From Corynebacterium rhinophilum (GTDB lineage Bacteria; Actinomycetota; Actinomycetes; Mycobacteriales; Mycobacteriaceae): a DNA stretch of 56,258 nucleotides. How positions within the stretch are numbered: position 1 is the first letter of the stretch; the number at the start of each line of letters is the position of its first letter. A program made the translations under genes and the position numbers. The notes under the pieces are model-generated. The model saw only the letters and a list, made by a program, of their open reading frames with translations, did no database searches and was not told where the DNA came from. The stretch is from contig NZ_JASPHQ010000017.1 in NCBI RefSeq assembly GCF_030227225.1, positions 1 through 56,258 of the forward strand. The letters are read 5' to 3'. Shown one piece after another: positions 1 to 56,258 of this stretch.

Positions 1-67
1 CTAAGCCTGTACACGCTGATGGTACTGCAACCGGGAGGTTGTGGGAGAGTAAGTCACCGCCGACACC
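1..67 (+). rRNA. rrf: 5S ribosomal RNA, 3' part (5' end lies outside the window)
   Basis: The first 67 bases read as the 3' third of an actinobacterial 5S rRNA: the GGTACTGCAACCGGGAGG helix/loop, the GTGGGAGAGTAAGTCACCGC segment and a CGCCGACACC end. A hairpin terminator follows about 38 bp later, so this is the end of an rrn operon transcribed rightward. The exact mature 3' end is estimated. Confidence 0.9.
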
Positions 68-104
68 AAACAACAAAAAGATAACTACATACTGTTACTG
101 GTAG

Positions 105-160
105 TCCCCGAAAGACCACCACTCCGAATAACTGTGGGTGGTTGGTGTTTCGGGGATTTT
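105..160 (+). terminator. Rho-independent terminator of the rrn operon
   Basis: TCCCCGAAA at 105-113 pairs perfectly with TTTCGGGGA at 148-156. The stem is extended inward by GACCACCACT against GGTGGTTGGT-type bases, and a short T run follows. It lies directly downstream of the 5S gene. Bases 162-330 hold no gene that I can support. Confidence 0.85.
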
Positions 161-330
161 CCGTCGTTTTACCCCCGCTGATATTTGTGACTTGTACTCT
201 GCCGAGCTGGGGTTATGCGTGTCGGGTGTGTGGGTTTTACCCCTGGTGTCTTTTCGGGTGGGTAGTCTGATGCCTAGTTAGACGAAAACACATTCGACCA
301 TTCATGTGGAGTAATCGGGGTACTAACACG

Positions 331-1626
331 ATGACAAGTAGCACACCACCACCCACCACAACAGGCCACGATCCAGTAGACGACATCATAACGGGGGATA
401 CCCGTCCAGCCGGCGAGCCACTAGACTACAACACCGCTACTGATGGTGAGGCAGATGTACCGGTAGTCTTTTATGCCACCAACACACCAAACAACCCTAT
501 TGCTGCAGCTGGAGTACAGGCTAGGAAGAATTCCTGGTTGTTCTACCAATCACTACTTCCAGACTTAGATGATGACGTGGATCTGACACTGACCAGCTTG
601 GCTAAAGACCTAGGCCTAACCTATAGCATCCTATCTGGCATTATCAGGGCACACTTCCGCATGCAGGAACTACCGCTCGTGGCAGCCACCAACAGGCAGC
701 AATGGATACTAGATACACCACGCCTTAGGGTTATCGACCGGGAAATAGAACGTGTAGGCGACAACCACGAACACATAGGCCTAGTCGATGCCGCCCTGGC
801 AGATTTTCTCACACCGACAGCACCCAGCCAGCATGTGCCCACTGTGGCAGAAATCCGCCGCTTTATCCGCGACTTCATCGACACCCATCAGCTAGCAGAC
901 GACGATACTGACGAGGTCGAGCCTGCTCTTAACGTAGCTGTGCATAATAACCGGGCCACGATTAGTTTGACGTGTGATAAAGCTACTGCTGCCATCATCG
1001 CCCGCCATATCGACACCCAAGCAGACAACAACAGGTGCGGTGCCGGTGAAGCCTTAATCCAACTCATCCTGGACAACACGCATACCAAAGTCGCGATTAA
1101 TACCTTCACCACCGACACCACCGGCGACAATAACCCTGCCGGCGCCGGTGGTGGTGCTGGTGAGGCGAAAGTGTATTTCCCAGGCTACGGCTGGTCCCGC
1201 ATCACCAACCTAGAAAACATCGACACCTTCACCCGACAACTCAAACCAGACCACACCGAAAGCTACCAGCCCACCAGCCACATCCGCGCCTACACACAAG
1301 GCAGAGACCTCACCTGCCGCTGGCCCGGCTGCACCACACCAGCACATAAATGCCAACTCGACCACCGCATCGAATACAACAACGGCGGACCCACCAGCCC
1401 CGACAACCTCGTCACCCTGTGCCAACACCACCACAACATCAAAACCGACAAACGAGTCCACTACATCATGGACCCAATAACCGGCACCATCGCCTGGCTA
1501 CACACCGACGGAACCTACCACATAGACCACCCCACAGGACCACTCGCCACCACAAACACACACTGGCACTACACCTGGAAACAATTCCTCACACACAAAA
1601 GAAACAAACACAACAACAAAAAATAA
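331..1626 (+). CDS. HNH endonuclease domain protein of the DUF222/13E12-repeat family
   Basis: Predicted 431-residue protein. The C-terminal part (about residues 330-390) has an HNH signature: CRWPGC with a second Cys nearby, then LDHRIEYNNGG, a central Asn (SPDNLVTLC) and QHHHN. This fits the HNH nuclease family that follows a DUF222 region in actinobacterial 13E12-type proteins. The cellular role of these proteins is unknown; DNA cleavage is inferred from the motif. I chose ATG 331 because GGGG lies about 10 bases upstream, while an in-frame ATG at 304 has no ribosome-binding site. Base composition is unusual: the 3' third is very rich in A and C on the coding strand, unlike neighbouring genes, which hints at separate ancestry. 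It is isolated between the rrn operon and an ABC exporter operon. Confidence 0.85.
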   Translation: MTSSTPPPTTTGHDPVDDIITGDTRPAGEPLDYNTATDGEADVPVVFYATNTPNNPIAAAGVQARKNSWLFYQSLLPDLDDDVDLTLTSLAKDLGLTYSILSGIIRAHFRMQELPLVAATNRQQWILDTPRLRVIDREIERVGDNHEHIGLVDAALADFLTPTAPSQHVPTVAEIRRFIRDFIDTHQLADDDTDEVEPALNVAVHNNRATISLTCDKATAAIIARHIDTQADNNRCGAGEALIQLILDNTHTKVAINTFTTDTTGDNNPAGAGGGAGEAKVYFPGYGWSRITNLENIDTFTRQLKPDHTESYQPTSHIRAYTQGRDLTCRWPGCTTPAHKCQLDHRIEYNNGGPTSPDNLVTLCQHHHNIKTDKRVHYIMDPITGTIAWLHTDGTYHIDHPTGPLATTNTHWHYTWKQFLTHKRNKHNNKK

Positions 1627-1704
1627 GAACCACCAACCCAGCACCACCACACCAGTGCGCCCAATTCAGCCCATGGGATGATGGGACGCAGCGAATGAGC
1701 GGGT

Positions 1705-1710
1705 TACTAT
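1705..1710 (+). promoter_or_regulatory. Putative -10 element of the ABC exporter operon
   Basis: TACTAT fits the actinobacterial TANNNT -10 pattern and sits about 40 bp before ATG 1751, which has an AAGGAG ribosome-binding site. No convincing -35 element is visible. Confidence 0.4.
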
Positions 1711-1750
1711 GTAGAAAGGTAATTTCCCATTTACAAGGAGAACACGCTTT

Positions 1751-2479
1751 ATGACTGATGCCGCGGCACGCGCCGTTGACTTGTTTAAACAATACGGAAG
1801 CGATGACACAGCCGTTATCGCCCTTGATCACGTGTCCATCGAGTTTGGAAAGAACCAATTCACGGCCATTATGGGCCCCTCGGGTTCGGGCAAGTCGACG
1901 TTGATGCACACGATGGCAGGCTTAGACTCTGCTACTTCTGGTTCGGCGTTCATCGGGGATACCGATATGTCCCATCTCAATGACAAAGACATTACGGCGC
2001 TGCGCCGTGATCGCCTGGGATTCATTTTCCAGTCTTTCAACTTGGTTCCTACCTTGACGGCTGCGGAAAACATTACGCTGCCGACGGACATTGCAGGTAA
2101 GGACGTCGACAAGCAATGGTTTGAAGAAGTCACCCGCCGCTTGGGGCTGGCGGAGCGTTTGGAGCACCGTCCGGCGGAATTGTCTGGTGGTCAGCAGCAG
2201 CGTGTGGCATGTGCTCGCGCTTTAGTGTCGCGGCCGGAGATTATTTTTGGAGATGAGCCTACGGGTAACTTGGACTCCAATTCTTCGGCTGAGGTGCTGG
2301 ATATTCTGCGCACTGCGGTGGATCAGGATGACCAGACTGTGGTCATTGTGACGCATGATGCCAAGGCGGCGTCTTATGCTGATCGCGTAGTTTTCCTTGC
2401 TGACGGCAAGCTCGTTAACGAACTGCAGGATCCGACGATGGAGGCCATTCACAATGTAATGGCAGAGATTGAGGGTTAA
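1751..2479 (+). CDS. ABC transporter ATP-binding protein (MacB/LolD type)
   Basis: A 242-residue ATPase subunit that would energise the FtsX-type permease encoded immediately downstream. Visible motifs are Walker A GPSGSGKST (residues 42-50), the ABC signature LSGGQQQR near 144, Walker B IIFGDEP near 165 followed by TGNLDS, and the H-loop VTHD. Length and the NLDS D-loop are typical of the MacB/LolD/FtsE group, which do mechanotransmission or export rather than uptake. ATG 1751 has an AAGGAG ribosome-binding site at good spacing. The stop codon abuts the permease ATG, so the two form one operon. The substrate cannot be read from sequence; lipids, peptides or drugs are all possible. Confidence 0.93.
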   Translation: MTDAAARAVDLFKQYGSDDTAVIALDHVSIEFGKNQFTAIMGPSGSGKSTLMHTMAGLDSATSGSAFIGDTDMSHLNDKDITALRRDRLGFIFQSFNLVPTLTAAENITLPTDIAGKDVDKQWFEEVTRRLGLAERLEHRPAELSGGQQQRVACARALVSRPEIIFGDEPTGNLDSNSSAEVLDILRTAVDQDDQTVVIVTHDAKAASYADRVVFLADGKLVNELQDPTMEAIHNVMAEIEG

Positions 2480-5023
2480 ATGGCACGCGGAAACGCAATG
2501 CGCAGGGTGTCCGTGCGCAATATTTTGGCGCATAAGTTGCGCCTTGGGCTGACAATTTTGGCGGTGGTTTTAGGCACCGCCTTTATTGCTGGCTCTTTCA
2601 TGTTCACTAACTCTTTGAAGGCTACTTTTGATTCCGCGGTGGATAACCAATTCCGCGGTGTAGACGCAGTAGTTAGTGAGAACGATGATAGTGACCAGAA
2701 GCTGGATGAAGTGCTGCGCCAACAGCTGCTTGATGATCCCGCGGTTAAAAACATCAACGTCGCTGACTCGCAGACCGTGGTTGTTGCCGATGAAAATTCG
2801 GAGGCTTTCCAAACCCAAAGTGGTACTGCGAGCCTTGTGCCGTATTACCCCGCGGATAAAACCGTCGGTGGATCTAGTGAGCTGGTTGAAGGCGATGAGC
2901 CAAAAGCCATAGATGAGGTAACGATCAATTCCTCTGCTGCGGAGAAATACGATATTTCCGTTGGCCAGAAGCTTTTGGTGGTTCATCCGGATAGCCAGGA
3001 TGAGGTTAGGGTCACAGGCATCGTGGAGCCGCCGGTGGAGCAGGGCGATAGCATCGAGCTGCGGATGGGCGAGGTTGATTACCTAGGACGATTTGGTGAT
3101 CCCTCCCAGCTGAAGGTCTCTGCTGCTGATGGCGTAGATGCGAATGCGCTTGTCGATGACCTCAATGACAAGTTCGACATCAAAGCCGAGTCCGGCGAGC
3201 GTCTGGCAGAGCAAACCAGTGAAGCAATGACTGAGGCCTTGAAGTTTGTGAACTACTTCCTCGTTGCCTTTGGTCTTATCGCCTTGTTGGTGGGTACCTT
3301 TATTATTGCCAATACGTTTTCCATGATCGTGGCCCAGCGCATTAAGGAGTTTGCTCTGCTGCGCGCTTTGGGCGCTTCGCGTCGCCAGATCACCAATTCT
3401 GTTGTGGTGGAATCTGTCATCGTTGGCGTACTGGGTTCCATCGTCGGTGTTCTTGCCGGCGTGGGATTAGTCGCTGTTATCAAGGCAATTATGGGCGCCA
3501 ACGGTATGGACATCGGCGGCGGCTTGGGCTTGAGTGTTGCGGCCGTGGTGGTCCCCATTATTTTGGGCACGATTGTCACCGTGGTCTCCGCGTGGGCTCC
3601 TGCGCGGCGCGCGGGTGCTGTGGAACCGGTCGAGGCGATGCGCACGACGGAGTCTGCCTCCGGCTCTTCTTTAAAGGTCCGCACGATTTTCGGTGCGATC
3701 CTCATGATCGGCGGTATTATTGCGGCGTTTGCGGGCGTGCTTAGCGATGCCGAAACGAACGTCCGCGCCATTCTCGTCGGCCTCGGCGCCGTCGGAGTAA
3801 TTATTGGTTTCTTCCTGGCTGGGCCCGCGCTCTCTTTGCCACTGGTGCCAACACTGGGCAAGGCTATTGGTGCGCCTTTCGGGTCCATCGGCAAGCTGGC
3901 TGCTACTAACTCGCGGCGTAACCCGCGCCGCACCGCCGCTACGGCCTTTGCCCTAACCCTGGGTGTGGCATTGGTCACGAGCATCGGCATGCTGGGGCAG
4001 ACGATGAAGGCTTCCATCTCGGATACGGTGGACCAAACTATTACATCGGACTATATTTTGTCCGGTCCAAGCTCCGGAAGCTTCCCGACGCCGAAGGAAA
4101 CCGGTGCGCGTGCCGCAGAGGCAGACGGTGTGGATAAGGTCATTACCGTTGGCTCGGCCCCGGTTGCCGTGGACGGTCAGGCCTCCTTGGACTTTGGCGC
4201 CGGCGGTTTGTTCACCGTGACGGTAGATGCTGACCCGACCGCGATGCTGGCGATGAACATGGTGGAAGGCGATGCCAATATTGAAGGTGGCTTTGCCGCC
4301 ACAGAAGACTTCGCCAAAGAAAATGGCTGGAAGGTAGGAGAAACCTACGAGGTCACCGGAAGCGAACCAGGCAAGACCGCGGAAGCGAAACTGGTCGGTA
4401 CCTTTGAGCCCATCGAGACCATTCAAAATATGGTGGTTTCGCAGGACGTGGCAGAACAGGTCGCCGCTGACGGTGAATTCTCCGTGCAGATGGTGGGCGT
4501 ATTAGGCCAAGAAGGCTATGACAAGGAAGAGTTGCGCCAGAACCTCGAGGATGCTGTCAAGGATCTCGTGGTGGTACAGGTCAATACCGGTAAGGAATAT
4601 GCGGGTCAGGCTGCTGGCTTCATTGACCAGATGCTGGCCATTCTCTACGGTCTTCTTGCACTAGCCGTGATCATCGCGGTACTGGGCATTGTCAATACCT
4701 TGACCTTGGGCGTTATCGAGCGCCGCCAGGAGATCGGCATGTTGCGTGCGGTGGGTACGCAGCGCCGCCAAATTCGCAGGATGATCACTCTGGAGTCGGT
4801 CCAGATTTCGCTTTTCGGCGCAATCATGGGCATTCTCATTGGCCTCGGTTTGGGCTGGTCCTTCATTGAGATCTTGAATGATCAGGGCCTTGGCGGTGCT
4901 GAGGTTCCGTGGGGCATGTTGGTAATCATGCTGCTGGGATCCGCAGTGGTGGGCATCATTGCAGCGGTATGGCCATCGCAACGCGCGGCAAAGACGCCGC
5001 CACTGGAGGCGATTGCGGATTAA
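2480..5023 (+). CDS. ABC transporter permease with two FtsX domains (MacB-like exporter)
   Basis: An 847-residue membrane protein beginning with ATG directly after the ATPase stop codon (no gap). An N-terminal membrane segment (about residues 15-38) is followed by a roughly 210-residue extracytoplasmic domain, then an FtsX block of three helices around residues 255-390, another membrane pair near 400-455, a second extracytoplasmic region and a C-terminal FtsX block (about 720-840). Both FtsX blocks contain the IKEFALLRALGA / RQEIGMLRAVGT coupling-helix motifs. This duplicated arrangement is common for actinobacterial exporters. Its TAA overlaps the stop codon of the convergent downstream gene. 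Confidence 0.92.
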   Translation: MARGNAMRRVSVRNILAHKLRLGLTILAVVLGTAFIAGSFMFTNSLKATFDSAVDNQFRGVDAVVSENDDSDQKLDEVLRQQLLDDPAVKNINVADSQTVVVADENSEAFQTQSGTASLVPYYPADKTVGGSSELVEGDEPKAIDEVTINSSAAEKYDISVGQKLLVVHPDSQDEVRVTGIVEPPVEQGDSIELRMGEVDYLGRFGDPSQLKVSAADGVDANALVDDLNDKFDIKAESGERLAEQTSEAMTEALKFVNYFLVAFGLIALLVGTFIIANTFSMIVAQRIKEFALLRALGASRRQITNSVVVESVIVGVLGSIVGVLAGVGLVAVIKAIMGANGMDIGGGLGLSVAAVVVPIILGTIVTVVSAWAPARRAGAVEPVEAMRTTESASGSSLKVRTIFGAILMIGGIIAAFAGVLSDAETNVRAILVGLGAVGVIIGFFLAGPALSLPLVPTLGKAIGAPFGSIGKLAATNSRRNPRRTAATAFALTLGVALVTSIGMLGQTMKASISDTVDQTITSDYILSGPSSGSFPTPKETGARAAEADGVDKVITVGSAPVAVDGQASLDFGAGGLFTVTVDADPTAMLAMNMVEGDANIEGGFAATEDFAKENGWKVGETYEVTGSEPGKTAEAKLVGTFEPIETIQNMVVSQDVAEQVAADGEFSVQMVGVLGQEGYDKEELRQNLEDAVKDLVVVQVNTGKEYAGQAAGFIDQMLAILYGLLALAVIIAVLGIVNTLTLGVIERRQEIGMLRAVGTQRRQIRRMITLESVQISLFGAIMGILIGLGLGWSFIEILNDQGLGGAEVPWGMLVIMLLGSAVVGIIAAVWPSQRAAKTPPLEAIAD

Positions 5024-7155
5024 TGCTTAGACATCCAGACCTTGACCGCATCCGTGGTCTTGAGGTCTGGAAGGTAGGCATGCATCGTCGCTAGACCAAT
5101 ATTTGGAAGTTTCAGCTCGTCGTCGTAGCACAGGAACCATGGGTGCTCTTCGGGCTGGAACTTCTTTTTGCTTGCCGCCAGGCTGTGGAATCCGTAGAAG
5201 GGCTCGACCTCTTTGCCTAGGCGCTGCAAGAGATGATCGAGCCAGGAGGGCGACGATGCTTGCCCGGCCAGAGGGGCGCCGGATAAGGAGATCCAGGTAC
5301 AGCCTTCGGCGTTTGCGATGAGCAGGGCTTCTGAGATGAGCAGTTCCATAACTCCTTTGAAGCCATGCTCGTTGCGGCGCATGACGTCGAGGGTATAACC
5401 CGCGATGGATCCGTTTTCGAATACGGGCATCCAGCTGGTGACGCCGTGGAGGGTGCCGTCCTGGGCTTCGGCAAGCAGCAGGCGAGTGCCGGCGACCTTC
5501 ATTTCTTCTAGCCCGCCTAAGGTAAATCCCATTTCGGGCAGGGCTTTTTCTGCTACCCATTCCTCGCTAAGGGCAGTGATCTTGGCGATGGTGGTCAGGT
5601 CGAGCTCAGACCAACTGATCCAGCGGGTGCGAATTCCTTCCTTGGTTGCTTTATTGCGGGCGGTGCGCACGTTCTGGAATTTCTTTCCCTTGAACTCGGT
5701 GCGGCAGGGCAAGACGGCCTCTTCGGCAACGTGGACGCGCTTGAGTTCTGGGTGGGCGGCGGCGAAGTCCGCGTTGACGGAATACCAAGCCACGGACCAA
5801 CCCTGGTTGGAGGCGAAGGTGGCGAATTCGGTGCTGATATCGCGGCCCACGGGTGTGCCTAGGGTGAGGGCGACGCCGTTGGAGACGCGGTAGGCCACGT
5901 AGGAATCGCCGTGGAAGAAGTAGCGGTTGGATTTCCACAGGGTCATAAAGGAGAGGTGGTCGCCCGTGCCGGATTCGAGCAGGCGGCGCGCGGTGCGGAT
6001 ATCTGCCGCGTTTGCTGGATCGGTGGGCCGGGAGAAGCCGCGATAGAGGCGGAAGGCCACGAAGATCCAAAAGGCGTTTCCTATCCACTCGTAGAGGAAC
6101 CAGGCGAGGGACGACGTGGGGATTACGTGGTGGGGAAGTATCAGGGCCACCACGGTGGGCAGGAAGCGCAACGGGGTTTCAGCGAGCACGTTCGGCAGCG
6201 GGGCGTGCAGCTGCGCGATGAGAATCCAGAGCACCGAACCGCATGCGGCGATGCCAGCGCTTAACAGAGCGGTGCGCAGGAGATAGGCGCGGTTTTCGTG
6301 GGTGGGAAACAGCCGCCGGTTAATGAGCAGGATTGCGAGCACGCTAAGCCAAGGCAGCGTGACAGGGATGAGCTCGGGGAGGAAAGAAAGCCTATAGGCA
6401 AGCAGGGCAAGGGCCGCTACCTGCGATAAGACCGCGAGCCTCCAGGCGGTGATGCGCCCGCGCACGAGGCCGAAGCAAAAGACGAGTTGCAGGATGAGTG
6501 GCAACAGGTTGGCTACCACGGGCCCGATTCCGCGGCTATCTTGCCAGAGCAGGCGCGTGACATCGGAAAATGGGCCTTGCGCCAACGGATCCAGGGCGAT
6601 GAAGGCGGGGCCTATCGCAACGCAGGCGACGCAGACGGCGATGAGCACGCGTTGTTCGCGGACGGTCGGCGTACCGGGTGCGGGTTTGGCGAGCAGCTGG
6701 CCGGCGGCGATGGATAGGGCGGCGGTAGTGATACCGAGGACATCGGAAAGCGCGCCCGCGTACAGCACGTACGTGGCGGTCAGGGAAAGAATGGAAATTC
6801 GGAGGCGGCGGCGCCACAGGCGGGGCATGAACGCGGAGGCGAACCCGGCCGCGCCTACGATGAATCCAATCGGACTGAGGAAGTCGGTGCTATTGGGCCA
6901 GTGCTTGGCGATGCCCAGCGTTATCGGCACTCCAATCGCCGTCGCCGCCAGCCCGGTGGTGAGGGTATAGGTGGAACCGAGGAGCCACTCGGCCGGGGCG
7001 AGCCAGGTGGCGATGAGCACGGTAATGATGATGGAAGCACCCGGGTGAGCGGTGGTGAGCGCAAGCCACGGTTTGAGGGGAAAATCGACGAGGTGTAGCG
7101 ACCACATGATGGCCAGCAGAGCGATGGAAACGGGAAGCTTTTTAAGAATGGACAT
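5020..7155 (-). CDS. Aminoacyl-lipid synthase (MprF-like, DUF2156), probable alanyl-diacylglycerol/alanyl-phosphatidylglycerol synthase
   Basis: A predicted 711-residue protein with about a dozen hydrophobic segments in the first 400 residues and a soluble C-terminal DUF2156 domain (about 410-710) of the MprF/aminoacyl-phosphatidylglycerol synthase family. The enzyme would transfer an amino acid from aminoacyl-tRNA to membrane lipid. In C. glutamicum a homologue makes alanyl-diacylglycerol, and together with a putative esterase encoded just upstream also alanyl-phosphatidylglycerol. The same gene pair occurs here: the esterase gene precedes and overlaps this one by 14 bp. I chose ATG 7155, which has GGGA upstream; an in-frame ATG at 7167 is possible. 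The amino-acid specificity is inferred from the C. glutamicum case. Its stop codon overlaps that of the convergent ABC permease. Confidence 0.85.
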   Translation of the reverse strand: MSILKKLPVSIALLAIMWSLHLVDFPLKPWLALTTAHPGASIIITVLIATWLAPAEWLLGSTYTLTTGLAATAIGVPITLGIAKHWPNSTDFLSPIGFIVGAAGFASAFMPRLWRRRLRISILSLTATYVLYAGALSDVLGITTAALSIAAGQLLAKPAPGTPTVREQRVLIAVCVACVAIGPAFIALDPLAQGPFSDVTRLLWQDSRGIGPVVANLLPLILQLVFCFGLVRGRITAWRLAVLSQVAALALLAYRLSFLPELIPVTLPWLSVLAILLINRRLFPTHENRAYLLRTALLSAGIAACGSVLWILIAQLHAPLPNVLAETPLRFLPTVVALILPHHVIPTSSLAWFLYEWIGNAFWIFVAFRLYRGFSRPTDPANAADIRTARRLLESGTGDHLSFMTLWKSNRYFFHGDSYVAYRVSNGVALTLGTPVGRDISTEFATFASNQGWSVAWYSVNADFAAAHPELKRVHVAEEAVLPCRTEFKGKKFQNVRTARNKATKEGIRTRWISWSELDLTTIAKITALSEEWVAEKALPEMGFTLGGLEEMKVAGTRLLLAEAQDGTLHGVTSWMPVFENGSIAGYTLDVMRRNEHGFKGVMELLISEALLIANAEGCTWISLSGAPLAGQASSPSWLDHLLQRLGKEVEPFYGFHSLAASKKKFQPEEHPWFLCYDDELKLPNIGLATMHAYLPDLKTTDAVKVWMSKH

Positions 7156-8341
7156 TGTTAATCCCATCGAACGGATCTGTTTCTACCTTGATGCCGCCGC
7201 GGGCAGCGGCCCAAGCAAAGGATTCGCGTAGCGCGGGGCGCCAGACCTGGAAGGAGTGCCCACCCGGCCGCGTGCCGTAATAGGTTTTCATTCCGGCTGC
7301 CCGAGCTTTATCTGATAGCGAGCGCAGGGCGTTGACGGATGCGGCATCGTCATCACCGGCGATGAAGATGGCCTGAAGGTTGTCGTAGCGGTTGCGCTCC
7401 AAGAGGTAGGCGGGGTCTTGGTTGTTATAGGCGGATTCATCGCCGTGGAAAAACTTATTAACGGTGGCGGAATGGTTGCCAATGGTCGGCTCGGCCTCGC
7501 CGGAGATATCGATAACGGAGCCGTAGGCATTCGGATGGGTGGTAGCTATTTGCAGCGCGCAGGTGCCGCCGTAACTTAGCCCGCCAACGGTCCAGGTGTG
7601 CTGATCGTTGTTGACTTGGAACTTTGACTTTATATCTTTGGGAACATCGCGGGTGAGGTAGGTCATGACTTGGGCGACATCGCTATCGGCGCAGATGGGG
7701 TTCGCGGTCTCGGAACCGGTGGCATCGACGGCGATGACGATGGGGCTGCGCCCGCCATTGGCCGCTTGGAATTGATCGGCGGTTTCGTCCGCTTCGCCCG
7801 AACCAAACCATTGATCCGGGCCGCCGGGGTTGCCGTGGAGAAGGACCAGAACCGGGAGGTTGTGATCCGTCCAGTATGCGGGCGGGATATACGCGGTGGC
7901 GGTGCGCGCGGAGAAGTGGGACGTTGCGCTGGGCAGATCGACGTGGACGAGGGCGGCGCCGGAATGGGTGGTGGTGAACTCGTCATAGTCCATTTCCTTC
8001 GCCACAGGGCGCGGGTCGAGGGAGCCGACGTCTGGATAGGTTTGATATTCCATATTGACTAGCCCGACGGTGGCCAAGAGGGAAAAGATTCCCACCACGA
8101 CCGTGATCACCTTGGGCCTGCGCAGGAGTGCGGCCAAGGGAACTACCGCGGCTAGATAGATGTGCCAGGGTACTTCCCAGTGCCGGAGGAAGAACCACCC
8201 AATGGCGCAGAGGACGAGGGCGAAAAGTATCGGCCAGATTTTCTTTTGGGTGATAACAACGATCGCCGCTACCGCGAGGATGAGGAGGAATATGACGCCG
8301 TTGACGGGCTCGGCCAATGGCAGGTTCATAAAGAAGTTCAC
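7142..8341 (-). CDS. Membrane-anchored alpha/beta-hydrolase (esterase), partner of the aminoacyl-lipid synthase
   Basis: A 399-residue protein. Residues 1-115 contain about four hydrophobic segments; the rest is an esterase-D/mycolyltransferase-like alpha/beta-hydrolase. The nucleophile motif GLSYGG puts the catalytic Ser near residue 255, an oxyanion-type LLHGNPGG segment lies near 155, and a C-terminal GGHSF supplies the likely catalytic His near 360. The gene overlaps the downstream aminoacyl-lipid synthase by 14 bp, so the two are co-translated. In C. glutamicum the corresponding upstream esterase is needed for alanyl-phosphatidylglycerol formation. The first start is GTG at 8341; ATG 8329 in frame is an alternative and neither has a clear ribosome-binding site. 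Confidence 0.82.
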   Translation of the reverse strand: MNFFMNLPLAEPVNGVIFLLILAVAAIVVITQKKIWPILFALVLCAIGWFFLRHWEVPWHIYLAAVVPLAALLRRPKVITVVVGIFSLLATVGLVNMEYQTYPDVGSLDPRPVAKEMDYDEFTTTHSGAALVHVDLPSATSHFSARTATAYIPPAYWTDHNLPVLVLLHGNPGGPDQWFGSGEADETADQFQAANGGRSPIVIAVDATGSETANPICADSDVAQVMTYLTRDVPKDIKSKFQVNNDQHTWTVGGLSYGGTCALQIATTHPNAYGSVIDISGEAEPTIGNHSATVNKFFHGDESAYNNQDPAYLLERNRYDNLQAIFIAGDDDAASVNALRSLSDKARAAGMKTYYGTRPGGHSFQVWRPALRESFAWAAARGGIKVETDPFDGINNVHS

Positions 8342-8403
8342 ACAGAGAAATCGTAGGCCTGCGCTGGTCCAATCTATCTAGGAGCGAGCTGGGAATTGCG
8401 TAC

Positions 8404-8763
8404 CTAGATCCCGTGATAGATAAGTCCAGCCCACATCACCCCGCGCCAGGCTAAAACCACTCCGATCCCGATGGTCCAAAAGAGGTATTTGCATAGGGGC
8501 CACCATTGCCGCTGTTTGACCATTTCCCCTAGCTCTTTCGCCATGGTGGACCAGGTGGAAAGTCCACCGGCGAGGCCGAGGGCGAAGAGGGGATGGGTGA
8601 AGGGGGCATCGGCAAGCTGCGAAAAGCCCACCGCCAAGCCAAAAACCAAGGAGCCCAGGATATTGGATACGAAGGTGCAATACGGCGAGGGCAGCAGGCG
8701 GGTAAAACCGTAGCGCGCCGCGCCGCCGAGAAAACCGCCGATAAGGACGAAGAGCAGGTTCAT
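8404..8763 (-). CDS. crcB: CrcB/FluC fluoride channel subunit
   Basis: A 119-residue, four-helix protein with the CrcB hallmarks: the N-terminal GGFLGGAARYG, the SNILGSLVFG segment with its conserved Asn, and the GLAGGLSTWSTM motif. Fluc channels export fluoride as dimers in antiparallel orientation; many actinobacteria encode two different subunits side by side, as here. Its ATG overlaps the upstream subunit's TGA by 4 bp (ATGA), so the two are translationally coupled and probably form a heterodimer. Confidence 0.93.
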   Translation of the reverse strand: MNLLFVLIGGFLGGAARYGFTRLLPSPYCTFVSNILGSLVFGLAVGFSQLADAPFTHPLFALGLAGGLSTWSTMAKELGEMVKQRQWWPLCKYLFWTIGIGVVLAWRGVMWAGLIYHGI

Positions 8764-9062
8764 CGCAGCTTATCCCCAGCGAGGTAGGCGGCGGTGCAGC
8801 CCACGAGCGTGGCCGCGACATAGGCCAGGGCGATGCTCCAGTGGGAATCTGCGGTGAAGAAAGCAAAGCCAGCAAAGCTGGTAAAACCGCCCAAGAATCC
8901 GGTGCCCCAGAAAGGCCCGGGGCGGGTATATCCCATCAGCGCGCTGCCGACGATGTTGAGGATAAGCAGCGGGATCAGCCCGCCGCCGAGCGCGATAGTT
9001 AAGAGATAGCGGGCACCGGCGCCGAGCGCGGCACCGGACCCGGCGATGAGGAAGTGCGGCAT
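8760..9062 (-). CDS. crcB: CrcB/FluC fluoride channel, second subunit
   Basis: About 100 residues with four hydrophobic segments and the CrcB motifs GAALGAGARYL, LNIVGSALMG and GFLGGFTSFAGF. It is the partner of the overlapping downstream crcB. I chose ATG 9062 because it gives the usual CrcB N terminus; ATGs at 9071 and 9074 are in frame. A longer reading frame to 9251 would run through the divergent promoter region and into the neighbouring gene, so it was not used. I saw no fluoride riboswitch in the short leader. Confidence 0.88.
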   Translation of the reverse strand: MPHFLIAGSGAALGAGARYLLTIALGGGLIPLLILNIVGSALMGYTRPGPFWGTGFLGGFTSFAGFAFFTADSHWSIALAYVAATLVGCTAAYLAGDKLR

Positions 9063-9105
9063 GGGGCCCATCATAGTGGGCGAAGTCTCAGGAAAAGCAC
9101 AGGGC

Positions 9106-9140
9106 ATTGTATCTGAAAAAGGGAGGTTAAACGCTAAACT
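9106..9140. promoter_or_regulatory. Divergent -10 elements for the crcB pair and the MauE-like gene
   Basis: On the minus strand TACAAT (9111-9106) fits a -10 box for the crcB genes. On the plus strand TAAACT (9135-9140) lies 7 bp before GTG 9148, which would make the MauE-like transcript leaderless. No -35 motifs are convincing. Confidence 0.4.
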
Positions 9141-9147
9141 AATCGGC

Positions 9148-9594
9148 GTGAACAAGACGTTTGATGTGGTGAGCTTTATTGCTCGCTTTGGCATGGCCGC
9201 GGTGTGGATCATCGCCGGCGTAGAGAAGATGGCCCACCCGCTGGACACCATGCAATCTATCGAGGCCTATGAGATTTTCACGCCCGAATGGTCTGGGTAT
9301 TTGGTCCAGCTCATTGGCCCGCTAGAGCTGGTGGGCGGAATGCTCCTTCTGCTGGGGATTTTCCTCCGCGAGTCCTCCAAAGTTGCGGCCGTGGTCATGG
9401 TGCTTTTCATGGTCGGCATTCTCCAGGCATGGCTGCGTGGGCTGGACATCGATTGCGGGTGCTTTGGTGCTGGTGATGCTGCTGCGGAGCCCGGCATGAA
9501 CTACGGGCTGACGCTGCTTCGCGATGCCGCCTTCCTCGCCCTTACCGCATGGACCATCAAACGCCCGTTCACGAAATTTGCGCTCCACCCGTAG
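9148..9594 (+). CDS. MauE/DoxX-family redox membrane protein
   Basis: A predicted 148-residue protein with four hydrophobic segments and the MauE signature IDCGCFG (a CxC pair at a membrane edge). MauE-type proteins are DsbB/VKOR-like electron carriers or partners for periplasmic thiol chemistry. The next gene, 53 bp downstream on the same strand, encodes a DsbA-like thioredoxin-fold protein, which supports a joint role in extracytoplasmic disulfide formation or repair. GTG 9148 is chosen because a -10-like TAAACT lies 7 bp upstream (leaderless mRNA) and the protein then begins like its family. The frame is open further upstream to ATG 9046, but that would overlap the crcB leader. Confidence 0.8.
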   Translation: MNKTFDVVSFIARFGMAAVWIIAGVEKMAHPLDTMQSIEAYEIFTPEWSGYLVQLIGPLELVGGMLLLLGIFLRESSKVAAVVMVLFMVGILQAWLRGLDIDCGCFGAGDAAAEPGMNYGLTLLRDAAFLALTAWTIKRPFTKFALHP

Positions 9595-9647
9595 TGGTGG
9601 GCACAGTAGGTTGAAAGAGTCCGAAAGTATCAACAGGCAAGGTTTAA

Positions 9648-10364
9648 ATGAGCAAAGTAAGTGACCCAAATGCCAAGTCTGGCAATGGTTTCATCTGGGG
9701 CGTCGGCGTCCTCCTCGTTATTATCGCCGTGGTCATTGGCTACATCGTGTGGAATGGCAAGCAAGCCAATGAAATCGAGGTCAATATGTCCATGGACTAT
9801 AAGGACAACGCGATTACCCTGAAGTCCGATGCGGCCAATGACGATACTCCAGAAGTAGATCTCTACGAAGACTTCTCCTGCCCCCACTGCGCGGAGTTGG
9901 CGGAAAGCACCGATGAGGAGATGAAGCAGGCGATTGAGGATGGCAAGCTGGTCGTCCACGTGCGCACACTGAATTTCTTGGACAAGGTGCGTGATGAAAA
10001 CAATGATGGCTACTCCACTAAGGCTGCGGCAGCCTTGTCGGAACTAGCTAAGTCCGGCGATGTGAAGACCTACTGGAATTTGCGCGACTACATGATGCAG
10101 AACCAGCAGAGCGTTGCCACCAAGTGGGACATCGAGGACATCGCTGACCAAGCGAAGGAGCTCGGCGCCGAGGATGCCGTGGTTGATTCCATCAAGAACG
10201 TGGATATCGAGCAAGGTAATAAGGTTGGCAAGGCAAACTCAGACAAGCTGAAAAAGGAAACCGACTCCGTTTCCTCGCCGCGCGTTGTCCAAAACGGCAA
10301 GGATATTCCGGATAAGGATTCTGGTCAGTCTTTGAATGACTGGGTAGACGTCGCCACCAAGTAG
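9648..10364 (+). CDS. Membrane-anchored DsbA-family thiol oxidoreductase
   Basis: A 238-residue protein with an N-terminal signal anchor (about residues 15-36) and a thioredoxin-fold domain carrying the active-site motif CPHC at residues 78-81. This fits the DsbA/thioredoxin_4 group that catalyses disulfide exchange in proteins outside the cytoplasm. A cis-Pro-like SPRVV segment appears near residue 205. Together with the MauE-like gene just upstream it probably forms an oxidative-folding pair. Confidence 0.88.
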   Translation: MSKVSDPNAKSGNGFIWGVGVLLVIIAVVIGYIVWNGKQANEIEVNMSMDYKDNAITLKSDAANDDTPEVDLYEDFSCPHCAELAESTDEEMKQAIEDGKLVVHVRTLNFLDKVRDENNDGYSTKAAAALSELAKSGDVKTYWNLRDYMMQNQQSVATKWDIEDIADQAKELGAEDAVVDSIKNVDIEQGNKVGKANSDKLKKETDSVSSPRVVQNGKDIPDKDSGQSLNDWVDVATK

Positions 10365-10440
10365 CAGGCGATTTGGTGAGTTAAATACTCGCCATGTATA
10401 TTCATACGAGTTGCGGCCCACAGGGTTGCACCTCGTATAT

Positions 10441-10513
10441 GGGGCTATGGCGCAGCTGGTAGCGCACCACACTGGCAGTGTGGGGGTCACGGGTTCGAAT
10501 CCCGTTAGCTCCA
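10441..10513 (+). tRNA. tRNA-Ala (anticodon GGC)
   Basis: Full cloverleaf in 73 bases: acceptor GGGGCTA pairs with TAGCTCC (one G-U), D arm GCGC...GCGC, anticodon stem CCACA/TGTGG around loop CTGGCAG (anticodon GGC), T arm ACGGG TTCGAAT CCCGT, discriminator A. CCA is not encoded. A TATATT at 10397-10402 is a possible -10 element. Confidence 0.95.
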
Positions 10514-10522
10514 CAATATAGT

Positions 10523-10563
10523 GTCCCGAGGCATCGTTGAAGAACGGTGACTCGGGATTTTTT
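10523..10563 (+). terminator. Terminator downstream of tRNA-Ala
   Basis: TCCCGAG (10524-10530) pairs with CTCGGGA (10551-10557), followed by a run of T. It closes the tRNA-Ala transcript. Confidence 0.75.
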
Positions 10564-10674
10564 ATGCGAAAACACGTCTGGTTCACCGTGTGTTGGTGGT
10601 GTCGCCTGTTAACAAAGAATCATGTAATGTAACCCGTGTAAACCGTTGGAACCTTTTTGAAAATGGGAAATCAT

Positions 10675-11511
10675 ATGGATCTTACTGTGAAAGCTGCGGC
10701 TGCTGGCGCAATCTCTGCAGCCGCACTTGCACTTTCTGCTCCCGCCGCCACTGCGGCGATTCCTGGGAACCCAATGTCTGCTCCGACGTGTGCTAATCAG
10801 CAGGTCGTTTTTGTTCCTGGCGGAGCGAATACTATTCCGTCAGCACCTTCGGATGTTCCGCACGGTCTGATTACCGGACAGATGGGCGTAAAGCTCGGAC
10901 TCCAGCCGGATACGAACGCCACCTTTGTGGGCTACCAGGCCTTCCCATTTGCTGTGTCGAAATATTCTGACTCTTCTAACGAAGGATATAACCGCACGGC
11001 AGCTAAGATCCAGCAAATCCAGAATGATTGCCCGAATAGTAAGATTTCCTTGGTCGGCTACTCCGAGGGAGCAGATATTTCCGCACGCATCATCAACGAT
11101 GCAGCGCACGGGCGCGGACCACTTGATAAAGATAGGTTTGCATCTGCAGCCCTCTATGCCAACCCGTATCAAGGCGGTAATGGTGCTGCGCAGTATCACG
11201 ATGACATGTCCAATGCGACCGGCGCGCTAGGCCACCTCGACGGTGGGTACGGCGAACTGGGGGCTGACGTGCTTGAGGTTTGCAACCCGCAGGATATTAT
11301 TTGTAACTACCCACAGGAATATCTGGGATTGGTATCCCCGTCCATGGAAGTGGACGCGGTACACGGCAAGCTTCCTCTGCAGCAGATCGTAGGTGAGGCT
11401 GCGCAGCATGGCCCAATGGATAATATAAACCTGTTGCGCGGACAACTTGCGCACCTGCAGTACGGTGGTGCTGAATTTCAGGCAGGCATCGATTGGATCA
11501 ATAACCACTAA
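10675..11511 (+). CDS. Secreted cutinase-family serine esterase
   Basis: A predicted 278-residue exported protein. A Sec signal peptide (basic start, Ala-rich core, probable cleavage after ATAA near residue 28) is followed by a cutinase-type alpha/beta-hydrolase. The nucleophile elbow GYSEGA puts Ser near residue 130, and the CNPQDIIC segment matches the cutinase pattern of a catalytic Asp within a disulfide loop. A His follows at VDAVHG. Such enzymes hydrolyse esters or lipids outside the cell. I chose ATG 10675 (GGGA 7 bases upstream); TTG 10657 and ATG 10663 are in-frame alternatives. It is convergent with two secreted SGNH hydrolase genes, forming a cluster of exported hydrolases. The natural substrate is unknown. 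Confidence 0.83.
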   Translation: MDLTVKAAAAGAISAAALALSAPAATAAIPGNPMSAPTCANQQVVFVPGGANTIPSAPSDVPHGLITGQMGVKLGLQPDTNATFVGYQAFPFAVSKYSDSSNEGYNRTAAKIQQIQNDCPNSKISLVGYSEGADISARIINDAAHGRGPLDKDRFASAALYANPYQGGNGAAQYHDDMSNATGALGHLDGGYGELGADVLEVCNPQDIICNYPQEYLGLVSPSMEVDAVHGKLPLQQIVGEAAQHGPMDNINLLRGQLAHLQYGGAEFQAGIDWINNH

Positions 11512-11526
11512 CCAGAAAACTCATAA

Positions 11527-11567
11527 AAATATCCCGCATAGTTCAAAACTATGCGGGATATTTTCTT
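11527..11567. terminator. Bidirectional terminator between cutinase-like and SGNH hydrolase genes
   Basis: ATCCCGCATAGTT pairs with AACTATGCGGGAT around a very short loop. It is flanked by an A run on the left and a T run on the right, so it can terminate both converging transcripts. Confidence 0.9.
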
Positions 11568-11572
11568 CCTAC

Positions 11573-12370
11573 TTACTGCAGAGCGTGGCCGATGAACTGG
11601 CCATAAGCTGCGGTGCCGTGGGCATTAAGGTGCAGTGGTAGGTTGCCGGGAGCTGGTGGTACTGGGTCAACGAGGTTAACCCACCAGCGGTCTGGGGAGC
11701 ACATGTCATGTCCTTCAGATATGGGCTGTGCATCTAAGAATGTTGCGCCGTTTTGCTCGGACACTTCGCGCAGGGTGTTTTGCAGGCGCTGCTCTGTATC
11801 AGAGACGGCTGCGATAGGCAGGGGAGTGATCGAAGAGGTCAGGCAAGTGGTGTTCTCCCGGGTAATGTGCGGGTAACCTACGACAGTCACCTTGGCATTT
11901 GGCGCATGTTGGTGGGCTATATCGAGTGCACTGCGGAGACCACCGCGAATCGCACGGTCGGAAGCCTCGATATCCGATTTGTAGGGGTAAGTGTCATTTG
12001 CGCCGGCAACGATGACGACATTTTTGGTCTCGTGGTTGAGGTTGCCGTCTTCTGCTGCCTTTCGGAGAGAATTATCGACGTGAATACCGCCAGTGGCTAA
12101 AGAGGCACCTGCGCATTGGTACTGGTCAACGTGTGCACCGGAAACATTGTTCATCTCAGTGGCAATGGCGTTATCGGTAACGCAACCTACTCCGGTATTG
12201 GCCTTCTTATGTGCCTTGTTCAGTGCATGGTCGGTGAAGGTTGGGTTGGCTACAATACTGTCACCAACGAGAACAGTGTTTCCTGGGACTGCAGCTGTGC
12301 CAACGGTACTCGTGCCCACAAGCGCTGTGATGAAAGTAGCAGCTGCGGCGAGCTTATTAATACGCTTCAC
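11573..12370 (-). CDS. Secreted SGNH/GDSL hydrolase
   Basis: A 265-residue exported protein: signal peptide to about residue 27, then GDSI (nucleophile Ser near 38), a GAND block (AGANDTY) containing the oxyanion Asn, and a C-terminal LHLNAHG segment with candidate catalytic His. The usual Asp three residues before the catalytic His is not obvious, so the triad assignment is tentative. The GTG start at 12370 has GGAG seven bases upstream. It is the downstream member of a two-gene set with another SGNH protein (44 bp apart) and probably shares its promoter. Likely a lipid or carbohydrate esterase acting in the envelope or outside the cell. Confidence 0.85.
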   Translation of the reverse strand: MKRINKLAAAATFITALVGTSTVGTAAVPGNTVLVGDSIVANPTFTDHALNKAHKKANTGVGCVTDNAIATEMNNVSGAHVDQYQCAGASLATGGIHVDNSLRKAAEDGNLNHETKNVVIVAGANDTYPYKSDIEASDRAIRGGLRSALDIAHQHAPNAKVTVVGYPHITRENTTCLTSSITPLPIAAVSDTEQRLQNTLREVSEQNGATFLDAQPISEGHDMCSPDRWWVNLVDPVPPAPGNLPLHLNAHGTAAYGQFIGHALQ

Positions 12371-12414
12371 TTTTACTCCGCGTTTATTTTCTGGGAATAG
12401 GGGAGGGGTAGGGC

Positions 12415-13260
12415 CTAGTTCCTTAGACCATTGGTAATAATACCTGCCATTCCTGTGTGCCCTACATCAGTTGGGTGCATAGGCATCACGGAAGGAGCCG
12501 TGGGGGTCTTAGCAATGACAGCCCACCGGTGGTTGGTATCCGGCTGGCAAGGATCGTGCGTTTTCGCTTGGTTGTGTAGATCGATGAAGTTCACGCCAAG
12601 GGAGTCTGCGGCACGTCCGATTTCGCGGTTGAACTCTTCTTCGGCGCCAGTAACACCAGGGATGGACAGTGGCAGCTGCATCCGGTCGTCATTGATCACA
12701 CAGAGGGTGTCATTAACCGTCATCGGGATGTAGTTGACCATTGTGATGCGGGCATTCGGGGCGACGGACCGAATTTTATCGAATTGTGCGGTCAGTAATC
12801 CGCGGTAGGTTGAGCCCTTAGGGATATTTGGGGCGGCGGCGTTAGCCAGTGCATCGACATAGGAGCCAGGCTGTAAGCCGCCATACATGAAGGCGACTTC
12901 TTTCGTATCGGGGCCGATATTTCCGGTACGGATCGCGTGTTCGACGTGGGCAGCTACCCAATAACTGGTTCCGTTGCATGTGTAGTCCGCAAGGCTGTGG
13001 CCGAGATTCCGGGCGGTTTGGTGTGGCCAGTTGTGGGTGTCATTGCCACACGTGTGGACTGGAATACCAGGGATAGAGAAGGGGCTGACTGCTGCGCGGT
13101 CCCCAGGGGCGCCGCCGTTAGCGGAAAAAGAGTCGCCGAAAGTGACCATTTCCTTTCCGTGGGGCTCTGCTGCGTTGGCAGACTGGGCCATCGTCAAGGC
13201 GGCACCAAGTGCGAGGAGACCACCGGCGATCTTCTTTTTAATACTGTTAATTCCGATCAT
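12415..13260 (-). CDS. Secreted SGNH/GDSL hydrolase (second paralogue)
   Basis: A predicted 281-residue exported protein. The signal peptide (KKK, hydrophobic core, cleavage after ANA near residue 30) precedes GDSFSANGG, with the nucleophile Ser near 44. Four or more Cys residues suggest disulfides. The C-terminal MHPTDVGH segment carries the candidate catalytic His. ATG 13260 has AAGGA eight bases upstream; a TTG further up is less likely. It shows only modest similarity to the next gene, with the same domain order, so the two look like old duplicates. A palindromic operator-like sequence sits between the start and the -10 element. Confidence 0.85.
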   Translation of the reverse strand: MIGINSIKKKIAGGLLALGAALTMAQSANAAEPHGKEMVTFGDSFSANGGAPGDRAAVSPFSIPGIPVHTCGNDTHNWPHQTARNLGHSLADYTCNGTSYWVAAHVEHAIRTGNIGPDTKEVAFMYGGLQPGSYVDALANAAAPNIPKGSTYRGLLTAQFDKIRSVAPNARITMVNYIPMTVNDTLCVINDDRMQLPLSIPGVTGAEEEFNREIGRAADSLGVNFIDLHNQAKTHDPCQPDTNHRWAVIAKTPTAPSVMPMHPTDVGHTGMAGIITNGLRN

Positions 13261-13289
13261 AGTTATCCTTTTCAATTCGAGAGAGACAA

Positions 13290-13314
13290 TTTACCATTCG
13301 GTAAATGCTTTATA
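13290..13314 (-). promoter_or_regulatory. Promoter with operator-like palindrome upstream of the SGNH hydrolase genes
   Basis: TTTACC-ATTC-GGTAAA (13290-13305) is an inverted repeat of the size bound by TetR-family dimers. Just upstream on the minus strand lies TATAAA (13314-13309), a good -10 element, so the palindrome would cover the transcription start. The regulator is unknown. Confidence 0.5.
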
Positions 13315-13427
13315 TGCAGCATCTTAGTGCGCCGTAGGCCAATAAACTAAATGGTAAAAGCTGTCAATTAGGGTGTGGGATATGTAATCACTTTTCCGTC
13401 CTAACCTGGTGTGCTACTGAAGCGGTT

Positions 13428-14165
13428 ATGCTGGTCAATATGCAGACCTTTGCGAAGCAAGTAAGCGATAAAGACCAAGCTGGTGCTGAGGCTGCCGGCC
13501 TCCGGTGGTTGGGTGAAGCCACGGATGCGGTAGCCACAGTAATTAGCGCCGACGACAAGGAAATCGTTACAGAACGCATCAACGAGGTAGTGCCCACTTC
13601 AGAGGCCGCGCGAAAATTTGGTGCAGAGCTCGCGCGCGTGCACCGCGCTGGGGCGCCGGCCTTTGGCAGTGCGCCGGAGGGGTGGGAAGGCAAAAACTTC
13701 ATCGGCACCATCGAGCAGGAGTGCACGCCCACCGATAACTGGGGTGAATTCTATGCCCAGCAGCGCGTGCTGCCCTTTGCGGAGCCGGCCGGAATAAGTA
13801 CCGCGCAAAGGGACTTGGTTAAGCGCGCTTGCGATGCGATCGCCGCCCGCAGCTGGGATGTGGCCCCCGCACGCATCCACGGTGACCTGTGGGCGGGCAA
13901 CCTGCTTTTCGATGCCCAGGGTGGCATCATGATCGACCCCGCCGCTCACGGCGGACATCCCCACACGGATTTGGGCATGTTGGCGCTATTCGGCGCGCCC
14001 TATATAGAGGAAATCTTCCGCGGCTATGGGGCGCCGCAGGATATTGAGACCTGGATTCCCATGCACCAACTGCACCCACTGGCAGTACACGCGCTCACCC
14101 ACGGCTCGGCGTATAACCGGCCGCTAGAGCGCGCGGCGCTCGCCACGCTAGAGGCGCTGGCTTAG
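13428..14165 (+). CDS. Fructosamine kinase-family protein
   Basis: A 245-residue protein of the fructosamine-3-kinase/APH-like fold. The catalytic block [12 protein letters not shown] (near residue 150) and the following [11 protein letters not shown] and DLGML segments match the family, which phosphorylates ketoamine groups on glycated amines or proteins. Family members are usually about 280-290 residues, so this one is slightly short in the N-terminal lobe; ATG 13428 has no ribosome-binding site and ATG 13440 is an alternative. It overlaps the convergent nadE by 4 bp at the stop codons. Confidence 0.8.
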
Positions 14166-14983
14166 CTGGTTGGACCCTGTGGCATCTGGCGCTTATGGCC
14201 ACCTCGGTGCCACAAGGTTTCGATGCGTTCGCGGGAGGCATCGGGAACCGCCTTGCCCTCTAAGTAGTCATCGATGTGGGCGTAGGTGACGCCGAGCGCC
14301 TCTTCATCGGGAAGCTGCGGTTTATCGTCTTCCAAATCCGCGGTAGGGACCTTGGACCACGTGGACTCTGGCGCACCTAAGTGCTTGAGCAATGCCGCGC
14401 CTTGGCGCTTATTTAGCCCGGCCAAAGGGAGGAGATCCGCTGCGCCATCGCCCCACTTGGTATAGAACGCGGTGACGTTTTCGGCTGCGTGATCCGTACC
14501 TACAACCAGCGCGCCCACCTCGCCGGCGATGGCATATTGCGCGGTCATGCGCAGGCGCGCCTTGGCATTGCCGCGATTGAAATCATTCAAGGAATCTTGG
14601 TTCACCGCGCGCGCCACTTCTTGGCTCAGCGCCGCGGTGGCCGGCTGAATATCAACGGTGACCCGGTGATCGGGGTGGATGAAATCAAGGGCGATCTGGG
14701 CATCGTCCTCATCGGCCTGCGTGCCGTGGGGCAGGCGTACGGCCCAAAAATCGGCGCCTTCTACCCGCTCTACTGCCATCTGGGCGAGCTTTCCCGCCAA
14801 GGTGGAATCCTGGCCGCCGGAAATGCCTAGCACGTAGCCTTTGGCACGGGTCAGTTCCAAGTATTCCACGAGGAAATCTACGCGGCGGGCAACTTCCTCT
14901 TCTGGATCGATAAAGGGGCGTACATCCAGCTGTTTTATGATGGATTGTTGCAAGTTTTCGGCATCGGGTGACATGACGTTCAT
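14162..14983 (-). CDS. nadE: NH3-dependent NAD+ synthetase
   Basis: A 273-residue enzyme that converts deamido-NAD to NAD using ATP and ammonia. The N-type ATP pyrophosphatase P-loop SGGQDST is near residue 46; GTDHAAEN, the [13 protein letters not shown] stretch and LADLEDD-type residues ([14 protein letters not shown]) are all characteristic. No glutaminase domain is present, so the substrate is ammonia. ATG 14983 has CAGGAG upstream. It is divergent from the sugar transporter with a gap under 30 bp, so the two promoters must overlap each other or the coding ends. Confidence 0.95.
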
Positions 14984-15010
14984 CGTAGTCTCCTGACACA
15001 ATTGCGTGCT

Positions 15011-16360
15011 GTGAATAAAGAAAGTTATGTCAAGGTAGTTGCAGCAATTGCCGCCCTTGGCGGTTTATTATTTGGATACGACACCGGCGTGATGTCCGGT
15101 GCTTTGCTGTATATCACCCCGGAATTTAATATGACAGCCCACCAAGAGGGGTGGGTGACCTCCATGCTGCTGGTAGGTGCCGCGGTAGGTGCTTTGACCG
15201 CAGGCCGCATTGCGGACCGGTTTGGCCGCCGCTTTACGCTGATTGCCGGCGGCATCATCTTTGTTTTGGGCTCCATCTGGTGTGCACTGGCGGGCTCGGT
15301 GACCATGCTAGCCACGGCCCGTACCTTCCTGGGCTTTGCCGTCGGTGCGGTATCCATTGTTTCGCCCATGTATATCTCGGAGATGGTGCCAGCCAAGATC
15401 CGCGGACGCATGGTCTCCCTGAATACCCTGTTGATCGTGGTAGGCCAGTTGCTGGCCTACCTGGTGAACTCGGCCCTCGCGCCCACTGAAAGCTGGGAAT
15501 GGATGCTGGGACTTGCGGCCGTACCGGGTGCGGCCCTGGCTGTGGGGATGATCTTCTTGCCAGAAACCCCAGTCTGGTTGGCCACGCACAATAAGATGTC
15601 GCGGGCCCGCGAGGTCGCAAGCCGCGCCGGGATGGATCTGGCGGAGCTTACCTCCCAGGAGACGGCGCGTCGTTCCAGCGGCTCCGAGTGGAAGGCGCTG
15701 AAGGCCAATCGCTGGATGCAAGTGACGGTATTGCTCGCCATGCTGATGGGCCTGACCCAGCAGATTACTGGCGTTAATGCCATCGTCTACTTCGCGCCCA
15801 CCATGATGAGCCAGGTAGGAATTTCCACCACCAACTCGGTCTATACCTCGATTGTCATTGGTGTGGTCTCCGTCATCGCCTGCTGGGTGGGCCTCAAGGT
15901 GGTCGACCGTATTGGCCGCAAGCGCCTGCTGCTTATCGGCCTGACCGGCAACGTGATTTCGCTATTCATCTTGTCCGTGGCGTACTCGCACGCAGCCGAT
16001 TCCACCACGATGGCGATGGTCTCACTGGTATTCATGGCCTCGTTCATTGCCTTCCAGCAAGCAGCGGTCTCGCCGACGACCTGGCTGCTCATCTCGGAGC
16101 TCGTGCCCCTGCAGGTACGCGGCTTGGGCATGGGCATCGCCGGGCTCTCGCTGTGGGCCACCAACTGGGCCGTGGCCCAGTACTTCCTGCCGCTGGTGGA
16201 GTGGCTCACCGGCCCGGTGGCCTTTGGAGTCTTTGGCGTGCTGGGGCTCATCGCCATCGGCTACACCCGCATTTTGGTACCAGAGACCATGGGACGTAGC
16301 CTGGATGAGGTAGGCGAGGAGATGAAATCCCGCTACTCGCGGGAATCCGCACCCCATTAA
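15011..16360 (+). CDS. Sugar porter-type MFS transporter (IolT/XylE-like)
   Basis: About 449 residues and twelve predicted membrane helices. Sugar-porter signatures include GYDTGVMSG in helix 1, DRFGRR between helices 2 and 3, PETPVWL after helix 6, [14 protein letters not shown] in helix 7, DRIGRKRL and a C-terminal [11 protein letters not shown]. These proteins import hexoses, pentoses or myo-inositol with protons; the substrate cannot be decided here. GTG 15011 is taken as start; TTG 15002 is in frame. Neither has a Shine-Dalgarno sequence. Confidence 0.9.
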
Positions 16361-16487
16361 GTCCTAGTGTTTTGGTCTTAATGGCCGCGTGAGGTAAAAT
16401 TATTCCTCGTGTCATGGCTGGGGATTCCCAGTCCGTGCTTTATTTACTCAACCGCATGTAGATTGCGCATAACGAAAGGAGCGCCCG

Positions 16488-16610
16488 ATGAAGGTCCGTA
16501 AGTCCCTTCGGTCGCTGAAGAAGAAGCCGGGCGCCCAGGTTATTCGCCGCCACGGTAAGGTCTTCGTGATCAACAAGAAGGATCCCCGTTTCAAGGCCCG
16601 TCAGGGCTAA
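16488..16610 (+). CDS. rpmJ: Ribosomal protein bL36, cysteine-free form
   Basis: A 40-residue basic protein starting [15 protein letters not shown] and ending RFKARQG. It lacks the Cys3-His zinc ribbon of the standard bL36, so it is the zinc-independent C-minus paralogue, which replaces the zinc form when zinc is scarce. AAGGAG lies nine bases before ATG. TAAAAT at 16395-16400 is a possible -10. I saw no clear Zur box. A strong terminator follows. Confidence 0.95.
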
Positions 16611-16625
16611 TTGAAACTTAAGAAA

Positions 16626-16667
16626 GTCCGCCTCCTCCGAGAATTTGGAGCGGGGCGGATTTTTTAT
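16626..16667 (+). terminator. Terminator of rpmJ
   Basis: GTCCGCCTC-CTCC pairs with GGAG-CGGGGCGGAT (G-U and one offset allowed), followed by TTTTTT. It separates rpmJ from the nrd promoter region. Confidence 0.85.
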
Positions 16668-16688
16668 TTCTACGCTTCGACGCCAGAA

Positions 16689-16704
16689 TGTGAACTTTGC
16701 CACA
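16689..16704. promoter_or_regulatory. Possible GlxR (CRP-family) binding site
   Basis: TGTGAACTTTGCCACA matches the TGTGA-N6-TCACA consensus at 9 of 10 defined positions. It lies about 160 bp upstream of the nrdH promoter, distant for direct control, so its role is uncertain. Confidence 0.35.
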
Positions 16705-16765
16705 TGTTTAGGTGAATAGAAGGTAAACCCGCAGGAATGTCAGGCGTGTAGTTTCACGGTTGGGT

Positions 16766-16801
16766 GCCGGGGCGGTCAACATGTGGGGTCTCGCCCCTGG
16801 C
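16766..16801. repeat. Inverted repeat upstream of nrdHIE
   Basis: GCCGGGGCG (16766-16774) pairs with CGCCCCTGGC (16792-16801) with one bulged base and a 17-base loop. It has no T run. Its role is unknown; it is one of the few recognisable elements in the long stretch from 16668 to 16979. Confidence 0.5.
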
Positions 16802-16826
16802 CCTCCTGGGAATATCATGGGTGTAA

Positions 16827-16874
16827 CTACTATATGTTGTGTTAGTTGCGGTCAATTCCCCCAAAGTATAGTGT
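16827..16874 (+). promoter_or_regulatory. Tandem NrdR boxes and promoter of nrdHIE
   Basis: CTACTATATGTTGTGT (16827-16842) and CCCCAAAGTATAGTGT (16859-16874) match the NrdR-box consensus ACACWATATHTWGNGT at 13 and 12 of 16 positions. They are 32 bp apart, about three helical turns, as is usual for NrdR box pairs. TATAGT inside the second box (16867-16872) is a good -10. NrdR with dATP would therefore cover the promoter. Confidence 0.75.
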
Positions 16875-16979
16875 CGTTGGTGTCGCTCAGAGCGGTGCAG
16901 GAAGTGGCCTGAAAAGGGGTCAGAACCTCCGCTTTCTACGAGCAAAAGCTATCTCGCAAAAGGATTTTAGGGAGTTATT

Positions 16980-17219
16980 ATGTCTATCACCGTCTACACC
17001 AAGCCTGCTTGCGTTCAGTGCAATGCCACCAAGAAGGCCCTTGACCGCGCGGGTCTGGATTACAACGTGGTAGATGTCACCGTGGACGATGAGGCCCGTG
17101 ACTACATTATGGCTCTGGGCTACGTCCAAGCACCCGTCGTAGAAGCCAACGGCGGGCACTGGTCCGGCTTCCGCCCCGACCGCATCAAGAACCTTGCCGA
17201 GCTAGCCGCCTCTGCGTAA
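16980..17219 (+). CDS. nrdH: NrdH-redoxin, electron donor for class Ib ribonucleotide reductase
   Basis: A 79-residue glutaredoxin-fold protein with thioredoxin-like activity. The redox motif CVQC is at residues 11-14, and the C-terminal GHWSGFRPD segment is the NrdH signature for interaction with NrdE and thioredoxin reductase. ATG 16980 follows GGGAG. First gene of nrdHIE; nrdI begins 24 bp downstream. Confidence 0.97.
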   Translation: MSITVYTKPACVQCNATKKALDRAGLDYNVVDVTVDDEARDYIMALGYVQAPVVEANGGHWSGFRPDRIKNLAELAASA

Positions 17220-17243
17220 GTAGCCGAGGAGGGAGGTGCCGTC

Positions 17244-17675
17244 ATGTTGGTCGTGTATTTTTCCTCTACTACGGAAAATACGCACCGGTTCGTGCAGAAG
17301 CTAGGTTTCCCTAGCGCGCGAATCCCCCTGCGCCGCACCGATGAGCCGCTAGTGGTCAACGAGCCTTTCGTCTTGGTGTGTCCCACCTACGGCGGAGGAG
17401 CTTCCATTAGCCACCAAAACTCCCGGCCCGTACCGGTGCAGGTAATTAGATTCCTTAATAATGAGCACAACCGCAGTTTTATTCGGGCGGTTATCGCCGG
17501 AGGAAATAGCAACTTCGGCGCCGATTTTGGCAAGGCTGGTGACGTCATCAGCGCCAAATGTAAGGTGCCCTATGTATATCGTTTCGAATTGCTCGGAAAC
17601 GATGAAGATATAAAAATTTGTCGCGAAGGCCTGCTGGCTAATGCTTCCCAGTTGGGACTGGATGGGGCAGCCTAG
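17244..17675 (+). CDS. nrdI: NrdI flavodoxin-like protein
   Basis: A 143-residue FMN protein that supplies oxidant for assembling the Mn(III)2-tyrosyl radical in NrdF. The phosphate-binding loop SSTTENT is at the N terminus, and PTYGGG and AGGNSNFG flavin-contact segments follow. GGAGG precedes ATG 17244. It lies between nrdH and nrdE, as in other actinobacterial nrd operons. Confidence 0.97.
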
Positions 17676-17729
17676 CCGCGGTGCGACACACCTAATAGAA
17701 TCCTGATTTTAAGAAAGGTCGCGTCAGCT

Positions 17730-19892
17730 GTGAGTACGCAATTGGGAAAGACCGTAGCAGAGCCAGTATCGCAGGAAGAGCAGCTGGATTACCACGCGCT
17801 CAACGCAATGCTGAATCTCTACGACGGAGACGGCAAGATTCAATTTGATAAGGACCGCGAGGCCGCCAATCAGTTCTTCTTGCAGCACGTTAATCAGAAC
17901 ACGGTCTACTTCCACGACTTGGAAGAGAAGATCGATTACCTGGTGCGCAATAAGTACTATGACCCAGCGGTCATTGAGGCTTATGACTTCGAGTTCATCA
18001 AGTCCCTATTCAAGCGCGCCTACTCTTATAAGTTCCGCTTCAAGTCCTTCCTTGGCGCCTATAAGTACTACACCAGCTATACGCTGAAGACCTTCGACGG
18101 CCGCCGGTACCTGGAGCGCTTTGAGGACCGCGTCTCCATGACGGCGCTTTTCCTTGGTGATGGCGATGGTGAGCTGGCAGAGCGCCTCGTCGATGAGATC
18201 ATGACCGGCCGCTTCCAGCCGGCTACGCCAACCTTCCTGAATGCCGGCAAGCAGCAGCGCGGCGAATTGGTTTCCTGCTTCCTGCTCCGCATCGAAGACA
18301 ATATGGAATCCATCGGTCGTTCCATCAACTCCGCGCTGCAACTGTCCAAGCGCGGCGGCGGCGTGGCCCTGCTGCTGTCCAATATCCGCGAATCCGGCGC
18401 GCCGATTAAGCACATTGAGAACCAGTCTTCTGGCGTCATCCCTGTGATGAAGATGCTGGAGGATGCATTCTCCTACGCTAACCAGCTCGGTGCGCGCCAG
18501 GGTGCGGGCGCGGTGTACCTCAACGCCCACCACCCGGACATCATGAACTTCCTCGACACCAAGCGCGAGAACGCGGATGAAAAGATCCGCATTAAGACCC
18601 TGTCCTTGGGCGTGGTGATCCCGGATATCACCTTCGAGCTGGCCAAGAACAACGACGACATGTACCTGTTCTCGCCGTACGACGTCGAGCGCGTCTACGG
18701 CAAGGCCTTCGGCGATATCTCCGTTACCGAGCATTACGAAGAAATGGTGGAGGATCCGCGCATCCGGAAGAAGAAGATCAACGCGCGCCACTTCTTCCAA
18801 ACCGTGGCGGAGCTGCAGTTCGAGTCCGGCTACCCGTACATCATGTATGAAGATACGGTAAACCGCGCCAACCCGGTCAAGACCTCCCGCATCAATATGT
18901 CCAACCTGTGCTCGGAGATATTGCAGGTCAACTCCGCTTCCGAGCTCAACGCGGATCTTTCTTATGACCAGGTGGGCAACGATATTTCCTGCAACCTGGG
19001 TTCGCTGAATATCGCCATGACCATGGACTCGCCGGACTTCTCCCAAACGGTGGAGACCGCGATTCGGGGGCTGACCTCGGTGGCGGATAAGACCTCCATC
19101 GATTCCGTTCCATCCGTGCGCAAGGGCAACGATGACTCACACGCCATCGGCTTGGGCCAGATGAACCTGCACGGTTACTTGGGTCGCGAGAACATCGAGT
19201 ACGGATCCGAGGAGGGGTTGGACTTCACCAACGCCTACTTCGCCGCCATCATGTACGCAGCCCTGCGCGCCTCCAATAAGATTGCCCGCGAGCGCGGCAC
19301 GACCTTTACCGAGTTCCCCGAATCCGATTACGCCAGTGGCGAGTTCTTTGACTCCTACGATCCGGCGGAGTTCCAGCCGCGCACGGAGAAGGTCAAGGCT
19401 CTTTTCGATGCCTCCTCCATCTACACTCCCACCGCAGAGGACTGGGCGGAGTTGAAGGAGGACGTTGCCAAGCACGGCCTCTACAACCGCAACCTGCAGG
19501 CGGTGCCGCCGACGGGCTCGATTTCCTATATCAACAATTCCACCTCGTCCATTCACCCGATTGCCTCCAAGATTGAAATCCGCAAGGAAGGCAAGATCGG
19601 CCGCGTATACTACCCGGCTGCGCATATGGATAACGACAACTTGGAGTACTTCAAGGACTCGTACGAAATTGGTTACGAGAAGATCGTTGATACCTATGCT
19701 GAGGCCACCAAGTACGTGGACCAGGGGCTATCGCTGACGCTGTTCTTCAAGGACACCGCTACCACCCGCGATGTGAATAAGGCGCAGATTTACGCTTGGC
19801 GCAAGGGCATTAAGACCTTGTACTACATCCGCGTGCGCCAGATGGCGCTGGAAGGCACCGAGATCGAGGGCTGCGTTTCCTGCATGCTCTAA
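17730..19892 (+). CDS. nrdE: Class Ib ribonucleoside-diphosphate reductase, alpha subunit
   Basis: A 720-residue catalytic subunit that reduces NDPs to dNDPs. Active-site Cys residues are visible at GELVSCFLL (near residue 178), NLCSEI (near 392) and the C-terminal redox pair in [17 protein letters not shown] and [17 protein letters not shown] are family landmarks. There is no N-terminal ATP cone, as expected for class Ib, so dATP control falls on NrdR at transcription. GTG 17730 is the start, with a weak AAAGG-type site upstream. The stop codon overlaps that of the convergent gntR gene. Confidence 0.97.
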
Positions 19893-20575
19893 GCGCGGGC
19901 GCGGTCCAGGATAGCGCGGGAGGTGCGCTCGGCGGCTTCGGCCTCGCCGGCGTCAATCTCCCGCGCTAAATCCATATGTAGCTGAGTGGTGCCGCGAATT
20001 GGATCCCGTTTGCGGGAGCCAAAAACGGATTTGCCCTTCAAGATAGTCAGCAACGCCGGTGCCAGCGCCGCGATCATCTCATTGCCGGAGGCCTCCAAGA
20101 TAAGGGTATGAAATTGCAGGTCGGTTTCGAGTTCTTCGCCTACCCGGGGGGAAGGGGTGGTCTCGAGCTCGCTGAGCCGGCCCGCCAGTCGCAGCAATTC
20201 GCGGCGCTGCTGTGGGCTGGCATTGCGCGCGGCAAGCTGCGCCGCCACCGGCTCGATACCAAGGCGCAGCTCGTTGAGTCGCGCCACCTGTTCCGCGCGC
20301 GTCTTATCGTGCGCCAGCCGCCACGAAATAACGGCGGGATCATAGACCGCCCAACTGCTGCGCGGCAGCACCTTGAGCCCCACTCGGCGCCCGGAGGAAA
20401 CCATCCCCAGATGCTCGAGGGTACGCATGGCCTCGCGCGCTACGGTGCGGGAGATGCCAAAGCGCTTTTCGATGTCCCCAAGGCGAAACCGCGTGCCCTC
20501 CGCCATTTCCCCGCTGACGATATCCGTGCCCAGCTGGTCTACTACAGGGCCTAAAAGGGGAGTGGTTTCTGCCAT
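19889..20575 (-). CDS. GntR/FadR-family transcriptional regulator, probably GntR1-like
   Basis: A 228-residue regulator with an N-terminal winged helix (residues about 10-75, including [20 protein letters not shown]) and a C-terminal FadR-type ligand domain (FCD; metal-binding Asp/His in [10 protein letters not shown] and later HMDL). It lies on the opposite strand between nrdE and nrdF. In C. glutamicum the gluconate-responsive repressor GntR1 is encoded in this same neighbourhood, so orthology is plausible but rests on position and family only. TATAAT on the minus strand (20619-20614) is a good -10. Confidence 0.85.
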
Positions 20576-20699
20576 GGCGCGGGCGTCCTTTCCTGGCTGT
20601 GTACTGCGCTTTTATTATAGGTGCGGTGCGGCGGGATGATGCGGGTTGGCATTGGGTATGCTGGGACTCGAAATTCTACACAGTGAAGCATTGGAGTGA

Positions 20700-21695
<996 letters not shown>

Positions 21696-21711
21696 CCGTT
21701 CTTAGTCCCCG

Positions 21712-21767
21712 CGCACCTTCGCTTCGGACTCAACCGAAAGGTTGATAACGAGCGGGGGTGCGTTTTT
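21712..21767 (+). terminator. Terminator of nrdF
   Basis: CGCACCTTCGCT pairs with AGCGGGGGTGCG (G-U pairs), with an inner hairpin TCAACC-GAAA-GGTTGA, followed by TTTTT. Very stable. Confidence 0.9.
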
Positions 21768-21797
21768 CGGTTTTTGACCTGCACATCTCGCAGGCGT

Positions 21798-21813
21798 TGT
21801 GACATATGACACC
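21798..21813. promoter_or_regulatory. Possible GlxR site upstream of ctaD
   Basis: TGTGACATATGACACC matches TGTGA-N6-TCACA at 8 of 10 positions and has a palindromic CATATG centre. GlxR control of cytochrome oxidase genes is known in C. glutamicum, which supports the assignment. Confidence 0.4.
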
Positions 21814-21864
21814 CCTGCCTGCCCTAAAGAATTTAAACCTTAAATCGTGCCCGCCCCACGTGCA

Positions 21865-21904
21865 GGGGGTATGTGACGGTTGTGGTTATTGAGGGAATAC
21901 CCCC
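21865..21904. repeat. Perfect 8-bp inverted repeat in the ctaD leader region
   Basis: GGGGGTAT (21865-21872) and ATACCCCC (21897-21904) are exact inverted copies separated by 24 bases. They lie about 50 bp upstream of the TATAAT box of ctaD, so a DNA-bound regulator is more likely than an mRNA hairpin. Confidence 0.55.
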
Positions 21905-21956
21905 AAGCTGGAGGACCATTAAGAGAAGCTGGCAAGAACGGGGGAAAATGTCCTAA

Positions 21957-21962
21957 TATAAT
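21957..21962 (+). promoter_or_regulatory. -10 element of ctaD
   Basis: TATAAT is a perfect -10 hexamer, with a leader of about 55 bases before ATG 22025. No good -35 is visible, suggesting activator dependence. The ribosome-binding site is AGGAGG. Confidence 0.6.
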
Positions 21963-22024
21963 CGAAGTAAACCTAGGTGTAGGTGGACCCAGTCCGCTGA
22001 CACTTTGTTATTCAGGAGGATTCT

Positions 22025-23719
22025 ATGACCGCTGTGGCGCCACGGGTCGACGATTACGTCGCTCCCACACGTCCAGAGCCAACCGGTAGGGAAAAGACCG
22101 GTTCAAAGGCTTGGGTATTTTTAACCACCACCGACCACAAGCAGCTCGGCATCATGTACTTGATCATGGCCTTCAGCTTCTTCTTCCTTGGTGGCTTTAT
22201 GGCATTGCTGATCCGTGCGGAGCTTTTCACCCCGGGTCTGCAGTTCCTGTCCAATGAGCAGTTCAACCAGCTGTTCACTATGCACGGCACCGTGATGCTG
22301 CTGCTGTTCGCTACGCCAGTTGTTTGGGGCTTTGGTAACTACATCCTGCCTCTGCAGATCGGCGCGCCGGACGTGGCCTTCCCACGTCTGAACTCCTTTG
22401 GTTTCTGGGTAACCCTGCTCGGCGGTGTCGTCATGCTGCTGGGCTTTATCACTCCTGGTGGTGCGGCTGACTTCGGCTGGACCATGTACATGCCGCTTGC
22501 CGATGGCGTACACACCCCCGGCATCGGCGCCGATATGTGGATCGTCGGTGTGGGCGCTACCGGTGTCGGTACCATTGCCTCCGCCATCAACATGATCACC
22601 ACCATCTTGACCCTGCGCGCACCGGGCATGACCATGTTCCGCATGCCGGTCTTCTGCTGGGGCATCTTCACCGCCTCCGCCATCGTGCTGATGATCTTCC
22701 CGCTGCTGACCGCAGCCGCCTTGGGCGTGCTGTATGACCGCAAGCTGGGCGGCCACATCTACGATTCAGCTAACGGCGGTGCCATCCTGTGGCAGCACCT
22801 GTTTTGGTTCTTCGGCCACCCTGAGGTCTACGTCCTCGCACTGCCGTTCTTCGGCGTTGTCTCCGAAATCGTTCCGGTCTTCTCCCGCAAGCCGGTCTTC
22901 GGCTACATCGGCTTGGTCTTCGCCATTCTGGCCATCGGCTCGCTGTCCATGGCCGTGTGGGCACACCACCTGTTCGTCACCGGCGCCATCCTGCTGCCGT
23001 TCTTCTCGTTCATGACGTTCCTTATTGCGGTGCCTACCGGTGTGAAGTTCTTCAACTGGGTCGGCACCATGTGGAAGGGCCACATCACCTGGGATACCCC
23101 GATGATTTGGGTCATGGGCTTCATGGCTACCTTCCTTTTCGGTGGTATGACCGGTGTTATGCTCGCTTCTCCGGCGCTGGACTTCCACTTGGCTGAGTCC
23201 TACTTCCTGATTGCGCACTTCCACTACACCCTGTTCGGTACGGTTGTGTTCTCCGCCTTCGGTGGCCTGTACTTCTGGTTCCCGAAGATGACCGGCCGCA
23301 TGCTGGACGAGCGCTTGGGCAAGATTCACTTCTGGCTGACCTTCATCGGCTTCCACGGCACCTTCCTGATTCAGCACTGGGTCGGCAACATGGGTATGCC
23401 GCGTCGCTACGCCGACTACCTGGAGTCCGATGGCTTCACGGTCTTCAACCAGATTTCCACCATCTTCTCCTTCGTCCTCGGCGCTTCCGTTATCCCGCTG
23501 GTCTGGAACGTCTTCAAGTCCTGGCGCTACGGTGAGGTCGTTACCGTGGATGACCCATGGGGCTACGGCAACTCTCTGGAGTGGGCAACCTCCTGCCCGC
23601 CTCCGGGCCACAACTTCACCTCCTTGCCACGCATCCGTTCCGAGCGTCCGGCATTCGAGCTGCACTACCCGCACATGGTTGAGCGCATGCGCGAGGAAGC
23701 TCACGTGGGCAAGCACTAA
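22025..23719 (+). CDS. ctaD: Cytochrome c oxidase (aa3) subunit I
   Basis: A 564-residue haem-copper oxidase subunit with twelve membrane helices. Ligand motifs: MHGTVM (low-spin haem a His), [11 protein letters not shown] (CuB His and cross-linked Tyr), a WAHHLFVTG His pair, and HFHYTLFG (haem a3 and haem a His). It is the catalytic subunit of the aa3 oxidase that works with the bc1 complex in Corynebacterium; other subunits are encoded elsewhere in this genus, and none is in the window. The ATG has an AGGAGG site. Confidence 0.97.
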
Positions 23720-23743
23720 GGCCGCACTTTAACTCCTGACTAC

Positions 23744-23786
23744 AGCCGCCTTCCCCAGCCTCTTAGAGGTAGGGAGGGCGGCTTTG
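23744..23786 (+). terminator. Terminator of ctaD
   Basis: AGCCGCCTTCCC pairs with GGGAGGGCGGCT with one G-U pair; only three T follow, so it may be weak. Confidence 0.65.
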
Positions 23787-23809
23787 GCGCGTGTGGGATA
23801 ATGGTCGTT

Positions 23810-24922
23810 GTGAATACTCAAGCTGACACCACGACCATTACTAGTCTCGGACCAGACGCTCCCGGAGCGGCCGCCGCTTTCTTTACTGCGTTGGCTGATT
23901 TTCCCGTCCCGCTTGCCGATGTCCACCTCGCCACCGCCTCCAACCACCTCGCCCTCACCGCGCAGTGCGATCTGTCCAGCACCGATACCGCAGCACTAGG
24001 GGATCGCGTGCGCGAGGCCATGGCGCCGTTCGAGCATGAGGTGTCTATTGCACAAAGCTATGCTGTTGCCATTATTGGTGAGGAGATAAACGCGGGGGAT
24101 ATTAGCGCGGTGCAGAGCGCCGTGAATGGGGAGACGGTCCGCATGCGCCGGATAGCGCTGGATTCCCTTTTCGCCGTGGAACTTACCGTGGCACTAGAAG
24201 ATGCCGCCGCGGCGCGGCGGGCTCTGCGGGAGATTGCCGCTGAACGCGGTATCGATATCTCCCTCGAGGGCCTAGGCCATCGCGGCAAGCGTTTGGTGTG
24301 CTTCGACTGCGATTCGACCCTGATTGAAGGTGAGGTCATCGAGATGCTCGCCGCCCACGCAGGCAAGGAAGCAGAAGTGGCCGCCGTAACCGAGCGCGCC
24401 ATGCGCGGCGAATTGGACTTTGAGGAGTCCCTGCGCGAGCGCGTCGCGGTGCTGGAGGGCCTGGATGCCTCGATTATCGATGAGGTCGCCCGCGATATCG
24501 AGCTGACACCCGGCGCTAAGGAAGCGATCGGAACCCTCCACCGTCTGGGCCACCGCACCGCCGTGGTCTCGGGTGGCTTTATTCAGGTGCTCGAGGGCTT
24601 GGCCACAGACCTCCAGCTCGACTACGTGCGGGCCAATACTCTGGAAATCCGCGATGGCAAGCTGACCGGTAAGGTCATTGGGAAGGTGGTCGACCGCCAG
24701 GCCAAGGAAGACTTTCTGCGCGAATTCGCCGCGGATTCCGGAATCGGGATGGAGTCCACCGTTGCGGTGGGCGATGGCGCCAATGACATCGCCATGGTCA
24801 CCGCCGCCGGGCTGGGCGTCGCTTTTGATGCGAAGCCGGCGCTGCGCGAGGCCGCCGATGCCTGCATCACACCGCGCCGCCTCGACGCCGTCCTACCGAT
24901 GTTGGGAATTGCCAATGTCTAA
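23810..24922 (+). CDS. serB: Phosphoserine phosphatase
   Basis: About 370 residues. The N-terminal half has two ACT-like regulatory regions; the C-terminal HAD domain has CFDCDSTLIEGE (nucleophile Asp), VVSGGF and GDGANDIAMV. It catalyses the last step of serine synthesis. GTG 23810 is preferred: GATAAT at 23797-23802 ends seven bases before it, so the mRNA would be leaderless. ATG 23801 in frame is the alternative. The last codons overlap the start of the PTH2-like gene. Confidence 0.93.
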   Translation: MNTQADTTTITSLGPDAPGAAAAFFTALADFPVPLADVHLATASNHLALTAQCDLSSTDTAALGDRVREAMAPFEHEVSIAQSYAVAIIGEEINAGDISAVQSAVNGETVRMRRIALDSLFAVELTVALEDAAAARRALREIAAERGIDISLEGLGHRGKRLVCFDCDSTLIEGEVIEMLAAHAGKEAEVAAVTERAMRGELDFEESLRERVAVLEGLDASIIDEVARDIELTPGAKEAIGTLHRLGHRTAVVSGGFIQVLEGLATDLQLDYVRANTLEIRDGKLTGKVIGKVVDRQAKEDFLREFAADSGIGMESTVAVGDGANDIAMVTAAGLGVAFDAKPALREAADACITPRRLDAVLPMLGIANV

Positions 24923-25637
24923 GTTCGAGATAGCGCACCAACGCCTCGTTGCCGCCTGTACCGCTCGGGATTCCCACGAGGACCCCGCGGATCCGTCGAC
25001 CGTGCAGGCGATGCAGATAGCCCTCCACCTCCCCAAGCAGGATCCCCCGGCGCGCAGCGAGGTGCTTACCGCGGCCGCCCGCGCCGTGGTGGCCGCCTGT
25101 CTAGATGACCGCGCCGGCGAGGACGGTGCCTTCGCCGCGGCGCTCGCGCAGTGGTACGGCCACCGCATCCGCAAGATTGCCCGCCGGGCGCGCAATAAGG
25201 CGTGGCGCGATGTGCAGCTGCTGCCTGGTGTCACCGTGGATGACCGCGCGCGTGCCTTTGCACCTTCAGCGGTGGGGGAGGTGGACCCGCTCATTAGCAA
25301 GCTGCAGATCGGCCACACCGACCTCGCGATGGACGAGTCAGGGCCTCCGCTTGCCGATGCCCCCATTATCTACGTCGACCGCAGCCTCGCCATGACCGCG
25401 GGCAAGGCAGCCGCCCAAGTGGGCCACGGCTCGATGATGCTCGCCGCCGCCATGAGCCAAGAGGAGGCTGCGGCTTGGGCGGCAGAAGGTTTTCCGCTCT
25501 CTGTCCGCGAGGTGGACGCAGAGACATTTCGCACCGCCTGCGCGCAGGAGGACGCGGTAGTCATCATCGATGCCGGGTTTACTGAGATCGCCCCGGATTC
25601 GGCTACCGTGTGTGCGCTGCGGCGACCAATCGCTTAA
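24915..25637 (+). CDS. PTH2-like peptidyl-tRNA hydrolase domain protein
   Basis: A 240-residue protein. The C-terminal half (about residues 150-235) resembles the archaeal/eukaryotic-type peptidyl-tRNA hydrolase Pth2: a strand IIYVDRS, then MTAGKAAAQVGHGSMM, matching the family's GK-AAQ-xH motif. The N-terminal 140 residues are helical and not recognised. Actinobacteria normally have a Pth1 as well, so this protein may be accessory. ATG 24915 overlaps the serB stop by 8 bp, so the two are coupled. The 3' end overlaps the convergent helicase gene by 35 bp. Confidence 0.78.
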   Translation: MSKFEIAHQRLVAACTARDSHEDPADPSTVQAMQIALHLPKQDPPARSEVLTAAARAVVAACLDDRAGEDGAFAAALAQWYGHRIRKIARRARNKAWRDVQLLPGVTVDDRARAFAPSAVGEVDPLISKLQIGHTDLAMDESGPPLADAPIIYVDRSLAMTAGKAAAQVGHGSMMLAAAMSQEEAAAWAAEGFPLSVREVDAETFRTACAQEDAVVIIDAGFTEIAPDSATVCALRRPIA

Positions 25638-27567
25638 GGGCACCGCGTACCGTTTCCGGGTTCGTGGTTTGCCAGAACCGCGGCATCGAGGCCTTGAGGA
25701 ATGCGCCGTAGCGCTTGTATTCCAGTCGGTTATCCAGCACGGCGACGACCCCGCGGTCCGTTACGTGGCGCAATAGCCGCCCGGATCCCTGCGCCATGAG
25801 GAGCGCCGCGTGATTGGCGGAGACCTCCATGAACCCGGAGCGCCCGGCGGCGTCGGCTGCCTGGGAGCGGGCCTGCAGCAGTGGGTTATCGGGCCGCGGA
25901 AAGGGGATGCGGTCAATGAGGACTAGCGAGCACGATGGCCCCGGCACATCCACGCCTTGCCAAAGCGTCAAGGTGCCAAAGAGACAGGAGTTCTCCTTCG
26001 TGGAGAACTTATCTACCAGCGTGCCGATGGCATCTTCGCCTTGCACATACAGGTCAAACGGCAAACGCGGCGCCAGGGCCTCCGCGGCCTCTTCCGCCGC
26101 TCGGCGCGAGGAGAATAACCCCAGCGTGCGCCCGCCGGCGGCCATGATGAGCTCGTATATTTCTTCCAAGGTTTCGGAGGACAGGCCATCCCGCCCCGGT
26201 GCGGGGAGGTGTTTCGCGGTATACAGGATGCCGGATTTCGCCGGGTCAAAGGGCGTTCCTGCATCGAGCGTGTCATACGTACCGGACGGCAGGCCCCATT
26301 GTGCCGCCATGGCGTCGAAACGCCCGCCCAGCGCCAGCGTGGCCGAGGTAAGCACCACCGTTTGCTCCCCAAATAGGTTCTCGCGCAGCATGTGCGCGAT
26401 AGACAGCGGCGCGACGGCGAGGGTATCGGTGCCTTCCAGCCACACCACATCGTCTTGCGCGGCGGGGTCGTCGGTGGCGAAGACTTCCAGGATCCGCCGG
26501 ATCGCCTCGGCCAAGTCCGTGAGGTGATTACTTAAATTTTGGCGCTCGGCGTTCTTTTCGGGGTCATCGTTGGCCTCGCCTTCTGGGGCGCGGGAGATGA
26601 GGGATTTAACGCGCAAGAACTCATCGGCAAGCGCGCGCAAGTGCGCCTGGGAGGTCTCATCCAAATCCGTCCACCGGCCGGGCTCCTGGACGCGCAGCAG
26701 ATCATCGAATTCATCGGCCAACTCCGCTAGGTTTCCGGCATTGCCCAGTGACTTTGCGCGGTTCGCCGCCATTTTAATGGCGCGGGAGGTAATCTCCGCG
26801 GTGGAAACGGAGGTAATGCGCCCATCGAGCTCGTGTGCCTCATCGATGATCGCCACATCATGTTCGGGCAGGATACTGGCCTCAGAGATGGCATCGATGG
26901 CGAGCATGGCGTGGTTGGTGACGATGATATCGACATCGGCAGCAGCCCTGCGGGCCTCTTCGGCGAAGCAATCCGCACCATGCGGGCAGCGCCCGGCTCC
27001 CAAGCATTCATTTGAGGTCACCGATACCGCCCGCCACACCAGATCCGGAACGCCGGGCTCTAAATCGTCCCTGTCGCCGGTCTCGGTCTCCTGCGCCCAG
27101 TCGTGGATGCGGCGCACGGCCTTGCCGCGGTAGGAGATATCGGATTCATCGATAAGAGCCTCCGGGTCATCCGGGGTAGCCGCAATCTTATTCAGGCATA
27201 CGTAATTATTGCGGCCCTTCATGATGGCGAAGGTGGGGGTGCGCTCCATGACATCGGCTAGCGCCTCCGTTAGCCGCGGGAGGTCGCGCTCCACCAACTG
27301 GCGCTGCAGCGCCAGCGTGGCCGTGGAGACGACGACGGTGGAACCCGAGTTCATCGCATGCCGGATGGCCGGAACCAGGTAGGCCAGGGATTTACCCGTA
27401 CCCGTGCCCGCCTGGACGGCGAGGTGGCGCTCCTTTTCTAAGGCCTTAGATACCGCGTTGGCCATGCGAACCTGGCCCTCGCGGCGGGAGCCGCCGAGCG
27501 CGTCCACCGCCGCGCTTAGCAGCGTTTCCGTGTCGTGGTTTAGGGGCTCATCTGCGGGGTCACTCAC
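25603..27567 (-). CDS. dinG: DinG-type ATP-dependent DNA helicase (XPD-like)
   Basis: A 654-residue SF2 helicase. Motifs: Walker A QAGTGTGKS (near residue 57), an iron-sulfur cluster region with four Cys (YVCLNK ... NECLGAGRCPHGADC), DEAH (IIDEAHEL), and C-terminal motif VI (QGSGRLLRH). DinG enzymes unwind 5'-tailed duplexes and R-loops. GTG 27567 is the start. It lies 18 bp downstream of pncB on the same strand, the order seen as Rv1330c-Rv1329c in M. tuberculosis. Its 3' end overlaps the PTH2-like gene by 35 bp, an unusually long tail-to-tail overlap. Confidence 0.92.
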   Translation of the reverse strand: MSDPADEPLNHDTETLLSAAVDALGGSRREGQVRMANAVSKALEKERHLAVQAGTGTGKSLAYLVPAIRHAMNSGSTVVVSTATLALQRQLVERDLPRLTEALADVMERTPTFAIMKGRNNYVCLNKIAATPDDPEALIDESDISYRGKAVRRIHDWAQETETGDRDDLEPGVPDLVWRAVSVTSNECLGAGRCPHGADCFAEEARRAAADVDIIVTNHAMLAIDAISEASILPEHDVAIIDEAHELDGRITSVSTAEITSRAIKMAANRAKSLGNAGNLAELADEFDDLLRVQEPGRWTDLDETSQAHLRALADEFLRVKSLISRAPEGEANDDPEKNAERQNLSNHLTDLAEAIRRILEVFATDDPAAQDDVVWLEGTDTLAVAPLSIAHMLRENLFGEQTVVLTSATLALGGRFDAMAAQWGLPSGTYDTLDAGTPFDPAKSGILYTAKHLPAPGRDGLSSETLEEIYELIMAAGGRTLGLFSSRRAAEEAAEALAPRLPFDLYVQGEDAIGTLVDKFSTKENSCLFGTLTLWQGVDVPGPSCSLVLIDRIPFPRPDNPLLQARSQAADAAGRSGFMEVSANHAALLMAQGSGRLLRHVTDRGVVAVLDNRLEYKRYGAFLKASMPRFWQTTNPETVRGALKRLVAAAHTR

Positions 27568-27585
27568 CCCACACAGTCTAGCGAC

Positions 27586-28914
27586 CTAGTCCTTAAAGCC
27601 CACCATTCGCGTGGGCACGGCGGCGTCATCGCGCGAAAGCGCCAGTCCCTCCCACGGCAGGGTCTTGCGGGCCTCGTCCAAGTAGGTGCGAGAGGCCTCC
27701 AAATCCGGCAGGTCCTCCACGATGTGCCCATCGCGCATCAAGGGAATGGTCAATTCGCGGGTGGTGAGCTGGCCTGTATCCGGCGCGTCTGCGGCAAAGG
27801 GGTAGACGACTTCCTCGACCGCCACGCCGGAAGACCGGTAGGTGCGCAGCGCGCGCTTTGCCCCGCCCACCGATTGCTTGGACGACGAGCGCTTGGCCAC
27901 CGGCACGCCGTCAACCTCAACGACCTTGTAGACCATGCCCGCGGTTGGGGCACCTGAGCCGGTGACCACGGAGGTACCTACGCCGTAGACATCAACGGGA
28001 TCACCGCGCAGGCCCGCGATGGCGAACTCATCCAAATCGGAGGAAACCACGATATTGGTATTGTGATTGCCCAGCTCATCGAGCTGCTTGCGCACGCGGC
28101 GGGTCACCGCGCCTAGGTCACCGGAATCGATGCGCACCCCGCCAAGCTCTGGTCCGCCGACCTTGACCGCGGTTTCGACGCCCTTGGTGATGTCATACGT
28201 ATCCACCAGCAGGGTGGTATCGATGCCCAGGGTATCGATTTGCGCGCGGAAGGCCGCCTCCTCATTGCTCGTGCCATCCGGGTTCGTGTGCGCCAAGGTC
28301 CAGGCGTGGGCGGCGGTGCCAGATACCGGGATGCCGTAGCGGAAGCCTGCCTCCAAATTGGAGGTGGCGGTAAAACCGGCGAGGTAGGCGGCGCGAGCGG
28401 CGGTCACAGCGGCGTACTCGTGGGTGCGGCGGCTACCCATCTCCAAAATGGGACGGCCGTCGGCGGCAGTGACCATGCGGGATGCGGCAGAGGCGACGGC
28501 GGAATCGGCATTCAAGATGGACAGCACGATGGTTTCTAGCACCACGCACTCACCAAAGGTGCCGCGCACCGTCAAAATGGGTGAGTTGGGAAAGTACAGC
28601 TCGCCCTCGCGGTAGCCATCGATCTGCCCGGAAAAGCGCCAGTCGCGCAGGTACTGACGGGTATCTTCATCCAGGAAATCCATCTGTTCTAGCTGCTCAG
28701 GGGAGAAGCGGAAATCTTCCACGGCGCGCAGCACGCGGTCTGTGCCGGCGACGACGCCGTAGCGACGCTCATTGGGCAGGCGGCGGGAAAAGACCTCGCA
28801 GGTCACGTTGCGGTGGGCGGTGCCATCGCGAAGCGCGGCTTGCAGCATGGTGAGCTCGTATTTATCCGTGAGCAAGGCGGTGGAGCGATCGATAGGGCGT
28901 GCTATGTCATTCAT
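27586..28914 (-). CDS. pncB: Nicotinate phosphoribosyltransferase
   Basis: About 442 residues. It makes nicotinate mononucleotide from nicotinate and PRPP, feeding NAD salvage; nadE, for the last step, is also in this window. Landmarks are LLTDKYELTM at the N terminus, EMGSRRTHEYAA containing the phosphorylated His, and GVRIDSGDL with SSDLDEF for PRPP binding. ATG 28914 is chosen; a start at 28932 is in frame. Confidence 0.95.
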   Translation of the reverse strand: MNDIARPIDRSTALLTDKYELTMLQAALRDGTAHRNVTCEVFSRRLPNERRYGVVAGTDRVLRAVEDFRFSPEQLEQMDFLDEDTRQYLRDWRFSGQIDGYREGELYFPNSPILTVRGTFGECVVLETIVLSILNADSAVASAASRMVTAADGRPILEMGSRRTHEYAAVTAARAAYLAGFTATSNLEAGFRYGIPVSGTAAHAWTLAHTNPDGTSNEEAAFRAQIDTLGIDTTLLVDTYDITKGVETAVKVGGPELGGVRIDSGDLGAVTRRVRKQLDELGNHNTNIVVSSDLDEFAIAGLRGDPVDVYGVGTSVVTGSGAPTAGMVYKVVEVDGVPVAKRSSSKQSVGGAKRALRTYRSSGVAVEEVVYPFAADAPDTGQLTTRELTIPLMRDGHIVEDLPDLEASRTYLDEARKTLPWEGLALSRDDAAVPTRMVGFKD

Positions 28915-29030
28915 GAGCCTGATACTACTCACAGCTTAAGAAGCTTTCAGCATGCCTAGCCACCACCTTGGTGAGCTGCGGGGCGACCCTATGCCCAAAA
29001 TGCCAGCGAAAAATGATTAGGCTATAAGGC

Positions 29031-29357
29031 ATGAAGCCGCAACACCCCGAAGTCCGTATGAGCTCTCCCATGGCCACGCCCGACTTGGATGAAGGAATCG
29101 AAGTTGATGTGGCCGCGAGCGAGAACCTGCCGTGGATGTGCATCGTTTGGGACGATCCCGTCAACCTGATGAGCTACGTGTCCTACGTATTCCAAACCGT
29201 TTTGGGCTACGACAAAAAGCGGGCCAACGAACTGATGATGCAGGTCCACACAGAAGGCAAAGCCGCCGTGTCCAGCGGCGAGAAGGACAAGGTCGAGGCG
29301 GACGTAAAAAAGCTCCAGATCGCGGGTCTGTGGGCGACGATGCAACAGGCAGGGTAG
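29031..29357 (+). CDS. clpS: ClpS adaptor of the Clp protease
   Basis: A 108-residue adaptor that delivers N-degron substrates to ClpC/ClpP. The core [17 protein letters not shown] and the helix with HTEGKAAV are characteristic. TAGGCT at 29018-29023 lies seven bases before ATG 29031, so the mRNA is probably leaderless. DUF2017, four bp downstream, follows clpS in most actinobacteria. Confidence 0.95.
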
Positions 29358-29361
29358 ATAG

Positions 29362-29898
29362 ATGAAACCGTGGAAAAAGAAGAAATCGCTCATGCGCGGG
29401 CCCAAAATCACGGCGGTATTCGAGCCCATGGAGCGCGAGGTCATTGGCAACCTCACCGCCACTGTCTCTGAAGCGATCATCGGCCGCGCCCAGTCCGCAC
29501 CGAAAGACGAGCTGGCGGAAATGCTGGACATGCCCACCGGCCATACCGAAGCCCCAGAGGATCCCTCTTTGGCGCGGTTATTCCCAGACTTCCAAAAGCC
29601 CGGCGATGAGGAATACGACGGCGATGCCTCCCTTTTGCGCTCGCTGCACGAAAATGACATCGCGCGGGCCAAGCTGCGGAACCTGCAGGTCATCGGCAAT
29701 GCGCTCGGCCCCACCGGCGGGGTAGAGGTCTCCATTTCGGAGCAGGAAGCCCAGGCCTTCGTGGCGGGGCTCAATGACCTGCGCTTATACGTCGCGGCCG
29801 GGGACGCGACCGACGAAAACCTCATGACGGACCGCGATACCTTGGTGGAATGGCTGGCCTATTGCCAGGATTCCTTGCTGGAAGTGTTGATGGATTAA
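29362..29898 (+). CDS. DUF2017 family protein
   Basis: A 178-residue soluble protein of the conserved actinobacterial DUF2017 family (Rv1332-like), function unknown. Acidic and largely helical, with a basic N terminus (KPWKKKKS). It follows clpS by 4 bp and overlaps the P1 peptidase start by one base, so the three genes are one operon; a link to Clp-mediated proteolysis is suggested only by this linkage. Confidence 0.9.
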   Translation: MKPWKKKKSLMRGPKITAVFEPMEREVIGNLTATVSEAIIGRAQSAPKDELAEMLDMPTGHTEAPEDPSLARLFPDFQKPGDEEYDGDASLLRSLHENDIARAKLRNLQVIGNALGPTGGVEVSISEQEAQAFVAGLNDLRLYVAAGDATDENLMTDRDTLVEWLAYCQDSLLEVLMD

Positions 29899-30812
29899 TG
29901 ATTGACGGAATTAGCATCGGCCATTTTTCCGGCGAAGATACCGGCGCCACTGTGCTGTACTGCGGGCCGAAGGGTGCGCTAGCCAGCGTGGATGTGCGTG
30001 GCGGCGGGCCAGGCACGCGCGAGACCGATCTGTTGCAGCCGCACAATACCGTGGAACGCGTCCACGCCATCGTGCTTGCGGGAGGGTCCGCCTTTGGCCT
30101 GGCCGCTGCGGATGGCGTCATGCGCGAATTGGAAGCGCACGGGGTCGGTTTCCCCGTCTTTGGCGAGGATAAGCCCGGCCCGCGCGTGCCCATCGTGCCT
30201 GCGGCGGTGATTTTCGATCTGCTGGCGGGCCCCTCTCGCCCCGGACCGGAAGACGGCGCGGCGGCGCTGCGGGCGGCCATGGCCGGCCACGACGAGACGG
30301 TTGGCACTGTCGGCGCGGGCGTCGGCGCCACGGCGGGTAAGCTGCGCGGCGGCTTCGGCCTGGCTACCCGCAAAGTGGGAAACTACGAGGTCAGCGCCGC
30401 AATGGTGGCCAATCCCGTGGGCGAGGTCATCGACCCGCACACAGGCCGCCTCTACGGCGCGCCGGGCCGCACGCCGGTCAACGCGGACGCCTACCGCGAC
30501 CTGCCGCACCCTGCGGCGAAGCTGAATACGACGATTGGCGCCGTGCTTACCGATGCCCCCGTAACCACCGCCCAGGCCCAACGCCTCGCCATGACGGCCC
30601 ACGATGGCATTGCGCGCGCCGTTCGCCCCGCGCATTCACCGCTGGATGGCGATACCATTTTCGCCTTGTCGACGGCGCAGGAACCGGGTGAGGTGGATAT
30701 GGTCCAGCTGTGCGCGGCGGCTGCCGACGTGGTGGAGGAAGCCATCGTCACCGCGGTCACCGCCGCGCGCCCTGGCCTGGGGCTTCGCGCGTATCGCGAC
30801 TTGCTCGGCTAA
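29898..30812 (+). CDS. P1 (S58/DmpA) family peptidase
   Basis: A 304-residue protein of the DmpA/ornithine-acetyltransferase fold (Rv1333-like). Segments GGGPGTRETDLL, LAGGSAFGLAAADGVM and TVGAGVGATAGK are typical. Family members self-cleave and act as aminopeptidases or beta-aminopeptidases; the substrate here is unknown. ATG 29898 overlaps the DUF2017 stop. Confidence 0.88.
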   Translation: MIDGISIGHFSGEDTGATVLYCGPKGALASVDVRGGGPGTRETDLLQPHNTVERVHAIVLAGGSAFGLAAADGVMRELEAHGVGFPVFGEDKPGPRVPIVPAAVIFDLLAGPSRPGPEDGAAALRAAMAGHDETVGTVGAGVGATAGKLRGGFGLATRKVGNYEVSAAMVANPVGEVIDPHTGRLYGAPGRTPVNADAYRDLPHPAAKLNTTIGAVLTDAPVTTAQAQRLAMTAHDGIARAVRPAHSPLDGDTIFALSTAQEPGEVDMVQLCAAAADVVEEAIVTAVTAARPGLGLRAYRDLLG

Positions 30813-30825
30813 GATATTGCCCATT

Positions 30826-31458
30826 ATGACTATGGGTGGAACTTCGCGTAATCAGCCGGCGCCGACAAGTACGACCAACCGCGGCCGCGGCCGCATCAGC
30901 ACCGGCCTAACCCTGGCATTGGGGTTCCTGGCGGTGGAGTGGTCGGTCCACCTGATTAACGCCGTCGTCTTCGGCGGCGGGCTGTCTAACTACGGCATCC
31001 GCCCACTCGACGTGGATGGCCTGTGGGGCATTATCACGGCGCCGTTGCTGCACGGCAACCTGGAGCACTTGATGTCCAACTCTCTGCCGGGCGCCCTGTT
31101 TTGCTTCCTGATCGGTTTGTCTGGACGCCGGGTGTGGTGGGAGGTCACCTTGATCACCACCGTGGTAGCGGGCTTTGGCACGTGGTTCCTGGGCGGGGCC
31201 GGAACCTCGCATATCGGCGCGTCTGGGCTGGTTTATGGCTGGCTGGCCTACCTCGTGGTGCGCGGCGTATTCAATCGCTCCCTGCTGCAGATCCTCTTGG
31301 GCATTATCCTGGGCTTTTCCTATTCCGGATTGATTTGGGGCGTGCTGCCCGTCGCGGAGGGCATTAGCTGGCAAGGCCACCTCTTCGGCGCCCTGGGCGG
31401 CGTACTGGCCGGCATGTTCATCACCTCCGATGATCCGGCAAAGGCAGGGAGGAAATAA
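30826..31458 (+). CDS. Rhomboid-family intramembrane serine protease
   Basis: A 210-residue protein with about six membrane helices. The catalytic Ser is in [10 protein letters not shown] (near residue 129) and the His in [11 protein letters not shown] (near residue 184). The [10 protein letters not shown] segment with conserved His and Asn is present. Rv1337-like. TAAGAT (30810-30815), overlapping the preceding stop codon, may be a -10 element giving an almost leaderless mRNA at ATG 30826. It overlaps murI by one base. Confidence 0.92.
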
Positions 31459-32237
31459 TGCCTAACGCATCATCTCCCATCGGCATCTTTGACTCGGGCG
31501 TCGGCGGGCTGACCGTGGCCCGCGCGGTGATGGAGCAGCTACCGCAAGAATCCGTTATATATATGGGCGATACCGCCCACGGCCCCTACGGGCCGCGGCC
31601 CATCTCGCAGGTGCGCGCTTTTTCCCAGGACATCGCCGATAAGCTGGTAGAACGCGGTTGCAAGATGCTAGTCATCGCCTGTAATACCGCCACCGCGGCA
31701 TTCTTGCACGATGCCCGCGAGCGCTACGATATCCCCATCGTAGAGGTCATCCACCCGGCCGTGCGCCGCGCCATGTCCACCACGCGCAATGGCAAAATCG
31801 GTGTCATCGGCACTGAGGGCACCATTAAATCCGGTGCATACCAGGACCTTTTCGCGCTCAACCCCAATGTTGAGGCGGTAGCCACCGCCTGCCCGGACTT
31901 CGTGCCCTTTGTCGAGTGCGGGATTACCGCGGGCCGCCAGATCCTCGGCGTCGCCGAGGGCTACCTCGCGCCCCTGCAGGCCCAGGGTGTGGACACCTTG
32001 GTGCTGGGTTGTACGCACTACCCGCTACTTACCGGAATTATCCAGCTCGCCATGGGCGAAAACGTTTCCCTGGTGACCTCCTCGGAGGAGACCACGAAGG
32101 ACGTCATGCGCCTGCTCACGGAAACGGACATGCTCGCCCCAGAGGGTAACCAACCGGTCCATTCCTTCGAATCCACCGGCGATCCTGAGGTTTTTGCCCA
32201 GCTGGCTACGCGCTTTTTGGGTCCGCAGATCGGCTAA
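31458..32237 (+). CDS. murI: Glutamate racemase
   Basis: A 259-residue enzyme making D-glutamate for peptidoglycan. Motifs: [12 protein letters not shown], the catalytic Cys in ACNTATAA, and the second Cys in [17 protein letters not shown] precedes the ATG, which overlaps the rhomboid stop. Confidence 0.96.
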
Positions 32238-32292
32238 GACGGCCGAAATTCCTCCCCCTTTTGCGCGCGGTACCAGCATTTGGGCCGGATTC

Positions 32293-32311
32293 ATGGAACT
32301 ATTGGTTCCAT
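32293..32311. promoter_or_regulatory. Palindrome over the start codon of the metallo-hydrolase gene
   Basis: ATGGAAC-TATTG-GTTCCAT is a perfect 7-bp inverted repeat whose right arm ends on the first two bases of ATG 32310. No ribosome-binding site is visible, so it could be an operator or an mRNA hairpin hiding the start. Confidence 0.45.
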
Positions 32312-33071
32312 GAAGCTGACCATCCTAGGCTGCTCCGGTAGCGTACCCACCGCAGACAATCCTGCCTCCGGCTATGTCGTGTCCTTCGATAATGCACCGT
32401 CCATCATCCTGGATATGGGATCGGGCACGCTGGGCCAGCTAGCTAAACTGCAGGATCCGTGCGATGCCCACGTGGCCTTTAGCCACCTGCACGCGGATCA
32501 CTGCGCGGATTTTCCCTCCCTCATGGTGTGGCGCCGCTTCCATCCCATCGCCCCGGCCGCCTCGCGCAACTTCTGCTTCGGCCCGTCTGCCACGCCGACG
32601 CACTTGGGCCGCCTGTCTTCGGACGAAGTGGATGGGATCGACGATATGTCCGATACCTTGGCGTTTAGCCCATGGGTGGCAGGGGAGCGCCAGCTTGTCG
32701 ATGACGTCTTTATCACCCCCTTCCCCGTTAATCACCCGGTAGAGGCCTATGCGCTGCGCATCGAGCACGCGAAGACCGGCAAGATCATTACCTATTCCGG
32801 CGATACGTCCTATACGCCCGCACTTGTCGATGCCGCCCGGGACGCCGATCTCTTCCTCTGCGAGGCCACCTGGGGTGCTTCCTCCGAGGGCATGGCACCC
32901 GGCATGCATATGTCGGGCGCGGAAGCGGGGCGCGCGGCGCGGGAAGCCGGCGTTCGTACGCTGGTGTTAATCCACATCCAGCCCTGGGGCGATGCGGAGG
33001 CCACCGTGGCGGCGGCGCGGGAGGAATTCGACGGCGAGATCGTGCTGGGTACTGCGGGCATGCAGTTCTAA
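32310..33071 (+). CDS. Metallo-beta-lactamase-fold hydrolase (Rv1339-like, possible cAMP phosphodiesterase)
   Basis: A 253-residue protein with the MBL metal site HLHADHCADF (near residue 60) and later metal-ligand candidates (NHPVEAYAL, YSGDTSYTP, HIQPWGD). The M. tuberculosis homologue in the same gene order, Rv1339, has been described as an atypical class II cAMP phosphodiesterase. That activity is an inference here, but relevant because Corynebacterium GlxR responds to cAMP. No ribosome-binding site is evident; an inverted repeat overlaps the start codon. Confidence 0.85.
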   Translation: MKLTILGCSGSVPTADNPASGYVVSFDNAPSIILDMGSGTLGQLAKLQDPCDAHVAFSHLHADHCADFPSLMVWRRFHPIAPAASRNFCFGPSATPTHLGRLSSDEVDGIDDMSDTLAFSPWVAGERQLVDDVFITPFPVNHPVEAYALRIEHAKTGKIITYSGDTSYTPALVDAARDADLFLCEATWGASSEGMAPGMHMSGAEAGRAAREAGVRTLVLIHIQPWGDAEATVAAAREEFDGEIVLGTAGMQF

Positions 33072-33086
33072 GTTACGCTGGAGGGC

Positions 33087-33815
33087 ATGACTGAATTTAC
33101 TCGTGCCGATGGGCGTGCGCTTGACCAAATGCGCAGCGTCCGCATTACCCGCAATTTCACCACCAACCCGGCTGGATCCGTCTTGGTGGAATTTGGCAAT
33201 ACCCGCGTGATGTGCACTGCCTCCGTCGAACTCGGAGTGCCGCGTTTCAAGCGCGATTCCGGCGAGGGTTGGCTGACCGCCGAGTACGCCATGCTGCCAT
33301 CCGCCACCCACGACCGCATGCCGCGCGAATCCATGCGTGGCAAGGTGAAGGGCCGCACCCATGAGATTTCCCGCCTGGTTGGCCGCTCCCTGCGCGCCGC
33401 TGTGGACTTGGAGCAGCTAGGAGAAAACACCATCCAGCTCGACTGTGATGTGCTGCAGGCCGATGGTGGCACCCGCACCGCCTCCATCACGGGCGCCTAC
33501 GTTGCGCTTGCCGATGCTATCGCCCACCTCAAGTCCGAAGGTGTTGTCCCCGGCGAGCCGCTGCTCGATCCCATCGCTGCGGTCTCCGTGGGCATCATCG
33601 ACGGCGAAATCTGCCTGGATTTGCCCTATGAGGAAGACTCCCGCGCCGAGGTGGATCTCAACGTGGTGATGCAGGAATCCGGCGACTTCGTAGAAATCCA
33701 GGGCACCGGCGAGCACGGCCTCTTCGGCCGCGAGCAGCTCAACGGCATGCTAGATGTGGCCCAGAAGGGCTGCAGCGAGCTCATCGCGGCGCAGAAAGCG
33801 GCGCTGGGATGGTAA
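33087..33815 (+). CDS. rph: Ribonuclease PH
   Basis: A 242-residue phosphorolytic 3'-5' exoribonuclease that trims tRNA precursors. Typical segments: [27 protein letters not shown], the R/T-rich [15 protein letters not shown] and the C-terminal QGTGEHGLF. It overlaps rdgB by 7 bp. Confidence 0.96.
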
Positions 33816-34411
33816 TCCTCGTCGCCTCCGGTAATCCGAAGAAGTTGGCCGAGCTCGATCGCATCTTGTCCGAGGCGGGCATCGAGGGCGTGGATCTGCG
33901 CCTGCTTTCCGAGGTCGAACCCTACCCCGAGCCCGTCGAAGATGGCCGCACCTTTGCCGATAACACGCTCATCAAGGCCCGCGCCGGCGCCGCCGCCACG
34001 GGTCTGGTGACTATCGCGGATGATTCCGGGCTGGCCATCGAGGAGCTCAACGGCATGCCAGGCGTACTCTCGGCCCGCTGGTCAGGCGAACATGGCAATG
34101 ACCAGGCCAATAATGACCTGGTCTTGGCGCAGATGATCGATGTGCCGGACGAACGGCGTGCCGCCGCCTTCGTCTCCGTGTGTGCCCTCGTCACCCCCGA
34201 GGGCACCGAGCGCGTGGCCGAGGGCCGCTGGGAAGGCCAGCTACTGCGCGAGCCGCGCGGTGCCAATGGTTTTGGATACGACCCGCTCTTCCAGCCAGAG
34301 GGCGAGTCGCGTTCTGCGGCGGAAATGTCGCCCGCAGAAAAGAACGCGGTCTCGCACCGCGGCCGCGCCCTTTCCCAGCTGGCCCCGTTCATCGCGGAGC
34401 TGGCCGGCTAA
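33809..34411 (+). CDS. rdgB: XTP/dITP diphosphatase (RdgB/HAM1)
   Basis: A 200-residue house-cleaning nucleotide pyrophosphatase. Motifs [11 protein letters not shown] at the N terminus, [22 protein letters not shown] and GFGYDPLF. It overlaps rph by 7 bp and abuts the convergent DUF3817 gene with no spacer. Confidence 0.95.
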
Positions 34412-34762
34412 TTAAGCGTTGAGCTGGAATTGCTCCTCGATTTCCTTGCGGCGCTTGTGCTCCATCCAGAACGAGAGGAAAGGCACCACGCCGGCCAGCG
34501 CGGTGGTAATCAGCTTTCCGGCTGGCCACAGCGCGCGCGGGCCCAAAATCAGGATGGACAGTAGGTAGGCCATGTACGCGATGCCGTGCACGATGGCGAT
34601 GTAGGTCGCCCACTCCGGAATCTCCGCGCCCAAGACGTACTGGAAGAACATGCGGATGACCAGGATGATCAGGAAGATACCGGTCACCGTGGCCGCGATG
34701 GAAAAGAACTTCAGCGGGCCGCGGATGCGCGCCTTGCGGTCTGGGTGTACCTGGTTTGTCAT
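34412..34762 (-). CDS. DUF3817 integral membrane protein
   Basis: A 116-residue protein with three predicted membrane helices (LKFFSIAATVTGIFL start, WATYIAIVHGIAYMAYLL, and a third before SFWMEHKRR). Rv1342c-like, function unknown. It is the second gene of a leftward pair; the upstream partner ends 3 bp before its ATG. Confidence 0.88.
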   Translation of the reverse strand: MTNQVHPDRKARIRGPLKFFSIAATVTGIFLIILVIRMFFQYVLGAEIPEWATYIAIVHGIAYMAYLLSILILGPRALWPAGKLITTALAGVVPFLSFWMEHKRRKEIEEQFQLNA

Positions 34763-34765
34763 GAT

Positions 34766-35278
34766 TTAGTTTCTCCTTTTATCTGTTGGGCCCTCGTCGC
34801 GACCCTCTGCGGGGGAACCGCGGCGGCGCCGAGGCTGATTCAACGCATTAAACTCTTCCACATTCAGCTGCGGGCGCTGCGGCAAGAAATCCTCATCGAT
34901 GGCGGTTTTCTCCGCCGAGCTAGCTGCCGAGCCCCTCACCTCAGAACCATCGGGCGAATCAGATCCTGCGCTGGCGGTTTCGCCGATATTTTCAGGGGCG
35001 TTTTCTGAGGCCTGCAGCGAATCCATCTCCCGGGCTTCGTTTTCTGCGGCAAGGCGCTCATTTTCATAGCGCAGGGTGGTGCGATAAGCATAGACCACGA
35101 ATACCGCAAATAGAGGCCACTGAAAGGCGTAGCCCAAGTTTTGAAAGGTGCCCGAGCCGGAGCGGAAGCGCGTCCACTGCCAATAGGCGAGGAAGAGGAA
35201 AAGCACCACGAAAAATATGACGAGGGCGATGTGCCACCACCGCACCTTCACGCGCCGTTTCTTCTGTTCCTCTTGCAT
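34766..35278 (-). CDS. Small membrane protein (Rv1343c/LprD-position homologue)
   Basis: About 170 residues: two N-terminal membrane helices (around residues 15-35 and 50-68), then a long hydrophilic tail rich in Glu, Ser and Ala ending in a basic stretch. The tail is probably disordered. It occupies the place of Rv1343c in the mycobacterial gene order and is close to DUF3817. The start at 35278 (MQEEQ) is tentative; an upstream ATG at 35314 is in frame. Function unknown. Confidence 0.7.
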   Translation of the reverse strand: MQEEQKKRRVKVRWWHIALVIFFVVLFLFLAYWQWTRFRSGSGTFQNLGYAFQWPLFAVFVVYAYRTTLRYENERLAAENEAREMDSLQASENAPENIGETASAGSDSPDGSEVRGSAASSAEKTAIDEDFLPQRPQLNVEEFNALNQPRRRRGSPAEGRDEGPTDKRRN

Positions 35279-35374
35279 ACTCACTTCACCCACCCTACCT
35301 ATCCACCGCCGCAATACGGAATGACCCTGGTTTCTCGTTTATCGACGCGCCGTGTACACTATTCAACGTTGCTT

Positions 35375-35456
35375 GCGCCCGTGGCGGAATTGGCAGACGC
35401 GCTAGATTTAGGTTCTAGTGTCTTATGACGTGTGAGTTCAAGTCTCACCGGGCGCA
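35375..35456 (+). tRNA. tRNA-Leu (anticodon TAG)
   Basis: An 82-base class II tRNA: acceptor GCGCCCG pairs with CGGGCGC, anticodon stem CTAGA/TCTAG around loop TTTAGGT (anticodon TAG), a long variable arm, T arm GTGAG TTCAAGT CTCAC, discriminator A. CCA is not encoded. TACACT (35355-35360) is a possible -10. Confidence 0.95.
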
Positions 35457-35460
35457 CAAG

Positions 35461-35502
35461 AAAAGCACCGCAGTACTTGTTCTAAGGACTGCGGTGCTTT
35501 TG
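35461..35502. terminator. Bidirectional terminator between tRNA-Leu and the purine permease gene
   Basis: AAAAGCACCGCAGT pairs perfectly with ACTGCGGTGCTTTT around a 14-base loop, giving A and T runs on either side for converging transcripts. Confidence 0.92.
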
Positions 35503-35508
35503 TGGATC

Positions 35509-37416
35509 CTAATCTACCTCGGTGAACTTGCGGTCCCAGGAGGAGCGGACGGGGTTGGCATCGGCAAGCAGGATATCGAAGCGGTCATTGGCGATCTCGA
35601 CGATTTCACTTAACGCAATGCGGTATTCCTGCGCATCGGAATTAGCGAGGCGCCGCACGCCGGCGTCGATCACACGCTCCACCGTGTCGTTGGTATCGAG
35701 GTACGCGACGAACGGCATACCAAAGCGCTCGCGGTAGGCGGCGGACAGCTCGGTAATGCGTTCGGTTTGCACGTCGTCGAGCTCGCTCAGCCCGAGCGAT
35801 CCGCGGTCAGCGGAAATATTCGCTGCCTCATCAGACGAGGCCAGTAGCAGCTCGTCCATGGCTGGGTAGTCGTGGATGAGCGCATCGCGCCGGTCCGCAT
35901 CCGCGGTCAGCACGGCGACCTGGACGGCGGCGCGCAGCTCGTTGACATCGCTAAACGGCCGGGACTGCCAGGCCAGCTCGAGCGGCCAGGTTTCATTATT
36001 GAATAGCGGGCGCAGCGCGGCGGTAAACTCCTCACGCGAGGCCTCATTAAGCTCGTTAAGGCTCACGCCCTTGCCATCGGCGCGCGAGACCTGCGCGCTC
36101 GCGCTGCCGGTGTGGAAGAACAACAAGTTGAGCACGATTGCGGTAATCGCGCCGATGGACATGCCAGAAGAAACGAAGGTCTGCGCCCACTCCGGGAAGG
36201 CACTGGCTACCTCCGGCTTGAAGGTCACCAGCATGGCCAGGCCCAGTGCGGAGGTGACGATGACGGAGTTGCGGCCATCGCTGAGATCTGACTTAGCGAT
36301 GGTCTGCAGGCCCACCCACGCCACGTTGGCAAAAAGCGCTAGCGATGCGCCGCCGAGCACCGGCGACGGAATCGCAGCAACGACCGCGCCGGCCTTCGGC
36401 AAAAGACCCAGCACAATCATGAACCCCGCAGCCGCCACGGCCACCCAGCGCGATTTCACGTTGGTCAAGCGCACCAGGCCAACGTTTTGCGCAAAGCAGG
36501 TATAGGGGAACGAATTCATCACGCCGCCTACTAGGGTGGAGACACCATCGGCGCGGATGGCGCGCACCACGTCATCGCGGCGGATGCGCTTTTTGACGAT
36601 TTCACCGGTGGCAAACACATCGCCAGTCGTTTCCACCATGGTGATGATCATGACGATAATCAGCGAGAAAATCGCCACGAGGTCGAATTGCGGCATGCCG
36701 AAATAAAACGGTGTGGTAATGCCGAGGGCGGGGGAGGAGGAGACTTCGCTAAAGGAGGCATCGCCAAGCGCGAGCGCCACGCCCGTGCCCAGCACCAAGC
36801 CGATGAGCACCGCCAACGTACCCACGAAGCCGGAGGAAAAACGCTGCACCAAAATGATGACCGCGAGCGTGCCAAAGCCATAGAGCAAATCGCGCGTGGC
36901 CGGCACGCCCTCGGCATAATTGACAAAGTCATTGGCCGATACCGCCAGCAGCGAAGTACCCATCACCAGCAGCACTGAACCGGTAACCACCGGTGGGAAG
37001 AAACGCAGCACCTTGCCAAAGACCGGCGCGGCGAAGAAGGTAAAAAGGCCTGCGACGATGATGGCGCCGTAAATCGTGGGCAGCGAAGCCACCCCGCCCT
37101 CGCCATCGGTGGCGCCGAGGCCAATCGCGATGATGGGCGATACCGCCGTCGTGGTCACGCCCTGCACGATGGGCAGGCGCACGCCAATATGCTTGCCGAT
37201 GCCCACCGACTGAATAATCGTCGCAATACCGCAGGTTAAAAGGTCGGCATTGATGAGGTGGATGGTCGTTTCCGCATCCAGGTTCAACGAGCTGGCGATG
37301 AGCAGCGGGACGATGACCGCCCCGGCATAAAACGCGAGGACGTGCTGCAGCCCAAGGGCGGCGAGTTTCGGCGCGGGGGGAACGATGTCTACGGGGTGCT
37401 TGGGCTGGGACGCCAC
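35509..37416 (-). CDS. NCS2 purine/urate permease fused to an OHCU-decarboxylase-like domain
   Basis: A 635-residue fusion. Residues 1 to about 440 are a nucleobase:cation symporter-2 permease of the urate/xanthine group, with LGLQHVLAFYAG in helix 1 and the NAT signature-like QNVGLVRLTN. Residues about 450-635 resemble OHCU decarboxylase, the enzyme that turns the uricase product pathway intermediate into S-allantoin. Landmarks are LNELNEASREEF, AYRERFGMPF and IALSEIVEIANDR. In the usual family motif the catalytic HP is preceded by LIRA; here the segment is LIHDYP, so Tyr517 replaces the His, and the usual Glu-Gln is Asp537-Arg538. The domain may be inactive or altered. No uricase or hydroxyisourate hydrolase is in the window. 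GTG 37416 follows AAGGAGG. Confidence 0.85.
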   Translation of the reverse strand: MASQPKHPVDIVPPAPKLAALGLQHVLAFYAGAVIVPLLIASSLNLDAETTIHLINADLLTCGIATIIQSVGIGKHIGVRLPIVQGVTTTAVSPIIAIGLGATDGEGGVASLPTIYGAIIVAGLFTFFAAPVFGKVLRFFPPVVTGSVLLVMGTSLLAVSANDFVNYAEGVPATRDLLYGFGTLAVIILVQRFSSGFVGTLAVLIGLVLGTGVALALGDASFSEVSSSPALGITTPFYFGMPQFDLVAIFSLIIVMIITMVETTGDVFATGEIVKKRIRRDDVVRAIRADGVSTLVGGVMNSFPYTCFAQNVGLVRLTNVKSRWVAVAAAGFMIVLGLLPKAGAVVAAIPSPVLGGASLALFANVAWVGLQTIAKSDLSDGRNSVIVTSALGLAMLVTFKPEVASAFPEWAQTFVSSGMSIGAITAIVLNLLFFHTGSASAQVSRADGKGVSLNELNEASREEFTAALRPLFNNETWPLELAWQSRPFSDVNELRAAVQVAVLTADADRRDALIHDYPAMDELLLASSDEAANISADRGSLGLSELDDVQTERITELSAAYRERFGMPFVAYLDTNDTVERVIDAGVRRLANSDAQEYRIALSEIVEIANDRFDILLADANPVRSSWDRKFTEVD

Positions 37417-37726
37417 GAAGTCCTCCTTGTTACGGAAGCGAAGCTGACCGCCTTAACAGTAGAGGTAGACACAAGTCGGCGCCAAAGTGTACGTGAGCAA
37501 AGCCACGATCGGGGCTGGATTGCCCCCGAACAAAAACGTACGGGTGGTTTATATGAATCGAGCTACCAGCAAAGCATGATGACCGGTTTATAACTGGTGC
37601 TCACGGCAATGTTTATGGTTGTTAATTTCGCGAATCGAGCCGACAATGAAGAGGTGACGGGGCTTGATGCTGCGGGATGAAAAGGCGGCATGTGCCCCGG
37701 GAAATTTGACCCAGAAGAAGGGAATT
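37417..37726. other. Intergenic region between the purine permease and the pfl operon
   Basis: This divergent region must hold promoters for both sides. CGTGAGCAAAGCCACG (37492-37507) is a weak GlxR-like palindrome with CGTG/CACG arms. TATGGT (37614-37619) is a possible -10 for pflB, leaving a leader of about 100 bases. No small gene or clear terminator was seen. Confidence 0.4.
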
Positions 37727-39814
37727 ATGACTACCGCAACTAAGCCCCAGCAGTATCAAGGGTGGGAAGGTTTTGCGCCCGGCCCTTGGACCGAGGGCAT
37801 CAATGTCCGCGATTTCATTCAGCGCAACTACACGCCTTTTAACGGCGATTCCAGCTTCCTCGCTGGACCCACCGATAAGACGCTGCGCGTGTGGGACACC
37901 CTGGAAAAGAACTACCTGTCGGTCGAGCGCGAAAAGCGCATTTATGACGTCGATACGCACACCCCGACCGATATCGATGCCTTCCCGGCTGGCTATATCT
38001 CAGAAGACGATGACGTCATCGTCGGCCTGCAAACCGATACGCCGCTCAAGCGCGCTATGATGCCGTTCGGCGGCTGGCGCATGGTCAAGCAGGCCATCGG
38101 CGAGGCGGGCAAAGAGGTAGACCCCGAGGTGGAGAAGATCTTCACCCGCTACCGCAAGACCCACAATGATGCGGTCTTCGATATCTACACCCCGCGCATT
38201 CGCGCCGCCCGTTCATCACACATCATCACCGGCTTGCCCGATGCCTATGGCCGCGGCCGCATCATCGGCGATTACCGCCGCGTGGCGCTGTACGGCGTGG
38301 ACTACCTCATCCAGGAAAAGATTAAGGCCCGCGATGCCATTGCCGATGCCGGCTTTTCCGAGCACTGGGCCCGCTACCGCGAGGAGCACTCCGAGCAGAT
38401 CAAGGCCCTGAAGAAGCTCAAGGCGATGGCCGAGTCCTACGGTTTTGACATCTCCGAGCCGGCGCGCACCGCCCACGAGGCCGTGCAGTGGACCTACTTT
38501 GGCTACCTCGCCTCCATCAAGTCGCAGGATGGTGCCGCCATGTCCATCGGCCGCCTGTCTGCGTTCTTCGACTGCTACTTCGAGCGCGACTTGGCCGCTG
38601 GCATCATCACCGAGGAGCAGGCACAGGAAATCATCGACGCGCTCGTGCTGAAGCTGCGCATCGTCCGCTTCCTGCGCACCATCGACTATGACCAGATTTT
38701 CTCCGGCGACCCGTACTGGGCCACCTGGTCCGATGCCGGCTTCGGCAGCGATGGCCGCCACATGGTCACCAAGACTTCCTTCCGCCTCCTGCAGACCCTG
38801 ATCAACCTGGGGCCATCACCGGAGCCGAATATCACCATTTTCTGGGATCCGGAGCTGCCTGCAGGCTACAAGGAATTCTGCGCGCACATCTCCATCGAAA
38901 CCTCCTCCATCCAGTACGAGTCTGACCGCCAGATTCGCGACGAGTGGGGCGATGACGCGGCGATTGCCTGCTGCGTGTCCCCGATGGAAGTGGGCAAGCA
39001 GATGCAGTTCTTCGGCGCCCGCGTCAATGCCGCCAAGGCTCTGCTCTACGCCATGAACGGCGGCCGGGATGAGGTCTCCGGCAAGCAAGTCGTCGAAGGC
39101 TATGAGCCGATTCAGGGCGATGGCCCGTTGGATTTCGACGAGGTCTGGCAAAAGTACGAGGAGATGCTGGACTGGGTGGTTGGCACCTACGTCGAGGCCC
39201 TGAACATCATCCACTACTCGCACGATAAGTACGCCTACGAGGCCGTGGAGATGGCGCTGCATGATTCCAATATCATCCGCTCCATGGGCTGCGGCATCGC
39301 GGGACTATCCATCGTTGCCGATTCGCTTTCTGCCATCAAGTACGCCAAGGTCACCCCGGTCCGCGATGGGACCGGACTGATTACGGATTACATCACTGAG
39401 GGCGAGTTCCCGTTCTACGGCAACGACGATGACCGCGCCGATGACATCGCTGCCACCATCGTGCACACCGTGATGGAAAAGATTAAGGCCATCCCGATGT
39501 ATCGCAATGCCATCCCCACCCAGTCCGTGCTGACCATTACCTCTAACGTGGTCTACGGCAAGGCAACAGGTTCCTTCCCGTCAGGCCACAAGGCCGGCAC
39601 TCCCTTCTCCCCGGGGGCTAACCCCGAAAACGGTGCGGATAACCACGGCATGGTCGCCTCCATGCTGTCGGTGGGCAAGCTGGATTACAAGGATGCCCTG
39701 GACGGCATCTCGCTGACCAATACCATCACCCCGTCCGGATTGGGCCGCACCCCAGAAGAGCGCATCACCAACCTAGTCGGCGTGCTGGATGCCGGCTTCA
39801 TCATGGAACAATAA
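37727..39814 (+). CDS. pflB: Pyruvate formate-lyase catalytic subunit lacking the glycyl-radical domain
   Basis: A 695-residue protein that would cleave pyruvate with CoA to acetyl-CoA and formate under anaerobic conditions. It is collinear with E. coli PflB (760 residues) through [19 protein letters not shown], with the catalytic Cys pair at residues 415-416, then [20 protein letters not shown] and [17 protein letters not shown]. It ends at [14 protein letters not shown] plus a few residues, where E. coli PflB continues into its roughly 60-residue glycyl-radical domain. That domain is encoded by the next gene. ATG 37727 has AAGGGA upstream; longer starts lack a ribosome-binding site. The clean stop, 23-bp spacer and new ribosome-binding site argue against a frameshift. 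Confidence 0.93.
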
Positions 39815-39837
39815 GAATCACGACAAGGAGAACCATT

Positions 39838-40089
39838 ATGGCAACCCCAACCTTTGCAGAACGCCTTTCAGACATGAAGGCCAGCCGCGACGAGCACAAG
39901 ATGAACTCTGGCCTGTACCACGCCAATATCAACGTGTTGGATAAGTCCACGCTGGAAGATGCCGTCGAGCACCCAGAGAAGTACCCGAACCTCACCGTTC
40001 GCGTCTCTGGCTACGCGGTCAACTTTGTCAAGCTCACCAAGGAGCAGCAGCTTGACGTCATCTCCCGCACCTTCCACCAGGGTTCATAA
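39838..40089 (+). CDS. Separate glycyl-radical subunit of pyruvate formate-lyase (GrcA/YfiD-like)
   Basis: An 83-residue protein. Residues 1-25 are a hydrophilic leader not found at this position in full-length PflB; residues about 27-83 match the PflB C-terminal domain ([21 protein letters not shown], then RVSGYAV and [14 protein letters not shown]). Gly58 in RVSGY is the radical-bearing residue. The stand-alone E. coli protein YfiD/GrcA repairs oxygen-cut PflB with the same domain, but there PflB keeps its own. Here PflB has none, so this subunit should be essential for activity. AAGGAGA lies nine bases upstream of ATG, and pflA follows after 2 bp. Confidence 0.93.
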
Positions 40090-40091
40090 TC

Positions 40092-40961
40092 ATGGCTGAT
40101 GGCATTACTGGTGTGGTCACCCTGTCGCCGGAATCCGGCGAGCGCGTTCGCGGTGTTGCCGCGGGCCTGGGAACCGACCACGAACTCGATGAGATTACCC
40201 GCCCCGAGCTCATGGAGGCGCGCCGCACCGGCGATATTGCCCTCGTGCACTCTTGGGAGCTGGTAACCGCCGTCGACGGCCCGGGCACCCGCATGACCAT
40301 GTTCATGTCCGGCTGCCCCCTGCGCTGCCAGTATTGCCATAACCCGGACACCATGGAGATGAAGACCGGCACCTTGGAGCGGGTCGACGATGTGGTCAAA
40401 CGTATTAAGCGCTATAAGCCCATCTTCCAAGCTTCCGGTGGCGGCCTGACCATCTCTGGTGGTGAGCCCCTCTTCCAGATTGCCTTTACTCGCCGCGTCC
40501 TCAAGGAAGTCCACGACGCCGGCATCCACACCACCATCGATACCTCCGGTTTCTTAGGCTCGCGCCTGCGCGATGAGGATCTAGACAATATCGACCTGGT
40601 GCTACTGGACGTGAAGTCGGGCGATGAGGAAACCTATCAGCGCGTAACGAGGCGGCAGTTGCAGCCCACGCTCGATTTTGGTGACCGCCTCAACGCGATA
40701 GGCAAGCCGGTGTGGATTCGCTTCGTCGTCGTACCGGGCCTGACGGATTCGGCCGAGAACGTCGAAAACGTCGCCTCCATCGTGGCGCGGTGGAAATCCA
40801 ATGTGGAGCGCGTCGAGGTCCTGCCCTTCCACAATATGGGCAAGGACAAGTGGGAGGGGCTCGATATGACCTACCACTTGGCAGATACCAAGCCACCGAA
40901 ACCGGAGGACGTGGAAAAAGTCCGCGACGTTTTCCGCGCGAAGGGCCTAGAGGTTTACTAA
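40092..40961 (+). CDS. pflA: Pyruvate formate-lyase activating enzyme (radical SAM)
   Basis: A 289-residue radical-SAM enzyme that abstracts hydrogen from the glycyl-radical Gly. The cluster motif is CPLRCQYC (Cys75, 79, 82), followed by HNPDT; GGGLTISGGEPLFQ binds SAM; LDVKSGDEETYQ and LPFHNMGKDKWE are typical of PflA. Relative to E. coli PflA it has about 40 extra residues at the N terminus. Third gene of the pfl operon, 2 bp after the glycyl-radical subunit gene. In this system it must activate a free small subunit or a two-protein complex. Confidence 0.95.
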   Translation: MADGITGVVTLSPESGERVRGVAAGLGTDHELDEITRPELMEARRTGDIALVHSWELVTAVDGPGTRMTMFMSGCPLRCQYCHNPDTMEMKTGTLERVDDVVKRIKRYKPIFQASGGGLTISGGEPLFQIAFTRRVLKEVHDAGIHTTIDTSGFLGSRLRDEDLDNIDLVLLDVKSGDEETYQRVTRRQLQPTLDFGDRLNAIGKPVWIRFVVVPGLTDSAENVENVASIVARWKSNVERVEVLPFHNMGKDKWEGLDMTYHLADTKPPKPEDVEKVRDVFRAKGLEVY

Positions 40962-40972
40962 CCTGGGTGGGC

Positions 40973-42211
40973 ATGACTCACTACCGCCGCTTCGGCCACG
41001 ATATTATTGAACACACCCTGGAAGTCCCGTGGGATTATGACAATCCGCGCGGGACTTTTGCTCTCTATGCCCGCGAAATAATCCCGCCCGGCGGCGAGGA
41101 CCTGCCGGCGCTGTTGTATCTGCAGGGTGGCCCTGGCTTTCCGGCCCCGCGGCCAGTCAAACCGACGGGGCTTATCGGCAAGGCGCTCGAGCGCTATCGC
41201 GTCATCCTCCTCGACCAGCGCGGCACGGGGCGTTCGCACCGCATCGATAGGCTGAGCCCCGCAGAAGAGCGCAGCGCAGAACACCTGGCCTTGCTGCGCC
41301 AGGACAATATCGTGCGCGATGCCGAGCGCCTGCGCGAACACCTGGGGCTGGAGACTTGGTCCCTATTTGGCCAGTCTTTTGGCGGCTTTTGCATCACTGC
41401 GTACCTATCTCAGGCGCCCGAGTCCGTCAAGCACGCGTTTTTCACCGGCGGCATCCCCACGCTGCAGGGCGCGGATCACCTTTACCGCGCGACTTTTAGC
41501 AAGCTCAAAGCCCGCCAGGAGCGTTTCTTCCGCGAGTTCCCTTGGGTGCAGCGGCGCGTCGAGGAAATCATCGCCCACCTTGATAATTCCGATGAGCGCC
41601 TGCACACCGGCGAGCGGCTGTCCTCGCTGCGCTTTCGCACCATCGGCACCGATTTGGGGCGGGGCACGGGCTTCGACGGATTGGCCTACCTCCTGGAAGA
41701 GCCCTTCCGCACCGTGCGGGGAGAGAAGGTGCTGCGGGATGATTTCCTGTGGGGCATCGGCGAGCGCGTGAGCTTTGCGGAGGCGCCGCTTTATGCGGCT
41801 ATCCACGAGTCCATTTATGCCGGCAGCGGCGGGCAGGCGGCGACGCAGTGGTCGGCGCACCGCGTGCGGGAGGAGTTCCCGGAATTTGCCGAGTCCGGCA
41901 CCTGGCTGACCGGTGAGCACATTTTCCCGTGGCAGTTTGATGAGGATCCGGCGCTGCAGGCCTTCAAGGAGGGAGCGCAGGGGCTGGCGGAGCGGGAATT
42001 TACGGCGCCTTATGCGCTTGCCGATGCCCCCACCTCCGCCGCCGCCATCTACCTCGACGATATCTTCGTTCCGCTGGAGGAATCCTTGGCCACCGCGGCA
42101 CATTTGGGCGATGTGCGCCCGTGGGTGACGAATGAGTACCAGCACAATGGCATCGGCGAGAACGGCGCGGAGGTGATGGGCAAGCTCTTTGCGCTTATCG
42201 ATGACCACTAG
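40973..42211 (+). CDS. Alpha/beta-hydrolase, prolyl aminopeptidase-like (S33)
   Basis: A 412-residue protein. LQGGPGFPAP is the HGGPG-type oxyanion motif of proline iminopeptidases, LDQRGTGRS follows, and GQSFGG contains the nucleophile Ser. The C-terminal His is probably in NEYQHNG near residue 395. It would release N-terminal proline or another residue from peptides. ATG 40973 follows GGGTGG and begins 11 bp after pflA, so it may be read through from the pfl operon, although no functional link is apparent. Confidence 0.82.
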   Translation: MTHYRRFGHDIIEHTLEVPWDYDNPRGTFALYAREIIPPGGEDLPALLYLQGGPGFPAPRPVKPTGLIGKALERYRVILLDQRGTGRSHRIDRLSPAEERSAEHLALLRQDNIVRDAERLREHLGLETWSLFGQSFGGFCITAYLSQAPESVKHAFFTGGIPTLQGADHLYRATFSKLKARQERFFREFPWVQRRVEEIIAHLDNSDERLHTGERLSSLRFRTIGTDLGRGTGFDGLAYLLEEPFRTVRGEKVLRDDFLWGIGERVSFAEAPLYAAIHESIYAGSGGQAATQWSAHRVREEFPEFAESGTWLTGEHIFPWQFDEDPALQAFKEGAQGLAEREFTAPYALADAPTSAAAIYLDDIFVPLEESLATAAHLGDVRPWVTNEYQHNGIGENGAEVMGKLFALIDDH

Positions 42212-42267
42212 CGAATGCTTTCTGCCTGTGCGAAAATTAATTTCACACTCGTAGTTAGGGAGAGGGA

Positions 42268-43173
42268 ATGTTTAGCTTAATCATCATCGGAATCATCATC
42301 TTGCTGGTTCTCGCCACCGTATTTGATGGCTACTACATCGTGCGTACCCGCGAGGCGGCCATCTTGGAACGGTTGGGTAAATTCCAGACAGTCGCCCACG
42401 CGGGGTTGCACTTCAAGATGCCTTGGATTGACCGCGTGCGCGATAAGATTTCGCTGCAGGTGCGCCAACTGGACGTAATGGTGGAAACCAAGACGAAGGA
42501 CAATGTCTTCGTCCAAATTCCGGTCGCGGTGCAGTACGAGGTGGTAGAAGGCCGCGAACGCGAGGCCTTTTATATGCTCTCCAACCACGAGCAGCAGATC
42601 GTGGCCTATGTGCAAGATAATGTGCGCTCGTCGGTGGCGAATATGGGCTTGGACGAGTCCTTTTCCTCTAAGGACACCATCGCGCAGAACGTGGCGGCCT
42701 CACTGCGGGATAATATGGCCGAATACGGCTGGAACTTCGTCAATACGCTAGTGACCGATATCCGCCCGGATTCCCGGGTGCGCGAGTCCATGAACTCCAT
42801 TAACGCGGCGCAGCGCGAGCGCGAGGCGGCCATCGCCCAGGCGGAGGCGGAAAAGATCCGCGTGGTCAAAGAAGCCGAGGGTGCTGCAGAAGCGAAGAAG
42901 CTGCAGGGTAGGGGCGTTGCAGAGCAGCGCAAGGAGATCGTCGAGGGCATCGCTCAGCAATACGAGCTACTACGCGATGCCGGGGTGCAGGAATCTCCCG
43001 AGGTCCTCATGCTGGTGTCGCAGTACCTTGACGCGATGGTGGATGTCTCGAATAACGGCCAAGCCTCCGTGCTCTACATGCCGTCCAACCCGCAGGGAAT
43101 GGGCGATCTGTTCAGCGGCATGCGTGACGTGCTGATGGCGGACCGCGCGCTGGATGAGTCCGCCGGGCATTAA
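42268..43173 (+). CDS. SPFH/band 7 (stomatin-like) membrane protein
   Basis: A 301-residue protein: one N-terminal membrane helix (residues 3-20), an SPFH domain (EAAILERLGKFQTV through the VTDIRPDSRVRESMNSI region) and a charged coiled-coil stretch (AQREREAAIAQAEAEKIR) promoting oligomers. Such proteins organise membrane microdomains and often control proteases. No NfeD partner is adjacent. The ATG follows GGGAGAGGG. Convergent with the POT transporter gene, 4 bp apart. Confidence 0.92.
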   Translation: MFSLIIIGIIILLVLATVFDGYYIVRTREAAILERLGKFQTVAHAGLHFKMPWIDRVRDKISLQVRQLDVMVETKTKDNVFVQIPVAVQYEVVEGREREAFYMLSNHEQQIVAYVQDNVRSSVANMGLDESFSSKDTIAQNVAASLRDNMAEYGWNFVNTLVTDIRPDSRVRESMNSINAAQREREAAIAQAEAEKIRVVKEAEGAAEAKKLQGRGVAEQRKEIVEGIAQQYELLRDAGVQESPEVLMLVSQYLDAMVDVSNNGQASVLYMPSNPQGMGDLFSGMRDVLMADRALDESAGH

Positions 43174-43177
43174 GGGC

Positions 43178-44572
43178 CTACCTGCGCCGCAGGAGGAGCA
43201 TTAGCCCCAAGATGATGGGGACGCCGCCCATGATGAGGAGGTAGGTCGTTTCGGCGGATGCCGAGGTGGGATCGTACAGCTGCGACATCGATCCGGCCAG
43301 CGAGGTGCCTATGGCCATGGTGAGGAAGTACAGCGCGGAAAAGCGGGTGGCATAGGCCCGCGGTGCGTGGGCGGCGGATGCGGCCATGCCCACTGGGCCG
43401 ATGAAGAGCTCACCGAGTGACATCAAAAAGATGGTGCCCGCTAGTACCAAAAACGGCGTGGAATTTTCTCCGCCGCCCACGAATGGCAGCAGGAGGAACA
43501 TGCCGGCACCGGCGAAGATGATGCCGCACCCCATGAGCGCGCGCCGCGAGTTGGCCCAGCGCGTCATGCCCGCGGCCAAGGGCAGCGAGAGCAGCAGGAT
43601 AAATAGCGGGTTGAGCGATTGCGTCCAAGCCGGTGGGATCTCGAATCCGCCGATGGTGCGGTTGAGGCGCTGATCCGAATAGACCGCAAGCACGCCGTAG
43701 ATTTGTGGTTGCAGGGTCCAGTAGGCTGTCGAGCAGGCGAAGAGCGGAATGAAATCCAGGATGCGGCGCCGCTCATCCGCGGTGACCTGCGGGGATCGCA
43801 GCATGCTGGCAAAAAGCCTGGCCGCGGCCGCTACCGTGGCGATAAGAAGCAGCACGGTCAGCGTGCCTGGGGAGACGGTGATGACGAGCAGCACGCCGGC
43901 TACAAGCGCCGCCAGCGCGATCAGCCCCGCCTTACCCGGGGCCTGGGTGGGGTGTGGTGGGCGCGACGGAACGTCTATCTTTTTCCGCAGTGCGCCGTAG
44001 GTGGCGCAGCCGCAGCACATGAGCACCGCTGCGGCGAAGAATCCGGCGTGGTAGCCGTATTCCTCGGCCAGCCACCCAGTGAGCATGGGGCCAAAGAGCG
44101 CGCCGACATTGATGCCGAGGTAGAAAATCTGGAAGGCCCCGTCGCGCGCGCCGGCCTCGGCGGGAAAAGCGGCGCCCAGAATCGTAATCGCGGCGGTCTT
44201 GAGCAGCCCCGAGCCGAGAGCGAGCGGCAAAAGCCCGATGATGAGCCCCGCCGTGCCGGGGACGAGCGAGAGGGCAAAGTGCCCGCACACCAACAGCCCG
44301 GCGCCGGTAAGTAGGGTGCGCTTGGCGCCCAAGAGCCGGTCGCTAACCCAGCCGCCCACAAACGTAAAGAGGTAGAGCAGGCTGCCGTACGCGCCGACGA
44401 GCGCGGTGGCCTGCGTTTGCTCCATGCCGAGCCCGCCGGAGGTGGAGTAGAGGTAGTACGCGAGGATGGCTTGCATGCCATAAAAGCTGAAGCGCTCCCA
44501 CATTTCGATGCCCGCAATTGCCGGCAAAACCACGGGTAAGCGGCGAATTGAACGCCGTTCAAGAACTTTCAT
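43178..44572 (-). CDS. POT/PTR2-family proton-dependent peptide transporter
   Basis: A 464-residue MFS protein with about twelve to fourteen helices. PTR2 features are SFYGMQAILAYYL in helix 1 with the ExxER-like EMWERFSFYG, LFTFVGGWVSDRLLGAKRT, and FYLGINVGALFGP. It would import di- and tripeptides. ATG 44572 has no ribosome-binding site, but TATAGT on the minus strand (44585-44580) places the transcription start at or next to the ATG, so the mRNA is probably leaderless. A BioQ-like palindrome lies in codons 4-9, suggesting co-regulation with bioA. Confidence 0.9.
   Translation of the reverse strand: MKVLERRSIRRLPVVLPAIAGIEMWERFSFYGMQAILAYYLYSTSGGLGMEQTQATALVGAYGSLLYLFTFVGGWVSDRLLGAKRTLLTGAGLLVCGHFALSLVPGTAGLIIGLLPLALGSGLLKTAAITILGAAFPAEAGARDGAFQIFYLGINVGALFGPMLTGWLAEEYGYHAGFFAAAVLMCCGCATYGALRKKIDVPSRPPHPTQAPGKAGLIALAALVAGVLLVITVSPGTLTVLLLIATVAAAARLFASMLRSPQVTADERRRILDFIPLFACSTAYWTLQPQIYGVLAVYSDQRLNRTIGGFEIPPAWTQSLNPLFILLLSLPLAAGMTRWANSRRALMGCGIIFAGAGMFLLLPFVGGGENSTPFLVLAGTIFLMSLGELFIGPVGMAASAAHAPRAYATRFSALYFLTMAIGTSLAGSMSQLYDPTSASAETTYLLIMGGVPIILGLMLLLRRR
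44548..44562. promoter_or_regulatory. BioQ-like operator between bioA and the POT transporter
   Basis: TTGAAC-GCC-GTTCAA is a perfect inverted repeat that fits the remembered C. glutamicum BioQ motif TGAAC-N3-GTTAC. It lies 20-34 bp upstream of the bioA -10 and within the first codons of the divergent transporter gene, so one bound dimer could block both. Confidence 0.6.
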
Positions 44573-44579
44573 AAAAAGG

Positions 44580-44587
44580 ACTATAGC
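44580..44587. promoter_or_regulatory. Overlapping divergent -10 elements for bioA and the POT transporter
   Basis: ACTATAGC carries TATAGC on the plus strand (44582-44587) and TATAGT on the minus strand (44585-44580). Each is about seven bases from a start codon (GTG 44596 and ATG 44572), which predicts two leaderless, mutually exclusive transcripts. Confidence 0.5.
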
Positions 44588-44595
44588 GGCCGAGA

Positions 44596-45888
44596 GTGTG
44601 TGCTAGATCTAATTTGGTGGATATTTCTACTAAAGACATAGCGACAATCGATGCCCACCACATCTGGCACCCCTACGCCGAACCCGGCGCGCCCACGCGC
44701 GTGGTCGAGTCTGCCGCGGGCGTCCACCTCACGCTTGCCGATGGCACCCAGCTCATCGACGCCATGTCCTCCTGGTGGGCCGCCGCCCATGGCCACAGCC
44801 ACCCGCGGCTTACCGCCGCTGCCAAGGAACAGATCGACCGCATGAGCCACGTGATGTTCGGCGGGCTTACGCACGAACCGGCTGCGCGGCTGACGGCCAA
44901 TCTCATGGAGCTCACGCGCCACGACTTCGCGCAGGTCTTTTATGCGGATTCGGGATCGGTCTCGGTGGAGGTCGCCATCAAGATGGCCCTGCAATACCAG
45001 CAGGGGATCGGCCACCCAGAGCGCACGAAGATGTTGACGTGGCGCTCGGGCTATCACGGCGATACGTTTGCCGCGATGAGCGTGTGCGATCCCGATGGCG
45101 GCATGCACTCGATGTGGACCGGCACCCTGGCGCAGCAGATTTTCGCCCCGGCACCGCCCACGCGCGGGGCGAGCGAGAAGATGCGCGCGGATTACCTGCG
45201 GGAGTTGGAAGGCTGCATTACGAACGAGGTCGCGGCCTTGATCATCGAGCCCGTCGTCCAAGGCGCCGGCGGCATGCGTTTCCACGATCACGAGTTGGTG
45301 CGCGGGGCGCGCGAAATCTGTGACCGCCACGGAATCGTCCTGATCGCGGATGAAATCGCCACGGGATTTGGCCGCACCGGGGAGCTTTTTACCACCCAGG
45401 CGGCCGGTGTGGTTCCGGATATCATGTGCGTGGGCAAGGCAATGACCGGTGGATTCATGACGATGGCGGCCACGCTTGCTACCGCCCGCGTTGCCGAGGG
45501 CATGCACCCGCGCGCGCTGATGCACGGCCCTACTTTTATGGCCAACCCCCTGGCCTGCACGGTATCGGCCGAGGCTACCGCCATGATCCTGGAAGGAACG
45601 TGGCGGGGGCAGGTTGGGAGCATCGAGAAGCAGTTGTGTACGGGGCTTGCCGGGCTGGAGGATGAGCCGGGCGTGGCAGACGTGCGCGTGCTGGGCGCTA
45701 TTGGCGTGGTGGAGATGGAGCGCGATGTCGATATGGCAGGCGCCACGGATGCGGCGATGGAGCAGGGCGTGTGGCTGCGCCCGTTTGGCCGCCTCATCTA
45801 CACCATGCCGCCGTTTATCAGCACCGAGGACGAGGTCGCGCAGATTTGCCGCGGGGTGCGCGCGGCGGTGGTAGGAGGAAAGCGATGA
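44596..45888 (+). CDS. bioA: Adenosylmethionine--8-amino-7-oxononanoate aminotransferase
   Basis: A 430-residue PLP enzyme of biotin synthesis making DAPA from KAPA. HIWHPY near the N terminus, SSWWAAAHGHSHP, DEIATGFGRTG (PLP Asp) and VGKAMTGGF (Schiff-base Lys) are diagnostic. GTG 44596 fits a leaderless transcript; GTG 44617 is an in-frame alternative. It overlaps bioD by 4 bp (ATGA). A BioQ-like palindrome lies upstream. Confidence 0.95.
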   Translation: MCARSNLVDISTKDIATIDAHHIWHPYAEPGAPTRVVESAAGVHLTLADGTQLIDAMSSWWAAAHGHSHPRLTAAAKEQIDRMSHVMFGGLTHEPAARLTANLMELTRHDFAQVFYADSGSVSVEVAIKMALQYQQGIGHPERTKMLTWRSGYHGDTFAAMSVCDPDGGMHSMWTGTLAQQIFAPAPPTRGASEKMRADYLRELEGCITNEVAALIIEPVVQGAGGMRFHDHELVRGAREICDRHGIVLIADEIATGFGRTGELFTTQAAGVVPDIMCVGKAMTGGFMTMAATLATARVAEGMHPRALMHGPTFMANPLACTVSAEATAMILEGTWRGQVGSIEKQLCTGLAGLEDEPGVADVRVLGAIGVVEMERDVDMAGATDAAMEQGVWLRPFGRLIYTMPPFISTEDEVAQICRGVRAAVVGGKR

Positions 45889-46559
45889 TTATCTTTGTCA
45901 CCGGCACCAATACCGACGTGGGAAAGACGGTGGCCACGGCGGCGCTCGCCAGCGCCTTTGCCCAGAGCGGGCGCGAGGTCGTCTATGCCAAGCCCCTGCA
46001 GACCGGCGAGTCGGACAAGAGCGGCGATGCGGCGACGGTGCGGGACCTGGCCGGGGTCGAGATCACGGAGATGGCGCGCTTTCCCGAACCGCTAGCACCG
46101 AACCTCTCGGCGCGCCGGGCGGGCATGACTCCGCCGAGCAAAGAGGAGCTCCGGGACTGGATCGCAGGGTTGGACTCACCAGGCCGTGTGGTGCTGGTGG
46201 AAGGCGCCGGCGGGCTGCTGGTGCGTTTGGCAGACGACTACACGCTTGCCGATGTCGCCACCAACCTCCTCATCGTCACCTCCCTCGGCCTCGGCAGCCT
46301 CAACGCCGCCGAGCTCACCGTCCGCGAGGCGCAGCGGCGCGGGATTAACGTGATGGGGCTTATCGGCGGCAGTTTGCCCGAGAAGCCGGACTTGGCGACG
46401 AGGCTGAACGTGGACGAGCTTCCAGCGGTCACGGACTGCCGGTTGTGGGGCAGCGTGCCAGAGGGCGCCGGAGCGCTGGGCCGGGAGGACTTCACCCTGA
46501 TGGCTGGGGCGCACTTTCCCGCTGATATGTGCGCGGAGTTGCTTGCGCACGCCGAGTAG
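45885..46559 (+). CDS. bioD: Dethiobiotin synthetase
   Basis: A 224-residue ATP-dependent carboxylase that closes the ureido ring of dethiobiotin. The P-loop GTNTDVGKT is at residues 6-14; KPLQTG, VEGAGGLLV and the GLIGGSLP region follow. AGGAGG precedes the ATG, which overlaps bioA's TGA. The stop TAG is the left end of a hairpin that also contains the stop of the convergent HNH gene. bioB is not in the window. Confidence 0.95.
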   Translation: MIIFVTGTNTDVGKTVATAALASAFAQSGREVVYAKPLQTGESDKSGDAATVRDLAGVEITEMARFPEPLAPNLSARRAGMTPPSKEELRDWIAGLDSPGRVVLVEGAGGLLVRLADDYTLADVATNLLIVTSLGLGSLNAAELTVREAQRRGINVMGLIGGSLPEKPDLATRLNVDELPAVTDCRLWGSVPEGAGALGREDFTLMAGAHFPADMCAELLAHAE

Positions 46560-46583
46560 CGCTACCTCGGTGAGGCAGCGCTA
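46557..46583. terminator. Hairpin containing both stop codons of the convergent bioD and HNH genes
   Basis: TAGCGCT (46557-46563) and AGCGCTA (46577-46583) pair perfectly, with CCTC/GAGG extending the stem past one mismatch and a GGT loop. The left TAG is the bioD stop; the right CTA is the HNH stop read on the minus strand. There is no T run, so termination is uncertain. Confidence 0.65.
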
Positions 46584-47564
46584 GCGGATCCAGCGGACCT
46601 TGCCGTTTACCCGGGCAAGGCGGCCGCGCAGGGGAGGGGCGTTCGGATCGTCTTGGTTCACCCCGTTGTGGTACGGGCAGCACACGGTGAGGTTGTCCGC
46701 GTTGGTCATCCCGCCGTGCTTCCACGCCTGTAGGTGGTGGATCTGAGACTTATCCGCCGGGTGATTGCACGGCGGCCACGGGCAGGTGGGGTTTTCGGCG
46801 GCGGCCATCAGCCGCTGTTTTTCTGAGGCGAACCGCGAGGTCCGATACAGGTTGACCGGGCCCTTCACCGGGTGGATAAGCGTGGCTAGCCCGTGTTCGC
46901 TGAAGGTGCGCTCGACGAGCTGCGCGCCGGTAATGGTCGAGCCGTTGGTGAGCCGAAGCGTGACCTCGTCGCCATCGCCTTCCAGTATTTGGTCCAGCGC
47001 GTTGAGCGGGATAATCACGTTCGTCGTGGTCTGTACCGTGGCAGCGCCCTCGCCGCGGAGGAGCTCGCGGAAAGACGCGAGTGGGTCATCGGGGTCGAGG
47101 GCGGAATCAAGATCCGCGAGGAAGGATGAGGGCGCGGTAATGCGCATCGTCCACGGGCCTTCCGGGCGGCGCAGGAGTTGTACGCCCTCGCGCGGCGGCC
47201 GGCGGCGCGGGCGCCATTCGCGCAGGCGCTTCTTAGCGAGCCGGGCGATCTCAGAAGCCGGTCCGTGTTGCCGGCACAGCTCTACACGCAGGTTCCACGC
47301 GGCGCGCTTGGTGGCAGCACGGGTGGCGTACTTCTCTATGAGCTTCAGCGTCACCAGATCGTGGTGGCGCGCGCCCGCGGCGGCAAGGCGCTGCTTGCGG
47401 CTAAAGGAGGTGGTGCCGAAATAAACTTCAGCCAGCGTGAGCAGTTCGCGGGCCTCGACATCCGGCAGGCCGAGCTCGATGAGGTCGCGTTCAGGCATGC
47501 CGTGGGCCTCGGCGAGGATATCCATCGCCGAGGAAATCTGGGTGGCATAGGCCTGCAGTGCGTT
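46581..47564 (-). CDS. HNH endonuclease-domain protein
   Basis: A 327-residue protein with an N-terminal helical region (DUF222-like) and a C-terminal HNH motif: CPWPPC, then IHHLQAWKHGG, a central Asn (NADNLTVCC) and YHN. Shorter than, and different in composition from, the HNH protein at 331-1626, so not a recent duplicate. ATG 47564 is chosen. Its position between the biotin operon and tetR suggests no shared pathway. Confidence 0.85.
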   Translation of the reverse strand, partial: NALQAYATQISSAMDILAEAHGMPERDLIELGLPDVEARELLTLAEVYFGTTSFSRKQRLAAAGARHHDLVTLKLIEKYATRAATKRAAWNLRVELCRQHGPASEIARLAKKRLREWRPRRRPPREGVQLLRRPEGPWTMRITAPSSFLADLDSALDPDDPLASFRELLRGEGAATVQTTTNVIIPLNALDQILEGDGDEVTLRLTNGSTITGAQLVERTFSEHGLATLIHPVKGPVNLYRTSRFASEKQRLMAAAENPTCPWPPCNHPADKSQIHHLQAWKHGGMTNADNLTVCCPYHNGVNQDDPNAPPLRGRLARVNGKVRWIR

Positions 47565-47651
47565 CATGCCTGCAAATCTAGGCGCGCGCTGCCGCGGCGC
47601 CAATCGCGCCCAGCGCCCGCCTGTGGATAACTTGTATAAACGTCTACAAAC

Positions 47652-48269
47652 TTATCCCGCGGCCACCGCAAAGAGATACGAAATCAGCATGCGCTTTAGC
47701 TCCATGACCACGGAATCGAACTTGTCGGGATCGCCCGAAATGGCGTAATTAAGCAGCGAGACCACGGTGTGGATAAGGAAGCGCGCCAGCTCAATGCGTT
47801 GCGCATCGCTGTGCTCGGTGGCAAGGGGGCGGAGGATCTCGGCAAGCGGCTCCAAGAGCTGCAGCTCGGTATCGGCCGCCGTGGCCCGCGTCGCTGGGGT
47901 GGACTGGATGGCGTGCCAAACGGCGCGCCGGGAGGGGTCCTCGCGCCACATCCGCGCGAGGTGGTCGATGAATTCATCCAAGACATCCGGCCACTGTGGG
48001 GCTGGCACGAGGCGCGAAAAGCGCTCGATTTCGGCCAGGCTGGTGGCGGTATTTTGCCGGTCGAGCTCGCAGATGAGCACGTATTTATTGGCAAAGAATT
48101 GATACAGCGTGCCGATCGGAACCTCGGCGCGGTGGGCTACTTCATCGAAGGTGAAGGATTCGAAGCCGACATCGACAAGCACGGCGCGCGCCGCCTGTAC
48201 GATGCGTGCAAAGCGCTCCCGGCTGCGCGCCTGCGCTGGCCGACGCCGCGGAACGAGGATTTCCTCCAC
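47652..48269 (-). CDS. TetR-family transcriptional regulator
   Basis: A 205-residue regulator. The helix-turn-helix region (residues about 18-62: IVQAARAVLVDVGF, then VAHRAEVPIGTLYQFFANK) is typical TetR; the C-terminal domain is helical and unassigned. GTG 48269 begins 4 bp after bcp, so it is probably co-transcribed with the peroxiredoxin. BioQ is also a TetR protein and bioAD lie nearby, but I see nothing that identifies this gene as BioQ. Confidence 0.9.
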   Translation of the reverse strand: MEEILVPRRRPAQARSRERFARIVQAARAVLVDVGFESFTFDEVAHRAEVPIGTLYQFFANKYVLICELDRQNTATSLAEIERFSRLVPAPQWPDVLDEFIDHLARMWREDPSRRAVWHAIQSTPATRATAADTELQLLEPLAEILRPLATEHSDAQRIELARFLIHTVVSLLNYAISGDPDKFDSVVMELKRMLISYLFAVAAG

Positions 48270-48273
48270 CGGC

Positions 48274-48741
48274 TTACTCGAGGCCCTTCATCACGCGCGC
48301 GACGTGCCCGGTGGCCTTCACGTTGTAGTGGGTCTGGCCGATGATGCCATCCGGCTCCACGAGGAAGGTGGAACGGATAACGCCCTGGACTACCTTGCCG
48401 TAGTTCTTCTTCTCCCCAAAAGCGCCGTATGCGGTCATGACGGACTTATCTGGATCAGAAAGCAGCGGGAAGTTGAGATCGTGGTCATCGCGGAACTTCG
48501 CCAGCGCCTCGGGCTTATCGGGGGAGATGCCCACCACCGCGATATTGAGCTCATTGAGCTCTTCTAAGGAATCGCGAAAATCGCAGGCTTCCTTGGTGCA
48601 GCCTGGGGTATTGGCGCGCGGGTAGAAGTACACAAGCACGCGCTGGCCTGCGTAATCGGAAAGGGAAACGGTGTTGCCGGTGGCATCGGCAAGCGCAAAA
48701 GCGGGGGCAGTATCTCCTACGTTCAAACGAGTTTCAGTCAT
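48274..48741 (-). CDS. bcp: Thioredoxin-dependent thiol peroxidase (Bcp/PrxQ peroxiredoxin)
   Basis: A 155-residue peroxiredoxin that reduces hydrogen peroxide and organic peroxides. The peroxidatic Cys is C48 in NTPGCTKEAC and C53 five residues later is the resolving Cys of the atypical two-Cys PrxQ type. ATG 48741 (MTETRLN) is the natural start; the frame extends upstream without support. tetR follows by 4 bp. Confidence 0.95.
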   Translation of the reverse strand: MTETRLNVGDTAPAFALADATGNTVSLSDYAGQRVLVYFYPRANTPGCTKEACDFRDSLEELNELNIAVVGISPDKPEALAKFRDDHDLNFPLLSDPDKSVMTAYGAFGEKKNYGKVVQGVIRSTFLVEPDGIIGQTHYNVKATGHVARVMKGLE

Positions 48742-48838
48742 GGGACCTACTTTACGTGCTCCCCGGCCTGCGCGGGGGAGGCCCTGCACGGTAAGATAAG
48801 CTCGTTAAGAGCGAAACTTAAGCTAAGAGGAGAATTCC

Positions 48839-49117
48839 GTGGCACGCAATATTGAAGATATTCAACGCGATATCGAACGCACCCGGCGCCAGCTGGCTAG
48901 CACCCTGGATGAAATTGCGGATCGCAGCAAGCCGCAAAACCTCGTCGATGACGCCAAGAACGCCGCCACCGAAAAGTTGCAGGACCGCAACGTTCAGTTG
49001 GTGCTCGGTGGCGTCGGCGCGGCCGTTGCTGGGCTGATTGCCTATTCCGTGTTCCGCTCGCGCCGCCGCAAGAGCGACCTGAAGGAATTGCAGCGCTTGC
49101 TGTCTGAGCGCCACTAA
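48839..49117 (+). CDS. DUF3618 small membrane protein
   Basis: A 92-residue protein: an amphipathic N-terminal helix (IEDIQRDIERTRRQLASTLDEIADR), typical of DUF3618, then one membrane helix (LGGVGAAVAGLIAYSVF) and a basic tail. Function unknown. GTG 48839 follows AGGAG. Divergent from bcp, as often seen in Corynebacterium. Confidence 0.9.
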   Translation: MARNIEDIQRDIERTRRQLASTLDEIADRSKPQNLVDDAKNAATEKLQDRNVQLVLGGVGAAVAGLIAYSVFRSRRRKSDLKELQRLLSERH

Positions 49118-49131
49118 TTTTCCCCGCCTTA

Positions 49132-49159
49132 CCCCCACGCGCGCCGTGGGGGCTTTTTT
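49132..49159 (+). terminator. Terminator of the DUF3618 gene
   Basis: CCCCCAC pairs with GTGGGGG around a short GCGCGCC loop, followed by TTTTTT. Confidence 0.9.
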
Positions 49160-49161
49160 CG

Positions 49162-49167
49162 TATGCT
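49162..49167 (+). promoter_or_regulatory. -10 element of glsA, leaderless transcript
   Basis: TATGCT is eight bases before ATG 49176 and directly after the preceding terminator. No ribosome-binding site is present, so the mRNA most likely starts at the ATG. Confidence 0.5.
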
Positions 49168-49175
49168 AAGTTGCG

Positions 49176-50453
49176 ATGAAAACTCCAATTCCTTTTTATT
49201 TGCAGGAAATTTTGACCCAGGTGCGAGGAAACCGCAGCGGCGCGGTGGCGGACTATATTCCCGAGCTCGCGAAGGCGGAACCGGACTACCTCGGCGTGGC
49301 CATCTGCACCACGACGGGGCACGTGTATTCCGCTGGCGATGCAGAGGTGGAATTCACCCTGCAGTCCGTGTCGAAGCCTTTTGCATATGCCTTAGCGTTG
49401 CAGGAACTGGGCTTGGATGCGGTGCGCGAGATCGTCGGCATGGAACCGTCCGGTGAGGCCTTCAATGAGCTTTCGCTCAACCGCGATGATCACCGGCCGG
49501 TGAATCCGATGATTAATGCGGGCGCGATCGCGGTAACGCAGCTAATTAATGGCGTGGATTCGGATCCAGCCGAGCGCGTGGAACAGCTGCGCATCTACTT
49601 TTCAAGGCTGGCGGGCCGCGAGCTGAAACTTGATGAAAAAGTGCGCGATTCCGAGCTGCAGGTCTCCGATAGGAACCTGTCTTTGGCGCACATGCTGCGC
49701 AATTACGACATCATCCAGGACGAGGCCCATGATGCGGTCTCGACCTACGTGGAGCAGTGCTCGATTAAGGTCACGGTGCGTGACCTCGCCGTGATGTCTG
49801 CCACCCTGGCTAATGGTGGCACGCAGCCGGTAACGGGGGAGAAGATCTTGGATGCCGATGTCTGCCGCTTGACGCTTTCTGTCATGAGCTCTGCGGGCAT
49901 GTACGACGGCGCTGGGCGCTGGATGGCCGAGGTTGGCATCCCAGCGAAATCCGGCGTTTCGGGCGGCCTGCTGGGTACCCTGCCCGGCCAATTGGGGGTG
50001 GCGACCTTCTCGCCGCGGCTCAATAAGGAGGGCAACTCCGTCCGCGGCGTGGATGCCTTGACCTTGCTATCGAAGGACATGGGACTGCACTTGATGTCCA
50101 CCGATGAGCGCTACGGCGTGCACCCGGTGCGCAGGATGGAAACCGAGGACGACCTCACGGTGATCTTCCTGCAGGGGCTTATCAATTTCAACGCAGCGGA
50201 GACCATCTTGCATCAGCTCACCGAATGCGAATTCGGCGAGGGCACGGTGGTGCTGGAGCTATCTCATATCACCGGATCCAACCGGATGGGCCGGCGCATG
50301 CTGAAGGAAGGCCTCCGGCGCATCCGCGAGGCCGGCTTCGATATCGCCATCGTGGATCCGGATGGCGAATTGGAAGATCGCACCATGGCGGACGGCACCG
50401 AGGTGCCCAAGGGCGAGCCGGAAGACTACGCAATTGCCGAGGAAGCAGTTTAG
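49176..50453 (+). CDS. glsA: Glutaminase (GlsA) with C-terminal STAS-like extension
   Basis: A 425-residue protein. Residues 1 to about 305 form the beta-lactamase-like glutaminase that hydrolyses glutamine to glutamate and ammonia: catalytic Ser in LQSVSKPF, NPMINAGAIA and a GVSGGLLG segment. Residues about 330-425 resemble a STAS domain (VVLELSHITGSN, then a helix and IAIVDPDGELED). E. coli GlsA is about 310 residues, so the extension is extra; such extensions occur in actinobacteria and may be regulatory. Confidence 0.93.
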   Translation: MKTPIPFYLQEILTQVRGNRSGAVADYIPELAKAEPDYLGVAICTTTGHVYSAGDAEVEFTLQSVSKPFAYALALQELGLDAVREIVGMEPSGEAFNELSLNRDDHRPVNPMINAGAIAVTQLINGVDSDPAERVEQLRIYFSRLAGRELKLDEKVRDSELQVSDRNLSLAHMLRNYDIIQDEAHDAVSTYVEQCSIKVTVRDLAVMSATLANGGTQPVTGEKILDADVCRLTLSVMSSAGMYDGAGRWMAEVGIPAKSGVSGGLLGTLPGQLGVATFSPRLNKEGNSVRGVDALTLLSKDMGLHLMSTDERYGVHPVRRMETEDDLTVIFLQGLINFNAAETILHQLTECEFGEGTVVLELSHITGSNRMGRRMLKEGLRRIREAGFDIAIVDPDGELEDRTMADGTEVPKGEPEDYAIAEEAV

Positions 50454-50468
50454 GTTTGGGTCACCTTA

Positions 50469-50487
50469 CCTGGTTAGGCTAGGATAG
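50469..50487. promoter_or_regulatory. DtxR-type iron box and promoter of the siderophore importer
   Basis: The 19-bp site CCTGGTTAGGCTAGGATAG keeps the TTAGGCTA core of the DtxR consensus (about 12 of 19 matches). It overlaps TAGGAT (50480-50485), a plausible -10, so Fe-bound DtxR would repress. Confidence 0.6.
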
Positions 50488-50536
50488 GTTCGCCCTTATC
50501 CTCGTATCGAGGATCCCGATCGACCAAGGACTCAAA

Positions 50537-51715
50537 ATGGCATATAGATTCCCCAAGGTATTGGCCGTGGTAGCGGCCTCCGCCACCGTACTGGCAGGCT
50601 GCAGCGCCGCCGAAGAAACCACCAACAACACCAACAGCAGCAGCGGCAGCGACGATGCCGCCCTGTCCTTCACCGACCTCGCGGGCCGCGACGTAGAACT
50701 CGACAAGGCCCCCGAGCGCGTTCTATTGGGCGAGGGCCGCTCCATCTTCGCCACCGGCATTCTCAACACTGAAGACCCGCTGGATAAAGTCGTGGGCATC
50801 GGATCCGATCTGAAGAAAAACGTACCGGACTACTACAACGTCTTGGAAGAAAAGCTGCCCAAGGTCACTGAACTGCCGGAAGTCGGCGCCATCAGCAAGG
50901 GCGATGTCACCGTGGAAAACCTGGTGAGCCTGGACCCAGACCTCATCGTGCTGTCCAAGGACCAGTATGACGCTTCGCAAGAGGCGGGATTGACCGAAAA
51001 GATGGACCAGGCGGGCCTTAAGTACGCCGTGACCGATTTCCGCGCCAAGCCGCTGGAAAACACCACCAAGTCCATGGAAATCTTCGGTGAGATCTTCGGC
51101 AAAGAAGAGCGCGCCGAGGAATTCAACAAAGAGTGGCAAAAGACCGTGGACCTGGTCAAGGAGCGCGCGGACAAGGTAAAGGATAAGCCCAAGACCTTCG
51201 TCTGGCGCGCGGCCGGAGTCATGGACTGCTGTGGCTCCTGGAATAACTCCAATATCGCGCAGCTGGTCAACGAGGCCGGCGGTGAAAACGTGGCCGATGG
51301 CATCATCCCAGGCGAGGTCGGTGCCGTGACCCCAGAAAAGGTCCTCGAGGCGGACCCGGACATGGTGATTGCGACCGGCGGCGACTGGTCCGAGAAGAAG
51401 GACGATGAGGGCAACCCCGTCGGCTACGCTGCGGTGGGCTATGGCATCGGCGAAGATGAAGCGGAGGCGAGCATCGCCAAGCTGCCGAGCAACCAGCCAG
51501 GATTCGAGAACCTGCGCGCGGTCAAGGACCACAACCTGCACAGCATGTGGCACCAATTCTACAACTCGCCGTTCAACTACCTAGCGCTGCTGCAGATCGC
51601 GAAGTGGATCAACCCGGAGGCGTATGAGGATATGGACATCGACAAGCAGTGGATGCAAGCGCAAGAAAAGTACTCGCCGGTTGCTGGCGAGGGAACCTTC
51701 TTTAGCACGAATTAA
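50537..51715 (+). CDS. Iron-siderophore ABC transporter, substrate-binding lipoprotein
   Basis: A 392-residue lipoprotein: signal peptide with lipobox VLAGC (Cys near residue 22), a low-complexity Asn/Ser linker, then a class III periplasmic-binding-protein fold (FecB/BtuF group) starting at DLAGRDVELDKAPERV. It would capture ferric siderophores or haem-like chelates and pass them to the adjacent permease. First gene of a three-gene operon under a DtxR-type box; it overlaps the permease start by one base. Confidence 0.92.
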   Translation: MAYRFPKVLAVVAASATVLAGCSAAEETTNNTNSSSGSDDAALSFTDLAGRDVELDKAPERVLLGEGRSIFATGILNTEDPLDKVVGIGSDLKKNVPDYYNVLEEKLPKVTELPEVGAISKGDVTVENLVSLDPDLIVLSKDQYDASQEAGLTEKMDQAGLKYAVTDFRAKPLENTTKSMEIFGEIFGKEERAEEFNKEWQKTVDLVKERADKVKDKPKTFVWRAAGVMDCCGSWNNSNIAQLVNEAGGENVADGIIPGEVGAVTPEKVLEADPDMVIATGGDWSEKKDDEGNPVGYAAVGYGIGEDEAEASIAKLPSNQPGFENLRAVKDHNLHSMWHQFYNSPFNYLALLQIAKWINPEAYEDMDIDKQWMQAQEKYSPVAGEGTFFSTN

Positions 51716-52770
51716 TGGTGAGCGCGGAGGTAGCTGCCCTTACGCAGCAACACAAAAAGCTCACCTGGCAGCGCATTAGCATCGTCGCGGGCCTGTGTCT
51801 TATCGCGGCGGTGGCGTTTGTGGTCAGCAACTTCGTCGGCGCCATCGACATCAGCCCCGGCGAGGTCATCAGGGGCATCGTGAATCCATCGAGCCTGGAT
51901 GACCAGACGCATACGGTGCTATGGAAGCTGCGCTTGCCGATGGCCGTCATGGCCCTGCTCATCGGCGTCAGCCTCTCGCTGGCCGGCGCGGAGATGCAGA
52001 CCATCTTGAATAACCCGCTGGCGGAGCCGTTTACGCTCGGCATTTCCGCCGCGGCGGCCTTCGGTGGCGCTAGTTCCATCGTGCTCAAGTGGCAGCTGCT
52101 GACCCAGCCGCAGTTCAACCTGGCGCTGGTGGCGTGGCTGTCTGCGGCGGTGGCGACGGCGATCATCGTCGTGGCGGCCATTATACGCGGCGCGAAGGCA
52201 GAAACCATGGTGCTGCTGGGCATTGGTTTGGTCTTTTTCTTCCAGGCCATGCTCGCGCTTATCCAATACCAGTCTTCGGCCGAGGCGCTGCAGCAGATCG
52301 TCTTTTGGTCCATGGGTTCGCTCACGCGCGCCAACTGGGTTGCCAACGGCGTGCTCGCGGGCGTCCTGCTGGTTGCCCTGCCCATTTTGTGGGCGCTGTC
52401 GTGGCGGCTTACGGCCTTGCGGCTTGGCGATGCCCGCGCCGCCGCCATGGGCATTAATACCGCCCGGCTGCGCGTGGTGGTGCTCATCGTGGTCTCCCTC
52501 GTGGCGGCAACGACGGTGGCCTTCGCCGGCATCATCGGCTTCATCGGTCTGGTAGGTCCGCACATCGCCCGCATGCTGGTGGGCGAGGACCAACGCTATT
52601 TCGTGCCCGCCTCCATGGCCGCAGGTGCGGCCGTGATGTGCGCGGCGCACGCGGCGAGCTTGATGATTAAGCCGGGTCTGGCCATCCCGATTGGTATCGT
52701 GACCTCGCTTTTGGGGGTGCCGTTCTTTATCGCCATCGTGATGACTCGAAGGAGGGCGCTGTGGACGTAG
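51715..52770 (+). CDS. Iron-siderophore ABC transporter permease (FecCD family)
   Basis: A 351-residue permease with about nine to ten helices. LRLPMAVMALLIGVSLSLAGAEMQ and the NPLAEPFTLGIS segment are the FecCD signature; the late GFIGLVGPHIAR stretch contacts the ATPase. A single permease of this kind works as a homodimer. ATG 51715 overlaps the lipoprotein stop; the 3' end overlaps the ATPase gene by 10 bp. Confidence 0.95.
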   Translation: MVSAEVAALTQQHKKLTWQRISIVAGLCLIAAVAFVVSNFVGAIDISPGEVIRGIVNPSSLDDQTHTVLWKLRLPMAVMALLIGVSLSLAGAEMQTILNNPLAEPFTLGISAAAAFGGASSIVLKWQLLTQPQFNLALVAWLSAAVATAIIVVAAIIRGAKAETMVLLGIGLVFFFQAMLALIQYQSSAEALQQIVFWSMGSLTRANWVANGVLAGVLLVALPILWALSWRLTALRLGDARAAAMGINTARLRVVVLIVVSLVAATTVAFAGIIGFIGLVGPHIARMLVGEDQRYFVPASMAAGAAVMCAAHAASLMIKPGLAIPIGIVTSLLGVPFFIAIVMTRRRALWT

Positions 52771-53522
52771 AACTCACCCTGCGCGGTATTAGCGCAGCCT
52801 ACGGCAAGCACACCGTGCTCGAAGCGGTAGACGTGGATACGCTGCAAGGCGGCCAGTTGGTTGGCCTGCTAGGGCCCAACGCCTCCGGCAAGACCACGCT
52901 GATCAAGTCCCTTGCCGGCGTGCACCGCGGGTACAAAGGCGAGGTGGATTTTCTGGTGGATGGCGAAAGCCCGCGGGGCAAGCACCGCCGCCAGCTCATC
53001 GGCTACGTCCCGCAGGATCTGCCCAGCACCGCGGCGCTGCGGGCGTTTGAGACGGTGCTGATCGCGGCGCGTCGGGAAGCATGCGAGGATCCCATCACCC
53101 GCAGCGGCGAGGTGCTGCACGCGATGGGGCTGGATGCCATTGCCTCGCGCTACCTCAACGAGCTATCTGGCGGCCAGCGCCAGCTCGTGGCCGTGGCGCA
53201 GATGCTGGTGGGAAATCCTGGCCTGATGCTCTTGGACGAGCCGACGTCTGCGCTCGATCTGCATCGCCAGTTCTTCGTCCTCGAGGAGGTGCGCGAGAAG
53301 GCTAGGCGCGAGGGCAGCCTGGGGTTGGTGGCCATTCACGACATCAACCTGGCCGCGCGTATGTGTGACCAACTGGTGGTGCTCAAATCGGGCCATATCC
53401 GCGCCCAGGGCGCGCCTGGAGACGTGCTCACGTGCGAGCTGGTGGAAAGTGTCTATGGGGTAGAGGCGGACATCGTGGAGCACCGCGGTGTTCCCGTCGT
53501 CGCGCCCCAACGCGTGAAATAA
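52761..53522 (+). CDS. Iron-siderophore ABC transporter ATP-binding protein
   Basis: A 253-residue ATPase: Walker A GPNASGKTT (near residue 38), signature LSGGQRQLV (near 135), Walker B LMLLDEPTSALD and H-loop AIHD. FecE/FepC type. GTG 52761, 10 bp inside the permease gene, shows tight coupling. A strong terminator follows. Confidence 0.95.
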   Translation: MDVELTLRGISAAYGKHTVLEAVDVDTLQGGQLVGLLGPNASGKTTLIKSLAGVHRGYKGEVDFLVDGESPRGKHRRQLIGYVPQDLPSTAALRAFETVLIAARREACEDPITRSGEVLHAMGLDAIASRYLNELSGGQRQLVAVAQMLVGNPGLMLLDEPTSALDLHRQFFVLEEVREKARREGSLGLVAIHDINLAARMCDQLVVLKSGHIRAQGAPGDVLTCELVESVYGVEADIVEHRGVPVVAPQRVK

Positions 53523-53525
53523 GCA

Positions 53526-53553
53526 AAGGCCGAGCGAAATGCTCGGCCTTTTT
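53526..53553 (+). terminator. Terminator of the siderophore importer operon
   Basis: AAGGCCGAGC pairs perfectly with GCTCGGCCTT around a five-base loop, followed by TTTTT. Confidence 0.93.
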
Positions 53554-53585
53554 GCTAGCCTTGAACTGCTAGTTTTGAAAACGAG

Positions 53586-53615
53586 AAAATCGCGAGGTGC
53601 GTGCCTCGCGATTTT
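53586..53615. terminator. Terminator of tRNA-Lys (minus strand), possibly bidirectional
   Basis: AAAATCGCGAGG pairs perfectly with CCTCGCGATTTT around a six-base loop. It lies 8 bp beyond the 3' end of the minus-strand tRNA-Lys. Confidence 0.85.
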
Positions 53616-53622
53616 GCTGTTG

Positions 53623-53695
<73 letters not shown>

Positions 53696-53739
53696 AGTGT
53701 TGACATCCTGCCGTGTGGCTCTCTGTGCAACGAGTAGAA

Positions 53740-53769
53740 ACTCTAGCACCCCGGTTGAAAAACTGTAAA
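53740..53769 (-). promoter_or_regulatory. Promoter of tRNA-Lys
   Basis: On the minus strand TTTACA (53769-53764) and TAGAGT (53745-53740) are spaced by 18 bp, about 45 bp upstream of the tRNA 5' end. The stretch 53770-53890 shows nothing else recognisable. Confidence 0.5.
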
Positions 53770-53904
53770 ATCGCCTGCTCATAGTGCATTTCTGGGGGAA
53801 TATAACAGTTTGGATAATGGTGAGCTTGGTTCTGGTATTTGGAGTGGCAAGACGATAGGCTGGATTGGTCTTGAAAGAACTACTGTATTTCTAAGGTCTA
53901 CTTA

Positions 53905-55110
53905 GTGATTATCTCCCTCCCTAATTCCCGCCGCATTGCTGCTGCGAGCATTGCGTGCATTTCCCTGGTAGTAGCCTCGTGCTCCGTTAATTCCGCCGCT
54001 GAAAACCGCCCGGAGGAGCAGGAAACTACCTCGAGCTCAGCAGAGAAATCTGAGCAGAAAGAAAAGTCTAAGCTTTCCGCCTCCGTGAAGGATGGGGCGC
54101 AGGATGTCGATCCATCCAAGCCCGTCACCGTGGAATCCACTGCTGAGCTCAAGAGCGTGACCATGACCAATGAGCTGGGCGTGGAAGTAGAAGAAAAGCT
54201 CTCTGAGGACGGCAAGAAGTGGACCACGGCTGAGGAACTTGGCTATAACCACACTTATTCCATCGTGGCCACTGATAAGGATGGAAATAAGAAGAACGTG
54301 AGCTTTTCCACCTCTCAGGCGGCAGGCGTCGCCCAGGTGGCGATGACGCCTATCCCAGGCTCCGAGGTGGGCGTGGGCCAGGTAATCGGCGTCAATTTCG
54401 GTACTTATATCACCGACCGCAAGGCGGCAGAGGACACGATTACGGTCAAGACCAACCCAGAGGTGGAAGGCGCGTTCTACTGGGTGAATAACCAGGAGGT
54501 GCGGTGGCGCCCCAAGGAGTATTGGGAGCCGGGCACCAAGGTTGAGGTCAAGGTCGATCAGTATGGCAAGGATTTCGGTGGCGGCATCTACGGTGGGGAA
54601 AATACCGGGACGGATTTCACCATCGGGGATCGCACCGTCACGCTGGTGGATAATGCCACCAAGACCATGAAGGTCTACAAGAACAAGGAGCTCTTGCGCA
54701 CCATTCCGGTATCGCTGGGGCGCGACTACCAATACGACACCCCGAATGGGCGTTACGTCATTGGCGATCAGCACCAGTCGCTGCTGATGGATTCTGAGAC
54801 CTTCGGGTTGCCGCACGAGGCGGGCGGGTACAGCACCGAGGTGGACTGGGCTACCCAAATGTCTTATTCGGGCATCTACGTGCACGCTGCACCGTGGTCC
54901 GTGTGGGCGCAGGGTAATTCCAATACCTCCCACGGCTGCATCAACGTCACGCCAGAGGCCGCTCAGTGGTTCCAGAACACCGTCAAGCGCGGCGATATCG
55001 TCCACGTATTTAATACTTATGGCGAGACGCTCAACCCTATGGACGGCTTGGGCGATTGGAATATGTCCTGGGAGGAATGGTCTAAGGGCAACGCGGACGC
55101 TAATCAATAA
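53905..55110 (+). CDS. L,D-transpeptidase lipoprotein (YkuD, LdtA/LdtMt2-like)
   Basis: A 401-residue envelope enzyme that makes 3-3 cross-links in peptidoglycan. The signal peptide ends in lipobox VVASC (Cys near residue 26); a Glu/Ser-rich linker follows, then one or two Ig-like domains (about 60-250), then the YkuD catalytic domain (about 255-380) with YVHAAPW and the catalytic HGCINV motif. This architecture is that of mycobacterial/corynebacterial Ldt proteins. GTG 53905 is used: AAGG lies nine bases upstream, and TAAGGT there could alternatively be a -10 for a leaderless mRNA. Confidence 0.94.
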
Positions 55111-55148
55111 TCCGTACAATTTTTAGGCGCATGGCTACAGTGGTGGCC

Positions 55149-56075
55149 ATGCTCTTTTCTATTTTGGACCGCGGAGCGGCAGGCACACTCGATGGGGTAG
55201 CCGAGCATGCGCAGCATGTGGAGCGGCTGGGTTTTCACAGGTTTTTCCTCGCCGAGCACCACGGGGTGCCGGGCATCCCCGCGGGCCAGCCGGGCATGTT
55301 GGCTGCGCACGTGGCGGCGCGCACGCAGCGCATTCGCGTGGGTACCGCAGGCATCATGGTGCTCAACCATCCACCGTTTCTGATTGCGGAACAAATCAAC
55401 CTCTTGGAAGCTCTATACCCGGGCAGGATTGATATTGGGCTGGGCTCCTCGGTGGGCTTTACGGAGCCGGTGCGCAAGGCGCTGCGCCAGGGTGAACCGT
55501 TGGAGCTCAAGCCACAGTTCGAGAACGAGGTCGAGACTTTGCTGCGGTACCTGCGCGGCGAGGAAGCGGTGACGGTGCGGCCCGAGTACGCGGGCACGCC
55601 CATCTATATCCTTGCGGGCTTCCGGTCGGTTGCGGTGGCCGCGCGGCTGGGCTTGGGCGTCATCCTGGGCGGGCCTGTAGAGATGCAGGAAAAGGCGGCC
55701 CGGCTCTACCGCGAGCATGCGCTTGCCGATGCCCCACCTATCATCTCCTCCCTCAATATCGCCGTAGCCGATACCGCGGACCAGGCCCGCGATCTTTTGC
55801 TGCCAGAGTCCTATGCAAAGGTCATGGCCCAGTCCACCGGGGAATTCGCGCCGCTTCGCCCGGCCCGCGAATTGGACCTAGAGGGGCTGACGAGTCAACA
55901 GCAGCGCCGCATCGACGAGTCCCTGAGCCACGATATTTGGGGGACGGTGGAGGACGTGGGGGAGGATCTAAGGGGCATCGGCAAGCGGCTGGGCGTCGAG
56001 GAGTTCCTGATTACCGGAGATATGCCCGATCTCGCTGGCAGGGCCCGCTCGGAGGAAATGGTGGTGGAGATATAA
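55149..56075 (+). CDS. LLM-class flavin-dependent oxidoreductase (bacterial luciferase-like)
   Basis: A 308-residue protein of the luciferase-like monooxygenase family using FMN or F420-type cofactors. RFFLAEHHGVPG, RIRVGTAGIMVLNHPP, PGRIDIGLGSS and a late AGFRSVAVAARLGLG segment are characteristic. The substrate is unknown. ATG 55149 (MLFSILDRG) gives the natural N terminus; ATG 55131 in frame is an alternative, with TACAAT (55115-55120) as a possible -10. Confidence 0.88.
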   Translation: MLFSILDRGAAGTLDGVAEHAQHVERLGFHRFFLAEHHGVPGIPAGQPGMLAAHVAARTQRIRVGTAGIMVLNHPPFLIAEQINLLEALYPGRIDIGLGSSVGFTEPVRKALRQGEPLELKPQFENEVETLLRYLRGEEAVTVRPEYAGTPIYILAGFRSVAVAARLGLGVILGGPVEMQEKAARLYREHALADAPPIISSLNIAVADTADQARDLLLPESYAKVMAQSTGEFAPLRPARELDLEGLTSQQQRRIDESLSHDIWGTVEDVGEDLRGIGKRLGVEEFLITGDMPDLAGRARSEEMVVEI

Positions 56076-56078
56076 AAA

Positions 56079-56099
56079 TCCCGAGCGCGAGGCTCGGGA
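56079..56099 (+). terminator. Hairpin downstream of the LLM oxidoreductase
   Basis: TCCCGAGC pairs perfectly with GCTCGGGA around a five-base loop, preceded by AAAAA on the plus strand. The T run is on the minus-strand side, so it could serve both directions. Confidence 0.7.
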
Positions 56100-56105
56100 C
56101 GTTGG

Positions 56106-56258
56106 GGTGGCTGACGGTGTCCGAATTCATGACTTATTTGACAGTCTGTTCCTGGGTAAGTGGTCGTGATGGTTGACAGGTCGGTCAAGTCCGTTTGAGT
56201 GGTGTTTCTACCTTTCGATAGAGCATGCAGTGTGATGGTGTCAGGGGCCAGCACGTGC
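56106..56258. other. Possible insertion-sequence end at the window border
   Basis: The last 150 bases differ from the neighbouring coding sequence, hold no convincing start codon with a ribosome-binding site, and contain several TTGACAG/CTGTCAA-type repeats near GTGTCCGAATTC. This layout is reminiscent of the non-coding end of an insertion sequence, but no transposase is visible before the window ends. The assignment is tentative. Confidence 0.25.

Follow-up and report, generated by a model that had tools for sequence, protein, structure and literature searches.

The pflB locus of Corynebacterium rhinophilum raises the question of whether a pyruvate formate-lyase (PFL) can depend on a glycyl radical carried by a separate protein. 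Within the window, as we call the whole 56,258-nt stretch of DNA analysed here, three consecutive genes lie on the plus strand. The first, pflB (37727–39814), encodes a 695-residue PFL catalytic chain that lacks a glycyl-radical domain and ends at a TAA stop codon (39812–39814); its active-site pair, Cys415-Cys416 (codons at 38969–38974), aligns with C418/C419 of E. coli PflB. After a 23-bp spacer (39815–39837) containing an AAGGAGA site at 39825–39831, the second gene (39838–40089) encodes an 83-residue protein, called GrcA2 by NCBI, with a predicted radical glycine, Gly58, in an RVSGY motif (codon at 40009–40011); this glycine is kept in 26 of 26 aligned small proteins. The third, pflA, encodes the radical-SAM activating enzyme (40092–40961) and starts 2 bp past the stop of the small gene. 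An earlier note, made from the letters alone, had described just this arrangement of a body ending ahead of its glycyl-radical domain, a small gene with its own ribosome site and an adjoining pflA, and the coordinates, the domain division and the E. coli alignment given below all bear it out. The neighbours are ordinary: a nucleobase permease upstream, and a prolyl-aminopeptidase-like hydrolase and an HflK-like protein downstream. The permease (35509–37416, minus strand) is of the xanthine/uracil type, and its residues 460–613 resemble the OHCU decarboxylase of urate breakdown, with a score of 73.1 bits that lies below that model's cut-off of 96.25.

Profile searches place the break inside the glycyl-radical domain. 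Pfam family PF02901 matches the body (E = 9.8e-196), and the 106 positions of PF01228 (Gly_radical) are cut between 65 and 66, with positions 1–65 in the body and 66–106 in the small protein. All five of R176, A272, F327, W333 and R435 of E. coli PflB, which we take to be active-site or barrel positions, are retained in the body. The alignment with E. coli PflB (PDB 1h16/2pfl) runs from residue 12 to 691 (E = 7.7e-262), the catalytic cysteines are conserved, and an activase gene lies nearby in both species. E. coli PflB, however, carries Gly734 on the same chain, whereas the window's body ends near E. coli residue 696 and the alignment contains no counterpart of G734 in its 695 residues. The body has the adjacent cysteine pair of a type 1 PFL, but its chain ends ahead of the domain that would bring the radical glycine onto the same polypeptide. 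Together with its small partner it would be expected to form formate and acetyl-CoA from pyruvate and CoA, as PFL type 1 does.

The curated family models support the same division. By NCBIfam, the body is a formate C-acetyltransferase and the small protein a GrcA2, each scoring above its curated cut-off. The body alone scores 998 bits against the 994.2 of TIGR01255, a narrow margin because that model includes the missing domain, and pflA scores 309.1 bits against the 231.75 of TIGR02493. The small protein reaches 162.2 bits with NF008341 (GrcA2; cut-off 145), and falls below the cut-offs both of NF038360 (GrcA3; 101.8 bits, cut-off 158) and of TIGR04365, the classic GrcA/YfiD model (86.8 bits, cut-off 170), with which it aligns over the final part alone, positions 64–124 of 126.

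We examined how widely the two-gene form is distributed. Among the 80 genome loci nearest to the small protein, 58 have two genes and 22 a single frame. The two-gene loci come from Corynebacterium, Actinomyces, Schaalia, Trueperella, Arcanobacterium, Varibaculum, Rothia, Brachybacterium, Dermabacter, Helcobacillus, Propionibacterium, Pseudactinotalea and other genera, and they include one locus cut by a contig end (L009) and one with a body remnant (L007). In 55 of these 58 loci pflA lies downstream; in L018 it is 1.75 kb off. The body remnant, upstream of position 5639 in a Corynebacterium phocae contig, comprises the last 100 residues ahead of an intact small gene and pflA, and represents either a disrupted locus or an assembly fault. 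The one-frame loci belong to Bifidobacteriaceae (20), an Oscillospiraceae bacterium (1) and Corynebacterium (1). This last locus (L013:1684-4095, Corynebacterium sp. Marseille-P4321) lacks the stop of its relatives, so that a single open frame covers both body and small subunit; it retains the leader and a ribosome-like site, and may be a re-fusion or an error.

We also surveyed genome samples. PF01228 was found in 37 of 81 Corynebacterium genomes, in one of them through NrdD alone; the 36 genomes with a PFL all have the split form (36/36, counted from 35 fetched loci checked for stops by script plus the window), with the small gene directly downstream. For Actinomycetaceae, TIGR01255 matched in 72 of 81 genomes, of which 50 count as split, the body match and a single small match lying close together on one contig, while 21 are fused and 1 has another glycyl radical enzyme alone; none of the 81 genomes holds the split and fused forms together. 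In 12 of these 50 split genomes the reading frame is the same for both parts, and the fetched DNA has a stop between them in all 12; the other 38 were called split from their differing listed open frames, and some of these were also read as loci. Microbacteriaceae contributed matches in 6 of 59 genomes, 3 of them split (G149, G503 and G542, all read) and 3 fused. In a class-wide sample, 49 of 393 genomes matched: 3 split, 44 in which a long frame encodes one chain, one truncated at a contig end (G088) and one partial (G391). In 27 loci of this class-wide match group, no stop interrupts the 479 codons or more that precede the glycyl-radical domain. Among the 19 genomes that were reached by way of loci, 17 have the split form and lack a fused copy, 1 is in-frame (L013) and 1 is fused. 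The earlier note had asked whether the small gene always accompanies truncated bodies. In the genome samples searched, including the 36 Corynebacterium and 50 Actinomycetaceae, every split body has a small gene nearby, and no genome has both forms.

We compared the gene junctions of 91 split loci (87 actinobacterial and 4 clostridial) that are distinct in small protein and spacer. Relative frames 0, 1 and 2 occur 36, 28 and 27 times, and the small gene starts with ATG in 90 loci and with GTG in 1. Spacers reach 243 nt in Clostridia. An AAGGAG sequence is matched in five to six of its six places in 87 of the 91 loci versus 48 of 810 control ATGs inside bodies, a contrast inflated by the use of the ribosome site in choosing the start itself. 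Strong RNA hairpins (z −5.2 to −7.9) lie between body stop and small gene in the spacers of L019, L026, L045, L047, L049 and L115, which belong to Corynebacterium, Schaalia and Rothia. The earlier note had named an error or a frameshift as fatal to its reading. It is hardly credible that a sequencing error, a pseudogene or a programmed frameshift or read-through yielding one polypeptide explains the break: although the second part follows in frame after a stop in 36 of 91 loci and the stop is missing in one genome (L013), the other two frames are used in 55 of 91, actinobacterial spacers range from −4 to 225 nt, all three stop codons are represented, each of the 36 sampled Corynebacterium genomes with a PFL is split, and a query with the L013 junction returned no named Corynebacterium one-chain form among the best 120 matches, most of them nameless, from 5.8 billion proteins. 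An error or frameshift was rejected as a general account on the mixed frames, the spacer range and the splits throughout the genus sample.

A second concern was that the small protein might be a mere spare part, in the sense of E. coli GrcA/YfiD, for an enzyme with its own glycine. The C. rhinophilum assembly (2.47 Mb, completeness 100, contamination 0.28) allowed this to be addressed by a whole-genome profile search, which returned a single PF02901 match and a PF01228 divided into its two halves, and neither a second PFL body nor any other PF01228 match. The full-length PflB elsewhere in the genome that would have undercut the earlier note is thus missing from these searches, and so is the partner that defines a classic GrcA, a PFL with its own radical glycine, since the one PFL in this genome is glycine-less. 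A spare-part role is suggested by the NCBIfam name and by the domain, which is the GrcA domain, as well as by an extra, unlinked small copy in one metagenome-assembled genome (MAG). Against it stand the body without a glycine domain, the lack of any other PFL in the genome and the shortfall with the classic GrcA model, and we consider such a role very unlikely. The small protein is a member of NF008341 (“autonomous glycyl radical cofactor GrcA2”), as NCBI-named Corynebacterium matches mostly are by name, but whereas that name implies a spare part, the genome evidence makes this protein the only radical subunit. The MAG with the extra copy (G486, Cellulomonadaceae) has a split PFL, and its second small gene (L199 = G486:C27, minus strand, 735–1094) encodes a 119-residue protein that resembles a GrcA-style spare for a split enzyme; by eye, it has an R9/M13/R17-like pattern.

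We therefore return to the reading of the locus as an obligate two-component PFL with a radical subunit acting in trans, which we regard as highly probable. In such an enzyme, the barrel and the substrate site would belong to the 695-residue body, together with the Cys415-Cys416 pair, and the 83-residue partner would carry the only glycyl radical, at Gly58. PflA, whose gene belongs to the same cluster, would install the radical on Gly58 of a small protein seated in the body. Transfer from Gly58 to Cys416 in trans would follow, just as GrcA serves PflB in E. coli. The support computed here consists of gene structure, conservation, exclusive co-occurrence in the samples and a compatible fission history; we infer complex formation, activation in trans and docking by the leader. 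Weighing against the reading are the in-frame L013, the L007 contig with its body remnant and the second small gene of G486, besides the activation of E. coli tPFL and the modest structure models described below. The genetic core of the earlier note's proposal stands (no other PFL, a small gene near each split body, mutually exclusive forms), but the oxygen-exposed life style that it invoked proved to be no simple predictor.

Work on E. coli offers a close comparison. E. coli GrcA/YfiD (PDB 6owr) has the same glycyl-radical domain in stand-alone form (E = 1.1e-20 with the window's protein) and, together with PflA, can serve a glycine-less PFL in trans (PMC8683613 and PMC12338860). In Table 1 of PMC12338860, E. 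coli PflB G734A forms intermediate amounts of formate with GrcA and none without it, and PMC8683613 reports that YfiD gains a radical only when a PFL variant is present. The same paper describes a truncated E. coli enzyme, tPFL (residues 1–695), whose activation with YfiD is 32-fold less than that of cPFL, although it turns over normally once activated, and which an N-terminally truncated YfiD activates 5.4-fold better. Because the window's body matches this poorly activated tPFL, a compensating contact would have to exist in the split enzyme. Two differences from YfiD bear on this comparison. YfiD, as presented in PMC8683613, repairs a PFL that normally has its own glycine, whereas the window has no alternative glycine; and the YfiD N-terminus is described there as a disordered stretch of 60 residues, whereas the window's small protein has a leader of 24. 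The short leader replacing the long YfiD tail may have solved the docking problem of tPFL.

The small subunit begins with a leader (residues 1–24, 39838–39909, plus strand). Split loci read NLVGILDAGF and soon after a stop, followed by a leader ending in [10 protein letters not shown], and Cellulomonas-type fused relatives, for which one sequence example at the junction is [22 protein letters not shown], run on at the point where split loci have a stop and leader, which identifies the leader as new. The earlier note had also called it new, and it is indeed missing in the one-chain relatives compared, apart from the in-frame L013. Residues 1–25 vary threefold more than the remainder (mean difference 0.43 versus 0.14), yet all 71 actinobacterial small proteins with a length of 83 residues share R9, M13 and R17. 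Across the full set of 91 loci, each of the three is present in 86, with the 4 clostridial loci among the exceptions. Spaced by four, these residues fall on one face of a helix at residues 6–19 in a modest structure model (pLDDT 66.2, pTM 0.44, with residues 19–32 below 50); a model of the natural one-chain L013 protein is similar in quality (pLDDT 66.7) and has its linker under 50. The leader is probably helical and may dock the small subunit on the body. Across 87 loci, distances among bodies track those among small proteins (r = 0.715; the highest value in 1000 permutations was 0.10), a correlation that shared descent alone would also produce.

To place the split in the history of the family, we built trees of PFL bodies. 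A first tree, of 91 bodies, places the actinobacterial splits apart from the clostridial ones, each in a well supported region, and forcing all splits into one clade costs 295.5 log-likelihood units and is rejected (AU p = 5.29e-08). By contrast, a single clade of the actinobacterial splits plus L013 is not rejected (p = 0.899), also after fused Cellulomonas-type relatives are added (p = 0.739), which permits one origin but falls short of demonstrating it; the constrained trees score above the free quick trees, which means that the quick searches had missed them. In the first tree, L061 and L013, both fused, lay among the splits, and the position of the fused bifidobacteria was poorly resolved. 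In a later tree, the split L062 sits among fused relatives with some support (92), which goes against a single fission; its leader resembles the others. The actinobacterial splits are thus compatible with one fission that added the leader: a one-chain actinobacterial PFL would have broken at the NLVGILDAG / [10 protein letters not shown] junction and gained a leader. L061 itself, from Oscillospiraceae bacterium HV4-5-C5C, encodes a one-chain PFL that is of the actinobacterial type and shares 78% identity with the window's body, and its presence in a clostridial genome is an apparent cross-phylum transfer.

A second split is found in Clostridia, where the body match stops at TIGR01255 position 663–668 in at least 4 of 118 genomes. 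Reading the DNA of four such loci (L188–L191) revealed a separate radical protein of 80–81 residues downstream; the G699 small protein, the sole clostridial one scored, exceeds the GrcA3 cut-off. The rejection of a single clade of all splits makes this an independent fission. Its breakpoint also differs, because the NLVxLLDGY strand belongs to the small protein in Clostridia and to the body in actinobacteria. The clostridial NF038360 (GrcA3) systems resemble the window in their glycine-less body and nearby radical protein of about 80 residues but differ in that two of them have a cysteine protein gene between the two genes (L191:2554-2763 and L188:2521-2709, both plus strand).

These cysteine proteins have 63–70 residues, and the one in L191 has no NCBIfam match. 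Its 61 database relatives are mostly unnamed or “hypothetical protein”, several of them from Lachnospiraceae. Its N-terminal part aligns over 29 columns with the beginning of the radical subunit (hhalign 94.4%); in place of an SGY glycine it has a conserved CxDCAKGxxAC motif, which is less well kept in L188. In L189 and L190 the body carries a similar fused tail. The family of about 70 residues, whose gene lies between body and radical subunit in 2 of the 4 clostridial loci read, may be seen as keeping the N-terminal half of the radical protein, with the glycine half replaced by the conserved cysteine motif CxDCAKGxxACxVPTLHEG. A broad reading would make the split PFLs convergent systems, with a swappable, separately dosed radical subunit docked through the leader face R9-M13-R17, and the clostridial proteins a radical-less, redox-sensing cap that holds the empty site; we think it quite improbable that all of this holds.

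Why the radical domain was separated admits more than one answer. One possibility is expression control, in which separate ribosome sites and some spacer hairpins set the ratio of radical subunit to body. Among actinobacterial spacers of at least 60 nt, 11 of 31 fold with z below −3 relative to dinucleotide shuffles; however, the other 20 do not fold in this way and the window's own spacer has merely 23 nt, and we consider this account unlikely. Somewhat stronger, though still the less probable view, is that the split is obligate but selectively neutral, a fission fixed by drift that spread with its gene cluster and brought no advantage in repair or dosage. Both forms persist, a possible re-fusion exists (L013), and life style predicts the split in no simple way, given that some Clostridia are split and other actinobacteria one-chain. 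On the other hand, two independent fissions, the presence of the split across many families and the invariant leader positions all hint that the separate piece has a function under selection. As for the advantage proposed in the earlier note, replacement of a small subunit that oxygen has damaged is plausible; cleavage at the glycine would, however, leave a 57-residue fragment of the small protein that would still need displacement.

The protein parts of this system had already been named, and what is new to our searches is the view of such named families, a PFL body and a small radical protein, as an obligate pair that evolved twice; in the open-access (PMC) literature we found no description of an obligate split PFL. 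PDB chain 38la ends just before the radical domain, and 38lb continues for 50-odd residues past that point, the first of them resembling the clostridial split tail; either a natural split or a cut construct could account for both. Together with the NCBI GrcA2 and GrcA3 models, these chains suggest that others have noticed pieces of split PFLs, and recent work by others on such enzymes is likely. If the obligate pairing is true, PFL in many actinobacteria, including common human-associated genera, needs no radical on the same chain, and “GrcA2” genes are to be annotated as essential subunits rather than spares. Such loci would also offer natural systems for radical installation, docking and oxygen repair that need no artificial cutting of the enzyme, and two independent fissions pose directly the question of why the radical domain would be separated. 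Short frames with glycyl-radical domains (82–110 codons) also occur in Bacillota (G859:C1:187279-187485, G958:C1:260365-260577 and G920:C22:46401-46604), and these three may be further split, or broken, glycyl radical enzymes.
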